NCBI GenBank assembly: GCA_002838945.1
Contig: PGXB01000003.1
Coordinates: 62,001-126,000 of the forward strand
Origin: a candidate division Zixibacteria bacterium HGW-Zixibacteria-1
GTDB taxonomy: Bacteria; Zixibacteria; MSB-5A5; GN15; PGXB01
Length of the DNA stretch: 64,000 bases
Direction: 5' to 3'
Shown: one piece after another, positions 1 to 64,000 of the stretch
Position numbering within the stretch: the stretch's first letter is position 1
How the letters are laid out: each line of letters starts with the position of its first letter
The notes under the pieces: model-generated
Seen by the model: only the letters and a program-made list of their open reading frames with translations
Database searches by the model: none
What the model was told of the DNA's origin: nothing
Made by a program: the position numbers and the translations under genes

Positions 1-54
1 GCCGTGACCCACCTTAATGGATGGTAGCGAAGGCAAAATGACGGAAGTGGCTGT

Positions 55-75
55 AAAAACCCTTTACCGTAAGGG
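55..75 (-). terminator. Probable intrinsic terminator after the 208-aa gene
   Basis: Read on the minus strand, a 5-bp stem (CCCTT/AAGGG, loop ACGGTA) is followed at once by five T. It lies about 60 bp past the stop of the minus-strand gene at 137-763. The stem is short, so termination may be partial. Positions 1-136 hold nothing else I can support. Confidence 0.4.
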
Positions 76-136
76 AATGAGGAGTTTTTTCAAACAATTT
101 ACTCTCTCCAATTTTTATGTACTGAAAAAAATCGAA

Positions 137-763
137 TCAGATCCGGGGGGCGGACTGAAGAATCGGCTGGACCTCGGCATCGGTGATCGACCGGCGCGTC
201 AGCATGAAATAACATTCATACCCGCTTGAAATAAAATACAACCGGCGCGGTTCGATTTCGACCAACCCGCTTTCCCGTTTGCCTCCGGGAAGCTCAGAGA
301 AAATATTCAGAACTTCATGCAGATTTTTAAGCACGGCTGAGAATCTTTTATTGAATGCTTCGGATACCTGCGGGTCAAGAAAACATCCTTCATTATCAAT
401 CCGAAAAACCCGCTCGACGCCGTTGATGCCGGCCAGGGATTCATAAACTGATGCCGTCGTCGGAGGCGCGGCTTTGGTCGCCTTGAAAGTAATATCATCC
501 GAATAATCTTTACTTTGAATAACCTTAATCACCTCAAGGTGCTGTTTGCGAAGCATCGATTCGACTTTGGTTTTTTGCTCAAAAGTATCGATGGGTGAAT
601 GAAGGTCCTGCTGAATCTTGTGGATCACCTGGCCGCCGGAAATAACCGACGTGGTCAGCCTCGGATTGGGCCGGTAAGCATATTCCGTCTGTATCTGTAT
701 TTCCTTCGTACTCTTGACAATACGAGAGGTTCTTCCGGCCGGTATATAATCTGCTTGTGCCAT
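137..763 (-). CDS. Hypothetical protein, 208 aa, downstream of nrdJ
   Basis: I do not recognise this protein. It is soluble, with no signal peptide or membrane segment. The N-terminal 100 residues are polar and Lys/Gln-rich. The C-terminal half (about residues 105-208) has the alternating helix and strand pattern of a small alpha/beta domain, ending in a strand-rich stretch (LYFISSGYECYFMLTRR) that vaguely recalls roadblock/LC7-type domains; that resemblance is from memory and weak. It starts with ATG at 763, whose nearest GGAG lies 12 nt upstream inside a hairpin. It lies 61 bp downstream of nrdJ on the same strand, so it could be read through from the thyX-nrdJ operon, but the hairpin between them (779-807) may uncouple it. 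The ORF is uninterrupted and protein-like, so I consider it real. Confidence 0.7.
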   Translation of the reverse strand: MAQADYIPAGRTSRIVKSTKEIQIQTEYAYRPNPRLTTSVISGGQVIHKIQQDLHSPIDTFEQKTKVESMLRKQHLEVIKVIQSKDYSDDITFKATKAAPPTTASVYESLAGINGVERVFRIDNEGCFLDPQVSEAFNKRFSAVLKNLHEVLNIFSELPGGKRESGLVEIEPRRLYFISSGYECYFMLTRRSITDAEVQPILQSAPRI

Positions 764-778
764 AAATCAAAATAACTC

Positions 779-807
779 CGGAGGAGGCAATAGTTATACC
801 TCCTCCG
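779..807 (-). terminator. Perfect 9-bp hairpin between nrdJ and the 208-aa gene
   Basis: CGGAGGAGG pairs perfectly with CCTCCTCCG across an 11-nt loop, between the nrdJ stop (825) and the next gene's start (763). On the minus strand the stem is followed by GAGTTATTTTGATTT, which is T-rich but not a clean T run. It may be a partial terminator or an mRNA-stabilising hairpin. The stem also buries a GGAGG that could otherwise act as a Shine-Dalgarno sequence. Confidence 0.45.
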
Positions 808-824
808 AAATTATATCGGCACAA

Positions 825-3098
825 TCAGCATTTTGAATAACCACAGGATCGACAAAGAATGCATCCCGCTTCGTGCTCTATTCGGCCGCCGCAATCGGGA
901 CAGAATTCCGAAGAGATGTCCAAGTCGCGCTTAATTTCTTTTCCATCACCGAAATGAGTGTGCAAAACATGCGCAATAGCATCAGGAATTGAAGAAATCA
1001 GAGCGCCGTTTCCGAAAACGGGTGTCGAACCTCCGATGCCTTTCAATTGCTTGATAACCATTTCAACCGGCACCCCGGAGCGGAAGGCCAGTGAGATCAG
1101 GCGACAGATGGCTTCGGTATCCGCCATGGTGGAATATCCCGACTTTCCGATCTGGGCAAACACTTCAAACGGTTTGCCCTCAAGAATATTGACGGTCACA
1201 TATAGATTACCGTAACCGGTTTTGATTTTTTCGGTTATGCCGGGCAAGGTCTGCGGGCGATCCTTGACATTTTTCTGCAGACCGATTTTAAGGTCGGCTT
1301 GGGCGCTGCCCGGATCGGTCGTGGCTCCCGTCGAAAGAACCTGTTCGGCGCGGCTGCCATCCCGATAGATAGTGATTCCTTTGCAGCCAAGTTTGTACGC
1401 CAGCAAGTAAGCATCCTCGACATTCTTTAAATTGGCTTCACCGGGCAGATTGATGGTTTTGGAAACGGCATTATCGGTGTGTTTCTGGAAGGCCGCCTGC
1501 ATGCGGACATGCCACTCCGGCGTAACGTCATGCGTGGTCACGAATACCTTCCGGACATCTTCCGGAATTTCCTCGATATTGGCGATGGAATTATTTTTCG
1601 AGATTTCTTCCATCAGTTCCTGCGAATAGAATCCGCGCGCCTTTGCGACCCGCTCGAAAATCGGATTGACTTCAAGCATACGGGTTTTGTCCATGACCGT
1701 TCGTACATAGGAAACGGCGAACAACGGCTCGATTCCGGAAGAGCAGCCGGCAATGATAGAAATGGTTCCGGTGGGAGCGATGGTGGTCACGGTCGAATTG
1801 CGCATTTTCGGGCCATTGCCGTCTTTGTAAAAGAAGGATTTGGACCAATTGGGAAAAACACCGCGGCGCTCGGCTGCTTTTTGAGATTCATCATGACCGA
1901 CCTTATTTATTCTTGACATCACTTTTTCGGCCAGGTTAAGCGCCTCCTGGGTATTGTACGGGATACCAAGAAGGATCAGCATGTCGGCCCAGCCCATGAC
2001 CCCGAGACCGATTTTACGATTTTCCTTGGTGTGGAAGTCGATTTCAGGAAGCGGGTATTTGTTGGCTTCAATGACATTATCAAGAAAATGGACGCAGGTT
2101 CGCACGGTGCGGTCAAGCTTTTCCCAATCGACCTCATAGCGCGAGAGCTCATGGGGCGAATTAAGATCCACCACGGCCCGAACCATCTTGCTGAGATTGA
2201 GTGAACCGAGATTGCAGCTTTCATACGGAAGGAGCGGCTGTTCCCCGCAGGGATTGGTGGATTCATAAAGCCCCACTTTGGTGACCGGGTTGCCGTCGTT
2301 CATGCGGTCGATAAACATCAACCCCGGTTCGCCTGTCCGGTGAGCATGTTCGACAATCTTGTTGAACACTTTACGCGCATTCAAATGCGCCGACTGACCA
2401 TCTCTGACATAAACGGACCCGGTCCGCGGATCGATCAATTCATACTGGCCGTTCCCCTCAACGGCCCGCATGAAGGCATCGGTCATGGCAACCGAGATGT
2501 TGAAATTGGTCAGTTCCTTAAGGTCATCTTTGCAGGAAATAAACTCCATAATATCAGGGTGATCAACGCGTAAAATTCCCATATTGGCCCCGCGCCTGGT
2601 TCCTCCCTGTTTGACCGCTTCAGTGGCCGAATTGATGACCCGCATAAACGAAATCGGCCCCGAGGCGACCCCGGAAGTCGAAGCGACGACGGCATTACGC
2701 GGCCGCAGCCGCGCGAAGGAAAAGCCGGTTCCGCCGCCCGATTTATGAATCAGGGCGGTATGTTTGACGGCGTCGAAAATCGATTCCATGGAATCACCGA
2801 TGGGAAGAACGAAACAGGCCGACAACTGCCCCAGAGGCCGTCCGGCATTCATCAAAGTCGGCGAATTCGGCATGAATTCCAGCCGGCGCATCATATCATA
2901 AAATTTTCCATCTATTGCGCGAACCTCATCGGCCGACGCACCGTATTTCTTTTCCGGCTCGGCAATGGCCCCGGCGACGCGGCGAAATAACTCATCCGGG
3001 GTTTCCACGACCTGTCCCTGGTCATCCTTCTTCAAATAGCGCCGCTCAAGAACCTTGATGGAATTTTCCGTAAGTTCAAAATCTTTATTTTCTTCCAT
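825..3098 (-). CDS. nrdJ: Adenosylcobalamin-dependent (class II) ribonucleoside-diphosphate reductase
   Basis: Makes dNTPs by reducing ribonucleotides with a cobalamin-generated thiyl radical, so it needs no oxygen. The 757-aa length suits monomeric/dimeric NrdJ with a C-terminal zinc-ribbon tail. Key residues are visible: C95 (in SACF) and C295 (in ESCNLGSLNL) form the redox pair, and N282-C284-E286 (NPCGE) is the active-site motif with C284 as thiyl position. The tail has two Cys pairs (CPDCG, then CILCRSCGYSKC at the end), which in this family re-reduce the active site. The start is ATG 3098, with AGGAG 5 nt upstream inside the end of thyX; the 2-nt gap implies one transcript. Two NrdR-like palindromes lie upstream of thyX. 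A class I enzyme, which would need an iron-binding small subunit, is not seen in the window. Confidence 0.96.
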   Translation of the reverse strand: MEENKDFELTENSIKVLERRYLKKDDQGQVVETPDELFRRVAGAIAEPEKKYGASADEVRAIDGKFYDMMRRLEFMPNSPTLMNAGRPLGQLSACFVLPIGDSMESIFDAVKHTALIHKSGGGTGFSFARLRPRNAVVASTSGVASGPISFMRVINSATEAVKQGGTRRGANMGILRVDHPDIMEFISCKDDLKELTNFNISVAMTDAFMRAVEGNGQYELIDPRTGSVYVRDGQSAHLNARKVFNKIVEHAHRTGEPGLMFIDRMNDGNPVTKVGLYESTNPCGEQPLLPYESCNLGSLNLSKMVRAVVDLNSPHELSRYEVDWEKLDRTVRTCVHFLDNVIEANKYPLPEIDFHTKENRKIGLGVMGWADMLILLGIPYNTQEALNLAEKVMSRINKVGHDESQKAAERRGVFPNWSKSFFYKDGNGPKMRNSTVTTIAPTGTISIIAGCSSGIEPLFAVSYVRTVMDKTRMLEVNPIFERVAKARGFYSQELMEEISKNNSIANIEEIPEDVRKVFVTTHDVTPEWHVRMQAAFQKHTDNAVSKTINLPGEANLKNVEDAYLLAYKLGCKGITIYRDGSRAEQVLSTGATTDPGSAQADLKIGLQKNVKDRPQTLPGITEKIKTGYGNLYVTVNILEGKPFEVFAQIGKSGYSTMADTEAICRLISLAFRSGVPVEMVIKQLKGIGGSTPVFGNGALISSIPDAIAHVLHTHFGDGKEIKRDLDISSEFCPDCGGRIEHEAGCILCRSCGYSKC

Positions 3099-3100
3099 GA

Positions 3101-3760
3101 CTACTCCTGACTTTCAATAAGACTGGCCGACTGATTTTCACGATCGATGACAAAATCGCCGAACACAATCGGCGCCTCGGCCTGCAAAACATCGAGCATT
3201 TGCAGGCAGATACCCCGGATCTCCCAATGCGCCCTGGGACTGCAGCGGACCTCGAATATATGACGATATTCCCTGAAATTTGCCGAAATCACGATTTCCG
3301 ATGTGGTTCCGCCCGGAAGAATATATCGGGCATCTTCCTGGGGAATGTCGGCCTTGACCATCTCGGTATAAAACTTCTCACACTGAGAGGCCATTTCTAG
3401 ATATCGGTCTTTAAACACCGAATTTTCAATCGTCGGCGGAAGAACGACATCAAAATTTCGCGTCTTGCCGTATTCGACATACCGTTGCGATTCCTGGGAT
3501 GGGGACATTAGTCGATGCCTGACCAGCTCATGGGTGAAGGTTCTTGAACCGCCCTTAATCCGAAAGGTTGCCATGGCATGTTCCAGAACCGAATGGTGTT
3601 TTTTCCTAATAACTTTCCTGATCAGCTCCGCGGTCGAATCGGGCGGATTATACCTGTGAAACGACAAATAGCAGGTCCGACAAGCCGATTCTATGACCTG
3701 TTCTGCACCGGGGGTAATGGCCATCAATTCCACCGATGGCCCGGCAATAATATCAATCAT
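3101..3760 (-). CDS. thyX: Flavin-dependent thymidylate synthase ThyX
   Basis: Converts dUMP to dTMP using methylene-tetrahydrofolate, FAD and NADPH, unlike ThyA. The diagnostic ThyX motif RHR-x7-S is intact (RHRLMSPSQES), and the protein has family length. I chose ATG 3760 (protein beginning MIDIIAGPSVEL), because AGGGA lies 6 nt upstream and the family normally starts just before such a strand. An ATG at 3793 would add 11 residues and has a GAGG about 10 nt upstream, so it remains possible. The gene is first in a two-gene dNTP operon with nrdJ, 2 nt apart. The long leader (about 290 nt) contains the NrdR-like sites but no recognisable cobalamin riboswitch box. Confidence 0.95.
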   Translation of the reverse strand: MIDIIAGPSVELMAITPGAEQVIESACRTCYLSFHRYNPPDSTAELIRKVIRKKHHSVLEHAMATFRIKGGSRTFTHELVRHRLMSPSQESQRYVEYGKTRNFDVVLPPTIENSVFKDRYLEMASQCEKFYTEMVKADIPQEDARYILPGGTTSEIVISANFREYRHIFEVRCSPRAHWEIRGICLQMLDVLQAEAPIVFGDFVIDRENQSASLIESQE

Positions 3761-3793
3761 ACTTCTTCCCTGACCGGTTATGGTGCTTTCCAT

Positions 3794-4381
3794 ATTAATT
3801 TAGCCTCATATATCTCAAGATATTATCACATTTTTCGCTTTTTTCGAAAGAACGCATAAACTTCCCTTGCCAGAAATCACAAATTCGGCATAAGTAATTA
3901 CATATTAACAATTTACGCAGTACGGTCCCAAGTTGGACCCTATTTCCCGACCCTTCTTCAAAGCGGCTTGCAGACTAATTAAAAATACGCGGTAAGTCAA
4001 CAAAAAAAAGCAATTTCTTTAAAAAATATAACAATATATTGTGCCTCAATATTTTAATATACCGTTATATTGTATAAAATCAAGCCTGTTGAAAATATGG
4101 TTAATTTGCTCTAACTATCCGATATTAAAATGGACTTTTTGAGTCATTGACGCCGAAAAAATGAATTAAAAAATAAATTAAACCACCGTTCTGTCGGCAC
4201 GTCAAATAGTCAGATTAAGCCCTGTATTGGACAACAGTTAAACGGGCAAAAATACCTTGACACCGGCGTATAATTTATGGATTTTTGAAAATACAGGCTA
4301 TTGCCCCGGTTATACTTTCGGGGGACGGTCCTGAAAAAACGATTTAGGTTTGAAGATAACTTAATCGGAGGCATATAATTA
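3794..4381. other. 588-bp intergenic region between divergent thyX and the STAS gene
   Basis: Strongly AT-rich. It holds the putative NrdR-controlled promoter of thyX-nrdJ (4029-4083) and, on the plus strand, a hairpin CCCCG/CGGGG (about 4304-4322) some 60 bp before the STAS gene. A GGTCC/GGACC hairpin lies near 3925-3940. I found no convincing plus-strand sigma-70 promoter, no small ORF with a Shine-Dalgarno sequence and no B12 riboswitch signature. Confidence 0.6.
4029..4075 (-). promoter_or_regulatory. Tandem NrdR-like boxes over a putative thyX-nrdJ promoter
   Basis: Box 1 (4029-4044) contains the perfect palindrome ACAATATATTGT and matches the NrdR consensus as I remember it (ACACWATATATWGTGT) at 13 of 16 positions. 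Box 2 (4060-4075) matches at 10 of 16, with one good half site. Their centres are 31 bp apart, three helical turns, the phasing typical of tandem NrdR boxes. A minus-strand promoter, TTGATT (4078-4083), 16 bp, TATATT (4056-4061), has box 2 in its spacer and box 1 just downstream. NrdR is an ATP-cone repressor of ribonucleotide reductase genes; its gene is not in this window. Confidence 0.6.
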
Positions 4382-4717
4382 ATGAACTTAAGCGATTTTG
4401 AACAGGAGGGTGTCATCGTCCTTGAGCCCAAGGGTAAAATTATGGGTGGGCCGGACGCGACCATCCTGCACGAGAGGCTCCATGAGATGATAGAGCAAGG
4501 CAGGAAGAAATTCGTTATCGACCTGTCGCGCGTGGAATGGATGAATTCCACCGGGCTGGGCATTCTGATTTCCGGCCTCACAACCCTGCGCAATAATAAG
4601 GGTGAGTTGAAAATTGCCAATGTCACAGAGAAGATAAAATCTCTTTTAATCATAACCAAACTGGCGACTGTTTTTGAAGCTTACGATACTGTTGATGACG
4701 CCATAAAATCTTTTTAG
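4382..4717 (+). CDS. STAS-domain anti-sigma factor antagonist (RsbV/SpoIIAA-like)
   Basis: A stand-alone STAS domain of 111 aa. In partner-switching systems such proteins, when unphosphorylated, bind the anti-sigma kinase and free its target; phosphorylation inactivates them. The motif EWMNSTGLGILISG places S56/T57 at the phosphorylated position of RsbV and SpoIIAA, with N in place of the usual preceding D. The N-terminal strand and the C-terminal helix (VFEAYDTVDDAIKSF) are typical. The start is ATG 4382, with GGAGG 10 nt upstream, slightly long spacing. The likely partners follow directly: an RsbW-like kinase (4801) and an RsbU-like phosphatase (5246). A strong terminator separates this gene from the kinase, so the antagonist may be made in excess. 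Confidence 0.88.
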   Translation: MNLSDFEQEGVIVLEPKGKIMGGPDATILHERLHEMIEQGRKKFVIDLSRVEWMNSTGLGILISGLTTLRNNKGELKIANVTEKIKSLLIITKLATVFEAYDTVDDAIKSF

Positions 4718-4750
4718 GCATACATGCCGGTAATTGTAAAATGATAATGT

Positions 4751-4780
4751 GGGTAGGTTGGGACCCAGCCTGCCCTTTTT
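4751..4780 (+). terminator. Intrinsic terminator inside the partner-switching operon
   Basis: GGGTAGGTTGG pairs with CCAGCCTGCCC (10-11 bp, two G-T pairs, 3-nt loop), followed by TTTTT. It lies between the antagonist and the anti-sigma kinase genes. Either transcription stops here and the kinase has its own promoter, or partial read-through sets the antagonist-to-kinase ratio. Confidence 0.75.
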
Positions 4781-4800
4781 AGTTAAACGGAAATTCAAAT

Positions 4801-5223
4801 ATGGAAAAACCAATTTTAACGGAAAACAGCATCAGGATCCCTTCTTCTCAGGAGTTTCTGGTCGATGTTGACAGTTTTCTCGAAGACAGGCTTGGTAAAT
4901 TCGGAGTTGACAAACCGACAATCGCGGACATTGCCATCTCCGTTACCGAAATTGTCAATAATGCCATTGTCCACGGCAACAAATCAGTTTTTGAAAAAGC
5001 GGTTATGATCGAAGTGGCTGCCAGAAATTCTGAGATAGTGATTGTTGTGGCCGATGAAGGTGACGGCTTTGATCCCGAGAAAATCGAAAACCCGATCGAG
5101 GATGGAAATCTTCTCAAAGAAGTCGGGAGAGGTGTCTTTATTACAAGGGCCCTGATGGATGAAGTTCTAATCGACGCCGTTCCGGGACGACCGACACGGG
5201 TTACTTTAGTAAAACATATATAG
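4801..5223 (+). CDS. Anti-sigma factor serine kinase, RsbW-like (HATPase_c)
   Basis: A GHKL-fold ATPase of 140 aa. Family members both bind a sigma factor or other target and phosphorylate a STAS antagonist. The N box is visible at about residues 50-62 (EIVNNAIVHGNKS), the G1 box at about 82-92 (VADEGDGFDP), and the G2-like segment near 108-114 (GRGVFI). The start is ATG 4801 with only a weak purine stretch upstream (CGGAA), in line with low production relative to the antagonist. It lies 22 bp before the RsbU-like phosphatase. No sigma factor gene is nearby, so the target is encoded elsewhere or is not a sigma factor. Confidence 0.9.
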   Translation: MEKPILTENSIRIPSSQEFLVDVDSFLEDRLGKFGVDKPTIADIAISVTEIVNNAIVHGNKSVFEKAVMIEVAARNSEIVIVVADEGDGFDPEKIENPIEDGNLLKEVGRGVFITRALMDEVLIDAVPGRPTRVTLVKHI

Positions 5224-5245
5224 ATCTAAACGGTCTAATGAGTAA

Positions 5246-7513
5246 ATGGATATTACGCAGATTATATTAACGGCGGTGTACTTCGTATTCGGCGGGGTTT
5301 TCCTTTTCCTCGCCTTCAGTATTACCCGCGACAATTTCTCGGCCCGGTTGAATCGGATAACCGGGATGATGCTCTTTTTTGCCGCTCTCGGGCCGGTCTT
5401 CCTTGCCTTCGGTGAAATTGTCAAGCCGACTGTCTCCGCCGAGGCGCCCTTTGAAGAATCGATTATTTATAATCTACTATATCTTTGGGAGCTGTTCTTC
5501 CCGGCATTCCTGCTTTTCTCATGGGTTTTCCCGATCGACCGCCTTTCGGCCATGAAAAGAGCAAAGCTGAGATATCTGATATTTCTGCCGCATATTTTCC
5601 ATTTGATACTGGTGATATTCTTCAATAATCCCGAAAGAATCCTGACGATTCTGGATATAGAATCGGGTGACGGATTTCTCTCTCTTATTCTGGAACCGCT
5701 GTCTTCTCTGCTTAAGTGGGTAGTTCTTGGTTTCACATTATTGCTCAGTTCCGAAATTACACTGTTTTCACTGATAAATCTCATCTATGCCGCCATGGGT
5801 ATATATTTTCTTATCAAAGGCAGATCACTGGTGGCCAATCCCGATATTAAAAAACAATCGAACATGATGGTCTGGGGGATTACGGCGGCGGTTATATGTT
5901 ACTCGATTGCTTTCCTTGTTCCCCAGGTTTTGTCAATAGAGATATCATTGTCATACCAAAGGCCGCTGCTTCTGATCACTTTGCTGGCAGGGGCCGGGTC
6001 GGTGGTCTGGTCGGTAGTGACTCATCGGTTCCTTGACATCACCGTCCTTGTCAGGCAGTCGCTGGTCTATACCCTGTCCTCGGCGATACTGGTCGGAGTT
6101 TACATTCTTCTGGTCGGGCAGGCGGACAAACTTATTACTTCATTTCTGGGCGAAAAGACCACCATTGTCAATATTGCCTTTATCGTCATGGCGCTGATAT
6201 TATTCCAGCCCATCAACGTCCAGCTGGATAATATCATCAAGCGGATTTTTATTAAGGGGCGCTCCGATTATCGGCATGTGATGGAGCAGCTTTCCAAAAG
6301 CCTGATTTCGGTTCTTGATCCGGAGCAGTTAAAAAGCTTGATCGAGCGGACATTAAGAAGCAGTCTCATGACCGAACGGGTTTATTTCGTGCTTTATGAT
6401 GATAAACTGGCCGAGTATGTGTTGCAGCCCTCGGAAGATTATGCCAAGCGGGTTATTATCAACCGTGAGGATTATTTCCTGGGCGGTGTCAACCAACTGG
6501 AAAATCTGACATTTATCGACCGCCTGACCCTGTACAATAAAAACAGTCAGCTCTATACCGAAATGCAGAAGCGCCAGGTCAGGCTGATCCTTCCGTTGAA
6601 GGACGCCGATAATCTCCTGGGTTTTCTGGCGCTTACCGATAAGCGATCCGGGTTTAAATACAATGCTGAAGATATTACCATGCTGGGCGTGATTACCAAT
6701 CAGCTTGTTACGGCGCTGACCAACTCGAGGCTTTACCAGGATTCGCTTGAAAAACAGCGGTTGTCGGAAGAATTAAATATGGCCCGCCAGATTCAGGTGG
6801 AACTTCTGCCGAAATGCCCGCCGGCGGCGGACAACTTTCAGATATGCGCCTGCTCTTTTCCCTCGAAAACAATCGGGGGCGACTTTTATGATTTCATCCA
6901 CCGGGAAGACGGCACCTTCGGGATGGTAATCGCGGATGCTTCCGGCAAAGGGCTGCCGGCCGCCCTGATGGTGACACAGATACAAGCCATGCTTCGTTCG
7001 GAAATAGGAAATAATAATGATATTACCAGGATAATGAAAAATATCAACCATTATGTGACGCAGATGACGTCATCGGAGAAATTCGCAACTCTGTTCTATG
7101 GCGAATTTGACCCAATCAGTTGTGATTTCAAGTATTCCAATGCAGGACATAATTATCCCATTCTTGTCCGGGCGGACGGGACCCATGAATTCTTGTCCCG
7201 GGGCGGGCTTTTGATCGGGGCCTTTACCGGCGTACTCTACGAGGATGGATTGGTACGCATGAATGATAACGATCTTCTATTTTTCTATACTGACGGCCTT
7301 TCGGAGGCAATGAACGAAAGCGGAGAGGAATACGGCGAACGACGTATAATAGATTATGTGACACGAAACCGTAATCTCACGCCGGATGAAATCGCGGACG
7401 GCATTTTGAAGGATAAGAAAAAATTCGACAATACCGATCCGCCGAGTGACGACACTACTTTGATCGTGCTCAAGGTCGGGAAGGGAGCTTTAATTGGATC
7501 GAATAATGCTTGA
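5246..7513 (+). CDS. Membrane PP2C-type phosphatase with GAF domain (RsbU/SpoIIE-like)
   Basis: Probably senses a signal at the membrane and dephosphorylates the STAS antagonist, which turns the response on. About residues 1-265 are hydrophobic with some eight membrane segments, resembling the 7TM sensor of certain histidine kinases. About 335-505 is a GAF-like domain. A short coiled coil follows, and the SpoIIE/PP2C catalytic domain runs from about 520 to 750. Metal-binding acidic motifs are present: GGDFYDF near residue 540, IADASGKG near 561, and FFYTDGLSEA and DDTTLIV near the end. At 755 aa it is larger than RsbU because of the membrane sensor. It overlaps the downstream Nudix gene by 20 bp. 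Confidence 0.9.
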   Translation: MDITQIILTAVYFVFGGVFLFLAFSITRDNFSARLNRITGMMLFFAALGPVFLAFGEIVKPTVSAEAPFEESIIYNLLYLWELFFPAFLLFSWVFPIDRLSAMKRAKLRYLIFLPHIFHLILVIFFNNPERILTILDIESGDGFLSLILEPLSSLLKWVVLGFTLLLSSEITLFSLINLIYAAMGIYFLIKGRSLVANPDIKKQSNMMVWGITAAVICYSIAFLVPQVLSIEISLSYQRPLLLITLLAGAGSVVWSVVTHRFLDITVLVRQSLVYTLSSAILVGVYILLVGQADKLITSFLGEKTTIVNIAFIVMALILFQPINVQLDNIIKRIFIKGRSDYRHVMEQLSKSLISVLDPEQLKSLIERTLRSSLMTERVYFVLYDDKLAEYVLQPSEDYAKRVIINREDYFLGGVNQLENLTFIDRLTLYNKNSQLYTEMQKRQVRLILPLKDADNLLGFLALTDKRSGFKYNAEDITMLGVITNQLVTALTNSRLYQDSLEKQRLSEELNMARQIQVELLPKCPPAADNFQICACSFPSKTIGGDFYDFIHREDGTFGMVIADASGKGLPAALMVTQIQAMLRSEIGNNNDITRIMKNINHYVTQMTSSEKFATLFYGEFDPISCDFKYSNAGHNYPILVRADGTHEFLSRGGLLIGAFTGVLYEDGLVRMNDNDLLFFYTDGLSEAMNESGEEYGERRIIDYVTRNRNLTPDEIADGILKDKKKFDNTDPPSDDTTLIVLKVGKGALIGSNNA

Positions 7514-8054
7514 TGAAAAAGCACTGTTTGAGAGAAAGGGGAAATTTCTCGGGTATAGATTCTGCCCCCGTTGCAGCGGCGACCTCAATATGGAGATGAT
7601 TGATGGCAGGGACCGATTAAGATGTTTAAATGATAAATGCGATTTCATTTACTATCATAATCCGATACCGGCCGCCGGAGCCATTGTGGTCGAGGAAGGA
7701 AAAATTCTTCTGGTGAAACGGGCGGTCATGCCGCGCGTCGGGTGGTGGTGCATTCCGGCCGGCTTTATGGAGTGGTCGGAGCATCCTTCACAGACGGCCG
7801 TGCGGGAGGTTCAGGAAGAAACCGGGCTTGAAATCCGGCTGGAATCGTTATTCGAAGTATATTCCGGAAACGACGATCCGAGAATGAACGCCGTCCTGAT
7901 TTTGTATCTGGGCAGAAAAATCGGAGGCCGACTGGCGCCGGCCGATGACGCACAGGATGTCAGGTTTTTTGGATTCGATGAATTGCCTGAGAAAATCGCC
8001 TTTATTTCACATCATCAGGCCCTTGCCGATTACCGGGAAAGATTTTTAAAATAA
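7494..8054 (+). CDS. Nudix hydrolase with N-terminal zinc ribbon
   Basis: Hydrolyses a nucleoside diphosphate linked to another group; the exact substrate is unknown. The Nudix box is complete: G-x5-E-x7-REVQEETGL, at about residues 92-114. A zinc ribbon precedes it (CPRC, then CLNDKC, about residues 24-46), an arrangement seen in NADH pyrophosphatase-type and related Nudix enzymes, although the protein is only 186 aa and lacks the longer NudC N-terminus. The best start is the TTG at 7494, with AGGGAG 7 nt upstream; the first ATG (7506) is 18 nt from that Shine-Dalgarno sequence and would shorten the protein by 4 residues. The 20-bp overlap with the phosphatase gene suggests translational coupling. 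Confidence 0.88.
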   Translation: MDRIMLDEKALFERKGKFLGYRFCPRCSGDLNMEMIDGRDRLRCLNDKCDFIYYHNPIPAAGAIVVEEGKILLVKRAVMPRVGWWCIPAGFMEWSEHPSQTAVREVQEETGLEIRLESLFEVYSGNDDPRMNAVLILYLGRKIGGRLAPADDAQDVRFFGFDELPEKIAFISHHQALADYRERFLK

Positions 8055-8117
8055 AAGGTTTCTTCTTGCACATATAACGATTACTATATATGCGGACTGA
8101 GATGAACAGCGGAGGAT

Positions 8118-9866
8118 ATGATGACTATAAATAAATATCCAATTATCATAATATCATTGATATTGTTATCCCTTAATCTGCAGGCCGCGGAGAATTATAA
8201 GAAGTTCGACCTGCCGCTCGATCTGATAAATTATATGGAGATTTCATTGGAAGGCAAGACCGCCGTCATGACTGTTTTTGCCGGTGATTCATCACAATCA
8301 TTCAGGATGGAATCGCTGGAAGACAACCGATCCTATCACGAAATCAGCTATCAGGGATCGGTCGTACTCAACAACGAGGGTTTTATGTCGTCGGGCGCCG
8401 GTTACCCGTTTGATTTAATCGATAAAACGGATGTTGTTTTTGACAACAAAAAAACACGCATACTCTTTTATCAAAAGGACCCGGAGTCGGATGTCAAATT
8501 CCGCAGCAGGAAGAAGAACAATATCTCGATTTTCAATGACATCAATATTGCCGGCGGCGATTTCATCCGGGGCTCGGTAGTCTCATTCTGGGCCGATATC
8601 GTGATCAACGGCGAAGTGAACGAGGATGTCATCGCTGTTTACGGAGATATTTCCGTCGGTCAGCAGGCAGTCATCCGCGGAGACGTGATCTCCATAGACG
8701 GTAAGGTCGATATTGCCAAGGGCGCTACTGTTTACGGCCGGGTGCAGGCATCCGGCGGAAAAAAGAAATTTCAGTTTGACCGCTGGACCCGCTGGCACAA
8801 TAAGGAAAAGGATTTTTCCACAATCATAAGATTTTATTACGATCGGGTGGACGGGGCCACGCCGCTATTGGGAGTGCAATTTACCGATGAGGATTCGCTC
8901 CTGCCTAATGTGGAAATATACTCCGGGTATGCGTTTTCGTCGGAAGAATGGCGGTATTATGTCGGTTTGGAGCAATCGTTCTGGCTGAAGCACCCGATTA
9001 CCCTTGGCGGGTCTTTTTACCGGAAGCTGGCGACCCAGGATGACTGGCTGATGCAACGAAATGATAATACGGTTTTTGCGCTGCTGGCCACCGAGGATTA
9101 CCGCGATTACTATGAGGCCGAAGGTGGTTATATTTTTGGGCGTTTTACTCCCCTGAGTTATTTCAATGTGGAAATTGGCACGTTGGTGGAAAAATACACC
9201 TGGCTGGATGCACATACCGATCTCTGGTCAATGTTCGGCGGTTCGAAGGCATTCGGAAGTAATTTTGGCAGTGTTCCGGCGGCAGAGCGCGCGAGCGGGA
9301 TCGAGGCCCTGGATGGAGCCGAAATGGCCTCCATCATATTGAAAAGTGATCTCGATAACAGCGACCGGGAAGCGCGATTCGGGCAGTCTTTCTGGATGGG
9401 AACGGCGGAGCTCGAATGGCTTCCGGACGGCTGGAATGATGATTTCGATTTCACTCGCTATTTCGTCCGGGCCGGCCGGTTTCAAAGCCTGAATGAATAC
9501 AGCGGCTTTTATATTAAAGCGGGCTATGGCGGGTCGGACGGCCTGCTGCCCCTGCACCGGCGCTATTTTCTGGGCGGCCTTGAGACGCTTCTGGGATACA
9601 GGCATAAGGAATATAGCGGGCAGGAATTCTGGCTGGGCAATGTCGAATACAGACTTACTTTTCCAAAAACCGATATTACCGGGTTGCTTCTTTACAATGC
9701 GGGCCAAATTTCGGAAGAGGCCGGAAAGCTTGGAGACGCGGAGGTCAAGCAGTCGATCGGCATCGGGGTTTCGTTCGAGGAAAGTCTCCGACTGGATCTT
9801 TCCCGGCGCCTGGACCGCTCTGATTCTTCATTTCAAATATATGTCCGGCTTGGAATTAACTTCTAG
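8118..9866 (+). CDS. Outer-membrane beta-barrel protein with bactofilin-like repeat region
   Basis: Exported by a signal peptide (residues 1-24, ending LQAA). After a short beta domain, about residues 140-215 form a right-handed beta-helix-like stretch (GDFIRGSVVSFWADIVINGE, then alternating GDV/GDI/GKV turns), the pattern of polymer-forming bactofilin domains. Residues 230-582 are amphipathic strands with many Tyr/Trp residues. The barrel contains an Omp85/D15-like segment (FLGGLETLLGYRHKEY, then LGNVEYRLTF) and ends in phenylalanine (LGINF), the classic outer-membrane signal. GGAGG stands 2 nt before ATG 8118 and 5 nt before ATG 8121, so the second ATG may be the true start. It follows the Nudix gene by 63 bp and is probably a separate function. 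Confidence 0.8.
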   Translation: MMTINKYPIIIISLILLSLNLQAAENYKKFDLPLDLINYMEISLEGKTAVMTVFAGDSSQSFRMESLEDNRSYHEISYQGSVVLNNEGFMSSGAGYPFDLIDKTDVVFDNKKTRILFYQKDPESDVKFRSRKKNNISIFNDINIAGGDFIRGSVVSFWADIVINGEVNEDVIAVYGDISVGQQAVIRGDVISIDGKVDIAKGATVYGRVQASGGKKKFQFDRWTRWHNKEKDFSTIIRFYYDRVDGATPLLGVQFTDEDSLLPNVEIYSGYAFSSEEWRYYVGLEQSFWLKHPITLGGSFYRKLATQDDWLMQRNDNTVFALLATEDYRDYYEAEGGYIFGRFTPLSYFNVEIGTLVEKYTWLDAHTDLWSMFGGSKAFGSNFGSVPAAERASGIEALDGAEMASIILKSDLDNSDREARFGQSFWMGTAELEWLPDGWNDDFDFTRYFVRAGRFQSLNEYSGFYIKAGYGGSDGLLPLHRRYFLGGLETLLGYRHKEYSGQEFWLGNVEYRLTFPKTDITGLLLYNAGQISEEAGKLGDAEVKQSIGIGVSFEESLRLDLSRRLDRSDSSFQIYVRLGINF

Positions 9867-9878
9867 ACTTCACAAATA

Positions 9879-9911
9879 GAGCCGAGCCGGGAGTAATTTC
9901 GCGGCTGGCTC
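9879..9911 (+). terminator. Weak terminator-like hairpin
   Basis: GAGCCGAGCCG can pair with CGGCTGGCTC with one bulged base. It begins 12 bp after the stop of the outer-membrane barrel gene and lacks a T run, so it may be a factor-dependent end or an mRNA 3-prime stabiliser. I see nothing else in the rest of the gap up to 10058. Confidence 0.3.
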
Positions 9912-10058
9912 AACCCACGAATTTAGACAATTACAGTCGTATTAGCCTGCCAAATTCTATCCATTCCCCACCTTCAATAACCTGATCCGGCATAAAGTCA
10001 CGCCATATATGTGCCGATACATGAGCAAGATAAGAAAAATTATATGGAATGAGTTAAT

Positions 10059-11885
10059 ATGGCAAGTAATGATGAAAAACAGGTTGATTTAACAGCCAGT
10101 TTATTCTTTGAAGAAGCCCAGGATGATTACGACGCCGACACCGAGAAGATAAAATTATCCCAGGCCAATGATGTTCTGGCCGAGATGGAAGCGGCGCTCG
10201 ACGAAATCGCGGATGACAACCCGCGCATCGGTGCCGCTGACGAGACCGGATCCGGGTCAAATGACGATTTGAGAGCGGTCCTGCAGGTTTCCCTCGCGAT
10301 AAACTCTTCGCTGGTTCTGGAAGATATCCTGCAAATCGTTATGAAAAAGGCCATCGAACTTCTCTCAGCGGAGAGAGGCTTTATTATGCTGCTTGATGAT
10401 GGCGGCAGGCTGCAATTCAAAACAGCCTATAATTTATGCAAGGAAGAGATGACCGACAATGATTTCAAAATATCCAATTCGATTGCCAATGATGTGGCGC
10501 AATCCGGTAAATCGGTTTATACTTCCGATGCGCTTTCAGACGAGCGGTATGCCAACCAGAAATCGGTCGTAGAGCTTCATCTGCGGTCGATCATGTGTGT
10601 CCCGCTGAAAATCAAGAATAAAGTCATCGGCATCATTTATCTCGACAACTCATCCCAGGCAAAGCTGTTTCTTAAATCGGATTTATACCTGTTTGAAATG
10701 CTGGCTCAACAGGCGGCCCATGCCATTCATAACGCCACTTTGTATTATCAGCTTCTGGATTTGAAGAAATTCAATGAAAAGGTCGTAAACAACTCCCCGG
10801 TCGGAGTTATTGTTATAAATGCAAGATATGAACTGGTGTCGATTAACGATGCCGCCCTCGCGGTACTCGACAAGAACAAAGAGTGTATCCGGCTGTTCAA
10901 TGCCAACGATCTGCCGACCAAATTTATTGAGCTGGTTCCCAAAGAGGAAGTCTCCAAGCTCCAGAAAATGATCAACACTGCGCTGGAGACCAAGCAGACC
11001 ATCGAGGAAGCACGGTACTTCCACAATACCGGCTACAGTGAGAAGGTTCTTTCGATTAAGATTTCGCCAATCAGCAAGATTCCGAACGGCGGAGACGGTT
11101 TGATTCTGGTGATCGAAGACATTACCGAAAAGATTATCATGGAAAAATATGTCATCCTGTCGGAAAAACTTGTCGCCCGGGGTGAGATGGCGGCGTCAAT
11201 CGGCCACGAACTTAACAATTACCTGGCCATCATTGCCAACAATGCGGAACTCCTGTCATACAACCTTGAAAAGGGCCGCGATGAGAAGGCGCACGAGAAC
11301 TCGAAGCAGATCGTTGAAAATATTTCCAAGATGAAACGCTTCACCGACGGCTTGATGGACTTCTCCAAAATGGAGACGGAAATAATCAGCTACGAGATTC
11401 GGCGACTGATCGAGGAACTTTTATTCTCATTGAAAGCGCAGGCACGATTCAAAAATATCGCGATTAATGTCGACTTCGACGGGGAAATACCCAGTGTCGA
11501 AATGGATGTCGGTCAATTACAGCAGGTATTGATGAATCTTTTGAACAATGCGGCCGATGCCCTGGATCAAAAATATAATCAGGAAAAGGCCAAAGGTAAC
11601 AACAAGTTCAAGCAGGAAATAGATATTAAAGTCTCGCACGACCCCGGGACTTCTACTATTAATATTTCGCTGTCCGATAATGGTTGCGGCATCTCACAGC
11701 AGTATATGTCAAAGATATTCCAACTGCACTTCACGACGAAGAAATCGGGACACGGACTCGGCCTGGCCAATTGCAAAAAGATTATAAACAATCACAACGG
11801 GGAAATAACACTGTCCTCCAAAGAAGGGTCGGGCACCACATTTAATATTACCCTGCCGGAAAAGCAGCTAAGAGCAGTCAAGTAA
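10059..11885 (+). CDS. Cytoplasmic sensor histidine kinase, GAF-PAS-HisKA-HATPase
   Basis: Phosphorelay kinase of 608 aa without membrane segments. An acidic N-terminus (1-70) precedes a GAF domain (about 85-230) and a PAS domain (about 240-355). The HisKA dimerisation segment has the H box ASIGHELNNYLAI with phospho-acceptor H383. The ATPase domain has an N box (LMNLLNNAADALD, about 491-503), a G1 box (SDNGCGI, about 539-545) and a GHGLGLA G2 loop (564-570). The H box with HELNN resembles NtrB-like and hybrid kinases. No response regulator is encoded nearby. The stop TAA directly abuts the ATG of the next gene, a Ser/Thr kinase with TPRs, so the two are surely co-transcribed and perhaps act in one pathway. 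The start ATG 10059 has only a weak GGAA/GAG upstream. Confidence 0.92.
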   Translation: MASNDEKQVDLTASLFFEEAQDDYDADTEKIKLSQANDVLAEMEAALDEIADDNPRIGAADETGSGSNDDLRAVLQVSLAINSSLVLEDILQIVMKKAIELLSAERGFIMLLDDGGRLQFKTAYNLCKEEMTDNDFKISNSIANDVAQSGKSVYTSDALSDERYANQKSVVELHLRSIMCVPLKIKNKVIGIIYLDNSSQAKLFLKSDLYLFEMLAQQAAHAIHNATLYYQLLDLKKFNEKVVNNSPVGVIVINARYELVSINDAALAVLDKNKECIRLFNANDLPTKFIELVPKEEVSKLQKMINTALETKQTIEEARYFHNTGYSEKVLSIKISPISKIPNGGDGLILVIEDITEKIIMEKYVILSEKLVARGEMAASIGHELNNYLAIIANNAELLSYNLEKGRDEKAHENSKQIVENISKMKRFTDGLMDFSKMETEIISYEIRRLIEELLFSLKAQARFKNIAINVDFDGEIPSVEMDVGQLQQVLMNLLNNAADALDQKYNQEKAKGNNKFKQEIDIKVSHDPGTSTINISLSDNGCGISQQYMSKIFQLHFTTKKSGHGLGLANCKKIINNHNGEITLSSKEGSGTTFNITLPEKQLRAVK

Positions 11886-14800
11886 ATGTTGGAAAACAGA
11901 TTCGCACCGGGTGGATACAAAATTGAACGCTTGCTGGGAACCGGGGGAACCGCCCGGGTGTACCTCGCCCGCGGCACTCACGATAACCGCCTGACTGCAT
12001 TAAAGACCGTCATAACCTCGGACTCCGCGAATCTTGAACAATTCCGCAAACTGGCCCGCCGGGAGCTCCAATTAATCGGCAATCTCAAATATCATGGCAT
12101 CGTTAGAGTATTTGACTTCCGGGATGACCCGGATTATCCATATCTGAAACTCGAGTACTGCCCGGAAGCAACACTGGATACCCTGCCCCGCATTGAATCA
12201 ATTGATTGCTTAAAAAACCTGCTGTCATCCATTGCCATTAATCTGCACTTTCTGTATAAGGCGAGACTGTTTCACGGCGACCTCAAACCGCATAATATTT
12301 TCCTTACACATGATCTTTCGGAATATTCCGGAGACAGGCTGATATATTCAAAAATATCCGATTTTTCACTGGCCCTCAAGGCCGGTGAGAATAGATCCGA
12401 CCGGCTTGGTCTCGGCACCGTCGGCTACATGGCGCCGGAGACAATCGATTCGGGTGCGCTGGATCACAGGTCCGATATTTTCGCCTTTGGCGTAATCGCT
12501 TACAGGCTTGCTACCGGACAGCACCCCTTTATGGAAAACGAATCCGATCCGGTGAGGATTAACGGCGCTGTAAAAGAAAGCTGTCCGCCTTCTCCCTCGG
12601 AAATAATCAGGGCCATTCCCAAACCGCTGTCCGATCTAATAATGGCGATGCTTGAAAAGGACCCGGGCGGGCGCCCATCGGATGGTTTCGAAATATGCAG
12701 GAAACTGGAATCAATCGACTGCCAATATCCCTATCGTAAAGCGATTCGCCCAAAAAATATTCTGGAATTGATGCCGGATTCTTATGCCGAAAATCTTCCG
12801 GGGAATGAAATTTTCGCTTTCGCCTCACCCGTAATCAAAAGATTAACCGAACTGGCGGGTGACGATCATATTCGTCTTAGAAATGTTCTGGAATTATATT
12901 TCACGCGCGGTCTATTGAACTGGACGGACGGACGGATGGAATTATCGGCAGATTCCGATAAGATGTTTCTTCCCAAAAGACTGTTCAGACAGGATCGCGC
13001 CGATTTTCATGGTCTCCCCTATTCCCGAAAGAAAAGGATTATTCTGGCTGCTGTCTGCGGCGGGCGCAAAGAAGCGGAATCAGTGGATATAACCAATCCG
13101 GATGAAGCAGCCGATTATTTGACGGCTCCTCTTTTGAGATATGCCGCCGAAAATATTTCAAGCGCGACCTGGCGGAGATTCGCCGACAAAATCGCCGACC
13201 GGGCTTCGCTTAAGTACAAAAATTACCAAATTGCCGCACCACTGTATCTAAAGGCCGGCAATCTTGAAAAGGCTTATACTGCAACGATTGATGCTTCCAA
13301 CGAGCTGATAAATGATAACAAGTATGATACTGCTTTTGAGATACTGCGGCGTTTAAAGGAACTGTGCCGTCAGCATGGCGATATCAGGAAATTGCGGGTG
13401 GTTTTGATGCAAATCGCCGATATCGAAAAGATGATTGGGGAAACAATCAGGGCCGAAAAGAGCTACAATGAAATAATCGAACTATATAAGGACAGCCCCC
13501 CCGACAAGCTTCTGGCTGAGACCCACAAGGATCTGGGCGATCTTTATCGCATGAAACAGGATTATGAAAAAGGGCTGAAAGCGCTGCATCAGGCCGAGGA
13601 ATTATACACCGGGCTCGATGATCACCTGCAGCTATCACATACATTGAACAATATCGGCAATCTTCTGGCTATTAAGAGTCAATATAATGATGCTCTGGTA
13701 AGTTATCATAAGGCGCTGGGGATTCAGCGCCGCCTGAAGGCCGCTGTTGCAGTAGCATCCACGCTAAATAATATCGGCGGAATGTATTACTTCAAGGGCC
13801 GGTATATGCGGGCCCTGCGGGTTTTTAAGATTGCACTGAAAATTCAGCGTGAAATCGGCAACGCCGGCGAAATCGCGCGAACTCTCAACAATCTGGGCTG
13901 CGCCTATCAGGAAGTAGAGAGATTCGACGAGGCCCAGGGCTGTCTTGATGAATCCCTTCAATTGAATCGCAAAATCGGCAGTAAGAGAGAAATTTTATAT
14001 AATCTGGACAGTCTCACATCGGTCATGTTTTCGGCCGGCAATCTTAAGGATTCCATAAAACTAATTCGAGAAGGAATCGCCCTGTCCCATGAACTGTCCG
14101 ACAAACCATTGGCCGCCTACTTCACGACACATCTGGCCCGGGTTCAAAAAAGAATGGGTTATTACGGGCAGGCCCATGATAATTTCAGTAAAGCGCTGGA
14201 ACTGTTTTCCGGAATAGATGATGCTTATCAGGAATCCGGCTGCCGCGCGGGGCTGGCCGATTTATATTCCTCTCTAAATATGCCGGACAAAGCCAGAGAG
14301 AGCCTGGAAGCACTCTTGAGACTGGCCGAAACCGCCAGTGACAAAAGAACGCATATAATCCACAAAATAATGCTGGGAAGCATTGAGAAAGACATTCGAA
14401 CCATTGAAGAGGCACTGTGCGTGGCCCGCGAAATAAAAGCGACGGCCAGCATAAATCTGGCTGAAATGAAGCTGGCCGGTTTACTGATCGCGGATAAAAA
14501 TTATGAGAAGGCCGGATCGCTTCTGAATAGATTGTCATCAATTTTTGTCGAGGATCGATCAAATCTGGAAATTGCGGAATTTTACGGAATATATGGAGAG
14601 TATTATAAGGGCCTGGGGGATGCTAAACAGGCTATGACTTATTATGAGAAGTCTTTGCGGCTGTCGTCAGGTCATTCATTGAAACCAGAGATGATCGACG
14701 CCCTGGGTCGGATTGGGGCAATATTAATAACTAATAAGGAATATGAGGCCGGTTACCGAAATTATCGTCAAGCCATTAACCTCGTAAAGGCAATTGCCGA

Positions 14801-14933
14801 AGATATTAAGGATGAGAATATCAGGACAAGATTCTTGTCCGGAGAGAAGATCGCCTCAATGGCAGGAGAGGTCAAAAAGCTCGGCCAGATTCTGGCCCAA
14901 ACGAAAAGGGCAGGCTTAAAAAGCCTGCCCTAA
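11886..14933 (+). CDS. Ser/Thr protein kinase with long TPR array
   Basis: A cytoplasmic 1015-aa protein. Residues about 10-285 form a PknB-type kinase: glycine loop LLGTGGTARVY, ALK lysine, helix-C glutamate (RREL), catalytic loop HGDLKPHN, DFS in place of DFG, and APE. The Asp, Lys and Asn needed for catalysis remain, but HGD instead of HRD makes it a non-RD kinase, probably not controlled by activation-loop phosphorylation. A helical spacer follows, then about a dozen tetratricopeptide repeats (about 440-990; for example TLNNIGNLL and TLNNIGGMYY), of the kinesin-light-chain type found in peptide-binding regulators. It starts immediately after the histidine kinase stop. The last codons form part of a perfect 10-bp inverted repeat. 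Confidence 0.93.
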   Translation: MLENRFAPGGYKIERLLGTGGTARVYLARGTHDNRLTALKTVITSDSANLEQFRKLARRELQLIGNLKYHGIVRVFDFRDDPDYPYLKLEYCPEATLDTLPRIESIDCLKNLLSSIAINLHFLYKARLFHGDLKPHNIFLTHDLSEYSGDRLIYSKISDFSLALKAGENRSDRLGLGTVGYMAPETIDSGALDHRSDIFAFGVIAYRLATGQHPFMENESDPVRINGAVKESCPPSPSEIIRAIPKPLSDLIMAMLEKDPGGRPSDGFEICRKLESIDCQYPYRKAIRPKNILELMPDSYAENLPGNEIFAFASPVIKRLTELAGDDHIRLRNVLELYFTRGLLNWTDGRMELSADSDKMFLPKRLFRQDRADFHGLPYSRKKRIILAAVCGGRKEAESVDITNPDEAADYLTAPLLRYAAENISSATWRRFADKIADRASLKYKNYQIAAPLYLKAGNLEKAYTATIDASNELINDNKYDTAFEILRRLKELCRQHGDIRKLRVVLMQIADIEKMIGETIRAEKSYNEIIELYKDSPPDKLLAETHKDLGDLYRMKQDYEKGLKALHQAEELYTGLDDHLQLSHTLNNIGNLLAIKSQYNDALVSYHKALGIQRRLKAAVAVASTLNNIGGMYYFKGRYMRALRVFKIALKIQREIGNAGEIARTLNNLGCAYQEVERFDEAQGCLDESLQLNRKIGSKREILYNLDSLTSVMFSAGNLKDSIKLIREGIALSHELSDKPLAAYFTTHLARVQKRMGYYGQAHDNFSKALELFSGIDDAYQESGCRAGLADLYSSLNMPDKARESLEALLRLAETASDKRTHIIHKIMLGSIEKDIRTIEEALCVAREIKATASINLAEMKLAGLLIADKNYEKAGSLLNRLSSIFVEDRSNLEIAEFYGIYGEYYKGLGDAKQAMTYYEKSLRLSSGHSLKPEMIDALGRIGAILITNKEYEAGYRNYRQAINLVKAIAEDIKDENIRTRFLSGEKIASMAGEVKKLGQILAQTKRAGLKSLP
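14908..14930 (-). terminator. Intrinsic terminator of the 21-codon minus-strand ORF, inside the kinase 3-prime end
   Basis: Perfect 10-bp inverted repeat GGGCAGGCTT/AAGCCTGCCC with a 3-nt loop. On the minus strand it is followed by TTTTCGTTT, a good terminator tail; on the plus strand only by TAATTC. It begins 21 bp past the stop of the small ORF at 14952-15017 and lies wholly within the last codons of the plus-strand kinase gene. Confidence 0.75.
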
Positions 14934-14951
14934 TTCAACTGTCAAAGGAGC

Positions 14952-15017
14952 TTATTGTCCACCCAGGCTTATCGCAGGGGCGATCTTCTCCTCAAGTTTC
15001 TCGATGGTAAGTTTCAT
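14952..15017 (-). CDS. Putative 21-aa peptide gene convergent to the TPR kinase
   Basis: Minus-strand ORF of 21 codons starting ATG at 15017 and stopping TAA at 14952-14954. The peptide begins MKLTIEKLEEKIAP and ends SLGGQ: a charged amphipathic helix, then a small neutral tail. A full Shine-Dalgarno sequence, AAAGGAGGT, sits 6 nt before the ATG, the strongest in the window. Downstream is a 10-bp terminator with a T tail on the same strand (14908-14930). A TATTATAAA stretch at 15072-15080 could be the -10 element; no good -35 is visible. There is no signal peptide. The LExKIAP core vaguely recalls LExRxxP motifs near the N-termini of some planctomycete proteins (from memory). The ribosome-binding and terminator evidence is strong for so short a frame; the function is unknown. 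Confidence 0.6.
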   Translation of the reverse strand: MKLTIEKLEEKIAPAISLGGQ

Positions 15018-15052
15018 TCACCCACCTCCTTTGAAGTTGCTGTTTACAAATT

Positions 15053-15076
15053 CCCGGTAAATCCGGGCTTTTTTAT
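15053..15076 (+). terminator. Intrinsic terminator of the histidine kinase/Ser-Thr kinase operon
   Basis: CCCGG, loop TAAAT, CCGGG, then CTTTTTTAT on the plus strand. It ends the plus-strand kinase operon 120 bp past its stop. The hairpin lies in the putative leader of the minus-strand 21-codon ORF, so both transcription units carry terminators on either side of that small gene. Confidence 0.7.
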
Positions 15077-15484
15077 AATACTTCAATTACTCAAATTAAT
15101 AGAAATGCCTTAGCCGAACAGTCTCCTCGCAATAACTTAAGTAACAAATAAAACTGGACAAGTCAAGCAAAATTTGCACCTTAATTTAATTTTTCCAAAA
15201 ATATCTAACGTTCCATGCTGTATATTGTTGTATTCGCGATAAATACTACCATATATAGCACAATCTACCACACTTCCTGCGCTTTTTAATTGTGTTTGCT
15301 CGAATAAATCTGTAATCGCTTTTCCTGCGATTATCCCGGAGGCAAAATCAAAGATGTCGAGCAAATCCATTTGCTTTACCAGATCATATTCCATATTTAT
15401 TTCAATATAGCAAATTGGGCGCATTTTGGCAATCAAAATTATTTAACGTGGTTTTCACCACAGAGCGCCCTCGAAACGTTAATC
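15077..15484. other. Gene-poor 408-bp stretch between the small ORF and the ClC gene
   Basis: AT-rich. A minus-strand reading frame of up to 99 codons (15137-15436) begins at TTG and has internal ATGs, but none has a Shine-Dalgarno sequence, and its C-terminus (KIKLRCKFCLTCPVLFVT) reads like non-coding sequence. It could be a gene remnant. A 5-bp hairpin with a GAAA loop (15448-15461, minus) stands about 25 bp after the ClC stop and may help end that transcript. Confidence 0.4.
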
Positions 15485-17230
15485 TTACTGCTTAAACGTT
15501 TCAATCAGCTTTTTGTTGTAAAATTGAATAAGGTCTTCTCGCCGCAAAACACCCAGAATAATCGACGGATCGGTGCGATTCACGACCGGAAGCATTTTGG
15601 AGTCTTTCAGGTTCAAGCGTTTCAGAGCGGTTTCGAGGTCATCATCGGGAAAAACGGTGACATAATCCAGCGTCGCTATGTCTTTGGCTATTACCAGATA
15701 ATCAAGTGTATGCTGGGTCAGAATACCCAGTAAATCCTGGAATGAAAGAATACCTACAAATTTGCCGAATCGATCGGTTACGATAAAGGTTGTTCCCCTG
15801 GAAGCCTCTACCTTTTCCACTATTTTTGCCAGAGGCATCGCGGCCGGTATCGTTTCAAACTCTCGATCCATAATTTCTTCAACATTCGACGCTATTAGAA
15901 CGGCGGTATCTTTCCCGCCCTTGAGAAAGATTCCACGCTTGATAAGCTTTATAGTATAAATGGACGGCTCGAATAATCGCCTTGCGACCAAAGTTGAAAA
16001 CACGACGGCCACCATCAGCGGCAGGATAATCCTATAGTCACTGGTCATCTCAAAAATAATCAGTATCGCCGTTATCGGCGCATGGGTGGTTCCGGCCACC
16101 AAAGCCGCCATTCCGACCAGCGCATAGGCTCCTTCGGAAGCAGTAATAGCCGGAAAAAGAGCATGAGCAACAAAACCAAAAGTCCCTCCGGCGACGGCCC
16201 CGATGAACAGTGAAGGCGCAAAAATGCCTCCGGAATTGCCGGAGCCGAGGGTCAGGCTGGTGGCCAATATTTTCAGGAAAATGAGAACCAGAGTCAGCCA
16301 GATCATCATGTCTCCATAGAGCGTGAGTTTGATGGTATCATAGCCGTCAGCAAAAATCTGTGGAAAATAAATACCGATAATTCCCAGCATCAGACCACCG
16401 ATGGCCGGTTTAAGCATCGGGATGACTTTCAGCTTATCAAACATTTCCTCGGTTTTGTGCAATGTAGTCGTAAAAAGAACTGCGACAGAGCCGCAAAACC
16501 CGCCCAGAACCATATAAAGCGGGATTTCCCAGACCGAGACAAGGCTGTAACTGGGGACATCGAAGGCCGGATGATTTCCGAAAAACGAACGAGAGACCAC
16601 GGATGCGACCACCGATGACAGCAAAACGGGTGAAAAGGTCTTGATGGCGAAGTCGCCCAGGATGATCTCCAGCGAAAAAATTACTCCGGCAATCGGGGCA
16701 TTGAAGACGGCCGAAATACCGGCGGCCGCCCCGCACCCGACCAGGATTTTGGTTCTGGAGGCGGACATTTTGAAGACCTGGCCGATCGTGGACCCGATCG
16801 CCGAGCCGATCTGGACAATCGGCCCTTCCCGTCCGGCCGATCCTCCCGAACCGATACAGATAGCCGAGGCGATCGCTTTGGCCAGCGCCACCCTGGCGCG
16901 GATAATACCGCCTTTTCTGGCCACCGCCAGCATCACTTCAGGAACACCGTGTCCCCTGGCCTCGGCGGCGAATTTATAGACGATCGGACCGACCAGAAAG
17001 CCGCCGGCCATGGGAATAAGAGCGATCCAATAATTGAAACTGCCCAAAAAGGAGGTCAAAACCTCGGCCGAGCTGCCGAAAAACAGCTCCTTGAAATATT
17101 GGATTAATTTGATAAAAACTATGGCTCCCGCGCCGGTCCCGAGACCGACAATGACCGACATCCCGATCAGAATCTGCGTTTCCGAAAAGTGGAAAAGATA
17201 CTGGACTTTTGTTTTCAGCCGTTCGTTCAT
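15485..17230 (-). CDS. ClC-family chloride channel or H+/Cl- antiporter with CBS pair
   Basis: Integral membrane anion transporter. Family motifs are present: GSGGSAGREGP (selectivity filter with the gating glutamate of GREGP) and GSGNSGGIFAPSLFIGA (GxFxP motif), within about 430 residues of hydrophobic helices. The C-terminal 150 residues form a CBS-domain pair (MDREFETIP... and LDYVTVFPDDDLETALKRL), which in this family binds nucleotides or regulates gating. I chose ATG 17230 (MNERLKTK): the frame stays open to 17302, but that start would lie inside the terminator of the preceding gene. No Shine-Dalgarno sequence is obvious. The gene is monocistronic and follows the cohesin-like gene after a terminator. 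Confidence 0.93.
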   Translation of the reverse strand: MNERLKTKVQYLFHFSETQILIGMSVIVGLGTGAGAIVFIKLIQYFKELFFGSSAEVLTSFLGSFNYWIALIPMAGGFLVGPIVYKFAAEARGHGVPEVMLAVARKGGIIRARVALAKAIASAICIGSGGSAGREGPIVQIGSAIGSTIGQVFKMSASRTKILVGCGAAAGISAVFNAPIAGVIFSLEIILGDFAIKTFSPVLLSSVVASVVSRSFFGNHPAFDVPSYSLVSVWEIPLYMVLGGFCGSVAVLFTTTLHKTEEMFDKLKVIPMLKPAIGGLMLGIIGIYFPQIFADGYDTIKLTLYGDMMIWLTLVLIFLKILATSLTLGSGNSGGIFAPSLFIGAVAGGTFGFVAHALFPAITASEGAYALVGMAALVAGTTHAPITAILIIFEMTSDYRIILPLMVAVVFSTLVARRLFEPSIYTIKLIKRGIFLKGGKDTAVLIASNVEEIMDREFETIPAAMPLAKIVEKVEASRGTTFIVTDRFGKFVGILSFQDLLGILTQHTLDYLVIAKDIATLDYVTVFPDDDLETALKRLNLKDSKMLPVVNRTDPSIILGVLRREDLIQFYNKKLIETFKQ

Positions 17231-17300
17231 AGGTTTTGAATTTATGACAAAAATTATATATATCAAGGAAAATATCGGCCGGTTTTTATGCCCCGGAGAC

Positions 17301-17334
17301 AAAAAAAACTGCCCCGAATGGAGCGGTTTTTTTT
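17301..17334. terminator. Bidirectional intrinsic terminator between the cohesin-like gene and ClC
   Basis: A stem CCGCTCC/GGGGCAG on the minus strand (six of seven pairs, 4-nt loop) is flanked by eight A on one side and eight T on the other. On the minus strand it ends transcription of the gene at 17348-19630. Its position rules out a ClC start at 17302. Confidence 0.7.
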
Positions 17335-17347
17335 ACAAATGAAAGGG

Positions 17348-19630
17348 CTATTTCATAAGGGACATTTTTTGCGAAGCGGTAAATTCTCCGGCACGCATGA
17401 CACAAAGGTATATTCCCGACGAAACAGTCCGGTCGGAATTATCGGTGCTGTTCCAGATCACCGAATGGCGGCCGGCTTCCAATTCGCGGTCAACCAGCGT
17501 GGCCACTTCCTGGCCCAGAATATTGTATATACAAATTGTCACAGGGCACGTGACAGGCACATCGAAAGCTACTTCAGTCGAAGGATTGAACGGATTGGGG
17601 CGGCAGGGATACAGGTTGAATTCGGTCGGCAGTGTGCCCGTCTGTCCTTCATCCCATGCCAGCTTACTCGAACCGCCCGAACCGCAGGCCTGGCAGTAGA
17701 TCGCAAGAGTATCGGCATCGAGAACAACGTATTGATCTTTGGCGGCGCCGTCTTTCATCATCTTGTTGGACAGCTCCGGTACAATATATATCCATTGGTA
17801 CGGCGAGCAGGCGCCGTCGATAGTGTATTCAATTTCGGCCACCTTGGTGTAGTCGTCGCCGTTGGCCGAAATGCTCGAGAAATCGCCGGTGGAATAGACA
17901 TCGAAAGTACGGTCATCGATTTTCGAGAAAGACACCCCCGACCTGACACTGTTGTTGATGGTATTGATCTCCACCCGCAAATCGGGACTGTGCACCCTTA
18001 TACTGAAAGTGTCCAGATCGAAAGTATTGCGGACATACAGGCTCTGTGTCGCCGAGCAGGTCCCGCCGGTCACCTTATCCACCGAAAACTCCCCCATAAG
18101 AACCTGAATGGAATCCTTTTGGAAGTGAAGTCTGTCATCATCATTCTTAACGACAACTGTCCCGGTCGTGTCCCAGGTTAGTGACGTGCAGGCTGACATT
18201 CCGTAATTGACCTCGTCACAAAAGTCGAATGAGATATATTTATCTTCAAAACTCGTTGGATTTATACTTGCCGGATCAGCCTGAAGTTCGAGCATAAACA
18301 TGTTATTGACAGATTCAGAATCAACAATCTCCGAATAATAGTTGTCTTTATTTTGACTAAACACCTGATAAACCGAAGCATAGCATTTAGCACCACATGT
18401 TTTATCGATTTGATAATCCACGGCCGCATTCTGTAATTCAGTTAAATCCGGATCTCTAAAATTGTCTCCCATATCGAAATTCACAATTATGGATCGCGCA
18501 GTATCTCCCACCGGAAAGTTATTATCCATTTGAATCATGACATAGGCCATAGAATCACTTTTGGAGACCGTATTATCGCATCCGTCACAAGCAAAGTCCA
18601 TCCTATAAGTATTTTCATATTGCGGGACGCTGATATTACCATTTAGTAGTTGATATGATTTGCTTAATTCAGAACATTCCTCGCTAATATCAGATCGAGG
18701 GGCAACCCTGCAGTATGAAGTATCATATATTATAGCCGCCCAATTACCATTTATATTTGGATTACAGTTAATCATAAATTCAAGCCAGTACAAAGTGTCC
18801 GGCAATGAATACTGATTCCCAATACAACTATCGCATGCACTAAGCGACACTTCTATCGTATCAACATTTTCCACAAATGATATGTCGTCCCACAATGAAC
18901 TATCATGCGGCCACAAATCAATGAATTCAATCAGTGATTTATTAAATATTATTAAATGTTCCACTTGCCAGATGTTAAAATTGGATTCCGCGATCACCGG
19001 GACTCTTTTGATTTGACCAATGCCGCCAATCGCGACTATATTTTCAATATATATCCCGGCAGTATAATTGGCATTAGCAACTGATCCGGAAATTACTTGA
19101 GAATCGGGGGAAAACTTAATGTATCCACCATAAATTATCTCGCATTTTGATGCACCGGGAACCAATGTGATCGGGTTTTCGCTTAAATTTTCGGCACATT
19201 TTAGTTTGAATTTCAGGTAAGCACAGGTCACATAGTCCGACGGTGCATTTATTGCGCCCGCTTCCAGATAAATGACTGAGTCATATCCAATCGCCTCAAT
19301 TGCAAATGTGCCGTTCCATGTCGAACTATCCATGTACGCATCAATTAATTCGAGCGATGCATCATAATTAAAGGTAAACCTGATCACACTAATCGTATCT
19401 TCATCCTGCCTGGTGTACTTCAGCTTCAAGGGAATTACAGCGATTGTGTCACCAGACTGAGTGGTTCCGGCGACAAATGCAGTATCCCATCCGGCCAGAA
19501 AATAGAGACTGGTATCAGCGGGCCCGCTTCGCTCCGGATCACCACCCGGTTCACCGGCGGTTAAATTGACAGATGCAATAATAATCAATATTAGTGTTGC
19601 GACTGTGATTAAAAATAACTTCCTGGACAT
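17348..19630 (-). CDS. Secreted protein with cohesin-like repeats and FlgD-like C-terminal sorting domain
   Basis: Exported: an N-terminal signal (MSRKLFLITVATLILIIIAS...) and a C-terminal FlgD-like Ig domain (about the last 80 residues, with NPFNPSTEVAFDV and YNILGQEVATLVD), which in FCB bacteria resembles type IX sorting domains. Between them are about four beta-sandwich units. The first (about residues 30-170) has cohesin-like features: GDTIAVIPLKLKY, then VIRFTFNYDASLELID, and a late YLKFKLK strand. Cysteines occur in pairs (CDSCIG, CDGCDN), suggesting disulfides or metal sites. The start is ATG 19630, with AAAGGT 6 nt upstream; an ATG at 19645 would add five residues but has no Shine-Dalgarno sequence. 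The upstream neighbour carries a dockerin. The first two-thirds of the gene is visibly AT-richer than the C-terminal third. Confidence 0.8.
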   Translation of the reverse strand: MSRKLFLITVATLILIIIASVNLTAGEPGGDPERSGPADTSLYFLAGWDTAFVAGTTQSGDTIAVIPLKLKYTRQDEDTISVIRFTFNYDASLELIDAYMDSSTWNGTFAIEAIGYDSVIYLEAGAINAPSDYVTCAYLKFKLKCAENLSENPITLVPGASKCEIIYGGYIKFSPDSQVISGSVANANYTAGIYIENIVAIGGIGQIKRVPVIAESNFNIWQVEHLIIFNKSLIEFIDLWPHDSSLWDDISFVENVDTIEVSLSACDSCIGNQYSLPDTLYWLEFMINCNPNINGNWAAIIYDTSYCRVAPRSDISEECSELSKSYQLLNGNISVPQYENTYRMDFACDGCDNTVSKSDSMAYVMIQMDNNFPVGDTARSIIVNFDMGDNFRDPDLTELQNAAVDYQIDKTCGAKCYASVYQVFSQNKDNYYSEIVDSESVNNMFMLELQADPASINPTSFEDKYISFDFCDEVNYGMSACTSLTWDTTGTVVVKNDDDRLHFQKDSIQVLMGEFSVDKVTGGTCSATQSLYVRNTFDLDTFSIRVHSPDLRVEINTINNSVRSGVSFSKIDDRTFDVYSTGDFSSISANGDDYTKVAEIEYTIDGACSPYQWIYIVPELSNKMMKDGAAKDQYVVLDADTLAIYCQACGSGGSSKLAWDEGQTGTLPTEFNLYPCRPNPFNPSTEVAFDVPVTCPVTICIYNILGQEVATLVDRELEAGRHSVIWNSTDNSDRTVSSGIYLCVMRAGEFTASQKMSLMK

Positions 19631-19860
19631 AATTTGACCTTTCATTATTAATTAACTCATGTGCCCTTTTTCTTTGATTAATAACCTGTCGGCTTTTTTA
19701 TATGCCGGGCGGAAGCCGAGTGTGGCAAAACATAGCCATCACTTTGTTCCTCTTATGACGGTTTATGATTTGCGAGAATTTGAAAACGGGGATGTCGGAC
19801 TACGATGAAAGCCGTCGAACAACGGCCAAATTCTCATGAATATATTTCTACATCTTTGAA

Positions 19861-19887
19861 CCCGGCCAGATCGCTTCCTCGGCCGGG
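19861..19887 (-). terminator. GC-rich hairpin downstream of the LVIVD gene
   Basis: CCCGGCC pairs with GGCCGGG across a 13-nt loop, 14 bp beyond the stop of the LVIVD gene. The minus-strand tail is TTCAAAG, so a T run is lacking. I see no convincing promoter for the next gene in 19646-19860. Confidence 0.45.
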
Positions 19888-19900
19888 ATTGAGTTCAGCC

Positions 19901-22225
19901 TCAGCACCAGGGTGCGGGGCCGTTTTTATATAGATAATTTATCAGATACGCTATGTCCAACAGATTGATCGCGCCGGAACCGTCAGTATCGCCCGCATCA
20001 GAATACGCCATCGGCTCGCCGTTCTTATACAGATAGTCGATCATATACACCGCATCCAAAAGATTGACCGCGCCGTCATTCGTGGCATCACCGCAAACGT
20101 AGTCGATCCCGGCATTGAGAATAAAAAAGCCATAGGCGTCGGCCACATAAATATTCTGCCCATCGGTCGCGATCCCGTTGACACATTCGCCCGGCGTCTC
20201 ATAGACCCCCGCCAGCGACATATTCGACGGGTTGGAGATATCCACAATCTTGACCTCACAGCCGATACAGGTCCCGTTGGCAATATAGGCATATTTACCG
20301 TATAAAGCGATATCGCACGGCACGTCGCAAAGCTCATCAAAGATACCCACCGAAACCGGGTGCGCCGGATCGGAGATATCGACGACCCGCATACCACAGC
20401 CGGCATCGGCCAGATAGGCATAATCACCGCGAACCTTCACCTCCCGAACCATCCCGCTGGTGTAGAGCTTCTCCCCCGCCGGCACCGGATTGGCCGGGTC
20501 GGTGATATTTATGATAACCAGGCCGGTTCGGTCGCCCAGATAAGCATAGTCACCGGCAACATCGATACTATACGCCTCATGGCCGCCAAAATAAATGTCG
20601 TTATAATAACCCACCCGGGTGATATTATACGGGTCGGAGATGTCGCAAATCTGCAGACCCGAAGTATCCGCCGCCGCAAAGGCATAATCGCCCTTGACAG
20701 AGACATCCCAGACATATCCGGGAGCGCGATAATTCGATATTATATGTGGATTGGAAGGATCAGTGATATCACAAATTCTGAAACCATTATAGGTCTGTGC
20801 GACGTAGGCATAATTTCCCTGAACGGCCAGATCAACAATATTTGAGATACCATCATTCCCCATAACAACGGGATTAGCCGGATCACTTATGTCAAGAACC
20901 GTTAAACCGGCTCCCTCCACCGATACATAGGCATAATTATCCTGTAACTCAACATCTATCAAATAGCCGACCAAACCATTTCGATCGTTCTTGCCGAAAT
21001 TTATGAAATCTATGATTGAGGCATCCTCCGGTTGGGCAATATCCGCCACCCACACCCCCGAATAACCGCCCGTAATATAGGCATAGTCGCCAGAGATATC
21101 CATACCCCAGGAGTCACCGTTATTAATAATCCAACCAAGTTTGGTCGGGTTAAGGGGATCAGAAATATCAATAATATGCACTGTTGGATATCCCCCCATC
21201 GTCACATACGCTACATTATCCTTAATTTCCACATCCCACGGATCATCATAGTAAATATCCTGATTGTAAAAGGCAACCGCCGTCGGGTGATATACATCCG
21301 AGATGTCGACCGTTAATAATCCGGCGCATCCGAGGCCGTTATAGCGGCTGACAAAGGCATAATTGCCCACAACGCCAACATCTGTAGCAAAACAATCCGT
21401 CGCAATGCTCCCCATCCGCGTAGGATAACTGGCATAATGAACATCGAGAGTCGTCATACTCTCATAGGCTTCATCTATCGCAAAAGCGGTATCCCCGCGA
21501 ATTACTATATTCCGCGAGTCATGCAATAAATAATTCCCCAGCGGTATCATGTCATTATAATAAAAGGCATTGAAGATATACAGGCCCGAATCCTGGGCGC
21601 ACAAATAGCCCTGGTTCCCGTCGATCTTTACTGTCCAGGCGTTGCGGCCGGCATATAGACTGTCGAACAACTCGATATTATAGGGATCGCTGATATCATA
21701 CTTCCATAAGGCTTCATCGCGGCGCCCGGGATCCGCCATGAACAGGTAGCCGTTGGCAATATCGATACCCCCCGTACCCTTCTGCATATAATATCGCGAC
21801 AGCAATTGAGGATCAGCCGGATTGCTGACATCGAACAGAGCCAGCCCCGGCCCGAAACAGACGTAGGCGACATCGTTCTCCACCCGGATATCATGCGCGA
21901 ATGTCCACAAGGCGCTTCCCAGATATTCCGGCGTTAAGGCATAATCCGACTTATTCGTCGGCAACTGATAATTATTGGACTGGAAGAGGTCATTGAGGGT
22001 GTAATTTATATTATTGTCCTCCTCCCAGAGCGCCGGATAAATCCGGTCGGCGATACGAACATAATTCTGTGTTTCGGTGGTGTCGATCGAGGTGACTATT
22101 CTTGACAGCGCCGACAAGCTGTCATAACCGAGTGGTTCCGTATCGGAACCGGTAGCGCCGGCAGCGGCCAGACAGAATAATAAAGCAGTCAGGCCCGCCG
22201 CCCTGAGCTTCGCTGATACGGCCAT
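19901..22225 (-). CDS. Secreted LVIVD-repeat beta-propeller protein with C-terminal dockerin
   Basis: Exported protein of 774 aa with an N-terminal signal (to about residue 26). Some 13-14 tandem units of about 44-50 residues follow the pattern YAYV...GLxIxDISDPxNPxxxG, the LVIVD repeat, which suggests two seven-bladed propellers. The last 70 residues are a type I dockerin: two calcium-loop repeats, DATNDGAVNLLDAVYMIDYL and DTDGSGAINLLDIAYLINYL, each followed by YKNG. Dockerins bind cohesin domains, and the next gene on the same strand has cohesin-like units, so the two may assemble at the cell surface; that is inference. A consensus-like promoter lies at 22341-22369. The start ATG 22225 follows GGGGGAG closely. 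Confidence 0.88.
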   Translation of the reverse strand: MAVSAKLRAAGLTALLFCLAAAGATGSDTEPLGYDSLSALSRIVTSIDTTETQNYVRIADRIYPALWEEDNNINYTLNDLFQSNNYQLPTNKSDYALTPEYLGSALWTFAHDIRVENDVAYVCFGPGLALFDVSNPADPQLLSRYYMQKGTGGIDIANGYLFMADPGRRDEALWKYDISDPYNIELFDSLYAGRNAWTVKIDGNQGYLCAQDSGLYIFNAFYYNDMIPLGNYLLHDSRNIVIRGDTAFAIDEAYESMTTLDVHYASYPTRMGSIATDCFATDVGVVGNYAFVSRYNGLGCAGLLTVDISDVYHPTAVAFYNQDIYYDDPWDVEIKDNVAYVTMGGYPTVHIIDISDPLNPTKLGWIINNGDSWGMDISGDYAYITGGYSGVWVADIAQPEDASIIDFINFGKNDRNGLVGYLIDVELQDNYAYVSVEGAGLTVLDISDPANPVVMGNDGISNIVDLAVQGNYAYVAQTYNGFRICDITDPSNPHIISNYRAPGYVWDVSVKGDYAFAAADTSGLQICDISDPYNITRVGYYNDIYFGGHEAYSIDVAGDYAYLGDRTGLVIINITDPANPVPAGEKLYTSGMVREVKVRGDYAYLADAGCGMRVVDISDPAHPVSVGIFDELCDVPCDIALYGKYAYIANGTCIGCEVKIVDISNPSNMSLAGVYETPGECVNGIATDGQNIYVADAYGFFILNAGIDYVCGDATNDGAVNLLDAVYMIDYLYKNGEPMAYSDAGDTDGSGAINLLDIAYLINYLYKNGPAPWC

Positions 22226-22340
22226 CTCTCCCCCGAGATTTATGTATTAGATTTAAATATTATTCGACAGCAACCGGCGTCGAATGTCGGATCGATGATG
22301 AGTAATTTGAGACACCGGATCAATGACTACATAACCTATA

Positions 22341-22369
22341 ATAATATAATACATAACAATACATGTCAA
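22341..22369 (-). promoter_or_regulatory. Sigma-70 type promoter of the LVIVD gene
   Basis: On the minus strand TTGACA (22364-22369), a 17-bp spacer, and TATTAT (22341-22346): 11 of 12 consensus bases. Transcription would begin near 22334, giving a leader of about 110 nt. Confidence 0.8.
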
Positions 22370-22569
22370 GCAAAAATATGCAAGGCGGAGCCGCTTGTTG
22401 GGCCGTTTTCAACCCGGACTATGCAGAAACCGGATACAAATATGGAATTAACTTTACGCTGAAGATATGGCAGATGATTGGGCGTGGCAAAGATACGCCA
22501 TTGTCTCCATGTTGTTTTTCAATGGAGAATTATCAGCATTTTTGAGGACTTTTATTGTTCCCTTTTCCC

Positions 22570-22597
22570 TTGACTTATACCCGAAATGGAATAAATT
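22570..22597 (+). promoter_or_regulatory. Possible promoter of the FAD oxidoreductase gene
   Basis: TTGACT (22570-22575), a 16-bp spacer, TAAATT (22592-22597). The -35 matches five of six bases and the -10 four of six. It is followed after about 60 bp by AAAGGA and the ATG at 22670. Confidence 0.4.
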
Positions 22598-22669
22598 GTG
22601 GGCAATAAAGTGAAATATTTCACGAGGTTGTTTTAGTCGATTAAATATAAAGGGTTAAAGGATTTAATT

Positions 22670-23818
22670 ATGAATAAAACAGCTGATGTCGTTATTATCG
22701 GTGGCGGAATTATCGGCCTCTCGACCGCTTTTCAACTGGCCCGCCATAATTATGGCAAAATCGTCGTGCTGGAAAAGGATCTTTTTCTCGGCACCGGGGC
22801 CACGGCCAAGTGCGCCGGCGGCATTCGGGCTCAGTTTACCACCAGAATTAATATAGAAATGTCGATGAAATCGGAAGAAATGCTGGCCAACTTCGAAAAA
22901 GAAAACGATTATCCGGTCGTTTTCGAGCAAAACGGGTATATGTTCCTTATTTTTGATGACCGGCAACTGGCCGAATTCACTAAATCGGTGGAATTACAGC
23001 GTTCGCTGGGTCTGAAAGTGGAATGGCTCGACATTCCCCGGATTAACGAAATCGCCCCTCCGGTCAGAACCGATGATGTGATCAAAGCAACCTTCTGCCA
23101 TGATGACGGCATCGCCGATCCCAGCGATATGATAAATGGATATTCTACAGTAGCGCGCCGTCTCGGCGTCAATATAGAGTTCGAAACGGAGGTAACCGGA
23201 TTCAATATAGAAGCGGGAGAAATAAAGTCGGTCATAACAACCAAGGGCGATATTTCCACTCCATTGGTTATCAACGCCGCCGGGCCATATGCCGGTGTTA
23301 TCGGAAAGATGGCCGGCGCGGAAGTGCCGGTTCAACCGGTCCGCCGCCAGATCGTTACGACCGGGCCGCTGGACTATATCCCGCATACTTTCCCGATGGT
23401 CGTCGATGTCAACTCCGGACTGTATTTTCATAAGGAATCTCCCGGCCTTCTTCTGGGCTGGGCCGATCCCGAGGTCAAGCCTGGTTTCGATGAGTCGGTC
23501 GATCCGGATTATAATGATATGATTATCATGAAGGCGCTTGAACGGGTCCCTCGGCTGGAAACGGCGGAAATGGCCAAAAGCTGGGCCGGGTTATATGAGA
23601 CTACCCCTGATCATCACGCCATTATAGATTTCACCGAGGAAGTTAAGGGTTTCTTTGTCTGTTCGGGCTTTTCGGGACATGGTTTGATGCATGCCCCGGC
23701 GGCGGGACTGGTGGCGGCCGAGAAAATCTGTGGCAAGAAAACCACCATAGACATATCTCCCCTGTCGCTGAAGCGCTTCGCACATGGCGCGCTGACTGAA
23801 GAAACCAATGTAATTTAA
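22670..23818 (+). CDS. FAD-dependent oxidoreductase, DAO family (sarcosine/glycine oxidase-like)
   Basis: Flavoenzyme of 382 aa that probably oxidises a secondary amine or amino acid. The N-terminal Rossmann dinucleotide-binding motif is intact (VVIIGGGIIGLSTAF, GxGxxG at residues 11-16), followed by EKD for the ribose. The FAD-covering region KCAGGIRAQFTT and the C-terminal YETTPDHHAIIDF and FSGHGLMHAPAAG segments are those of the DAO superfamily, closest in feel to the beta subunit of heterotetrameric sarcosine oxidase and related dehydrogenases. No alpha, gamma or delta subunit is nearby, so it is likely a single-subunit enzyme; the substrate cannot be told. The start is ATG 22670, with AAAGGA 7 nt upstream. 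Confidence 0.88.
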   Translation: MNKTADVVIIGGGIIGLSTAFQLARHNYGKIVVLEKDLFLGTGATAKCAGGIRAQFTTRINIEMSMKSEEMLANFEKENDYPVVFEQNGYMFLIFDDRQLAEFTKSVELQRSLGLKVEWLDIPRINEIAPPVRTDDVIKATFCHDDGIADPSDMINGYSTVARRLGVNIEFETEVTGFNIEAGEIKSVITTKGDISTPLVINAAGPYAGVIGKMAGAEVPVQPVRRQIVTTGPLDYIPHTFPMVVDVNSGLYFHKESPGLLLGWADPEVKPGFDESVDPDYNDMIIMKALERVPRLETAEMAKSWAGLYETTPDHHAIIDFTEEVKGFFVCSGFSGHGLMHAPAAGLVAAEKICGKKTTIDISPLSLKRFAHGALTEETNVI

Positions 23819-23863
23819 CAACTTCCGTGGATTCATCGAAACCGGACCGGCAAAAAATATTGG

Positions 23864-23892
23864 TTTACAAAATGGGTTAATTGTGTTATTAT
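23864..23892 (+). promoter_or_regulatory. Sigma-70 type promoter of the MutL-family cluster
   Basis: TTTACA (23864-23869), a 17-bp spacer and TATTAT (23887-23892): 10 of 12 consensus bases. It stands 103 bp before the preferred ATG at 23995 and clearly after the oxidoreductase stop, so the MutL cluster has its own promoter. Confidence 0.65.
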
Positions 23893-23994
23893 GTAAATCT
23901 GTAAAATATGTATGGAATTATTTGTATTGTATAATGGAGTTTGAAATCCGCAGGAAAGACAGCGGAAGATTTAAAACGATTTGGGCAGGTAATT

Positions 23995-25860
23995 ATGGCA
24001 AAAATGAAACCTGAAGATATCAAGGTAATTCTGGCGACCGACTGCGGTTCGACCACAACCAAGGCGATTCTGATTGAAAAACGCGACAATGAATATCGTT
24101 TGATTGTCCGGGGCGAGGCTCCGACCACGGTCGAGGCCCCGTTTGAGGATGTCACCATGGGCGTTTTGAATGCTATCGCCGAGGTGGAAGAGCTCTCCGG
24201 GCGTAAATTGCTCGATGAGAACAACAAAATTATTTCTCCTACCCAGGGCAATGTCGGAACTGATGTTTATATATCGACATCGTCGGCCGGCGGCGGCTTG
24301 CAGATGATGGTGGCCGGGGTGGTGCGTTCGATGACGGCCGAATCGGCTGAACGCGCGGCACTCGGCGCCGGCGCCATTGTCATGGATGTTATCGCCTCCA
24401 ATGACAAGCGTCTCCCTCACCAGCAGATCGAGCGAATCAGGCATCTGCGGCCGGACATGATATTGCTGTCCGGTGGAATCGACGGCGGAACGACGACGCA
24501 TGTGGTCGAAATCGCCGAATTGATATCGGCGGCCGATCCCAAACCTCGTCTGGGCTCCGGCTATAAACTGCCGATCATATATGCCGGCAATAAAGATGCT
24601 ACCCAGGCAGTCAAAGATACGCTTGAGAAAAAAGTCGACTTAAAGACGGTGGAAAATCTTCGCCCGGTTCTGGAACGGGAAAATCTCGGCCCGGCCCGCG
24701 AGGAAATTCACAATCTGTTCATGGAACATGTTATGGCGCAGGCCCCGGGTTATCGCAAATTGATGACCTGGACCGATGCCCCGATTATGCCCACGCCCGG
24801 AGCGGTCGGTCTGATTATCAAGACTATCGCCGATATGGAAGGCATTGAAGCGGTCGGTGTTGATATCGGCGGCGCCACCACCGACGTCTTTTCGGTTTTC
24901 CGTCCCGGAGCCGCCGAAGGCAATAATGACGGTATTTTCAACCGCACCGTTTCGGCCAACCTGGGCATGAGTTACTCGATTTCCAACGTTTTCGCCGAAG
25001 CAACCCTGCCCAATGTCATGCGCTGGGTGCCGTTTCATATGGATGAACGCGACCTTCGCAATCGCGTCAAGAACAAAATGATACGGCCGACTACCATTCC
25101 CCAGTCTATGGAAGAGTTGATATTCGAACAGGCCATCGCCAAGGAAGCTTTGAGGCTGGCCTTTATTCAGCATAAAAATTTCGCCACTGTCCTGAAAGGT
25201 GTGCAGCAGCAGCGGACAATTGCGGATGCCTTCGAGCAAACAGGTTCGGGCGGCACGCTGGTCAATATGATGTCGCTGGATATTCTGGTTGGTTCGGGCG
25301 GGGTTCTCTCGCATGCTCCGCGCAGAAATCAGGCGGCGATGATGCTGATCGATGCCTTTCTGCCGGAGGGTGTAACTCGTCTGGCGGTCGATTCGATCTT
25401 CATGATGCCGCAGCTTGGGGTGTTGACCACGGTTCAGCCGCAGGCAGCCACGGAAGTTTTTAACAAGGATTGTCTGATTCACCTCGGGACCTGCGTAGCG
25501 CCGGTTGGAGAAACCAAGAAACCGGGACCGATGATGGATTACAAAATCACGCTGCCCGATGGAAAAACTGTTTCGGGAACGCTCAACTATGGCGAAATGA
25601 AACTGCTTAAACTGGGTGTGGTGGCGAACGGGTTGCCCGAAAAGGCCAAGGCGGAACTTGAGCCTCATCGCGGCTATGATCTCGGGCGCGGCAAAGGCAA
25701 CAAAGTTGAGATAGAATTGGCCGGCGGCGTTGTCGGCATAATTCTTGACGGCCGAGGCCGGCCGTTTGTCGTTCCGATCGAAAACAAAACACGAGTGGAA
25801 AAACTTAAAGAGTGGATGACGGAGCTTGAGGTCTACCCCAAGGGAGCGCTCGATCGATAG
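23995..25860 (+). CDS. MutL-family ATPase (glutamate mutase reactivase-like)
   Basis: Not the mismatch-repair MutL: this is the ASKHA-fold MutL/GlmL family encoded beside glutamate and ornithine mutases and thought to reactivate the cobalamin-dependent mutase. Both actin-like phosphate loops are visible: ATDCGSTTTKAIL near the N-terminus and GVDIGGATTDVFSVF in the middle. DMILLSGGIDGGTTTH and LVGSGGVLSHAP are further family-type glycine motifs. I chose ATG 23995, with AGGT 4 nt upstream, giving MAKMKPEDIKV. The frame is open upstream to a TTG at 23941, which would add 18 residues. No mutase subunit is encoded here; the two following genes are uncharacterised and closely spaced. That context suggests a role beyond a classical glutamate mutase. 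Confidence 0.85.
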   Translation: MAKMKPEDIKVILATDCGSTTTKAILIEKRDNEYRLIVRGEAPTTVEAPFEDVTMGVLNAIAEVEELSGRKLLDENNKIISPTQGNVGTDVYISTSSAGGGLQMMVAGVVRSMTAESAERAALGAGAIVMDVIASNDKRLPHQQIERIRHLRPDMILLSGGIDGGTTTHVVEIAELISAADPKPRLGSGYKLPIIYAGNKDATQAVKDTLEKKVDLKTVENLRPVLERENLGPAREEIHNLFMEHVMAQAPGYRKLMTWTDAPIMPTPGAVGLIIKTIADMEGIEAVGVDIGGATTDVFSVFRPGAAEGNNDGIFNRTVSANLGMSYSISNVFAEATLPNVMRWVPFHMDERDLRNRVKNKMIRPTTIPQSMEELIFEQAIAKEALRLAFIQHKNFATVLKGVQQQRTIADAFEQTGSGGTLVNMMSLDILVGSGGVLSHAPRRNQAAMMLIDAFLPEGVTRLAVDSIFMMPQLGVLTTVQPQAATEVFNKDCLIHLGTCVAPVGETKKPGPMMDYKITLPDGKTVSGTLNYGEMKLLKLGVVANGLPEKAKAELEPHRGYDLGRGKGNKVEIELAGGVVGIILDGRGRPFVVPIENKTRVEKLKEWMTELEVYPKGALDR

Positions 25861-25877
25861 AAGCGCAGGATTTTGCT

Positions 25878-26663
25878 ATGAGACAATTATTTTTAACGGT
25901 TCTTGTTATGTTGGTGCTTGGTTCACCTGTTATGGCGGATGAGGCTTTTGTCAATTGGCGTGCCGGCTATTATGTAACTCATCCCGATGACTGGTATCAT
26001 GTCCCGTATCGGACAGTGGATATCTTCCTCGAATCGCAGGAAGTTTCCATGTCCGAATTCGACTTCGATGCGGTCCTGGCGAAACGTCTTGATAAGAAGC
26101 CGTTCTTTGAAGGACCTTATATTTTTCTGACGCATATCCAAATGGATAAACTGAATCAGGCCCAGATTGATTCGGTGTTAAACCTTATCGAAAAGGTAAA
26201 CGACCGCAAGGCGGTTGAAAGCTCATTGGGTACGAACCGAAACTTCAATCTCAATCAGCCGATCTATGACCGCAGTCTTGAACTAATCGCGGTTAAATCC
26301 CGGGTGACTTCAGAAATTGTCGACAAAGTACTGCTGGAGTTCACCAAATTCTATGATGGCGGGATTGTGTATTTCCTTTGTTATGCACCCAAAGAAATGT
26401 ATAACGACGCCCAGCCGGTCTTTATCAGTATCGTGAATTCGTTTGAGACAAAAGATCTCGATAAGGTCTCCACCAAGGACAGCGTTAAAGTGGTGGATCT
26501 TTCGGAACGGAAATTGGACGGATATAACGAAAGTGATTTCCCGGGCCCAAAGGACAAAGAATCGGGCGGAAGCTGGCAGCGCTATGTTTTTATTCTGTTA
26601 TTGCTTGTGATAGTCTTCGGCCTGATAAAAATATTTGTTTTCAAGAAGAAAAAACAGGGTTGA
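25878..26663 (+). CDS. Hypothetical exported, membrane-anchored protein in the MutL cluster
   Basis: I do not recognise a family. Of 261 aa, the first 20 are a signal peptide (ending VMA). A globular part follows (about 21-190: NWRAGYYVTHPDDWYHVPYRTVDIFL is typical of periplasmic PsbP/lipoprotein-like beta folds, a weak impression). A short charged linker leads to a single C-terminal transmembrane helix (about 233-254, YVFILLLLVIVFGLIKIFVF) with KKKK after it, so the globular part should face the periplasm and the tail the cytoplasm. The start ATG 25878 has AGGA 7 nt upstream. It lies 17 bp after the MutL-family gene and 29 bp before the next. Confidence 0.75.
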   Translation: MRQLFLTVLVMLVLGSPVMADEAFVNWRAGYYVTHPDDWYHVPYRTVDIFLESQEVSMSEFDFDAVLAKRLDKKPFFEGPYIFLTHIQMDKLNQAQIDSVLNLIEKVNDRKAVESSLGTNRNFNLNQPIYDRSLELIAVKSRVTSEIVDKVLLEFTKFYDGGIVYFLCYAPKEMYNDAQPVFISIVNSFETKDLDKVSTKDSVKVVDLSERKLDGYNESDFPGPKDKESGGSWQRYVFILLLLVIVFGLIKIFVFKKKKQG

Positions 26664-26692
26664 TATAGATATTAGAAAATGAGGCAATAAAT

Positions 26693-27820
26693 ATGGGTCA
26701 CGCATATACTCCCGGATTAAAGGTTACGGAAAAAATACTGGTAACCAAGAATCGCATTCTCCCTCTGAAGGGAGAAGTAATTGTAAAAAAAGGTGATAAG
26801 GTCAAGCCTGATGATGTTGTTGCCAGGACACATCTTCCCGGCCCTGTCGAGCCGATAAATGTCGCAAATATTCTGGGCATTCCGCCTGAGGACATAGGAG
26901 ATGCCATGCTGAAGAAACGGGGCGACTCGGTTGAACAGGGCGAGATAATCGCCATGGCCAAATCATTTTTCGGCTTGTTCAAATCGAAGTGTCCGGCCAA
27001 GATAAGCGGCACCATTGAATCCATTTCCCATGTTACGGGTCAGGTTCTGCTCAGGGGCGCCCCTATACCGGTTACGGTAAAGGCTTATCTCGACGGCGAG
27101 GTGATCGAGGTTTTTGAAAACGAAGGGGTTGCCGTATCCACCTGGGGTTCATTTGTACAAGGTATTTTCGGTATCGGCGGGGAGACTCACGGCGAGATAA
27201 AAGTAGTCGTCCCCGATAATACGACCGTTCTCGAGGATAAGTATATTGATGAAAGCTGTCAGGGCAAAGTAATTGTGGGCGGTGCGCTGGTTACGGCCGA
27301 GGCGATCAAAAAAGCGGCCCAGGTTAATGCGGCCGGTATCGTGGTCGGCGGTTTCGACGACAAGGATCTGCGCGCCTTTCTTGGCTATGATATCGGCGTC
27401 GCCATCACCGGCTCTGAGGAAATCGGGATTACTTTGATTGTCACCGAAGGCTTCGGACAGATTAATATGGCCTGGAAAACATTCGATCTTCTTAAATCAA
27501 AAGAAGGTCAGCGGGCCTGTATCAATGGCGCCACACAGATTCGGGCCGGAGTCATTCGTCCGGAATTGATTATCCCTATGGCCGGGGACATTCACGCCAA
27601 AGCCGCCAATGCCGACTACCGCGAGCAGGGGTTGGATATCAATACCCCGGTGCGGGTTATTCGCCATCCTTATTTCGGCCAACTGGGCAAAGTGACCAAT
27701 CTTCCGCCGCAGCTTACGGTGCTGGAATCAGGCTCATCGGCTCGTGTTCTTGAAGTCGAATTCGACGACGGCACCAGAGCCATGGTTCCCAGAGCCAATG
27801 TGGAAATGCTGGAATCATAG
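26693..27820 (+). CDS. Conserved protein with lipoyl-like and KOW-like segments, MutL cluster
   Basis: Uncharacterised 375-aa cytoplasmic protein. The N-terminus (about 1-130) has two sandwich-hybrid-like hairpins: GEVIVKKGDKVKPDDVVART and GDSVEQGEIIAMAKS, with PAKISGTIESI, a pattern shared by lipoyl/biotinyl domains and RnfC-type proteins, though no lysine in a lipoylation context is evident. The middle (about 155-290) is alpha/beta with glycine-rich turns (GKVIVGGALVTAEAIKKAAQ). The C-terminus (about 325-375, VRVIRHPYFGQLGKVTNLPP... then EVEFDDGTRAMVPRANVEML) looks like a KOW or SH3-type barrel, as in NusG and ribosomal proteins. It starts ATG 26693 with GAGG 8 nt upstream and ends before a strong terminator, so it is last in the MutL operon. 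Confidence 0.75.
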   Translation: MGHAYTPGLKVTEKILVTKNRILPLKGEVIVKKGDKVKPDDVVARTHLPGPVEPINVANILGIPPEDIGDAMLKKRGDSVEQGEIIAMAKSFFGLFKSKCPAKISGTIESISHVTGQVLLRGAPIPVTVKAYLDGEVIEVFENEGVAVSTWGSFVQGIFGIGGETHGEIKVVVPDNTTVLEDKYIDESCQGKVIVGGALVTAEAIKKAAQVNAAGIVVGGFDDKDLRAFLGYDIGVAITGSEEIGITLIVTEGFGQINMAWKTFDLLKSKEGQRACINGATQIRAGVIRPELIIPMAGDIHAKAANADYREQGLDINTPVRVIRHPYFGQLGKVTNLPPQLTVLESGSSARVLEVEFDDGTRAMVPRANVEMLES

Positions 27821-27876
27821 AAAATAAAGACGGCCGATGGAATCGGCCGGAGTCATTGAATAGGATTCAAAAAAAA

Positions 27877-27900
27877 GGCCGCCTTTTGGCGGCCTTTTCT
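27877..27900. terminator. Strong bidirectional terminator
   Basis: GGCCGCC, loop TTTT, GGCGGCC, then TTTTCT, with eight A before the stem. It serves the plus-strand MutL operon and the convergent small lipoprotein gene. Confidence 0.9.
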
Positions 27901-27949
27901 ATACCAGACAATTAAATTTTGCGGGCCTGACGGCCAAAATCCCGATTTC

Positions 27950-28159
27950 TTAATGTCCGCTCGGCTCTGATTTCGTCTCTTCCATCATGGTCGTATCCAT
28001 GACGGCTGTGGTGTCTAGCATCATGGTGGTGTCTTCCGCCATGGTTTCAACGGCCTTTTCCGTGGCCGGCTCGGTTTTTGGTTCTTCTTTCTTGCCGCAG
28101 CCGAGCAAAAACAGCGATACCATCAGGCCCATTAACAAAATAATTAGGATTTTTTTCAT
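27950..28159 (-). CDS. Small lipoprotein, 69 aa
   Basis: A short lipoprotein: MKKILIILLMGLMVSLFLLGC carries a lipobox (FLLGC), so the mature protein starts at the acylated cysteine, about residue 21. The remaining 49 residues are low-complexity, rich in Glu, Lys, Thr and Met (KKEEPKTEPATEK, then repeated DTT/VMDTTMME), and likely unfolded. I chose ATG 28159, with GGGAG 9 nt upstream; a TTG three codons earlier is possible. The function is unknown. Similar Thr/Met-rich small lipoproteins are often envelope spacers of no known activity. Confidence 0.75.
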   Translation of the reverse strand: MKKILIILLMGLMVSLFLLGCGKKEEPKTEPATEKAVETMAEDTTMMLDTTAVMDTTMMEETKSEPSGH

Positions 28160-28271
28160 GATTAACAACTCCCAGCCTTAAGGTTTGCCTTTAATCCTTT
28201 GTGGCAATAAAGAATTTCAAACCCCCTTGTCAAGAAAAAGATGACTATTTTTTTTTCACGTTCACTTTTTG

Positions 28272-28300
28272 TTGACACTAAAATAATTGAAGCGTATAAT
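28272..28300 (+). promoter_or_regulatory. Perfect consensus sigma-70 promoter of the tol-pal operon
   Basis: TTGACA (28272-28277), exactly 17 bp, TATAAT (28295-28300): all twelve consensus bases. Transcription would begin near 28307, giving a leader of about 73 nt to the tolQ ATG. Confidence 0.9.
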
Positions 28301-28379
28301 TGACAAGCAAGTATGCAAGAAATGTTAAGGCATTAACGAGACGGACCTTTTATCCCGTTGGAACGTAAAAAGGTAAAGT

Positions 28380-29105
28380 ATGCAAGTATTTGAGCAAATT
28401 CCTCCGGCCATATTTTCAGGCGGCATATGGCAGATACTGGGACAAACCAGTCTCTTTGGCGCAATTATTCTGATCATCCTCGTCTGCTTCTCCCTCGTTT
28501 CATGGAGCATCATGTTCAACAAATGGCGCTTGTTCAAGCGTGTCGATAGTGAGAATGAATCATTCATACAGGGATTTCGCAAATCCCCCAAATTCTCCGG
28601 CATTATCAATCAGGCCAAGGCTCTGCAAAATACTCCTCTGTCGGGAATTTTTATCAACGCTTACAATGAGATCAGTGAAATCATTGCTTTCAAACGTGAA
28701 AATAATATGCTGAGCGAAGAGGCCAAGCCGCTTACCAGGAAAGAAGTGGAAGTCATCTCGATGACGCTGGAACGGTCAGCCTCGGAGGAGATTGCTTTCC
28801 TGGAAAAGCAGGTCGTCTTTCTGGCCACGACTGCCAATGCCTCGCCGTTCCTTGGCCTGCTGGGCACAGTGGTCGGTGTGATGGATTCTTTCTGGTCGAT
28901 TGGCGAACGCGGATCGGCTTCACTGGCCGTTGTCGCGCCAGGTATCGCCGAAGCGCTTCTGGCCACCATCGTCGGACTCGGCGCCGCCATCCCGGCCGTA
29001 GTCGGCTTTAACTGGGCGACCAATCGTATCAAAGGATATTTTGATATTGCCAATAATTTTTCGCTCGAATTCGAGGCACGCGTTAAAAAGGATTTGACCG
29101 AATGA
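28380..29105 (+). CDS. tolQ: TolQ, proton-channel subunit of the Tol-Pal system
   Basis: Inner-membrane MotA/TolQ/ExbB-family protein of 241 aa that, with TolR, uses the proton gradient to energise TolA for outer-membrane constriction and integrity. It has three membrane helices: one near the N-terminus (GAIILIILVCFSLVSWSIMF) and a pair at about residues 145-225 (FLATTANASPFLGLLGTVVGVM and IAEALLATIVGLGAAIPAVVGF), with the family Thr/Ala-rich proton path. The start ATG 28380 has AAAAGGT 5 nt upstream. It is the first gene of six in canonical tol-pal order, and its last four bases overlap tolR. Confidence 0.95.
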   Translation: MQVFEQIPPAIFSGGIWQILGQTSLFGAIILIILVCFSLVSWSIMFNKWRLFKRVDSENESFIQGFRKSPKFSGIINQAKALQNTPLSGIFINAYNEISEIIAFKRENNMLSEEAKPLTRKEVEVISMTLERSASEEIAFLEKQVVFLATTANASPFLGLLGTVVGVMDSFWSIGERGSASLAVVAPGIAEALLATIVGLGAAIPAVVGFNWATNRIKGYFDIANNFSLEFEARVKKDLTE

Positions 29106-29521
29106 GAAAGCGCGAATACAGATCCATGGCCGAAATCAATGTCACCAATCTGGTTGATGTCGTGCTGGTGCTTTTGATCATATTCATGATTTCGGCGCCG
29201 TTGTTGCAGTCGGGGATCGAGGTCGATCTTCCGAAAACAAAAACCGCGGCTCTTGATGAAAGCGCCGAAGGGATCGTGCTGACCATCGACCGCAAGGGCG
29301 GTATATGGATCAATGACGTCTGGGCCGCCAGGGACAAATTTGAAACCAACCTGGACCGTGAGTTGAGAAGAATCAACAAATCATCGGTTTTTCTGAGAGC
29401 TGATTCATTGGTCCCATATGGGGTGGTGGTTGATGTTATGGGTCGCCTTAAACTGATGGGCATCGAGGAACTCGGCCTTATCACCGCCAAGGAAGAAGAT
29501 CTTAAAAAGAAGAAAAAATGA
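29102..29521 (+). CDS. tolR: TolR (ExbD/TolR family)
   Basis: Bitopic inner-membrane protein of 139 aa. The single helix (NLVDVVLVLLIIFMISAPLL) contains the essential protonatable aspartate, D19. The periplasmic domain (about 45-139) has the ExbD/TolR pattern (GIVLTIDRKGGIWIND, then VFLRADSLVPYGVVVDVMGRL). It pairs with TolQ in the stator. ATGA overlaps couple it to tolQ upstream and tolA downstream. The N-terminus, RKREYRSMAEINVTNLVD, is the conserved pre-helix segment. Confidence 0.95.
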   Translation: MRKREYRSMAEINVTNLVDVVLVLLIIFMISAPLLQSGIEVDLPKTKTAALDESAEGIVLTIDRKGGIWINDVWAARDKFETNLDRELRRINKSSVFLRADSLVPYGVVVDVMGRLKLMGIEELGLITAKEEDLKKKKK

Positions 29522-30225
29522 AACAGGATCTGGCATTATCATTTCTGCTTCATTTTTTGGCCATCCTGATGCTGGTAGTATTGACACCGTTCACGCCAAA
29601 ATACAAAATAGACCTGAATGATGTCATCAATGTCCGGCTGGCCGCAATGCCGGCCGCGCAGCAGCAGACCGAGCCGGAAAAATTGGAGCCGATAAATATC
29701 CCGAAACCGATTGTCGCCGACGAACCGGTTGCAGTGGTGACCGAGACCAAATCGGTTACAAAAGCCAAGCCTGTTGAAAAACCCAAACCGAAGCCGAAGG
29801 AAAAACCGAAAGACAATGCTTACAAACCCAAGGCGGAAACCGGAACCGAAAACAAAGCCGGCGCGGAAAACGGTCAAAAAGATGTCAGCGGTAACCTGGG
29901 GGTGGGTTCGAAGTTCGGCGGAGCCGCCATCGACAATGCTTCGTTTGATTATCCGTATTGGTTTGTCCAGGCTTTCAGCAAGATTGAACGCAATTGGACC
30001 AACCCCGTCTATGCCAATAAACCGATAAGTTGTATAATATATTTTCAGGTGATTCGATCGGGACGAATTATAAAAACCGAGGTCGAGAAGTCATCGGGCG
30101 TCGATGCTTTTGACTCCGCCTGTGAGAGAGCGGTCAAGTTGTCGCAGCCTCTCCCCCCGCTCCCCAATGAATTCACCGATGAAATAATAGGTATTCATCT
30201 GGAATTTCCATATTCACCGGGATAA
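29518..30225 (+). CDS. tolA: TolA/TonB-like energy transducer
   Basis: Links the TolQR motor to the outer membrane. A single N-terminal helix (residues 4-23), then a Lys/Pro/Glu-rich extended periplasmic linker (about 45-115, with KPKPKEKP-type repeats), then a TonB-C-like domain (about 140-235) with YFQVIRSGRIIKTEVEKSSG and ERAVKLSQPLPPLP. At 235 aa it is shorter than E. coli TolA, and its C-terminus resembles TonB. Its place between tolR and tolB identifies it as the TolA of this system. It starts by ATGA overlap with tolR and ends 5 bp before tolB. Confidence 0.88.
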   Translation: MKQDLALSFLLHFLAILMLVVLTPFTPKYKIDLNDVINVRLAAMPAAQQQTEPEKLEPINIPKPIVADEPVAVVTETKSVTKAKPVEKPKPKPKEKPKDNAYKPKAETGTENKAGAENGQKDVSGNLGVGSKFGGAAIDNASFDYPYWFVQAFSKIERNWTNPVYANKPISCIIYFQVIRSGRIIKTEVEKSSGVDAFDSACERAVKLSQPLPPLPNEFTDEIIGIHLEFPYSPG

Positions 30226-30230
30226 TTAAT

Positions 30231-31550
30231 ATGAAAAGTCTTAAAAGAATAGTATTCACTACCATTACGCTGATTATGTGCGCTTCGACATGGGGGCAAT
30301 CCGGCCTGAGTGTCAGGGATTACACCGGCCGGCTGGATGAAAGACGGACTTTTGAACCGACTAAAATCGCCGTTGAAGAGGCCCATTATGTGGGAATAGA
30401 CTATATAACGGCCGCCGATTCGGTAATTATGCGGAATTGCGGAATTATCCTCCAAAATGATCTTGATTTCTCTCCTTATTTTGAAAATGTGCCGCTCGAT
30501 TCATTTTTCATGCGGCATATGGAGCTGGATCGAATGACCCTTCTGGGCTGGAAGCAGTTGGCCGCGCAGTATGTGGTCAGGCTGGAGATGGAGTTTCCCC
30601 GGAATAATATCACGATCCGTTACCGTCTTTTCTCGACCGAAGCAGAACGGGAAATCAGAAAAGAGCGTTTTGAAACGGCCAAGTCCGATTACCGCGCGGC
30701 GGTGCATGAAGTCGCCAACGATATCATCAAGGCGCTTCTGGGCGATGAAGGCATATATCGAACCAAGGTGGTCTATTCGAAAAAGCTGGGAGACGCCACC
30801 GAATTATTTATTGCCGATTTTGACGGCCATAATGAGCGGCAAATAACCAATAATGGTTCCCTGAATATCCTGCCGACATTCAGCCCTGACGGGCAATATA
30901 TTTATTTCACCAGCTATATGGAGGATGAGGCGCGCATTTATATGCTCAACCTCAAAACCAATGCCGTGGATTTGATTTCTTCCTACGCCGGATTAAATAC
31001 CGCCCCGGCGGTTTCTCCCGACGGCAAATTGATTGCCTGCGTTCTTACGAAAGACGGCAATTCGGAGATTTATCTGCTTGAACGAAACGGCAAAATCAAG
31101 AAACGGCTGACCAATAGCTGGTCGATCGAGACGGCCCCGACCTGGTCGCCGGACGGCAAGGAGATAGCCTTCACGTCGGACCGCACCGGCTCGCCGCAGA
31201 TTTATGTTATGGACAAGGAAGGGTTGAATATCAGAAGGTTATCCTATCAGGGCAATTACAATGATTCTCCCTGCTGGTCGCCGCGCGGGGACAGGATAAT
31301 TTTTACCAGCCGGGATGGGCGGTTTCAAATTGTTTCGGTCGATGTGATGGGCCGGGATTTCCGGGTTTTAGCCGATTTCGGCGATAATGAGAACCCGGAG
31401 TTTTCTCCGGATGGAAACCATATCGTTTTCGCGTCGAACCGGATGGGCGTAAAAGATATTTATACAATGGACATTTTTGGCCAGAATCAGCGTAAAATAT
31501 CCAGCGGCGGGGGTTGCTCCAATCCAGCCTGGTCGCCGTATATAAAGTAA
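30231..31550 (+). CDS. tolB: TolB, periplasmic propeller of the Tol-Pal system
   Basis: Periplasmic 439-aa protein with a signal peptide (to about residue 22, STWGQ). The N-terminal alpha/beta domain (about 30-175) is followed by a six-bladed beta-propeller with PD40 repeats: FSPDGQYIYFTS, VSPDGKLIACVL, WSPDGKEIAFTSDRTG, WSPRGDRIIFTS and FSPDGNHIVFASNRMG. TolB binds Pal and is thought to be released by TolA. The start ATG 30231 has GGGA upstream within the end of tolA. A 125-bp gap follows before pal. Confidence 0.94.
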   Translation: MKSLKRIVFTTITLIMCASTWGQSGLSVRDYTGRLDERRTFEPTKIAVEEAHYVGIDYITAADSVIMRNCGIILQNDLDFSPYFENVPLDSFFMRHMELDRMTLLGWKQLAAQYVVRLEMEFPRNNITIRYRLFSTEAEREIRKERFETAKSDYRAAVHEVANDIIKALLGDEGIYRTKVVYSKKLGDATELFIADFDGHNERQITNNGSLNILPTFSPDGQYIYFTSYMEDEARIYMLNLKTNAVDLISSYAGLNTAPAVSPDGKLIACVLTKDGNSEIYLLERNGKIKKRLTNSWSIETAPTWSPDGKEIAFTSDRTGSPQIYVMDKEGLNIRRLSYQGNYNDSPCWSPRGDRIIFTSRDGRFQIVSVDVMGRDFRVLADFGDNENPEFSPDGNHIVFASNRMGVKDIYTMDIFGQNQRKISSGGGCSNPAWSPYIK

Positions 31551-31675
31551 TATCTTAATTCCAAAGGAGGGATGTGTTAAAGGGTGGTTTTTGATTTTTT
31601 TGGTTGACCGCAATTTTAATTTTCCTTAGCTTGAAGACAAATAACTTGAAAACTAAAAATTTTTAGGAGGCAAAA
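31551..31675 (+). promoter_or_regulatory. tolB-pal spacer with an isolated strong Shine-Dalgarno sequence
   Basis: AAAGGAGG (31563-31570) is followed 1 nt later by ATG TGT TAA and 3 nt later by GTG with six codons to a stop (LKGGF after the start). Neither frame looks like a gene. It may be the remnant of a lost gene or a ribosome-loading leader peptide. A second Shine-Dalgarno sequence (TTAGGAGG) serves pal. No terminator is seen, so read-through into pal is expected. Confidence 0.35.
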
Positions 31676-32194
31676 ATGAAGAAGTTCATTCTACCCCTGC
31701 TGCTGTTGTCACTGCCATTGATTCTTGCAATCGGCTGTGGTGGACCGCCGCCGCCGGAACCGGAACAGCCGGTTATCGAGCAGCCGAAACCGCCGGTCGA
31801 AGAAAAGAAAGTGGAACCGCCGGTAACCCCAGAGCCGGAAATAAAGAAAATCAGCGAAGCCGATTTCAAAAAAGTTTATTTTGATTTTGACAAGTACAAT
31901 CTGATTGACTCGGCGAAAACCGCTCTGGAATACAATGCCAGGATTCTTAAAGACAACATGAATGTAGTTATCAAGATCGAAGGGCATTGCGACGAACGCG
32001 GCACGGTTGAATATAACCTTTCACTGGGTGAGAAGAGGGCCAAGGCGGCGATGGATTACCTGAAGGGACTGGGAATTGCCGAAAAAAGACTGTCCATCAT
32101 CAGCTATGGTAAATCGCGTCCGATTAACCCGCAGAGCAATGAAGCCTCGTGGGCCAAAAATCGCCGCGATGAGTTTAGAATCGTCTCACAATAG
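31676..32194 (+). CDS. pal: Pal, peptidoglycan-associated lipoprotein
   Basis: Outer-membrane lipoprotein of 172 aa. The signal ends in the lipobox LAIGC (Cys near residue 21), followed by a Pro/Glu-rich tether. The OmpA-like domain (about 65-172) has VYFDFDKYNL, the peptidoglycan-binding core EGHCDERGTVEYNLSLGEKR and the end motif NRRDEF. It binds diaminopimelate-containing peptidoglycan and TolB. The start ATG 31676 has AGGAGG 6 nt upstream. The tether with many Pro-Glu pairs is longer than in E. coli Pal. Confidence 0.95.
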   Translation: MKKFILPLLLLSLPLILAIGCGGPPPPEPEQPVIEQPKPPVEEKKVEPPVTPEPEIKKISEADFKKVYFDFDKYNLIDSAKTALEYNARILKDNMNVVIKIEGHCDERGTVEYNLSLGEKRAKAAMDYLKGLGIAEKRLSIISYGKSRPINPQSNEASWAKNRRDEFRIVSQ

Positions 32195-32203
32195 AAAGAC
32201 GTG

Positions 32204-32968
32204 ATGCTGATAAGAAACAAGACAGCAATTGTCCTGCTGGCCATAATGGTGGCGGTTGTTTTTTCAGGCTGTTGCATGAAGCGCGATATTCAGGTTGTCG
32301 ACGCCAAAATCAACAACATGCGCGCCGATCAGCAGCAGATGAAAGAATCGCTGAATCGTCTGGATTCGCTGTTCTATTCCGACGCCGAAGAATCAGTCAA
32401 ACTGCGGGCGGAGATCCGCAGTTCGCTCGGCGACATCAGAGACCAGTTTCAGATGATGCAGGCCAATATGAATGATCTGCAGGACAAGGTCAATTATATG
32501 ACGGAGCGAAGTTCCGGCGGGGTTCCGATCAGAACTCAGCCGGTTGCCCCGGTTAAGGCAGGCGATACGACCGCGGCGGCCCAGACCGCTCCGGGCATCA
32601 ATTGTCAGGAGCTGTATGATGAGTCGTTTATCAATATCCGCCGCGGACAGTATGAGGGAGCGATTCAGGGATTCACCGAGTATCTCAAATATTGCGGAAC
32701 TCAGGACATGGCCGATAATGCCCGGTTCTGGATCGGCGAGGCTTATTATTCGATGGAGAATTATCAGGCCGCTATTGGTGAATTCCGGAAGCTTCTGAAA
32801 GACTACCCCAATTCGGAAAAACAGGCCAGCGCTTATTACAAAATGGCGCGGTCCTATGAGGAACTGGGGCAGAAAAGCGATGCCAGGGCGACTTTTCAGA
32901 AACTGGTTGACAATTTCTCCGGAACTCTTGAAGCCGAGCAGGCCAAGGAGAAACTCAAAGAGCTTTAG
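32204..32968 (+). CDS. cpoB: CpoB/YbgF-like Tol-Pal associated TPR protein
   Basis: The final Tol-Pal gene. Here it is a lipoprotein (lipobox VFSGC) rather than a soluble periplasmic protein. An N-terminal coiled coil (about 30-105, MRADQQQMKESLNRLDSLF...) is followed by a Pro/Thr-rich hinge and three TPRs (about 135-250: AIQGFTEYLKYCGTQDMADNARFWIGEAYYSM and two more). In E. coli, CpoB coordinates peptidoglycan synthesis with outer-membrane constriction. I prefer ATG 32204 over the GTG at 32201 directly before it; the Shine-Dalgarno sequence is weak (GAAAG). It lies 9 bp after pal. Confidence 0.9.
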   Translation: MLIRNKTAIVLLAIMVAVVFSGCCMKRDIQVVDAKINNMRADQQQMKESLNRLDSLFYSDAEESVKLRAEIRSSLGDIRDQFQMMQANMNDLQDKVNYMTERSSGGVPIRTQPVAPVKAGDTTAAAQTAPGINCQELYDESFINIRRGQYEGAIQGFTEYLKYCGTQDMADNARFWIGEAYYSMENYQAAIGEFRKLLKDYPNSEKQASAYYKMARSYEELGQKSDARATFQKLVDNFSGTLEAEQAKEKLKEL

Positions 32969-32977
32969 TTGGTTGTT

Positions 32978-33535
32978 ATGCCGGTAAAGGCTCCCAAGAT
33001 TCATGTCAGCGCCCCGACCGGTGTTATACCCTCCGGTCGGGGTTTTTATCAGCTCGAAGAAGAAGAGCTGTATCTGGCCGTGGAATATCCGGGCGAGCGT
33101 CCGAGCTTTTTTTCCTATCTCGAATCCGACACCTTATCGTTTCATCTTGATCGCGAAGGGCGGCTGATATTTATTGAACTGCTTCTTCCCCGCCGTCGGT
33201 GGCTGGTAAAGGAAAATTTGATAATCCCGGAAAGGGCCGAATCAGCTGATTTGAGATTTCTTGATTTTCGGAGTCCTTTCGAGCGGCCGGTTGTTTTCTG
33301 CGACCGCACTCGTCAGAATCTGATGATTCGGTTCAGCCGCGGCCCGGCGGTAAATAATTATTTTCTTGCCCAAAACCTTATCGCCCAGTTGAATACTTCC
33401 TATCGGCTGGTGGCCCTCTGGGTTTCCGATATTGTCGATGATGTTGCCGGCCGGGAGATTTATTCCTGGCGCAAGGAAGTTCACGGCGAACCGGTGGCCT
33501 GGCCGCCGCATCTGGCTCGCTCCATCAAAATGTGA
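32978..33535 (+). CDS. Hypothetical protein upstream of dinB
   Basis: Unrecognised soluble protein of 185 aa. The sequence is strand-rich, with alternating LYLAVEY, SFHLDREGRLIFIELLLPRRRW and VVFCDRTRQNLMIRF; no nucleotide-binding loop, signal peptide or membrane helix is seen. I start it at ATG 32978; a TTG three codons upstream, just after the cpoB stop, is possible. It lies 9 bp after cpoB and 56 bp before dinB, so it could belong to either group. In position it resembles the first gene of imuA-imuB-dnaE2 cassettes, but it lacks the RecA-like Walker motif of ImuA, so I do not name it. Confidence 0.65.
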   Translation: MPVKAPKIHVSAPTGVIPSGRGFYQLEEEELYLAVEYPGERPSFFSYLESDTLSFHLDREGRLIFIELLLPRRRWLVKENLIIPERAESADLRFLDFRSPFERPVVFCDRTRQNLMIRFSRGPAVNNYFLAQNLIAQLNTSYRLVALWVSDIVDDVAGREIYSWRKEVHGEPVAWPPHLARSIKM

Positions 33536-33591
33536 TTTACTTGTGATTTCTTTCCCCGGAATTCTTCCGTTATTAAAGGCGGAGGAATTGA

Positions 33592-34806
33592 ATGGGAATA
33601 TTTTTATATATCGATGTTGACGCCTTTTTCGCTTCGGTCGAGCAGTCCATCAACCGGTCGCTGATCGGCCGGCCGGTGATGGTCGGCGGGCTCAAACATG
33701 AACGCGGCGTAGTCGCCTGCCCCAGCTATGAGGCGCGCGCCCGTGGGGTGCGGACCGGGACGCCGCTGTATGAAGCCGCACGACGGATCCCCGACGGGGT
33801 CTTTCTCAGGGGCGATTTCCATCGCTATCAATACTATTCCGAACGTTTTTACGAAATACTCAACCGGTATAGTCCTGAATTACAGCGCATTTCACAGGAT
33901 GAAGCCTGCCTTGATATAGCCGGCGCGATCCGCGCTTTCGGCGGCGCCCGGCAGCTGGCCGGGGAATTGCAGAATGATATATGGAGAGAACTGGCCCTCT
34001 CCACCTCGATCGGTGTCGCCCCCAGCCGGGTGGCATCCAAGATCGCCTCCGAATACAAGAAGCCGATGGGATTGACCATCCTGGAACCGGAGAATATAAA
34101 TGAGTTCTTTGTCGGACTGCCGATACGCAAGATTCCGGGCGTGGGTCATACCACCGAAAAGATTCTTCATGAGATGGGTATCCGAACGGCCGGGCAGCTG
34201 GCGGCTGTCCCGGAGCATTACCTGAAAACGGTCTTCGGCATCAATGGCCTCAAAATAGCCGCCTACAGCCGCGGCGAGGACGGCATCCCGCTTCGTGATT
34301 ATAAGGCGATCAGATCGGTCAGCCGCGAGACCGGTTTTGCCGATGATATCACCGACCGCAATGTTCTCCTCTCACACTTTTATTATCTGCTGGAGCGAGC
34401 CGCATCAAAATTGCGGCAATTGTCGAAAAAAAGCGGGACGGTGAGAATCAAGTTCCGCTATGCCGATTTTCAGACAGTCGAAGCATCGAGCCGCATCCAC
34501 CCGGCATCCAATGACCAAAACAGCATTTTCCCGATAATCCAAAATATGTTTGTCAGGACCTTCACGCGGCGGCAGGGTATCCGGCTGGTCGGGGTGACCT
34601 TGAGCGGGCTGAAAAATTACATCGACAATGCGACTTTTCTCGATGACAGAATCGAAAAGGACCGACGGTTGCTGCAGGGACTGGATTTTGCCCGCGATAA
34701 GGCCGGCTTCTTTGCCGTCACAACCGGCCGGACACTGTCGCTGGCATCGAGATATAAACGTGGTGATACCGGTTATGAGCTTCGTACTCCCAGTCTGTCA
34801 CAGTAA
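33592..34806 (+). CDS. dinB: DNA polymerase IV (Y-family translesion polymerase)
   Basis: Error-prone polymerase of 404 aa for lesion bypass. The catalytic acids fall at the E. coli DinB positions: D8 (YIDVDAFFASVE) and D103-E104 (SQDEACLDI). The steric-gate phenylalanine (DAFFA), the helix-hairpin-helix thumb (IRKIPGVGHTTEKILHEMGI) and the little-finger domain (about 240-345) are present. Unlike ImuB, it therefore looks active. No clear clamp-binding motif is seen at its C-terminus. GGAGG stands 5 nt before ATG 33592. Its 3-prime end overlaps the following DnaE gene by 32 bp, indicating tight coupling. Confidence 0.95.
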   Translation: MGIFLYIDVDAFFASVEQSINRSLIGRPVMVGGLKHERGVVACPSYEARARGVRTGTPLYEAARRIPDGVFLRGDFHRYQYYSERFYEILNRYSPELQRISQDEACLDIAGAIRAFGGARQLAGELQNDIWRELALSTSIGVAPSRVASKIASEYKKPMGLTILEPENINEFFVGLPIRKIPGVGHTTEKILHEMGIRTAGQLAAVPEHYLKTVFGINGLKIAAYSRGEDGIPLRDYKAIRSVSRETGFADDITDRNVLLSHFYYLLERAASKLRQLSKKSGTVRIKFRYADFQTVEASSRIHPASNDQNSIFPIIQNMFVRTFTRRQGIRLVGVTLSGLKNYIDNATFLDDRIEKDRRLLQGLDFARDKAGFFAVTTGRTLSLASRYKRGDTGYELRTPSLSQ

Positions 34807-37720
34807 TTTTTCCCTGTTGTACGGCACAATCAGCCCGGAGGACCTGATAAAAACAGCCGCCGGGTATGATTACGCCGCCCTAATGCTGGCCGACCGGAAC
34901 AATCTGTATGGCTGTTATGATTTCTATTTCGCGGCCCGCGAGCGGGGTATCAGGCCGATCATCGCCGTCGAACTGACGACAAGCATTGGAGATATTATTC
35001 TCGTCTGCGAAAATCATGAAGGGTACAAAAATCTCTCGCGCCTGATTACTCAGTATCAGCTCCATGGCAAACCGGATGTAAATGAACTGTCACAATATCG
35101 AGACAATCTGGTTTGCATTGCCGGCAGCGTTTCCGAACCTGCAGCATTAAAAGAAATCTATGAAAACAACCTTTATGTCGGATTAACCCGGAATAATCCC
35201 TCAAGAACCGAGCGGCAGGCCCGGCAGCATAATCTGAAGACCCTTGCCTGCCCGCTGGTCACCTTTCTCGATGCAAACGATTACAACCGGCACCGTCTTC
35301 TGCGGGCCATCGATGGCGGCTATCTTCTGAACAATCTCCCTGAAAATGTCTGCGCTCATCCCGATGAGTATTTTCAGGCTCCTGATCGGTATGAGCATTT
35401 TTTCGGGGTATTCCCGGAAGCGATTAATAACAACCGGATGCTTATCGAAAGATGCAATCCGGATATCATTATCGACGGCGATCATGCGGAGCGATTGAAG
35501 TGCGACACGCTGGAGGGCTTAAATCGGCGGCGGCCCGACTTGTCGGGCCCATACCTGGCGCGCCTTGAATACGAGTTGTCGGTTATACGGAAAACCGGAT
35601 TTGTCGATTATTTTCTGATTGTCGGGCAAATCATCGCTTTCTGCCGCCGCGAAGGTATCGCGGCGGTCGGGCGCGGTTCGGCCGCCGGGTCGCTGGTGTC
35701 ATACAGCCTTGGCATTACCGAGGTCGATCCCATCAAAGAGAAACTGTATTTCGAGCGGTTCCTCAATGAGGCCCGTTTTGATTGTCCCGATGTCGATCTC
35801 GATATCGACTGGCGCCGGCGTGATGAAGTCCTTGATTTTGTTTATCGCACATATGGGGCGGAACATGTGGCCATGATGGCTTCATATATTCATTTCCAGC
35901 CAAGACTGGCGATTCGGGAGAGCGCCAAGGCGCTCGGTCTTTCGCCTGACGAGATCGAACGCTACGCGGGGCGAATCTCGACTCATCCGCTTGAGCGAAA
36001 TGATTTTTCGGAAAAACCTCCGGCCAGAAACCGCGCCGAATGGGAACGACATAAGCCGGTTCTTGAAGCGGCCCGCTCGATTTACGGATTGCCGCGGCAT
36101 CTGGGAATACATGCCGGCGGCATTGTTATCACGCCGGAGCCGATAACCGATTATATCCCCCTAGAGCGGGCCACCAAGGGAATCAATGTAACCCAGTGCG
36201 ATATGTATCAGGCCGAGAAAATCGGTCTGGTCAAGATCGACATCCTCGGTCAGCGGGGCCTGGCCGTCATCGCCGATTGCTATAAGGCGGTGCGAGAAAC
36301 AGAAGGAGAGAATTTTCGGATTCCGGAAGATGATCCCGCCACCTATGAGATGCTCAGGGCGGGCCGGACCATCGGGGCCTTTCAGATCGAATCGCCGGGC
36401 ATGCGGGCGATGCTTCGTGATCTCAAACCGAGGGAACTGAATGATATCACCCTGGCCTTATCGCTGATACGCCCCGGGGCATCGGAATCCGGCATGAAAA
36501 GGATTTTTCTCGACCGTTTCCACGGCAAGATACCGACCATCTATCCTCATAAAAACCTCGAAGATGTGCTGAAGGAAACTTATGGGGTTTTTATCTATCA
36601 GGAGCAGGTCCTCCTGGCCGGGCAGAAGATCGCCGGATTCAATCTGGCCGCATCCGATCTTCTCCGCCGCGCCATCACCAAGGGCCGTAAAAAAACCGAC
36701 CGCGACCGACTGGGCCGGCGTTTTCTTGACGGCGCCCGGAAGAATGGCGTCGATACCGAGACGGCACAGAAAATCTACGCTCAACTGCGGCAATTCGCAT
36801 CATTTGGTTTCTGCAAGGCGCACGCCGCCACCTATGGCTACCTGGCCTATCAATCGGCTTATTTTAAGGCGCATTATCCGGGGCTGTTTATGTCGGCGGT
36901 CCTTCGAAACGGCGGCGGGTATTACCCGTCGGCCGTATATGTGGCCGAGGCCCGGCGGCTGGGCGTCGGGATTCGTCCGCCCGATGTTAATTTCTCGGAA
37001 TCGAGAGATAGCTGGAAATTGGACCGGATATTTCTCGGCGTCGAACGCGTCCGGGATATTTCGAGTAACACGCTCAAACAGATAGAACAAAACCGGCCGT
37101 TCCGCTCACTGGCTGATTTCATGACCGGTGTGGATTTGTCGGAAAATGAGATGGAAAATCTCATTCGGGTGGGTTTTTTCGATTCGATCGACACGTCGCG
37201 CCCACGCCTTCTCTGGCAATATCGACTTCTGGGCCGAAACAAAAAATCCGGCGGCGGCGATCTCTTTGGCGGCAGAGTGGTGACGCCGGAAATGAAATCG
37301 ATGCCCGATCTTGTTCCCTTCAGCCGCCTCGAGGTTTTCAAGGCCGAAAGAAATATACTGGATGTGGCGGCGTCATTCCATCCGCTTTCTCTCTTCGCCG
37401 CCTATAAGCCGGTCAGTATGGAACAGATCGGCAGGTTCAAGGACAGAAGCCCGGTAACGCTTTCGGGCTGGCTGGCCGACCGCAAACGAATCAAGACCCG
37501 CGACGGAAAGTCGATGGTTTTTCTGACATTCGACAGCCTCGATGATACTTTCGAGGTGGTGCTTTTCCCCGACATATACAATCAATGTAATGAGACTGTC
37601 AGGAAATATCGTTATCTGACGGTTGACGGCTATATCAATATCGATGAGGGCAATACGGCCGTTATTGCCGAGAAGATTTACCCCTCCCCGACCGGACTGA
37701 AAGAAATGCCCTATGTTTAA
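34775..37720 (+). CDS. Alternative DNA polymerase III alpha subunit with decayed PHP site
   Basis: C-family polymerase of 981 aa, shorter than replicative DnaE. The polymerase acids are present: CPDVDLDIDW (two catalytic Asp) and VKIDILGQRGL (third Asp). GIAAVGRGSAAGSLVSY, a helix-hairpin-helix region, a clamp-motif-like DLFG near residue 830 and a C-terminal OB fold (VTLSGWLADRK...) follow. The PHP metal site is broken: the N-terminal HxHxH is reduced to one His (LPVCHSNFSLL) and the TDHG motif reads ADRN. This, with its overlap on dinB, suggests an error-prone DnaE2/ImuC-like role rather than the replicase. I start at ATG 34775; the frame is open upstream to 34628, but that part lies inside dinB and is not conserved-looking. 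Confidence 0.9.
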   Translation: MSFVLPVCHSNFSLLYGTISPEDLIKTAAGYDYAALMLADRNNLYGCYDFYFAARERGIRPIIAVELTTSIGDIILVCENHEGYKNLSRLITQYQLHGKPDVNELSQYRDNLVCIAGSVSEPAALKEIYENNLYVGLTRNNPSRTERQARQHNLKTLACPLVTFLDANDYNRHRLLRAIDGGYLLNNLPENVCAHPDEYFQAPDRYEHFFGVFPEAINNNRMLIERCNPDIIIDGDHAERLKCDTLEGLNRRRPDLSGPYLARLEYELSVIRKTGFVDYFLIVGQIIAFCRREGIAAVGRGSAAGSLVSYSLGITEVDPIKEKLYFERFLNEARFDCPDVDLDIDWRRRDEVLDFVYRTYGAEHVAMMASYIHFQPRLAIRESAKALGLSPDEIERYAGRISTHPLERNDFSEKPPARNRAEWERHKPVLEAARSIYGLPRHLGIHAGGIVITPEPITDYIPLERATKGINVTQCDMYQAEKIGLVKIDILGQRGLAVIADCYKAVRETEGENFRIPEDDPATYEMLRAGRTIGAFQIESPGMRAMLRDLKPRELNDITLALSLIRPGASESGMKRIFLDRFHGKIPTIYPHKNLEDVLKETYGVFIYQEQVLLAGQKIAGFNLAASDLLRRAITKGRKKTDRDRLGRRFLDGARKNGVDTETAQKIYAQLRQFASFGFCKAHAATYGYLAYQSAYFKAHYPGLFMSAVLRNGGGYYPSAVYVAEARRLGVGIRPPDVNFSESRDSWKLDRIFLGVERVRDISSNTLKQIEQNRPFRSLADFMTGVDLSENEMENLIRVGFFDSIDTSRPRLLWQYRLLGRNKKSGGGDLFGGRVVTPEMKSMPDLVPFSRLEVFKAERNILDVAASFHPLSLFAAYKPVSMEQIGRFKDRSPVTLSGWLADRKRIKTRDGKSMVFLTFDSLDDTFEVVLFPDIYNQCNETVRKYRYLTVDGYINIDEGNTAVIAEKIYPSPTGLKEMPYV

Positions 37721-37754
37721 GGTTGACAGGCGGATGACGTCAGGATTAATTTAA

Positions 37755-39767
<2,013 letters not shown>

Positions 39768-39794
39768 ATCGCAGATCGAAAATCACAATTATCC

Positions 39795-39845
39795 TTTAAG
39801 AAATTATAACAATTCAGTCTATCTTTAAGCAATTTTTTAACAACC
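39795..39845. repeat. Imperfect direct repeat upstream of the coiled-coil protein gene
   Basis: TTTAAGAAATTATAACAA (from 39795) recurs as TTTAAGCAATTTTTTAACAA (from 39824), 29 bp apart, in the 160-bp gap after ligA. It could be a pair of regulator sites for the next gene. No clear promoter is visible. Confidence 0.35.
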
Positions 39846-39927
39846 GCCGAACAATTTCCTGAAACTTATATTTTGGTTCTCCGTCAAATCATGTAAAGAG
39901 TAGCAATTTCAAAACCCGGAGAGCAAT

Positions 39928-40515
39928 ATGAGATATTTCGTATTAACATTGGTTCTTATCGTCTTTACAGTCGGCTCGGCCATGGGATATGACGAACATA
40001 AGAATCATTCCTCCAAAGTGAAATATGACTGCAACTCATATGAAAGCCATGCTTACGGCAATTATGAGATTGATGTCGAAGATGGCACGGTAATTATCAC
40101 GCTAAATGACCGTGACGCCGATGTCGTCGAAATTACCGCGGATTATGAGCTTTTTGTCAACGGCAAACGCATCAAAACTAATGACGAGCAGAAGAAGCTC
40201 TTGGGCAAGTTCCACGCTAAGACACTGGTATTAGTCGATCGGGCTGAATCAGTCGGCATACAGGGAGCCAAAATAGGTGTTAAGGGCGCCGGCCTCGGGC
40301 TTAAAGCATTAGGCTCCGTATTCAAGCTTCTGGATGATGATTACGATTCAGATGACCTCGAAAGAGAACTGGAAAAGGAAGCCGCAAAACTCGAGGCTCA
40401 GGCGGAAAAGCTTGAAGTACAGGCCAACGAAATTGAAGATATGGCTGACGAGCTTGAAGAAATCGCTGATGATTTGTCTCAAAGTATTCCGGAGCTGGGC
40501 GAATTGGATTGGTAA
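39928..40515 (+). CDS. Exported protein with C-terminal coiled coil (DUF2884/YggN-like)
   Basis: A 195-aa protein with a signal peptide (residues 1-20, SAMG). The mature part begins with a short beta domain (about 30-90: NYEIDVEDGTVIITLNDRDADVVEITADYELFVNGKRI), a glycine-rich helical hinge (IGVKGAGLGLKALG), then an acidic coiled coil (about 140-190, rich in Glu/Ala/Leu heptads). The layout and the NGKRIKTNDEQKKLL segment recall the YggN/DUF2884 family, from memory only. GGAG stands 7 nt before ATG 39928. It is monocistronic and ends at a terminator shared with the convergent dockerin gene. Confidence 0.75.
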   Translation: MRYFVLTLVLIVFTVGSAMGYDEHKNHSSKVKYDCNSYESHAYGNYEIDVEDGTVIITLNDRDADVVEITADYELFVNGKRIKTNDEQKKLLGKFHAKTLVLVDRAESVGIQGAKIGVKGAGLGLKALGSVFKLLDDDYDSDDLERELEKEAAKLEAQAEKLEVQANEIEDMADELEEIADDLSQSIPELGELDW

Positions 40516-40554
40516 TAAAATTATCTCCTTTCTTTATAAGTTCCCAATTGAACA

Positions 40555-40585
40555 AAATGCCGGGACATGATGTCCCGGCATTTCT
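40555..40585. terminator. Bidirectional terminator, 14-bp inverted repeat
   Basis: AAATGCCGGGACAT and ATGTCCCGGCATTT flank a single base, then TTTCTATTTATT. It lies between the convergent genes ending at 40515 and 40611. Confidence 0.85.
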
Positions 40586-40610
40586 ATTTATTATTTTGTC
40601 TCCACAAGAA

Positions 40611-41747
40611 CTATTTGACCCAAGGCAGATACGGCCTGTCAACACAGAAAACACCGGATGTTGGGGCCGTCAAATCAATCTCGAATTCTATCGGCCCGCC
40701 CGAGTACTCATTGTAGTAGTTTACATTATCAACAATAAGGGTGTAAACAGCGGGCAGCAGATTAATTATCTGATAATCCATGTCGAACAGACAAATACAG
40801 TCGCACAATCCTTCAGTCTCGTACTCATTCAGTCTGATCACATTATCCGTCAAAGTTACGACAATATAAAGCGATTCAGGACAGCAGTTGAACATATCAT
40901 TGACATGAGTCAGATCAAGCGTGCCGGCACCGTCATAATCATATATGATGCAATCATCTTCATAGGTCGTATCGATCTTAAGTTGATAATTCTTGCAGAC
41001 CGGCTCACCGATAATCGTTCCCACCGGCGAAAGCATTTCTCCCCAAGGATAATGATTCCTGGTAAGGCAATATTCGCCGACCGGAGCGGCCCCGAGATCG
41101 GCCGTAAACTCAAGATATTCATCATCCCCGTATAATTCCAGGCCGATCACTTTAATGGTGTACTGACCCGGAGGAAGATTGATAATCGAGTAACTGACAT
41201 CAAATAAGCAGAGACACAAACAGGCGCCCCATTCTCCATAGCTTTCGTTTTCGGTAATGGTAATGGTGTCATTGCCAAATGTAATATCGGCAAGAAATTG
41301 CTCGGGGCAACAGTTGAACCCGGCATTCACATGCACCAAGGACAGAATACCCGTGGTTCCTTCATAGCTGTATTGTATGCAATCCTGGTCAGGAGGGGTG
41401 AGCAGTTCGGCTTTCTCCGGCGTAGGGCTTTTACAGCCCGAGTGACCTTCGACGACTATAATCGGATCAACCACGACAGTGGAACAGGCCGGTGCCGGAC
41501 CGCCGCGGTAGAGGTACCCGATAAGAGCGGTAACATCGAGAATGTTTATCGTGTGCGAACCGTTGACATCGGCCAGATATGGAAAAGCCGGAGCAGGTCC
41601 GCCTTTGTAAAGATAATTAATCAGATAAACAATATCCAGGACATTGATGCTGCCGTCATTGTTCAGATCACCACATTCATAGGCATTGCCGACGGCAAAG
41701 CTTGCGGCCACCGACAGCACCAGCAAAAGAATAAATGACCTTTTCAT
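40611..41747 (-). CDS. Secreted protein: N-terminal dockerin plus two Cys-rich domains
   Basis: Exported protein of 378 aa (signal about 1-21). A type I dockerin comes first (about 25-90: DLNNDGSINVLDIVYLINYL and DVNGSHTINILDVTALIGYL). Two copies of a roughly 125-residue Cys-rich domain follow. Each contains HVNxxFNCCPE, then a C-x-C-x-CLFD cluster, then a strand ending in an IxVxG-type turn: copy 1 about 120-235, copy 2 about 255-378. The Cys pattern (CCPE then CLCLCLFD or CDCICLFD) suggests disulfides or a bound metal. I know no name for this domain. The short link of dockerin to duplicated domain suggests display by a cohesin-bearing partner. GGAGGAG stands 7 nt before ATG 41747. Confidence 0.82.
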   Translation of the reverse strand: MKRSFILLLVLSVAASFAVGNAYECGDLNNDGSINVLDIVYLINYLYKGGPAPAFPYLADVNGSHTINILDVTALIGYLYRGGPAPACSTVVVDPIIVVEGHSGCKSPTPEKAELLTPPDQDCIQYSYEGTTGILSLVHVNAGFNCCPEQFLADITFGNDTITITENESYGEWGACLCLCLFDVSYSIINLPPGQYTIKVIGLELYGDDEYLEFTADLGAAPVGEYCLTRNHYPWGEMLSPVGTIIGEPVCKNYQLKIDTTYEDDCIIYDYDGAGTLDLTHVNDMFNCCPESLYIVVTLTDNVIRLNEYETEGLCDCICLFDMDYQIINLLPAVYTLIVDNVNYYNEYSGGPIEFEIDLTAPTSGVFCVDRPYLPWVK

Positions 41748-41953
41748 ATTTTATCTCCTCCCTGATCCGTGGTTAAAAATCCCGTTGCCTGACAATAATA
41801 TCGCGTTATATCCACATTCTGTCAAGTATAATTATTGAAAGAAATGCACATCTATATTATCCGGCATTTTGATCGCCATTCTGCCCGATTTTATCAACCC
41901 ATATAAATGACGCTCCAGATTTCCCTTTTGATACATGATTCTTACAAAAAAAC

Positions 41954-41980
41954 AAAGGCCGGCGCATTTGCCCGGCCTTT
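41954..41980 (-). terminator. Terminator of the isocitrate dehydrogenase-family gene
   Basis: AAAGGCCGG and CCGGCCTTT flank a 9-nt loop, with a TTTGTTTTTTT tail on the minus strand, 33 bp past the stop at 42013. The rest of 41748-42012 shows no gene or promoter I can support. Confidence 0.85.
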
Positions 41981-42012
41981 TTATCTACATATAACAAACG
42001 AAGGATATTTAA

Positions 42013-43131
42013 TTATAATTTCGAAGCTACGGCTTTGGCGACATCCAGCGTGGATGAAGATCCGCCCATATCGTAGGTTCTTACCTTACCCTCTTTTATC
42101 ACCTCGGCGATAGCATTTTCGACAGCCTCGGCCTTTTCATTTTCATTCAAATATTCCAGCATCATCCGGGCAGTCAGGAGCATCGCCATCGGATTGACCT
42201 TGTATTGCCCGGCATATTTCGGCGCCGAACCATGGGTCGGCTCGAATACGGCATAGTCATCACCAATATTGCCCGATGAAGCAAAGCCTAGCCCGCCAAC
42301 CAGTTGGGCGCAAAGATCGGAGATAATATCGCCGAACATGTTAGAGGTAGCCAGCACCGAATAATCATGCGGGTTTTTGATCAGCCACATGCACATGGCG
42401 TCGATATTGGTCTCCCACAACTGGATTCCGGGATAATTTTTGGCGACTTCACGCGCCGTGCGAATCATCAAGCCGGAAGTTTCGCGAATGACATTGGGCT
42501 TTTCGACCACCGTGACCGTTTTGCGACCGGTCTTTTTGGCATATTCGAAAGCATCGGTTATGATATTGCGGCAGCCGGTCTTGGTATTAATTCGCAGTGA
42601 AACGGCGACTTCGTTCGCGGGATGCTTGTCGAATTTCTTCATCTTGGGATTATGCGCTTTTATAACATTCCGAACCTCGTCCGGTAACGGGAAAAATTCG
42701 ACGCCGGAGTAAAGATCTTCGGTGTTTTCACGAAAGACGACAATATCAATGCCTTCTTTATAATTCAAGGGATTGCCGGGGTAACCCTTGCATGGCCGCA
42801 GATTGGTGCGCAAATTAAATTCCTGCCGAAGGCGGACAATCGGCGAGGAATAGATCAGCCCCTTACCCCGCAACCCGGGAATCAACTCGGCTTCCGCTTC
42901 CTCTTTAGGTTTTGAAGTAATGGCCCCAAACAGGGCGCAGTCGGTGTTTTTGAGTATTGTGATGGTGCGATCCGGCAGTGGATTGGCTTCCTTACACCAG
43001 AAGTCCCAGCCGATGTCAGCATGAATATATTCGGCATCAAGTCCAATCTTGTCGAGAACAATCTTGGCCGCGTCCATCACATCGACGCCGACCCCATCGC
43101 CGGGCATCCAGGCAATCTTATACTTAGCCAT
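42013..43131 (-). CDS. Isocitrate/isopropylmalate dehydrogenase family enzyme
   Basis: Beta-decarboxylating dehydrogenase of 372 aa, probably isocitrate dehydrogenase of the TCA cycle. The family signature NMFGDIISDLCAQLVGGLGF is complete, and RENTEDLYSGVEF holds the substrate loop, with Thr where NADP-type enzymes have Ser. The cofactor segment HGSAPKYAGQYKVNP keeps the Lys-Tyr pair that marks NADP specificity in E. coli Icd, while the C-terminal YDMGGSSSTLD is of the NAD type, so the cofactor is uncertain. Isopropylmalate and homoisocitrate dehydrogenases are alternatives. It has AAAGGAG 13 nt before ATG 43131 and lies 20 bp after a PorV-like gene on the same strand, so may share its transcript. 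Confidence 0.85.
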   Translation of the reverse strand: MAKYKIAWMPGDGVGVDVMDAAKIVLDKIGLDAEYIHADIGWDFWCKEANPLPDRTITILKNTDCALFGAITSKPKEEAEAELIPGLRGKGLIYSSPIVRLRQEFNLRTNLRPCKGYPGNPLNYKEGIDIVVFRENTEDLYSGVEFFPLPDEVRNVIKAHNPKMKKFDKHPANEVAVSLRINTKTGCRNIITDAFEYAKKTGRKTVTVVEKPNVIRETSGLMIRTAREVAKNYPGIQLWETNIDAMCMWLIKNPHDYSVLATSNMFGDIISDLCAQLVGGLGFASSGNIGDDYAVFEPTHGSAPKYAGQYKVNPMAMLLTARMMLEYLNENEKAEAVENAIAEVIKEGKVRTYDMGGSSSTLDVAKAVASKL

Positions 43132-43151
43132 CTTTGAAATGCCGCTCCTTT

Positions 43152-44021
43152 CTAAATCTCAAAAGTTAAATTGATAAGATGCGAATCTGTCAATCCGCTT
43201 TTAAACGGAAGATAAGCATAGTCAATTCTGAAATTTCTCCGGACAAAGCCGGCTCCGGCCGAAATATCCTTGGTGTCATAACCGACCCGATAACCGGCCC
43301 GAAGGAAGAATTTATCATTTAAATTATACTCGCCGCCAAAATGGAAATAGTAATCACTATCGAGTAAGACGACATCGAGCGAAGGCATAAAATCATGGTA
43401 AATGTAGGATATGCCTCCCCGATATGTGGTCGGTATGTCATAGGACTCGTCTCTCAGCTTCATCGTAGAGCCAAAATTCTGCACCGCCAGCCCGATATTA
43501 AGATCCGGAGAAGGCTGCATGAGAAGGCCGAGATCGAAGTTAAAGGCCGACCCGGCATCGACGTCAATCTTCTCATACATCCAGCCGAGCGAAAAACCAA
43601 GAATATATTTCGGCTCCAATTCGAAAGCGGCCCCGACTTTAATGGACACATCATGCGCCGCAAATTCATAAAAGTCTTCGGTCGGTGCGATACGGCCCTC
43701 GATATTGTCTATCGAAGCGAATTGCACACCGGCCGTGACGACAGTGGCGCGCTTATAAAAACTCATGTATCCGGTCTCAATTCGGATGTTTTCCCAGTAT
43801 GTATTATGGCCAAATGAACCTTCGACTGTATTAATTCCCCAGGTTGCCGCCGGATTATAAGCAGCCGAATATGGATCGGCGGGCACGGCGCTGAAAGCGC
43901 CGCCCATACCAACGGCGCGGGCCCCGGCTTCGGCCGTCAGCAACTTCAGACCAACCTGGGCTCGGCCCTGCCCGGCGCAAATCATTGACAGCAACATTAC
44001 CAGTAAAATTGTTTTCTTCAT
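43152..44021 (-). CDS. PorV/PorQ-like outer-membrane beta-barrel protein (short paralogue)
   Basis: Outer-membrane barrel of the PorV/PorQ family, of which some members act in type IX secretion. A signal peptide (1-20), then the conserved N-terminal GARAVGMGGAFSAVPADPYSAAYNPAA segment, then amphipathic strands to a C-terminal LINLTFEI. It is a paralogue of the next upstream gene (GARA/NART-AMGGAFNAV shared), 10 bp apart. I start at ATG 44021 (MKKTILLVM); a GTG three codons upstream is possible. The secretion role is an inference from family and from the FlgD-like C-termini elsewhere in the window. Confidence 0.85.
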   Translation of the reverse strand: MKKTILLVMLLSMICAGQGRAQVGLKLLTAEAGARAVGMGGAFSAVPADPYSAAYNPAATWGINTVEGSFGHNTYWENIRIETGYMSFYKRATVVTAGVQFASIDNIEGRIAPTEDFYEFAAHDVSIKVGAAFELEPKYILGFSLGWMYEKIDVDAGSAFNFDLGLLMQPSPDLNIGLAVQNFGSTMKLRDESYDIPTTYRGGISYIYHDFMPSLDVVLLDSDYYFHFGGEYNLNDKFFLRAGYRVGYDTKDISAGAGFVRRNFRIDYAYLPFKSGLTDSHLINLTFEI

Positions 44022-44031
44022 AAATACCACA

Positions 44032-45048
44032 CTAGAATCTTATTCCGAGGGTGACAACATGATCCTCACCCTCATCTACCTTGTCTCCGGAGAAAGCGTA
44101 ATCGAACTGCAGCGAGCCGAAATTGAAGTTAAATACAAAACCGGCTCCGGCTGTCAGGACACCGTTATTCAAACCGGCCCTGAGCAGTAAATTATCGATG
44201 GCATTATACTCGCCGCCGATCCGGAAATAACTGTCGGTATAGGTTTCCTTTTGGGTTACTGTCCCGTCCCCGGTGCTCTCGTCCCATTCAACCGTTTTGA
44301 CTTGTAACTCAAGGTCGGAGGCAACCAGCAGTTTTCTTCTTAAGGCCTTGAACGAGGATCCGATCCCGACCGAAAGAGGAAATTTGTCGGTCTGAGTGGC
44401 GGAAAGTCCGACACCTTTTGACTCCCATGGGTACTTAGCTGCAAAATTCTTTATGACCAGACCCGCGGTAATATCCGTGATGACTTTGCTGTCCATTTCG
44501 CCATAACGGAACAGGGAATCGATATATAATATACTTCCGATATTAATTCCGACCGAACTGGCCCTGAGATCAGCCATATTTTTTGTATAGTAATTTAACC
44601 TGGTGCCAACCGCCAGGTAAGGCATAAATCTTTTGGCGAATGACACGGCGAAATCGTGCTCATTGGCAGATATAGTCTCGCCGGTCAACTGGCCGCTGAT
44701 ATTGCGTCTTTCGACATCACCATATCCGGCATAAACCCAGCTGAAACCCAGCGATGATTCCCGATGAGTGGGCAGAATAAAAGAAATAAAGCCGAGCATT
44801 CGATCGAGCTTCATGGCCCGATAGGAACTGGTGAAGACCTTATCGGTCATGGTCTGGAGTCCGGCCGGATTATACAACATTGCCGCTCCGTCATTCGAAA
44901 CGGCGTTAAAAGCGCCCCCCATGGCTGCTGTCCGGGCGTTGACCGGCATATTAAGGAAGGAACCGGCAAAACCACCCTGCGACTCGGCCCTGGACACGGC
45001 CGGTACGATTAATATGAGTAGCGAAATAAAAAGTACAATTTTTTTCAT
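44032..45048 (-). CDS. PorV/PorQ-like outer-membrane beta-barrel protein
   Basis: A 338-aa barrel with a signal peptide (about 1-20, VSRAES). The conserved plug-strand motif is NARTAAMGGAFNAVSNDGAAMLYNPAGL. About 14 amphipathic strands follow, ending VTLGIRF, with terminal Phe as in outer-membrane proteins. I chose ATG 45048 (MKKIVLFISLL), with AGGA 9 nt upstream; the frame runs upstream to 45087, but that part lies in the end of the preceding gene. The middle gene of a three-gene set with a secreted propeller protein and a second barrel. Confidence 0.87.
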   Translation of the reverse strand: MKKIVLFISLLILIVPAVSRAESQGGFAGSFLNMPVNARTAAMGGAFNAVSNDGAAMLYNPAGLQTMTDKVFTSSYRAMKLDRMLGFISFILPTHRESSLGFSWVYAGYGDVERRNISGQLTGETISANEHDFAVSFAKRFMPYLAVGTRLNYYTKNMADLRASSVGINIGSILYIDSLFRYGEMDSKVITDITAGLVIKNFAAKYPWESKGVGLSATQTDKFPLSVGIGSSFKALRRKLLVASDLELQVKTVEWDESTGDGTVTQKETYTDSYFRIGGEYNAIDNLLLRAGLNNGVLTAGAGFVFNFNFGSLQFDYAFSGDKVDEGEDHVVTLGIRF

Positions 45049-45059
45049 ATCGATATTTC

Positions 45060-47606
45060 CTATGGTATTATGGCCAGTTTTCCCCAATATGTTTCGCCCG
45101 ATGAGACTGAAACCTTGAAATAGTAAATGCCGACCGCCACCGGCCCCCCGGCTTCAAGCCGGCCGTCCCAGCGATCGGTAAAATAAATATCCGGCGTTCG
45201 GTATTGGTTATCAATCGCAGTTGCCACCAGGTCCATATTAAAATCAAAGACCTTGATGGTTACATAACCTTCCTTCTTGACCGGATAATGAAAGTACAAA
45301 TATTCATTCCCATTCATTGAAAAGGGAACCGGATAGGCATAGACATCCTGCCGATCATCATAGAATCGGAATATTTCCCAGTTATCGGTGCCGAAATCAG
45401 CCAGGGCAATGCGGGCGGCGCCATTTTCAAGTGTTCCCACCCAGAGTGTATCGCCTATAATGGTCACAGCGGTTACGAAAGTGTTGGAATCCAAAGAAAA
45501 GGGAACCAAATTTGCCGCTGTGTCTGGACCAGCAGGAGAAGCCGGTGGAGCCAGAACGCCATCGATGGTAATCGTCTGCCAGGTATAGCCGGTGTCGGGA
45601 GAATATTGGAGGCCATTGGAAGTGGCCGCGAAGACTTCGGGGCCATTGAATGCGAAATTCCAAATCTCCGTGCCATCAAGCAAGATGTTCCAGTTAAGAC
45701 CATTGACGGTCGAAGTGGAAATGGCACTGGTTTGGCCGGCAGCGGCCGGCCGGGTTGAGGCCCAGATTCGACTCTGGCCGTTATTCAATGGCTGAACATC
45801 CAGGACATTGACAAAATTTCCCGATAAGTATGGAATCGTGTAAGTGTTGACCTTATCAAAGGCGGTCGGATTCAAATTGGCCCGATAGATGCGCCAGACA
45901 ATATTGGCGCCCCCGCCCGGAGGAGAAATGGCGAAACCATTTTCCGAACCAAGGAAAATAGTATCACTCCTGATATATATAGATGTCAGGTCAAGGCCCG
46001 AAAACGTAATGGTCCCCACCTGGCTGTCTTTTATGAGCGAGCCGGGTGTAGGATACCAGAAAATACGGTTGGGCGACTGATTAAAGACATTTTTTCCAAC
46101 CAGATAAATTAAATGATTTATGAAAGCGATATCATTATATTTGGTCCCCACCAGATTCAGATTATCTGTTTTCCAGGTGGTCCCATTGTCATTGGAATAA
46201 AACACTGTATAATCGCCGACAGAAGTATCCAGAGGGTGATTGAGCGACCAGATGATGGTCGAATCGACGACATCCGACGAAGGCCCGATTTTTTGCACTG
46301 CCACCTTATGGCTGCGGGCGCCGCTGTTGGCGGCATCATCGAAAACAGAATACTTGGTCGAATCAACCGTGCCCAAGTCGCTGATATAAGCCAGAACCAC
46401 CCCGGAATCGGTGCCGATCCAAAGATTATTGGAATCGGCCGCGACCGAGTGAATAATATTCCTGCTGTTGGTCAATGTTGAATCCGCGGGATCGAGATAT
46501 ATTTTCTGCCAGTTGCCGCCGGTATCTGATGAGACATATAATCCCGCCTCAAGAGCCGCCATGAACAGATGGCTTCCGACGGATACAAATTCCACCGCAT
46601 ATTTTCCGGGGCCGACAACATCCTCCAGACCGGCTAAACCGGCGCTGAATGATATGCCGTCATCATCGGAAACAGCCACTCCGGTGCCGTTGCCATCAAT
46701 GGTGTCGGCCGTTCCCACAAACAGCATGCCGCCGAATTCATAAGCGGTGGTCACCGTCGGACCCGGGAGTCCGTCGGATTCAAATGATGAGTGGAAGAAG
46801 GTCGCCAGGGTATCGGCTTCGGTGCTGTCAAAAGCGATACGGGTCAGACCGCGGTCGCCGCAGACATATACAAAACTATCGCCGGCTACATAGTCAAGGA
46901 TATATCGGGAATTTGGTTTTAAATAGGCGGCGCTGTAAACAAAGCGCCGCAGCCCGGCTACTGAGCCGGCCCATAAAATCAATGTATCCCGATGCGTCGT
47001 ATCCGCAGCCGCCGAGAAATACATGTTCGACCAGATAGCAGTGTCTTCCACAAGGTAGCTGGGACTGGTCGCAGTAATGGAATCATTGGCGCTGAAGTAT
47101 ATATTCTTCCACGTTTGCCCCCCGTCGAAACTTCCTATCAGGCCACCGATCCAGGAAGCGCAAAATATCAGGTTGTCTATACCGGTAATATCATAAAGGA
47201 CTTTATAAACCCCTTTGGTATTTTCCGGTTTTAAAGTATCCCAGGTTTGGCCATCATCAGAGGTATAAAACAAACCATCGGCAATAGTATATTCATCATT
47301 GCCGACAGAATCAAAATAATTGCCGGCCACCCACAGCGTTTCTCCGGCCGAATACATAGCTGAGACGGCATCGCTGGTTAATCCGTTGGAACTGTCATAC
47401 TGGTTCCAGAAGGTGGAGTCAAAATAGAGAAAGGACAATCCCGCCCCGGTCGACATCCAGACCGCGCCATTGTGCTCGACGATGTCTGTTATGGAATTAT
47501 GAGATAATCCCCGGAGAACATTGGGCTCGTCAAACGACATCATTATCAGGGCCGATAAGGATGCCGGCAAAGTCAAAATAAAGGCAATAATCAATATTTT
47601 TTTCAC
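45060..47606 (-). CDS. Secreted beta-propeller protein with FlgD-like C-terminal domain
   Basis: Exported protein of 848 aa (signal 1-19). Most of it consists of BNR/sortilin- and regulator-propeller-like repeats: LSHNSITDIVEHNGAVWMST, TSDDGQTWDTL, SFDGGQTWKNIYFS and SSDTGGNWQKIYLD, probably two propellers. The C-terminal 90 residues (about 755-848) form an Ig-like FlgD domain (AYPVPFSMNGNEYLYFHYPV... VTIKVFDFNMDLVATAIDN... GVGIYYFKV-type end), used for sorting or anchoring in FCB bacteria. It lies 11 bp before a PorV-like gene on the same strand; secreted protein plus PorV pairs are typical of this group. A -10-like TATAAT is seen on the minus strand at 47680-47685 without a good -35. Confidence 0.85.
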   Translation of the reverse strand: MKKILIIAFILTLPASLSALIMMSFDEPNVLRGLSHNSITDIVEHNGAVWMSTGAGLSFLYFDSTFWNQYDSSNGLTSDAVSAMYSAGETLWVAGNYFDSVGNDEYTIADGLFYTSDDGQTWDTLKPENTKGVYKVLYDITGIDNLIFCASWIGGLIGSFDGGQTWKNIYFSANDSITATSPSYLVEDTAIWSNMYFSAAADTTHRDTLILWAGSVAGLRRFVYSAAYLKPNSRYILDYVAGDSFVYVCGDRGLTRIAFDSTEADTLATFFHSSFESDGLPGPTVTTAYEFGGMLFVGTADTIDGNGTGVAVSDDDGISFSAGLAGLEDVVGPGKYAVEFVSVGSHLFMAALEAGLYVSSDTGGNWQKIYLDPADSTLTNSRNIIHSVAADSNNLWIGTDSGVVLAYISDLGTVDSTKYSVFDDAANSGARSHKVAVQKIGPSSDVVDSTIIWSLNHPLDTSVGDYTVFYSNDNGTTWKTDNLNLVGTKYNDIAFINHLIYLVGKNVFNQSPNRIFWYPTPGSLIKDSQVGTITFSGLDLTSIYIRSDTIFLGSENGFAISPPGGGANIVWRIYRANLNPTAFDKVNTYTIPYLSGNFVNVLDVQPLNNGQSRIWASTRPAAAGQTSAISTSTVNGLNWNILLDGTEIWNFAFNGPEVFAATSNGLQYSPDTGYTWQTITIDGVLAPPASPAGPDTAANLVPFSLDSNTFVTAVTIIGDTLWVGTLENGAARIALADFGTDNWEIFRFYDDRQDVYAYPVPFSMNGNEYLYFHYPVKKEGYVTIKVFDFNMDLVATAIDNQYRTPDIYFTDRWDGRLEAGGPVAVGIYYFKVSVSSGETYWGKLAIIP

Positions 47607-48025
47607 ATCCCGCTCCTAAAAAAAATAGCCTTAAGCTTGGGCAAGCATGGCTACTAATAAAACTAAAATTCATTCAAAAATTATAGTATAAAGTTCACTT
47701 TATCTTTATCTTTCTTTCTCTACGCGACACCTCCAAAACCCGAAAAATATCATATTTTTGAGCAAAGTCAAGTATAAATGCAAAATATTATATCCTCAAT
47801 TCCTTTAACAATTTAACATCAGGCCGGTTCCATAAATCGCCGCATCTCGAGCCTGATTGCAAAACTCCTCATATTCTACAGACGCCGACCAAACCATTAC
47901 CGTCAAATTTATTCTTCTGACACTTATTTTGGTCCATATACAACGGCCCGGGGTAAAAGGATTTGACAAAACATGGCTGAGGGCGTTTCTTATAGATCAA
48001 ACGACAAATACGGGGAAAGCAGGAT
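47607..48025. other. 419-bp divergent intergenic region
   Basis: AT-rich. On the minus strand TATAAT at 47680-47685 may be the -10 of the propeller gene. On the plus strand a TTGACA (47963-47968) precedes a TATAGA with 22 bp between, too long for an ordinary promoter. No ORF with a Shine-Dalgarno sequence is present. Confidence 0.5.
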
Positions 48026-49105
48026 ATGAAAAGATTAAAAGCGCTGATATTTATTGCCTTTGCGGCAGGGATTGCCGCTATCGGGATCATGCCCGGCTGT
48101 GATGAGCTGGTAACGAACGAGATCAGGGACAGCACCACGATCACCCTGATTGTCAGGGACAGCAGTTGTGTGGAGTACTGTCACTCGGATAACAACTTTG
48201 AGGTCATGGCGGCCCTGCGTCAATGGGAGCATTCCGGCCATTCCGATACGATGTTTTACGATGACACTCTCTACGGCCAGACCGGATTATATTGCGGTCC
48301 TCAATGTCATACCATGGATGGTTTTGTTTCTGCCCTCAGCAATAATCCCGATACCAGCGGATATCCTTTTGAGTTATGGTGTTATACCTGTCACCGGCCG
48401 CATACCGCCCAGGGACCGGATTCAACCTGGGATTTCTCTTTAAGGACGACCAGCGATGTGACACTGGCGACCGGGGAAGTCTTCAGCTATGGGGCGAACG
48501 GGCGCTCGAATATCTGTGCCCGCTGCCATCGCCTGACCTATAATGTAATTAATCAGGTTGCGGTTGGTATCCTCATTGATGACAACTGGCTGAGGAAAGT
48601 GCGGCATGCGGCGCAGGAAGCGGATATGCTCATGGGTGCCGGCGGCTATGAATATGCCGGGTACACGTATGCGAACAGTCATGAAAATGTTATTCAGGGA
48701 TGCCTTGGATGTCATCAGGATTATGATCAGGGATTCACTTTGGGCGGTCACAGTTTGAATATTCGCGACGGCAACGGCAATGCGCTGGTCGAGGAATGCA
48801 ATCGTTTGGGATGTCATTCGGGAGATGAATACAGCGACAGCAGAATAGTCGGCGGGCAAAACGTCCTGCATCTATTCCAACTGCGGGCCTTGCAATCCAA
48901 ATTGCTTACAGCCGGTCTTCTTGATTCGACCACGCTTCTCCCCCCCTCCAGCTATACCGTAATTTTTAATTCCGATTCGGCGGGGGCCCTTTATAATTAC
49001 CTCTACCTGACCGCCGACCGCAGCCGCGGAATGCATAATATGAAATACGCAAGGGATTTGCTTACAAGTTCGATCAACTTCCTTGACGGCACTCTGGGCA
49101 AGTAA
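48026..49105 (+). CDS. Lipoprotein multiheme c-type cytochrome
   Basis: Probably an extracytoplasmic electron carrier anchored by lipid: the lipobox is IMPGC (Cys25). Heme-binding motifs: three canonical CxxCH (C119-H123, C164-H168, C226-H230) and three variants, two CxxxCH (C48-H53, C90-H95) and one CxxxxCH (C258-H264). If all are used it carries six hemes. Additional His residues (for example HSGH, RPH, HSLN) could be distal ligands. Spaced variants of the heme motif occur in known multiheme cytochromes but need compatible cytochrome c maturation. Cytochrome maturation and partner genes are absent from the window. Of 359 aa, it ends before a strong terminator. AGGA stands close before ATG 48026, with GGGGA about 10 nt upstream. 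Confidence 0.88.
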   Translation: MKRLKALIFIAFAAGIAAIGIMPGCDELVTNEIRDSTTITLIVRDSSCVEYCHSDNNFEVMAALRQWEHSGHSDTMFYDDTLYGQTGLYCGPQCHTMDGFVSALSNNPDTSGYPFELWCYTCHRPHTAQGPDSTWDFSLRTTSDVTLATGEVFSYGANGRSNICARCHRLTYNVINQVAVGILIDDNWLRKVRHAAQEADMLMGAGGYEYAGYTYANSHENVIQGCLGCHQDYDQGFTLGGHSLNIRDGNGNALVEECNRLGCHSGDEYSDSRIVGGQNVLHLFQLRALQSKLLTAGLLDSTTLLPPSSYTVIFNSDSAGALYNYLYLTADRSRGMHNMKYARDLLTSSINFLDGTLGK

Positions 49106-49120
49106 AAAATGAGCCATATA

Positions 49121-49150
49121 AAAAAGCCGCCGAATCCGGCGGCTTTTTTT
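49121..49150. terminator. Strong bidirectional terminator
   Basis: AAAAAGCCGCC, loop GAATCC, GGCGGCTTTTTTTT. It lies between the convergent cytochrome and etfA genes. Confidence 0.9.
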
Positions 49151-49167
49151 TGTCCATAAACAATATC

Positions 49168-50133
49168 TTATTTATTAGCGGCGAATTTTGCCGTCAGAGC
49201 CGGAATAATCTCAAACAAGTCGCCGACAATACCGAAACTGGCAATATTGAAGATCGGCGCATCCTTATCCCGGTTGATAGCGACGATTGTCTTTGAGGTT
49301 TGCATTCCGACCAGATGCTGTATTGCCCCTGAGATACCGACTGCAAAATAGAGTTTGGGATTGACTGTCTTACCGGTCTGCCCCACCTGGTAGCGATACT
49401 CTATCCATCCGGCATCGACAATGGCGCGTGAAGCGCCAACGGCCGCGCCGAGTGAATCGGCCAGCTTTTTTATTATTGGAAGATTTTCATGCCCGCGGAT
49501 ACCGCGACCGACCGAGACAATTATATCGGCCTCATTCAGATTAACCGATGTCCCGGTTTCGGCGATCATCTCCTTTACCGTAACTTTTGACTGAAACAGG
49601 CCGGCGTCGATTGTCTCGGCGACAACTTCTCCGTCGCCCTCTTTTGATTCTTCAAAGACCTTCGGACGCACGGTGATAAAAAATGCCTTACCGTCCGCAT
49701 TTTTGGCCAGATCAACAATGACATTGCCGCCGTAAGCGGGACGGGTCACAGTGATGACGTCACCTTCGGCCCTGATAGCTGTTATATCCGAAGCCATGGC
49801 GCCGTCATTGAGGGCCGCCAGGCGGGCCAGCAGAGCCTTGCCGTAAAAAGTCGCCGGTCCGATGACAAGCTGGGGCTGATATTTCTTTATCATGGCCGTA
49901 ATGACCCTGGCGTAGATTTCATCATTATAATATTTCAGGGCCGGGTTCGAAACGGTCAGGACCTTCCCTCCCCCATGCGAAACCAGAGTTCCGGCCAGAG
50001 TTTCGGCGGCATCGCCCAAACAGGCGGTCATAATTTCACCACCGACTTTTTTGGCGACCGAAATCAGTTCAAAGCTTATATTAGATAGTTTACCATCCTT
50101 TTGTTCTGCAACGGTCAGGACTTTTATGGCCAT
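49168..50133 (-). CDS. etfA: Electron transfer flavoprotein subunit alpha
   Basis: FAD-binding subunit of the ETF heterodimer that carries electrons from acyl-CoA and other dehydrogenases. At 321 aa it has family length. The alpha-specific C-terminal FAD domain is clear: GQTGKTVNPKLYFAVGISGAIQHLVGM and NRDKDAPIFNIASFGIVGDLFEIIP, while the N-terminal domain is the Rossmann-like half. I chose ATG 50133 (MAIKVLTVAEQ), with GGGAG 5 nt upstream; the frame continues 7 codons further. The usual partner etfB is not adjacent: the preceding same-strand gene is a tRNA-dihydrouridine synthase, 136 bp away. The subunit must pair with an EtfB encoded elsewhere. Confidence 0.93.
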   Translation of the reverse strand: MAIKVLTVAEQKDGKLSNISFELISVAKKVGGEIMTACLGDAAETLAGTLVSHGGGKVLTVSNPALKYYNDEIYARVITAMIKKYQPQLVIGPATFYGKALLARLAALNDGAMASDITAIRAEGDVITVTRPAYGGNVIVDLAKNADGKAFFITVRPKVFEESKEGDGEVVAETIDAGLFQSKVTVKEMIAETGTSVNLNEADIIVSVGRGIRGHENLPIIKKLADSLGAAVGASRAIVDAGWIEYRYQVGQTGKTVNPKLYFAVGISGAIQHLVGMQTSKTIVAINRDKDAPIFNIASFGIVGDLFEIIPALTAKFAANK

Positions 50134-50269
50134 CACATCTCCCTTTCTATTCAATAAAATTATACAACTTTCACATCAGCAAATAGCTCAATCAAAATTT
50201 CAATAAATATAATAAGGCCGGTCAATTGTTTCAATCTTTTTTTGACGGCATAAACCGGTGAGAAGGGCA

Positions 50270-51253
50270 TCAGGCATAAGGCCCCCGGCCGATGTTTCCG
50301 GCCAGATAATCATCAAACAGAGTTTTAATGTCATGAAGTGAGTTCACCGTTTTCAGCATTCGTCGCAAGTCGGCGCCGCCCTGAAAACCCTTGGAGTACC
50401 AGGCCAGATGTTTGCGCATCATCATGGCGCCATGTCTTTCGCCGAATTTCTCCACCAGCATTCGCGAATGTTCGAGGGCCAGGACAATTTTTTCTTCGAT
50501 GGTCAGATCGGGCAATAACTCTTTCTCTTCAAGATATTTATTGATGCGGCCGAAAATGGTTGGGTCCCGCATGGCGGCCCGCCCGATCATAATGGCATCG
50601 CAGCCGGTCTCTTCGAACATACGCTCGGCATCCTGAGGAATATTAACATCGCCGTTTCCAATAACCGGAATATTAATTGCAGATTTAAGCTGTTTTATTT
50701 TTGACCAGTCGGGCTGATCACCGTAATTCTGGGACCGGCTCCGGGGGTGAAGGGTTATCGCGGCGACGCCGATTTTTTCGGCCATCTGCCCGACCTCAAG
50801 AAATACATCCGATATGGCATCCCAACCTGTTCTCATCTTTATGGTTACCGGTATAGCGGAATTTTCTACCGCGGCCCGCATCAGCTCTCCGGCGAGGCCA
50901 ATATCCTTTAATATGGCGGCCCCTCCGTTTTTCCTGACCACTTTTTTGACCGGGCAACCCAGGTTAAGATCGACTAAATCCGGCTTGAAGGCGGCCACTT
51001 TTTTAACGGCTGCCGCCATATATTCCGGTTTGGAGCCAAAAAGTTGAATGCCAACCGGGTGTTCATCAGGGGCGATATCAATCATATTGAACGTTTTTTC
51101 CTGGTTCATATAAATTGCGTCGGCGGAAATCATTTCCGTATAAGTCAGGGAAGCGCCATATCGCCGGGCCAGCAACCTGAAGGGGCGGTTGGAAATACCG
51201 GCCAGAGGCGCCAAAAACAACCGGCCCTTTATGGTCAAGTTTCCAATCTGCAT
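50270..51253 (-). CDS. tRNA-dihydrouridine synthase (DusB type)
   Basis: FMN enzyme of 327 aa that reduces uridines in tRNA. Family motifs: LAPLAGISNRPFRLLARRYGA (N-terminal flavin loop), LNLGCPVKKVVRKNGGAAIL (catalytic Cys in CPV) and TIKMRTGWD, with the barrel ending GNGDVNIPQDA and AIMIGRAAMRDP. The C-terminal helical domain (about 245-327) is typical of DusB/Dus-family tRNA binding. The exact uridine cannot be inferred. It is divergent from the FHA gene (120-bp gap). Confidence 0.94.
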   Translation of the reverse strand: MQIGNLTIKGRLFLAPLAGISNRPFRLLARRYGASLTYTEMISADAIYMNQEKTFNMIDIAPDEHPVGIQLFGSKPEYMAAAVKKVAAFKPDLVDLNLGCPVKKVVRKNGGAAILKDIGLAGELMRAAVENSAIPVTIKMRTGWDAISDVFLEVGQMAEKIGVAAITLHPRSRSQNYGDQPDWSKIKQLKSAINIPVIGNGDVNIPQDAERMFEETGCDAIMIGRAAMRDPTIFGRINKYLEEKELLPDLTIEEKIVLALEHSRMLVEKFGERHGAMMMRKHLAWYSKGFQGGADLRRMLKTVNSLHDIKTLFDDYLAGNIGRGPYA

Positions 51254-51372
51254 GCCGACAATATAATTAAGCCAAAATGCAATGGCAAGCTGAGAGATTA
51301 TATTGAGTTTTATTTGTCTATAAGGTTGATATTTTATATAAGGAAATTATAGGTTCTTGAAAGGAGTCCCGT

Positions 51373-52062
51373 ATGCCGGAGATTATAGTCAAGTACGAGG
51401 ACAAGATAATTGAGAGGGTGGTCTCGGAAAAAAAGCGGATCAGCATCGGGCGCACCCCCGACAATGATATTGTCCTGGACAACCGCGGAGTCTCGCGAAA
51501 ACATGCACAAATCGAGTTCAATGACAACGCTGCCGTTATTATCGATAATGAATCTTTAAACGGGACCTTTGTCAATAACCGCAAGGTCGGCGAGGAAATT
51601 CTTCGCGACGGCGATGATATTACCATCGGCAAATACACTCTGACATATCAGAGTCAGGTCCAGAGAGAAGATACGGGCGCGCATCTTGACGGAACCATGG
51701 TTTTGAAGACCAAGAAACATAAGGAACTGATAAAACGCGACCAGTACGAGAAGGAACTTGTTCAGCAGATGGGCGGGTCGGTCTTGCTCGGCGAAGAGAA
51801 TACTGATTTTTCCGAGTACCAGATTGATCAAAATGTCACGACCATCGGCAAGGCGAAATTCGTTCATGTTCATGCCAAGGGATTTATGCTGTCGGGCATT
51901 CAGGCCAAGATCGTCAAGGAACAGGAGCAGTATGCGATCGTAAATCTGGGCCGTAAGGGAAAAACAAAGGTAAACGGCGAACCGATCAGCCGCCAGAGCC
52001 TTAAAAACGGAGATCTTATTCAGGTTGGGAAATCTGTCTATACTTTTGTAGAAGGACGATAA
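51373..52062 (+). CDS. Protein with two FHA domains
   Basis: Phosphothreonine-reading adaptor of 229 aa. The first FHA domain (about 5-95) has all binding residues: R27, S41, H44 and N63-G64 (SIGRTP..., GVSRKHAQIEF, LNGTFVN). The second (about 150-229, TIGKAKFVHVHAKGFMLSGIQAKI ... KTKVNGEPI) is degenerate and lacks the Arg/Ser/His set. Between them, DGTMVL (T108) resembles a threonine that a Ser/Thr kinase could phosphorylate, as in GarA/OdhI-type switches. The context supports this: a CHASE2 Ser/Thr kinase lies two genes downstream in the same operon. AAAGGAG stands 6 nt before ATG 51373. Confidence 0.9.
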   Translation: MPEIIVKYEDKIIERVVSEKKRISIGRTPDNDIVLDNRGVSRKHAQIEFNDNAAVIIDNESLNGTFVNNRKVGEEILRDGDDITIGKYTLTYQSQVQREDTGAHLDGTMVLKTKKHKELIKRDQYEKELVQQMGGSVLLGEENTDFSEYQIDQNVTTIGKAKFVHVHAKGFMLSGIQAKIVKEQEQYAIVNLGRKGKTKVNGEPISRQSLKNGDLIQVGKSVYTFVEGR

Positions 52063-52065
52063 CCA

Positions 52066-52794
52066 ATGAAAATCGCTTTAATATCGGACGTTCACGGTAA
52101 CCTGGAAGCATTGGAAATGGTCCTTCGCGACATAGAAAAACAGGGCGCGGAGAAAATTCATTTTCTCGGCGATGCTGTCGGATACGGATGCAATCCTAAT
52201 GAATGCGTCAAGCTGATCGACAGACATTGCGATATAAGATTGCTGGGCAACCATGATTATGCCGCCATGGGACTGGAATCGACCGAGAACTTCAATCAGC
52301 TGGCGAAGGCGTCGATGAACTGGACCCAGACCATGCTCAAATCAAAATCAATCAGTATCCTGGCTGATTTTGAAATGGAAGCTGTCTTTCTGGATTATTA
52401 TCTGGTTCATTCGTCACCGACAGAGCCGGAAAAATGGCGCTATATTCTTAATATTGATCAATCCCGAATCCATTTTGAGAATTTTTCCCAGGCTTTTTGT
52501 TTTGTCGGACATTCACACAGCCCGACCTTCTTCGAAAAGGACCGTGAGGGTCAGATTACGCAGCATTTCAAACCGGAGATGAAGTTTAACGAAGGGTACA
52601 GATATATAATCAATATTGGGTCCGTCGGACAACCACGCGACAATGATCCGCGCGCATGTTACGTCATTGTGGACACCGATAACAAGGGAATATGTTACAG
52701 GCGGATAGAATACGATATTCTTAAAACACAGGAAAAGATGCGAAAGGCAAAGCTCCCCGATTTTCTAATTGAAAGGCTGGCGGTAGGAGCTTGA
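52066..52794 (+). CDS. Calcineurin-like metallophosphoesterase
   Basis: Metal-dependent phosphoesterase of 242 aa (YfcE/MJ0936-like family). All blocks are present: SDVHGN (D-x-H), GDAVGYG (GD), GNHD (GNH-D/E), VHSS and GHSH (GH-x-H). Substrates in the family range from phosphodiesters and cyclic nucleotides to protein phosphates. Its location, 3 bp after the FHA gene and 10 bp before a Ser/Thr kinase, suggests it could oppose the kinase or act on a signalling nucleotide; this is inference. The C-terminus (KTQEKMRKAKLPDFLIERLAVG) is a short helical tail. Confidence 0.92.
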   Translation: MKIALISDVHGNLEALEMVLRDIEKQGAEKIHFLGDAVGYGCNPNECVKLIDRHCDIRLLGNHDYAAMGLESTENFNQLAKASMNWTQTMLKSKSISILADFEMEAVFLDYYLVHSSPTEPEKWRYILNIDQSRIHFENFSQAFCFVGHSHSPTFFEKDREGQITQHFKPEMKFNEGYRYIINIGSVGQPRDNDPRACYVIVDTDNKGICYRRIEYDILKTQEKMRKAKLPDFLIERLAVGA

Positions 52795-52804
52795 GGGAGT
52801 AACG

Positions 52805-55279
52805 ATGCTTAAGAAGTACTCATCATATATACTCTGTTTTCTGGTGTCATTATTTGTTGTGGCCCTTTTTACCAATAATTTCTCCCCTCTCGTAAGGCTT
52901 GAGTGGAAGATACAGGATATGCTATATACATTCAGGGGCGAGGACAATTTTTCTACAAATATTGTTCTCATCGACATCGATGACAGGACCCTGAATGCTT
53001 ACGGCGACTGGCCCTGGGGCAGGGATAAAATCGCCGACCTTCTCGCAGCAGTGGGAAGCGGTGAGCCGAAAACCATTTTACTGGATATGTATTTTGCCCC
53101 CGATATTAACGAGGACACTTCCGGACATACCGAAATTCTGGCCGGCCAGATGTCATGGATAAAGAATGTCGTAGTTCCTTATGAATTGAGCCCGTCGGAA
53201 ATCATGAAGAATAAGATATCAACCCCCAAGTATTTATATAATTCGGCCATGCAGGTCACCTCGGACCTGGGCATATTGGATGAAAACGCCAGCCTCCTGA
53301 CACACAAGATATTTCTTCCGCCCGATCCGATATGTGAATATGCCGGCGGCCTGGGCTTCAAATACAATGTCTTCGACAAAGACCGTAAAATCAGGTGGCA
53401 GCCATTGATAGCTTATTACGAAGGATATTACTATCCATCGGTCGCCCTCATGGCCGCGGCGAATTACAAGAGTATAGAGCCGTCATCGATGGTTATCGAC
53501 GGCGGTACAAGCATCAGAGTCGGCACCACCCTGATCCCGACCAATGAGCATGGCGAATTATTCATTAATTATAATAAACCGGGAAAATCATTCCAGCAAG
53601 TTTCCGCGGCCGACGTCCTTAGTGAGAGTTACAAAGCCTCGAATCTCAAGGGAAAACTTGCCATAATTTCGGTTTCCTCGGAATTTATTTCAGATTTTTA
53701 TAATACTCCGATTGCCGATAATCTCCATTCGACCGAGAAAACCGCCAATGTTATTGAGAACATCGTAAATTCCAACTTTATCAAACGCCTGGACTCCTCA
53801 CCCGGCCGAGACACTTTGCTGCTTATCACTCTTGGTGTACTGTTCGCATTTATTCTGCCACGGGTGTCAATGATGTATCGCTTGATAATCATGATTGCGA
53901 GTCTTTTCTTGCTGGCCAATATCAACTTCGTCCTTTTCAACTCGTACCAGATCCTGACTCATTCGTTATACCTGGGATTGGAAATGATTTTATTGCTGTT
54001 CATCGCGCCGTTTCTGGATAATGACTTTCTGTCAAAATTGTCACGAATACAAATCGGTTTCAAAGCTGATGCCGAATCGACCACTCTTCCCAAGGTGAAA
54101 TTATCCGAAAAGGCCCTAAACCGCTCAATGGACCATAAATCAGCTGAACAAAAAGCCGCTCCTGCCGTGCGAAAAGACGGACGCCCGGGCCATAGGGATG
54201 AAATGGCCGATACACCGACACAGGCAGCGGCTGTCTCAAAGAGCGAAGGAATCGCCACTCAGGCATATGATACACCTCAACCGGGACGATCCGATGTGGA
54301 AACCGTCGCAAATGATATGGCCGACGCGAAATACAATCAAGCTGAAGAAGAACATCCGTTCGAGCACGCGCCGGTGATCGAAAATTTGGAGATTGAAAAC
54401 GATTCCAACGGAATTCTTACCGACAGCGGGCAGATTAACAGCCTGGGAAGGTATAAAGTCCTCGGTGTGGTCGGCAAAGGCGCTATGGGTACCGTTTACA
54501 AGGGTACCGATCCGGCCATTAACAGAAATGTCGCACTGAAGACAATCCGGCTGGATTTTGTCAACGATCCCGAAGAATACAACGAACTCAAGGAGCGGCT
54601 GTCACGCGAGGCACGCGCCGCCGGTATGCTTTCGCATCCGAACATCGTAACGATTTACGACGTCGGCAACGAAGGCAAGCTGCAGTACATCGCCATGGAA
54701 TTTCTCGAAGGCCAGACGCTGGAGGATATGATTCGGCGCAAGGCAAAATTCAATTATCGAATAATCGCCCAGATTATCACCCAGATATGTTCCGCCCTCG
54801 ATTATGCCCACAATCAGGGTATCGTTCACCGCGATATTAAACCGGCCAATATAATGGTTCTCAGTGATTATCGCGTGAAGGTCATGGATTTTGGTATTGC
54901 CCGTGTCGATTCATCGTCGATGACCAGAACCGGTATCGCAATGGGAACGCCGAACTACATTTCACCGGAGCAGTTACAGGGCAAGATGGTCGATCGTCGC
55001 TGCGATATTTTCAGCCTTGGCGTCATGTTATATGAGATGCTTTTGCACCGGCGTCCTTTCCGGGGTGAAAATTTGACCTCGCTGATATATAATATTGTCA
55101 ACGGTGAAGTGGAACTCCCGTCAAGCGTTGATAAATCGATTCCGTATATTTTTGACAGGATAATCGATAAGGCCCTGAAGAAAGAGCCGAACGAAAGATA
55201 TCAAAACGCGGGGGAATTATCGACGGCCCTGGCCGGCTTCCTGGAAACTTTTACGCCCAAAAGAGCCACGACGGTATAA
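52805..55279 (+). CDS. CHASE2-domain transmembrane Ser/Thr protein kinase
   Basis: Membrane receptor kinase of 824 aa. One helix (about 8-28) leads to an extracytoplasmic CHASE2 sensor (about 35-325: LIDIDDRTLNAYGDWPWGRDKIADLLAAV ... LLDMYFAPDINED). Three or so helices follow (about 335-415), then a Gln/Ala/Asp-rich cytoplasmic linker (about 420-540). The kinase domain (about 547-805) is fully canonical: GKGAMGTVYKG, ALK lysine near 576, HRDIKPAN near 675, DFGIA and GTPNYISPEQ. Its start ATG 52805 has AGGGAG 5 nt upstream. It is the last gene of the FHA-phosphoesterase-kinase operon, a likely signalling unit. Its stop codon lies in the terminator hairpin shared with the convergent gene. Confidence 0.93.
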   Translation: MLKKYSSYILCFLVSLFVVALFTNNFSPLVRLEWKIQDMLYTFRGEDNFSTNIVLIDIDDRTLNAYGDWPWGRDKIADLLAAVGSGEPKTILLDMYFAPDINEDTSGHTEILAGQMSWIKNVVVPYELSPSEIMKNKISTPKYLYNSAMQVTSDLGILDENASLLTHKIFLPPDPICEYAGGLGFKYNVFDKDRKIRWQPLIAYYEGYYYPSVALMAAANYKSIEPSSMVIDGGTSIRVGTTLIPTNEHGELFINYNKPGKSFQQVSAADVLSESYKASNLKGKLAIISVSSEFISDFYNTPIADNLHSTEKTANVIENIVNSNFIKRLDSSPGRDTLLLITLGVLFAFILPRVSMMYRLIIMIASLFLLANINFVLFNSYQILTHSLYLGLEMILLLFIAPFLDNDFLSKLSRIQIGFKADAESTTLPKVKLSEKALNRSMDHKSAEQKAAPAVRKDGRPGHRDEMADTPTQAAAVSKSEGIATQAYDTPQPGRSDVETVANDMADAKYNQAEEEHPFEHAPVIENLEIENDSNGILTDSGQINSLGRYKVLGVVGKGAMGTVYKGTDPAINRNVALKTIRLDFVNDPEEYNELKERLSREARAAGMLSHPNIVTIYDVGNEGKLQYIAMEFLEGQTLEDMIRRKAKFNYRIIAQIITQICSALDYAHNQGIVHRDIKPANIMVLSDYRVKVMDFGIARVDSSSMTRTGIAMGTPNYISPEQLQGKMVDRRCDIFSLGVMLYEMLLHRRPFRGENLTSLIYNIVNGEVELPSSVDKSIPYIFDRIIDKALKKEPNERYQNAGELSTALAGFLETFTPKRATTV

Positions 55280-55302
55280 GAAGGATCACGAATCCTTCTT
55301 AT
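55276..55302. terminator. Bidirectional hairpin embedding both convergent stop codons
   Basis: ATAAGAAGGAT and ATCCTTCTTAT form a perfect 11-bp stem with loop CACGA. The plus-strand kinase stop (55277-55279) and the minus-strand stop (55286-55288) are both inside it. The stem is GC-poor and lacks a strong T tail, so it may be a modest terminator. Confidence 0.5.
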
Positions 55303-55735
55303 CCGGATTGATGATTTCTTCGGCCAGAGACAGAGCCACGCCGGAAAGCATAACTTCCACACCAAGCTGGGTGAAATCGCTTGATATCAATTGGCGATCG
55401 ATCCCGGCATACAATGAGCAGGAAGCGCCTTTTTCCACAACCAGCCCCGACAATAGGTCCTTTGCCTCGCAGATAAAAGTGACTTCCCCCAATTCCTCGG
55501 AGACGACATACCCGGAGCAATTGTGAATTTGAAGGTGGGAGTTACCCGTGTAAACGACCACCAGCATTCCCCTGAACGTGCCCAGAAGTATTTCCGGGAA
55601 TATTTCAAGTACAAGAACCCTCTTCTCCGATTTATTGGAGATTTTCATCCGAAAATGATCCTTGTCGAAACCGGTCTTTTCGGGTTCAAGGACTTTGGTA
55701 ATTTTATTGAAATCTGCTTCTGTAAATCTAGCCAT
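55286..55735 (-). CDS. Hypothetical protein, 149 aa, downstream of tatA
   Basis: Unrecognised soluble protein. Secondary-structure pattern: an N-terminal helix (ADFNKITKVLEPE), a beta-rich middle (RVLVLEIFPEILLGTFRGMLVVVYTG), and a final helix (LSGVALSLAEEIIN). No signal peptide or membrane helix. It starts at ATG 55735, overlapping the end of tatA by 8 bp, so is translationally coupled, and is the last gene of the long minus-strand run. Nothing in the sequence supports a functional assignment. Confidence 0.75.
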   Translation of the reverse strand: MARFTEADFNKITKVLEPEKTGFDKDHFRMKISNKSEKRVLVLEIFPEILLGTFRGMLVVVYTGNSHLQIHNCSGYVVSEELGEVTFICEAKDLLSGLVVEKGASCSLYAGIDRQLISSDFTQLGVEVMLSGVALSLAEEIINPDKKDS

Positions 55736-55940
55736 CTTTCTTTTCGCCGGAATTGTTTTCTTTCTTGTCAGCTTCTTTCGTACCGGATTTAATTTCGCTC
55801 TGGGTATCCTTTAACGCGCTTTTGAATTCGCGAATACCCTTGCCCAGACCCTGAGCAATATCGGGCAATCTTTTGGCACCGAAAAGCAACAAAATCACCA
55901 GGAATATCAGCGCCAATTCCCACGGTCCCATGCCGAACAT
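55728..55940 (-). CDS. tatA: TatA-family twin-arginine translocase subunit
   Basis: Pore subunit for export of folded proteins with twin-arginine signals. The 70-aa protein has the short N-terminal helix (GPWELALIFLVILLLFGAKRLPDIA), the FGAKRLPD hinge, an amphipathic helix (GLGKGIREFKSALKD) and a charged tail. GGGGAG stands 7 nt before ATG 55940. No tatB or tatC is nearby, so TatC is encoded elsewhere. Overlap by 8 bp with the following gene and 26 bp spacing from the DUF4321 gene place it in the run. Confidence 0.95.
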   Translation of the reverse strand: MFGMGPWELALIFLVILLLFGAKRLPDIAQGLGKGIREFKSALKDTQSEIKSGTKEADKKENNSGEKKDG

Positions 55941-55966
55941 ACTTTATCTCCCCGCTAAATGTTTTC

Positions 55967-56233
55967 CTAAATATACCACCATCTAAAGTATATTATAACC
56001 AATAATACGCCCAAAACAGACATAAAGTTTATTTTGAACATCAATCCCACTGTAAAAGATATGGAATACAACTCTACCCGAGTCGGCTCAAAACCGATTC
56101 GCAGGGATTTTGAGAACAGCGTCTTGGCGGCGCCGGGAGGGAGAAAGGACCCGATAACTTCGCCCACGAACCCGCCAAGAATGGCTCCCAGCAGCAGGGC
56201 GACTATGATAAAGGTTATTTCACGGTTTTTCAA
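55967..56233 (-). CDS. DUF4321-like small membrane protein
   Basis: A membrane protein of 88 aa with two or three hydrophobic helices (EITFIIVALLLGAILGGFVGEVIG; LYSISFTVGLMFKINFMSVLGVLLVIIYF). The layout and GG-rich first helix match the DUF4321 family of small membrane proteins with unknown function. I start it at the TTG at 56233 (protein MKNREITF...), because AAAGGG lies 6 nt upstream; a TTG two codons earlier (56239) touches that Shine-Dalgarno sequence and is unlikely. It overlaps the end of purQ by 14 bp. Confidence 0.8.
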   Translation of the reverse strand: MKNREITFIIVALLLGAILGGFVGEVIGSFLPPGAAKTLFSKSLRIGFEPTRVELYSISFTVGLMFKINFMSVLGVLLVIIYFRWWYI

Positions 56234-56930
56234 CTCCAACCCTTTCCATGATATATTTTCTCATTGAAAGGAAAATTTTCAGCCCGTCCGAGGAGCCCAG
56301 GATATCCTCGACAGCCCGTTCGGGGTGAGGCATCATTCCCACAACATTTCCTTTTTCGTTGGTGATCCCGCCGATATTATACATCGAACCATTCGGATTA
56401 CTTTCGGGGTTAATATTGCCATCCTTGTCGCAATATCGAAATAAAATCTGATTGTTTGCTTTCAGTTTCTCAAGATCGCCCTGGAAATTATAATAATTTC
56501 CATCCTTATGCGCAATCGGGATCTTCAATATTTCGCCGGGCCGGCATTCATTGGTAAAAGGACCGGCCGTATGTTCGACCCTGAGATATACGAATTTGCA
56601 GGAAAACCGCAGATGCTCGTTGCGCATCAGAGCCCCCGGCAAAAGACCCGATTCGACCAGGACCTGAAAGCCGTTGCAAATACCGATAACCAATCCGCCT
56701 TCCTGCGCGAACTTCATGACCGATTTCATAATCGGCGAGAAGCGCGCAATCGCCCCCGACCTGAGATAATCGCCGTATGAAAATCCTCCGGGGAGAATGA
56801 TCACATCGGACCCGTTCAGGTCGTCGGACTGATGCCACAGAAATTCAACATCCTCACCGATCAGCCGGGCGGCCGAATAGGCATCATAATCGCAATTTGA
56901 GCCCGGGAAAGTCACGACGCCGAATTTCAT
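56220..56930 (-). CDS. purQ: Phosphoribosylformylglycinamidine synthase subunit PurQ
   Basis: Glutaminase subunit of the FGAM synthase complex of purine synthesis, which works with PurS and small PurL. Class I amidotransferase triad: C85 (GICNGFQ), H202 and E204 (MPHPE). At 236 aa it has family length. ATGA overlap with purS upstream gives tight coupling of the pair, and the 14-bp overlap couples the DUF4321 gene. No purL is in the window, which must supply the synthase subunit elsewhere. Confidence 0.96.
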   Translation of the reverse strand: MKFGVVTFPGSNCDYDAYSAARLIGEDVEFLWHQSDDLNGSDVIILPGGFSYGDYLRSGAIARFSPIMKSVMKFAQEGGLVIGICNGFQVLVESGLLPGALMRNEHLRFSCKFVYLRVEHTAGPFTNECRPGEILKIPIAHKDGNYYNFQGDLEKLKANNQILFRYCDKDGNINPESNPNGSMYNIGGITNEKGNVVGMMPHPERAVEDILGSSDGLKIFLSMRKYIMERVGVEKP

Positions 56931-57175
56931 TTTTCAAACTCCACTTGATAATTCTCTATGACCGGATTGGCCAGAAGCTTGCCGCAGATTTCCTCAATTT
57001 TATTTTCGATTTTGCCATCGCCGGCCTCGACTTCCAGTTCAAAAAAACGCCCGGAACGAACCGACTTGACCATATCATAACCCATGTTCGAAATCGCGCG
57101 CTGAATTGTTACTCCCTGCGGATCAAGAACACCGTCTTTTAGCCGAACATAAACAACTGCTTTTCTATTGCTCAT
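56927..57175 (-). CDS. purS: Phosphoribosylformylglycinamidine synthase subunit PurS
   Basis: Small (82 aa) subunit that bridges PurQ and PurL. The family pattern AVVYVRLKDGVLDPQGVTIQRAI and GYDMVKSVRSGRFFELEVE is clear. The true start is ATG 57175 (MSNRKAVVYV), with GGAG 7 nt upstream; a longer frame to 57271 would extend into the pssA region and is not conserved-looking. It overlaps pssA by 11 bp and purQ by 4 bp, so is coupled to both. Confidence 0.94.
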   Translation of the reverse strand: MSNRKAVVYVRLKDGVLDPQGVTIQRAISNMGYDMVKSVRSGRFFELEVEAGDGKIENKIEEICGKLLANPVIENYQVEFEK

Positions 57176-57929
57176 CACCGTTCTCCAGCTTTCGGTTATC
57201 ACGAGACTGGTGTTTTCGTACCAGCCCGACACCGAGATAAAAAAACCGATACATTTCCCTAACAAGACCAATTATAATATAAACAGCAAAGATAGGAAAT
57301 AATAAAAGTCTTGGCTGTATAAGTGCCGCCAGGGCCGCGCCAATCATAAAAAGCAGCTTTATGCGATTTTTGCGGTTGTTAAAATTGTCCGGCATGGCGT
57401 CATATTCAATTTGTGAGACCATCAGGGCCGCGACCAGAATCACCATTGAAACCAGATACTGGCTGTATTCGAGTTGCCCCCAGAGATGATAACTGAAAAT
57501 AACATATCCGACCAGCAGCATCGCCGCGCCCGGCGTCGGCAATCCCAGGAACTCCTTTTTTTCATCAGTCTGGGCCAGCAGATTAAATCGCGCCAGCCGG
57601 TAACTGGCCGCCATTATATATACAATGCTGATAGCCCAGCCCCATTTGCCCATAGAACTAAGTTTGACGACATACATGATAACGGCGGGAGCGACACCGA
57701 ACGAGAGAAAGTCGGCCAGTGAATCCAGCTCGACACCAAAATCGGAGACGGTCCCCGAAAGACGGGCGATTTTGCCATCAAGGATATCGAGGAAGCCGGC
57801 CAGCACAATCAGCCAGCAGGCGGTTGTAACTTCGCCCTCAAAAACCGATAATATCGCCAGAAAACCACAGACGGCATTGCCCATGGTAAATGTACTGGGA
57901 ACAACTCCCTTAAAACTGCTTACTTGCAT
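57165..57929 (-). CDS. pssA: CDP-diacylglycerol-serine O-phosphatidyltransferase
   Basis: Integral membrane enzyme of 254 aa that makes phosphatidylserine. The CDP-alcohol phosphotransferase motif is complete: D-G-x2-A-R-x8-G-x3-D-x3-D (DGKIAR to DSLAD, about residues 51-73 from the chosen start). Six to eight hydrophobic helices follow. I prefer ATG 57929 (MQVSSFKG), with GGGA 6 nt upstream; a GTG at 57941 would add four residues. It pairs functionally with the phosphatidylserine decarboxylase just upstream, 19 bp away, giving phosphatidylethanolamine. Confidence 0.94.
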   Translation of the reverse strand: MQVSSFKGVVPSTFTMGNAVCGFLAILSVFEGEVTTACWLIVLAGFLDILDGKIARLSGTVSDFGVELDSLADFLSFGVAPAVIMYVVKLSSMGKWGWAISIVYIMAASYRLARFNLLAQTDEKKEFLGLPTPGAAMLLVGYVIFSYHLWGQLEYSQYLVSMVILVAALMVSQIEYDAMPDNFNNRKNRIKLLFMIGAALAALIQPRLLLFPIFAVYIIIGLVREMYRFFYLGVGLVRKHQSRDNRKLENGDEQ

Positions 57930-57948
57930 ATATAATCCCACATAATGT

Positions 57949-58593
57949 TCAACTCTTTAGTCGGCCGATTATGGAAACACCTGCTTTTACCCTGTCTCCC
58001 GTTTTCACTCCCACTTCAATATTATTCGGAAGAAATATCTCGGCCCGTGAGCCGAAATGAATCATACCATATATTTCGCCGGCTGTAACTTTTTGACCGG
58101 GTTTGACCGGGCATTCTATTCTCCGGGCCAGAATGCCTGCGATTTGCTTGAAAATGATCCTTCCGCCCTCGAATTCAAGGCCGATTTCGGTATGCTCATT
58201 TTCCTCCGAGGCCTTATCGAGAAAAGCCTTAAGAAATTTACCCGGTATATATTTAACGTAATCCAGACGGCCGGCTACGGGAATTCGATTTAAATGCGGG
58301 TCCATGACCGACATAAAAATCGATACTTTTTTGCCGGAACCTCCTATATAATCATTTTTTATCTCCTCAATCGATAACACGCGGCCATCAGCGGAAGATA
58401 ATATCAGTCCCGGCTCCGCCGGGATGACCCTGACCGGATTCCGGTAGAAATACACAAGAAACAGAGCCAAAACCGCCAAAATGGCCCCGGCAACGGAAAA
58501 TCCCAGCGAATCCCGGTAAGCCGACCAGAGGCTGCAGGCAATGGCCAGGACAAAGCCGATCAGGATGAATTTGATTCCCGGAGCCGCTATCAT
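57949..58593 (-). CDS. psd: Phosphatidylserine decarboxylase, short pyruvoyl type
   Basis: Converts phosphatidylserine to phosphatidylethanolamine. Of 214 aa, two N-terminal membrane helices (about 7-50) precede the catalytic domain, the short form typical of many FCB bacteria. Autocleavage occurs at the G-S of FGSRAEIFLP (G181-S182), with the serine becoming the pyruvoyl group. The motif MDPHLNRIPV holds the conserved His. It overlaps purB by 4 bp (ATGA) and precedes pssA, so substrate and product enzymes are co-expressed. Confidence 0.95.
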   Translation of the reverse strand: MIAAPGIKFILIGFVLAIACSLWSAYRDSLGFSVAGAILAVLALFLVYFYRNPVRVIPAEPGLILSSADGRVLSIEEIKNDYIGGSGKKVSIFMSVMDPHLNRIPVAGRLDYVKYIPGKFLKAFLDKASEENEHTEIGLEFEGGRIIFKQIAGILARRIECPVKPGQKVTAGEIYGMIHFGSRAEIFLPNNIEVGVKTGDRVKAGVSIIGRLKS

Positions 58594-59885
58594 TTGCCAA
58601 ATACCCGCTTGAAAATTTTATCCACGTTTTTAAAATAATAATCAAGTTCGAATGATTCTTCGATTTCTTTTGCAGATAGAATACTTGTAATGTCCTTATC
58701 CTTCATGACCAGTTCCTTAAATCCGGGACCACCCTGATAAGCTTCCATAGCGGCGCGCTGGACCATGCGATAGGCCTTATCGCGGTCGCCCAGAGCGTCG
58801 GTTAATTTAAGCAGCAGCCTTTGCGAAAAGACAATGCCGCCATAAATATTAATGTTTTCCATCATTCTTTTCGGGTTTATGGCCAGACGGTCCAGAATAT
58901 CATTAAGAAGTTTCAATCCGTAATCGGTCAGAATGGTGCTATCCGGTATTATTACTCTCTCGGCCGAACTGTGGGCGATATCGCGCTCGTGCCAGAGGGG
59001 AACATTTTCCATCGCCGTTATCGAATAGCCGCGGATAAGCCGCGCAATGCCCGATAATCTTTCGGACGTGATCGGGTTTTTCTTGTGCGGCATCGCCGAT
59101 GAACCTTTTTGCCCTTTGGCGAATCCTTCCTGGATTTCACCGATTTCGGTCCGATGCAAATTTCTGATTTCGGTCCCGAATTTTTCCACCGAAGACATCA
59201 GAATGGCCATGGCGGTAATATATTCGGCGTGGCGATCGCGCTGGATAACCTGCGTCGAAACCTTATCCACCTGCAAACCCAGCAGCTTGCAAACACGGGC
59301 CTCGATGCGCGGATCGATATTGGCAAAATTGCCGACCGCGCCCGAGATCGCCCCCACGGCGGCATTCTCGGCGGCAACTTTAAATCGCTCTCTCCCCCGC
59401 TCCAGTTCGGTGTACCACACCGAAAACTTCAGGCCAAGGGTGGTCGGTTCGGCGGCGACTCCATGCGTGCGCCCGATGATCGGCGTCATTTTATATTTCA
59501 TGGCCAGTTTTTTGATTTTCGCCAGAGCGGTCACCAGTTTTTTATCGATCAGGAGGGCCGCCAGTTTCATCTGCAACGAAAGGGCGGTATCGAGCATATC
59601 GGATGACGTCATGCCATAATGGATATATTTAGCATCCGGGCCGACAAATTCGGAGACTGAGGTTAGAAAGGCAATGACATCATGATTGGTGACGGCTTCG
59701 ACTTCATTTATCCGATCAATATTGAAGTCAGCCTTTTTAATAATATTCTTCAAGGCCTTTTGCGGAATCATGCCCATTTCGGCCATAGCCCTGCATACCG
59801 CAATTTCTACCATAAGCCAATGTCGGTATTTGGCTTCATCCGACCAAAGCGCCCCCATTTCGGGGAGAGTATAGCGGGCAATCAT
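58590..59885 (-). CDS. purB: Adenylosuccinate lyase
   Basis: Acts twice in purine synthesis: SAICAR to AICAR, and adenylosuccinate to AMP. It has 431 aa and the fumarase-superfamily signature SSAMPHKKNP (flexible loop with S263) and GRTHG with H141. Other blocks: YIHYGMTSSD (about 88-96). It starts at ATG 59885, overlapping the transaldolase stop by one base (TAATG-type junction), and its 3-prime end overlaps psd by 4 bp. Confidence 0.97.
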   Translation of the reverse strand: MIARYTLPEMGALWSDEAKYRHWLMVEIAVCRAMAEMGMIPQKALKNIIKKADFNIDRINEVEAVTNHDVIAFLTSVSEFVGPDAKYIHYGMTSSDMLDTALSLQMKLAALLIDKKLVTALAKIKKLAMKYKMTPIIGRTHGVAAEPTTLGLKFSVWYTELERGRERFKVAAENAAVGAISGAVGNFANIDPRIEARVCKLLGLQVDKVSTQVIQRDRHAEYITAMAILMSSVEKFGTEIRNLHRTEIGEIQEGFAKGQKGSSAMPHKKNPITSERLSGIARLIRGYSITAMENVPLWHERDIAHSSAERVIIPDSTILTDYGLKLLNDILDRLAINPKRMMENINIYGGIVFSQRLLLKLTDALGDRDKAYRMVQRAAMEAYQGGPGFKELVMKDKDITSILSAKEIEESFELDYYFKNVDKIFKRVFGK

Positions 59886-60529
59886 TACTTCTTAACCTTT
59901 TCCCAATCGGCCAGGAATTTCTGAAGGCCAATATCGGTCAACGGGTGTTTCATCAATTGATCAATAACCTTGAATGGAATGGTCGCAACATCGGCCCCCA
60001 TAAGGGCGGCATCGACAACATGCATCGGGTTCCTGATCGAAGCCACCAGCACCTCGGTGTCATAACCATAGTTGCCATAAATGGTCACAATCTGGCTGAT
60101 CAACTCCATCCCGGGCGTGGAGACATCATCAAGCCGGCCGACGAACGGCGACACAAACGTCGCCCCTGCCTTTGCCACCAAGAGTGCCTGCATCGGTGAG
60201 AAACAGAGCGTGGCATTGGTCATGATGCCTTTTTCGGACAAGGCTTTTATGGCAACCAGTCCCTGGGTCGTGCAGGGAACTTTAATAGTAATATTTTTTC
60301 CTATTTGGGCCAGTGCTTCGGCTTCCTTCAACATCCCGGCGGCATCAAGTGCGACCACTTCCGCAGAAATCGGACCGTCAACAATCCTGCAAATTTCGGC
60401 CAGGAGTTCCCTGAAGGGCATATTTTCTTTGGCCAGAAGGCTCGGGTTGGTGGTGACTCCATCCAGAATACCCATCGCCTCGGCCTTTTTGATTTCTTCC
60501 AGATTTGCCGTATCAATAAATATCTTCAT
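59885..60529 (-). CDS. tal: Transaldolase, short (fructose-6-phosphate aldolase-like) form
   Basis: Moves a dihydroxyacetone unit between sugar phosphates in the pentose phosphate pathway. This is the compact 214-aa form, whose sequences are close to FSA. The Schiff-base lysine is K83 (NITIKVPCT), and the N-terminal [10 protein letters not shown] and GVTTNPSLL blocks are present. I start it at ATG 60529 with AGAGGTG 6 nt upstream; the frame upstream to 60592 has no Shine-Dalgarno sequence. It lies 16 bp after truA and touches purB. Whether it acts as transaldolase or aldolase cannot be settled from sequence. Confidence 0.94.
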
Positions 60530-60545
60530 TAAAACACCTCTTTTT

Positions 60546-61292
60546 TTAATACTCAACAGCGACCAGATAAAGCCCTCTGGCAGGGGCAACATTTTTTATC
60601 AGAGTGTGGTCGCAGGACTTCAAAATATCTTTAAACTGATTCAAAGTCAAGTAATCCTTCTCGCCCTCGCGCCCGGCCTCAACCATCGAGCCGACCAGCG
60701 AGCGGACCATTGAATGCAGAAAGCGGTTGGCAACAATCTCATAGATAAGAAGAGAACCGGCCATTCTCCATTCGCTGTATTTGATCTCACAATCATTATT
60801 TTCTTTTTGCGATGAAACGACACAAAAGGCCGAGAAATCGTGGACCCCTTTTATAAAGTCGGCCACTTCATTCATCCGGTCCATGTTCAGCGGAAAAGGA
60901 TATTCCCAGCGGTGATTAAAATACAAGGCTGATTTCTGGAGTCCTATCATATACCGGTAATGCCGCGATCTGGCCGATTTGCGGGCGTGAAAATCATCGG
61001 GGACTTCGGTCGAGCCGGTGATTAAAATCGTCTCCGGCAGATAATAATTGATGGCATCGCGGTATTTTTCCGGCGGGAGGTAATGATCGATCCGGAAATT
61101 AGCCACCTGGCCAAGGGCATGGACACCGGCATCGGTTCGCCCGGCCGCGTGCAGCGCGGCCTTTTGCCCGGTTACCTTTTCAATGGCCTCTTCGATTTTA
61201 CCCTGGATTGTGACGGCATTATTCTGCACCTGCCAGCCGGAGTAATCGGTTCCGTCATATTCGATATCAAGCCTGATATTTTTAAGCGCCAA
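60546..61292 (-). CDS. truA: tRNA pseudouridine(38-40) synthase
   Basis: Converts uridines at positions 38-40 in the anticodon stem to pseudouridine. The catalytic motif is [16 protein letters not shown] with nucleophile D54. N-terminal [16 protein letters not shown] and the C-terminal [15 protein letters not shown] are typical. Its 248 aa match the family. It lies 3 bp after ecfT and 16 bp before tal, so is translated from the same message. Confidence 0.96.
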
Positions 61293-61295
61293 ATC

Positions 61296-62096
61296 TTATG
61301 CTCCGGTAATTACATATAAGGCTATTACGGCAGCCGTCCCCGAACAAATGAAGTAAAGGTCCGGCAATCGCCAATGAAATTTATTATAGCGGCTTCTTTC
61401 CACCCCGCTGATATAACCGCGGGATTCGATGGCCACGGCAAGATCATCGGCCCGTCTTATGGCCGACTGAAAAACGGGAATCAGCAGGAAAACCATCTTC
61501 CTGGTTTTTTTTATCAGGCCGCCGGAAAAATCAACACCCCGGACAATTTGCGCCTTGCGAATAGTGTCGAACTCTTCGGCCAGCACTGGAATGAACTTCA
61601 TGGCAATAAAGACAATTAATCCGATATCGGTCACCGGAACACCGATTTTATTGAGCGGCTTCATCCAGCCGACCAGCGCCTCGGCCATATCCGACGGAAG
61701 TGTCGTCAGCGATACAAAGAAAGCCACCCCGACAAACACCAGAAGTCTCAAAGAAAAGGAGGCCGCCATATAAAGGCCCCCTTCGGTCAGGCGAATCCCC
61801 AGCAGATCAACAACGGTCCTGGTATCTCGCGCCGAAAAAATAAGATGATAGGCTGCGGTAAAAGCAACCAGGATAACAAAAGGGCGGCCGTTCTTCACAA
61901 TAACACTTAAAGGAATACTTGAGATCATTAATAGTAAAATTATGCCTGTCATGACAGTAAGATAAAAGAACGCCGACGATGTAAAAATAGACAGGGTCAT
62001 CAAAAAGACGGCGAAAAGAATTTTTCCCCTTGGATCCAGCCTGTGGCCGAAGGAATCGGAGGGTCGATATTGCCCCAAAATAAAGCGCGCCGTCAT
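61296..62096 (-). CDS. ecfT: ECF transporter transmembrane subunit EcfT
   Basis: Scaffold membrane subunit (266 aa, five or six helices) of an energy-coupling factor vitamin or metal transporter, which needs two ATPases and a substrate-binding S subunit. The coupling-helix motifs are present: AQIVRGVDF and AIESRGY, each with the conserved Arg-Gly of the ARG signatures. None of the ATPases or S subunits lies in this window, so the module is dispersed, as in group II ECF systems. It is the first gene of the 11-gene run, with AGAGGAGA 9 nt before ATG 62096 and a promoter just upstream. Confidence 0.9.
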   Translation of the reverse strand: MTARFILGQYRPSDSFGHRLDPRGKILFAVFLMTLSIFTSSAFFYLTVMTGIILLLMISSIPLSVIVKNGRPFVILVAFTAAYHLIFSARDTRTVVDLLGIRLTEGGLYMAASFSLRLLVFVGVAFFVSLTTLPSDMAEALVGWMKPLNKIGVPVTDIGLIVFIAMKFIPVLAEEFDTIRKAQIVRGVDFSGGLIKKTRKMVFLLIPVFQSAIRRADDLAVAIESRGYISGVERSRYNKFHWRLPDLYFICSGTAAVIALYVITGA

Positions 62097-62122
62097 TTGT
62101 TATATTCTCCTCTAAAACAAAG

Positions 62123-62151
62123 AATCTAACCGGTTTGGCCGTCGGTGTCAA
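62123..62151 (-). promoter_or_regulatory. Probable promoter of the ecfT-to-149-aa 11-gene run
   Basis: On the minus strand TTGACA (62146-62151), a 17-bp spacer, TAGATT (62123-62128): perfect -35 and a 4 of 6 -10. Transcription would start near 62116, only 20 nt before the ecfT ATG. Confidence 0.6.
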
Positions 62152-62171
62152 TGTAACTTTTGAGATAAAGA

Positions 62172-62192
62172 AAGGCCGCCTGTGACAGGCGG
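62172..62192 (-). terminator. Terminator after the M6-type protease gene
   Basis: GGCCGCCTG, 3-nt loop, CAGGCGGCC, followed on the minus strand by TTTCTTTAT. It lies 38 bp after the stop of the protease gene and just before the ecfT promoter, so separates the two units. Confidence 0.8.
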
Positions 62193-62229
62193 CCCAACGA
62201 TTCTTCTTTGGGCTGATTGAATCGTGGTT

Positions 62230-64000
62230 TTATTTGAGAAGAATCATTTTTTTCGATATTGACTCATGACCCCGTTTAAGGCGATAGAAATAGAGCCCGC
62301 TTCCGGCCCGGCGGCCCTGACTATCCAGACCATCCCACTCGACCGTGTAGGATCCGGGGGGCTGTTTCTCATCGACCAGCGTTCGGATTTCTTGGCCGAG
62401 TATATTGAAGATTTGAAGCTTGATTTGCGCCGTCGACTCACCCGGCGTATTTTTCAAGGTATATTTTATTTGAGTGGCCGGATTAAAAGGATTGGGGAAA
62501 TTTTGTTCGAGCGAAAAAACTTCCGGCAGTAAATTATACTCGGTATCGTCGGCCACTTCGGTCATAATATCCCCGAAGAAATTGAGAATATTAAAAAGCA
62601 AAGTGTCGCGCTTGTCATATTTGGAGGAATTATTATCAATGGACTCATAGCAAAAATCCAGAAAGACAAGTCGATATCTGTCCGAAAAACTCAAGCCGGT
62701 GTATCCGTCGGGATAGAATTTATAGCTAAAAGCGGGAACGGCTCCATTAAGAGGAATAATTTTGTCCCCCCACAGATATTGCATATTTGACGAGCTTATA
62801 AACCGAAGCGCCAGCTCATTGCCGATCGGCGATCCCGCGATTCCATCAAGATATGGTGAAAAAAGCGGCCCGGCATACTCGGCATGCAGAAAATCGGCCA
62901 GGAAACCAGGATTTTGTGTCTGCAGTTGCCTTGACAAACCCTGCCCGTTCAGGAACAGGTTGCCGCCGTTATCGAGATACTGACTGATATTACTGATATC
63001 TGATGATGACAAATAGTTCTGACCGGTAAAGCAGGTGTCGCCGGTAAACCAGAAAACCATGTTGAATCGACTGAGTTCAGCTACGGATGGGGATCCCTGC
63101 GAGTCCTTGTGCCAAACTTCGGCCGGGATCAACTTCCGGTAAAGATCATTGACATAGAGGCTGTCATAGGCCGCCCCACGGTCGTCATCAACAATCAAAA
63201 TTTGCGGTCTTCCGACCCGTTGTTCAATCCCAAACAGCGCCGTGAAGGCCCCGCCGTTGGCTTCGATTGAGATAAAAAATGAATCATAGACCGGAGTAAG
63301 TGTATCCGGCAGATAAAAGATGATCGGATTGCTTAAATTATCAACCAGACATCCGTCACCCGGCATTACCCCTATTTCTATGGTTGGGACGCTGAATACT
63401 ATGCCGGGGATTTTCGATGTCATTTCGATGGAAACGTCAAGCGCATCCACCCAGTAATTCATAATACCGAAATAGGCCTCGATCCTCTCCCCCGCCTCCA
63501 GATATCCATTGCCGTTTTCATCCATGAAGGTGCAATAATCAAGCCCCATATTGCAACGGGACCATTCAATATCAAGATTCGCCGTCATAAGAGGGCCGGG
63601 TTCGGAGATATTCCAGACCGAGGTCCGGGTCACAACATTTCCGTAGCCCTTGCTGTTGGGCAATGACAGATCGTCGAATGATCTTTTATCGGACAAACCG
63701 GGCCAGGGATCGCCGGCGTCGCCTTTATTGTTATTTGCATATTCCAGCTGGAAGAGCCCATCGGCCTGCTCAACGGCTACATGGTACCGATAAACATTGA
63801 TATTATTATAAGTGGCGCCGTCATCGACATGGTAAATAATCAGGCCCTCACCCGGAAGCAGCGTATCGAATCCGATCTTTCCCCTGTTTTCGACAAGGAA
63901 ATATTCCAGTCCGTAGGTACCATTCTTCCACAGCCGATAAACAACCGGCTCCGTTTCAACCCGCGGGAATTCCACATCTATCATATTTTCATAGACTTCG
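62230..64000 (-). CDS. M6-family secreted metalloprotease, C-terminal part, with FlgD-like sorting domain
   Basis: Partial: the frame stays open through the right edge, so the N-terminus, including any signal and the catalytic HExxH, is outside the window. What is seen is the M6 (immune inhibitor A) C-terminal block EYFLVENRGKIGFDTLLPGEGLIIYHVDD, in which a conserved His-Asp pair follows the catalytic region. Then come Ig-like beta domains, a Rossmann-like segment (PQILIVDDDRGAAYDSLYVNDLYRKL) and a final FlgD-like Ig domain of about 85 residues (NFPNPFNPATQIKYTL, IFNILGQEIRTLVD, ending SKKMILLK). This tail resembles type IX secretion sorting domains. The ATG at 63982-63984 is internal, not the start. 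Confidence 0.85.
   Translation of the reverse strand, partial: EVYENMIDVEFPRVETEPVVYRLWKNGTYGLEYFLVENRGKIGFDTLLPGEGLIIYHVDDGATYNNINVYRYHVAVEQADGLFQLEYANNNKGDAGDPWPGLSDKRSFDDLSLPNSKGYGNVVTRTSVWNISEPGPLMTANLDIEWSRCNMGLDYCTFMDENGNGYLEAGERIEAYFGIMNYWVDALDVSIEMTSKIPGIVFSVPTIEIGVMPGDGCLVDNLSNPIIFYLPDTLTPVYDSFFISIEANGGAFTALFGIEQRVGRPQILIVDDDRGAAYDSLYVNDLYRKLIPAEVWHKDSQGSPSVAELSRFNMVFWFTGDTCFTGQNYLSSSDISNISQYLDNGGNLFLNGQGLSRQLQTQNPGFLADFLHAEYAGPLFSPYLDGIAGSPIGNELALRFISSSNMQYLWGDKIIPLNGAVPAFSYKFYPDGYTGLSFSDRYRLVFLDFCYESIDNNSSKYDKRDTLLFNILNFFGDIMTEVADDTEYNLLPEVFSLEQNFPNPFNPATQIKYTLKNTPGESTAQIKLQIFNILGQEIRTLVDEKQPPGSYTVEWDGLDSQGRRAGSGLYFYRLKRGHESISKKMILLK

Follow-up and report, generated by a model that had tools for sequence, protein, structure and literature searches.

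The 21-codon gene and its expression signals

The window, a stretch of 64,000 nucleotides of Zixibacteria DNA, carries on its minus strand a gene of 21 sense codons plus TAA (14952..15017) whose product is MKLTIEKLEEKIAPAISLGGQ. The ATG lies at 15017, the TAA occupies 14954..14952, and a Shine-Dalgarno sequence, AAAGGAGGT (15024..15032, minus strand), precedes the ATG with a 6-nt spacer (GGGTGA). Among the start codons of all frames of at least 20 aa in the window, this was the sole 10/10 match to AAAGGAGGTG, the runner-up reaching 9/10; the initial annotation, which had called it the best in the window, was therefore correct. A strong Shine-Dalgarno is kept in nearly all copies of the gene. 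Transcription would end at an intrinsic terminator on the same strand (14907..14931), a hairpin running from 14931 to 14907 with a TTTT tail, which overlaps the stop codon of a convergent kinase gene. A perfect terminator with a T tail had been noted previously, but with 10 base pairs where we count 11. Upstream, a hairpin of sequence CCCGG-ATTTA-CCGGG (15053..15067, minus strand) is proposed to stabilise the mRNA 5′ end. At this position 27 of 63 relatives have a hairpin of at least 6 bp, against 3.8 expected, and a terminator-like hairpin follows the stop codon within 97 nt in 48 of the 63 (2.6 expected). A second terminator-like hairpin in the window, GGCCAGAATCTGGCC followed by GAGCTTTTTG (14883-14897, minus strand), lies past the peptide terminator and within the kinase coding region.

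A profile of the peptide matched 104 of 132 Zixibacteria genomes, mostly in single copy, and the same profile detected the gene throughout the order. Too small for annotation pipelines, the gene is near-core in Zixibacteria. These genomes are mostly draft MAGs, and counts drawn from them are non-independent observations. NCBIfam, Pfam and PHROGs contained no family covering the peptide, and an all-species search with a strict eight-residue pattern returned close relatives only. Within the window's family, aligned DNA of the peptide region is 75-87% identical and the frame is intact in 12 genomes, and third codon positions account for 235 of the 323 nucleotide differences between pairs of sequences in the conserved block. 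The ratio pN/pS was 0.11 for these 12 genomes and 0.25 across the 51 other sequences compared. The gene is thus real, as initially proposed, being conserved in frame and under selection at the protein level, well past anything that chance would give. Its mostly single-copy occurrence and selected frame rule out a pseudogene fragment or a repeat free of coding constraint, and a hydrophobic type I toxin was rejected because the peptide has no hydrophobic segment. One genome (G004, contig 48; L120:364-531) encodes a second paralogue, MVKLTIERLEERIAPDNTWASLTGFHNGISLGGLS, in which an extra stretch separates the leader from GISLGG; it adjoins a gene resembling REP-associated transposases (L120 687-1283).

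Only in the window's family is the Shine-Dalgarno predicted to be sequestered in a 14-bp helix, whose 5′ arm CAACTTCAAAGGAG (15026..15039, minus strand) pairs with a 3′ arm past the stop codon, CTCCTTTGACAGTTG (14936..14950, minus strand). In this helix 97% of cells are paired, with one-sided G-U changes only. The structure as a whole is paired in 94.7% of cells across 10 genomes, compared with 31-59% in slid controls; the fold z-score is -5.25. Predictions leave the Shine-Dalgarno unpaired with a probability of 0.20 in the window's family versus 0.41 elsewhere, and the folding suggests controlled translation of the peptide in that family. The z-score and the retention of the helix in 10 genomes would also suit a structured regulatory RNA as the functional product, with the short frame incidental. 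We find this scarcely credible: the peptide is phylum-wide whereas the helix is confined to one family, third-position bias and low pN/pS point to a coding function, the helix shows no compensatory double changes, and Rfam gave no match at the gathering threshold (of the weak hits, the best extends across the terminator). Coding constraint had already largely refuted this alternative and, together with the narrow range of the helix, led us to reject a main function as structured RNA or riboswitch. The most fitting reading of the helix is control of translation within the family.

The convergent kinase and the RRE-M50-HlyD protein

Facing the peptide gene on the plus strand is a gene for a Ser/Thr kinase of 1015 aa with about 14 TPRs (11886..14933), directly preceded by a GAF-PAS histidine kinase gene (10059..11885, plus strand) whose position is kept across the order. 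In 83 of the 104 genomes no more than 1.5 kb separates the peptide gene from the genome's best match to the TPR kinase; the two are convergent in every one of these 83, with a median gap of 62 nt. This arrangement persists at kinase identities down to 22-30%; of the 21 exceptions, several are contig ends, masked sequence or kinases under the strict threshold. The window's kinase has the catalytic HGDLKPxN and DFS motifs, and its Asn residues 589, 629, 669 and 706 are shared by every one of the nine sequences in alignment A5. A single-chain model places the TPRs with a pLDDT of about 92. By both sequence and fold, their closest solved relatives are the TPRs of LGN/Pins and kinesin light chain, which bind linear peptides. 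Since many TPR proteins bind linear peptides, this modelled likeness is only permissive evidence. The initial annotation had linked the peptide to the TPR kinase: the adjacency is no accident of one genome, but that the peptide binds the TPR array is still speculative. By its gene position, the kinase is a plausible receptor or regulator of the peptide. Two further conserved families occur nearby. At 8118-9866, a gene with weak bactofilin and Omp85 matches belongs to a family (F39) conserved upstream of the HK-kinase operon at many Zixibacteria loci, and at 19901-22225 an LVIVD-like repeat protein with terminal dockerin-like repeats represents a family (F8) that recurs near several of the loci compared.

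The second partner, found in 101 of the 132 genomes, is a protein of 770 aa that joins an RRE/PqqD-like domain at its N-terminus to an M50 site-2 protease and, at the C-terminus, a HlyD adaptor. Where it is encoded close to the peptide (59 of the 104 peptide genomes), its gene is always directly upstream, on the same strand and within about 1 kb, as at loci L121 and L157. Both peptide and protease are present in 97 genomes, the peptide only in 7, the protease only in 4 and neither in 24 (Fisher 3e-16, taking the 132 genomes as if independent and complete). In the window's genome, the protease gene (G000:C3:50327-52639) lies about 9.4 kb before the window start and some 24 kb from the peptide; in this family it has moved away. 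No relative of the protease was found in phages.

The protease active site is intact, with HExxH and NPxxxxDG present in all 16 aligned proteins (HEFAH and NPLLRYDGY in the window's genome). Among named proteins, the daptide leader protease MpaP is the closest relative; tblastn found an annotated Streptomyces mpaP at 29% identity (E 1e-23). All 16 proteins match the daptide metalloprotease family NF041824 below its cut-off (best 3e-70; 203 bits for the window's genome against a cut-off of 300 bits), and 15 of 16 match the profile of the epipeptide metalloprotease LiaK/YydH. PqqD was matched weakly by 5 of 16 proteins (best E 5e-4), in the same N-terminal region that the NF041824 profile covers, while a PDB profile search of the protease returned no RRE structure. 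The RRE assignment, drawn from the weak PqqD scores and the daptide profile, is tentative.

Patterns of loss distinguish the two partners. In G043 and G044 peptide and protease are both gone, and the kinase directly borders the gene for the CLC channel. Genus g38 (locus L119), by comparison, has lost the kinase, and seven peptide copies stand beside the protease. Because g38 dispenses with the kinase yet retains both peptide and protease, and G043 and G044 keep the kinase alone, the kinase is not an obligatory partner, and the loss patterns make the link of peptide to protease tighter than that of peptide to kinase. The g38-type tandem arrays (L119:6609-8348; also in G051 and G054) hold up to seven copies, most followed by a terminator-like hairpin, and in such arrays lacking the TPR kinase the core changes from xGxSxGGQ to SRYGAE. 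Several of the seven genomes with a peptide but no detected protease are incomplete; G049 looks like a real loss. There (L207) the peptide is kept with an altered end, IGGWSNGRP in place of GGQ, as if it were decaying after loss of the protease.

The fixed neighbourhood might be thought plain inherited synteny around a peptide with an unrelated housekeeping role, given that the order of histidine kinase, kinase and CLC genes is also kept within the order. The peptide-kinase pair nevertheless persists in other families whose remaining neighbours differ, peptide and protease are lost and kept jointly, and the peptide carries a motif that independently agrees with the substrate motif of the protease's relatives (below). 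We therefore judge inherited synteny a very improbable explanation.

Proposed leader and processing, and known systems

Residues 1 to 14, MKLTIEKLEEKIAP (14976..15017, minus strand), form a proposed leader containing the putative recognition motif LEx[KR]IAP. A cut after its Pro, placed by comparison with daptides, would release AISLGGQ in the window (14955..14975, minus strand) and mostly 7-8 residues elsewhere (typically 7-9). In 90 tabulated peptides bearing the motif [E/V/K]LEx[KR]IAP, L-7, E-6, R/K-4 and P-1 occur in 90/90 and A-2 in 88/90; the pattern used to pick these peptides itself demands several of the motif residues, although L, E and P were already invariant in alignment A3. Across Zixibacteria the precursors are 21-35 aa long. 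Downstream of the motif lies a variable segment of 6-20 aa, less variable than is typical for the cores of RiPP-type precursors, with the family consensus xGxSxGGQ and at times a Gly-rich tail; peptides end in GGQ, GGE or such tails, and the core Ser is invariant in alignment A3.

Daptide precursors have the leader motif ELExMEAP, are cleaved after Pro, and are processed by MpaP, an RRE fused to an M50 peptidase (PMC10036551); the sequences that we read contain QELEVMEAP or QELEVLEAP. The Zixibacteria system resembles that of daptides in its short precursor, in an LExxxAP leader motif that closes on the Pro at which daptides are cut, in an M50 intramembrane peptidase with a predicted RRE at its N-terminus and, in some loci (here g38), in having several precursor copies. 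The two motifs agree in part, at L-7, E-6, A-2 and P-1; M-4 and E-3 of daptides are not shared. The initial annotation had reported no export signal, and no long hydrophobic stretch of the Sec type was seen when the 90 peptides were read by eye. Because LEx[KR]IAP matches the daptide leader motif and the RRE/M50/HlyD protein co-occurs, that statement is probably wrong. The peptide had also been suggested to be a leader or RiPP-like. The RiPP-like guess was a good one, but an attenuator leader was rejected as unlikely, since only the convergent kinase, and no gene on the peptide strand, lies downstream.

We favour, with a probability of roughly 70%, a minimal RiPP-like precursor whose leader is recognised and removed and whose short, Gly/Ser-rich product is exported, probably as a signal or secreted factor. 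In such a scheme the RRE/PqqD-like domain of the membrane protein would bind LEx[KR]IAP, the M50 domain would cut after the Pro, and the HlyD part would pass the product across the envelope with some outer-membrane partner. The released peptide would most likely act as a signal or a small secreted factor, whose receptor or regulator would best be sought in the convergent HK-Ser/Thr-kinase/TPR operon. We infer the early steps (leader binding, cleavage site and export) from the strong genetic linkage and the homology to daptide maturation; signalling, and binding of the peptide to the TPRs, are speculative. Among the observations that run against this reading, the protease is encoded 24 kb from the peptide in the window's own family, seven genomes have the peptide with no protease detected, and residue -4 is K or R here, whereas it is M in daptides, where that position matters.

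A different role would be that of an intracellular partner, whereby the full-length peptide binds the TPR array or is phosphorylated, acting as an inhibitor or activator that the protease removes. The strict convergent adjacency to the kinase (83/83), the invariant core Ser and the LGN/kinesin-light-chain type of the TPRs, which bind linear peptides, are all compatible with this idea. We think it unlikely, since the best conserved segment of the peptide is the daptide-like leader motif and not the core, the presence of the peptide tracks the protease more closely than the kinase, and g38 retains and multiplies the peptide with no kinase at all.

The core might, alternatively, be modified before cleavage by enzymes encoded elsewhere, yielding a daptide-like, pearlin-like or cofactor natural product. 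Precedents exist in daptides (PMC10036551) and in epipeptides and pearlins (PMC10885120), modified peptides on which RRE-M50 relatives or other M50 proteases act. Among genes that recur across the 21 loci compared, whose families are annotated in part, nothing could be recognised as a modifying enzyme, whether of the MpaB/MpaC/MpaD/MpaM type or another. The Gly/Ser-rich cores of the 90 peptides have no C-terminal Thr, no Cys and no long hydrophobic stretch, and the window's peptide lacks the Tyr of a PQQ-like scheme. A modified product consequently appears improbable, somewhat more so than an intracellular partner.

Unlike daptides, the Zixibacteria peptides have neither a hydrophobic or aliphatic core nor a C-terminal Thr, their protease has a HlyD part in addition and stays under the daptide cut-off, and a TPR kinase is a fixed neighbour. 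We reject a true daptide on the missing Thr and on the modifying enzymes going unrecognised among the recurring genes of the 21 loci. In the epipeptide system, cutting and export of a small peptide are ascribed to an M50 membrane protease (PMC10885120). The likeness to YydF/EpeX with YydH/EpeP (LiaK) lies in the protease family, whose profile 15 of the 16 Zixibacteria proteins match; leader and core differ, however, and no radical-SAM epimerase or ABC exporter was recognised at the Zixibacteria locus.

In RRNPP systems (Rap/NprR/PlcR/PrgX with Phr/Pap), as here, a peptide gene adjoins that of a TPR protein, and the proposed Zixibacteria product is of similar size. The Zixibacteria pair, by contrast, is convergent and not one operon, and the peptide has no Sec signal. 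The would-be receptor is a Ser/Thr kinase with LGN/KLC-like TPRs and not a homologue of Rap, NprR, PlcR, PrgX or AimR; the phylum is of Gram-negative type, and no re-import system was identified. By these features the system does not qualify as a daptide one, the enzymes being unrecognised and the C-terminus wrong, or as an RRNPP one, the receptor differing and a Sec signal being absent. It has the co-occurrence and adjacency with a putatively RRE-bearing protein expected of a RiPP-type precursor with an RRE-dependent protease, and its conserved leader motif gives way to a core of distinct character. Its mode of action would be that of an RRE/site-2-protease leader system, in which the partner kinase and the nearly phylum-wide distribution are new. 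In the literature searched on Zixibacteria peptides and RiPPs, PqqD-HlyD-M50 proteins and RRE-site-2 proteases, the relevant items were the daptide work, a leader-protease review and the epipeptide papers, and the present system was not described. The whole has the look of a hitherto undescribed system of secreted peptides, possibly for signalling, in which the protease-exporter probably trims and secretes the peptide, giving an uncultured phylum for which that literature describes no peptide system a secretion or signalling hypothesis.

LExR-type motifs in giant surface proteins

Homologous RRE-M50-HlyD proteins occur on plasmids of Azospirillum, Burkholderia, Kosakonia, E. coli, Methylosinus, Mesorhizobium and Variovorax (loci L217-L219 and L225-L233). 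The proteobacterial operons encode, with variations, a giant surface protein, TolC, HlyD, HlyD and the RRE-M50-HlyD protein. All six readable giant proteins have LE[PSA]R followed by hydrophobic residues near the N-terminus (ALESRQLFD, ALEARYMFD, TLEPRVLLN, ALEPRLLLS, ALEPRVVYD and SLEPRMLFD); one Azospirillum giant protein was left out because its annotated start falls inside the repeats. LE[PSA]R is the counterpart of LEx[KR]I, and it may be the recognition signal of the protease and a putative ligand of its RRE. The substrates differ greatly, being repeat proteins of thousands of residues in the one case and peptides of 21-35 aa in the other, and the giant-protein loci have separate HlyD and mostly TolC genes.

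Taking the giant-protein, daptide and Zixibacteria motifs together, three substrate types show an LExR-like motif near the N-terminus beside members of this protease family, so that one motif and one RRE-M50 protease family tie three substrate classes together. A shared code would offer a candidate mechanism for the LEPR motif of giant bacterial surface proteins. Tentatively, and with more doubt than confidence, we extend this to a phylum-wide circuit in which a precursor of 21-35 aa would be cut and exported by one RRE-protease-HlyD protein, its product of 7-9 aa would be read by the TPR superhelix of the kinase, and the LExR-type leader would be a substrate code common to RRE-M50 proteases acting on these peptides, daptides and LEPR giants. 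Some of the plasmid loci also have genes annotated as SecA or helicase.
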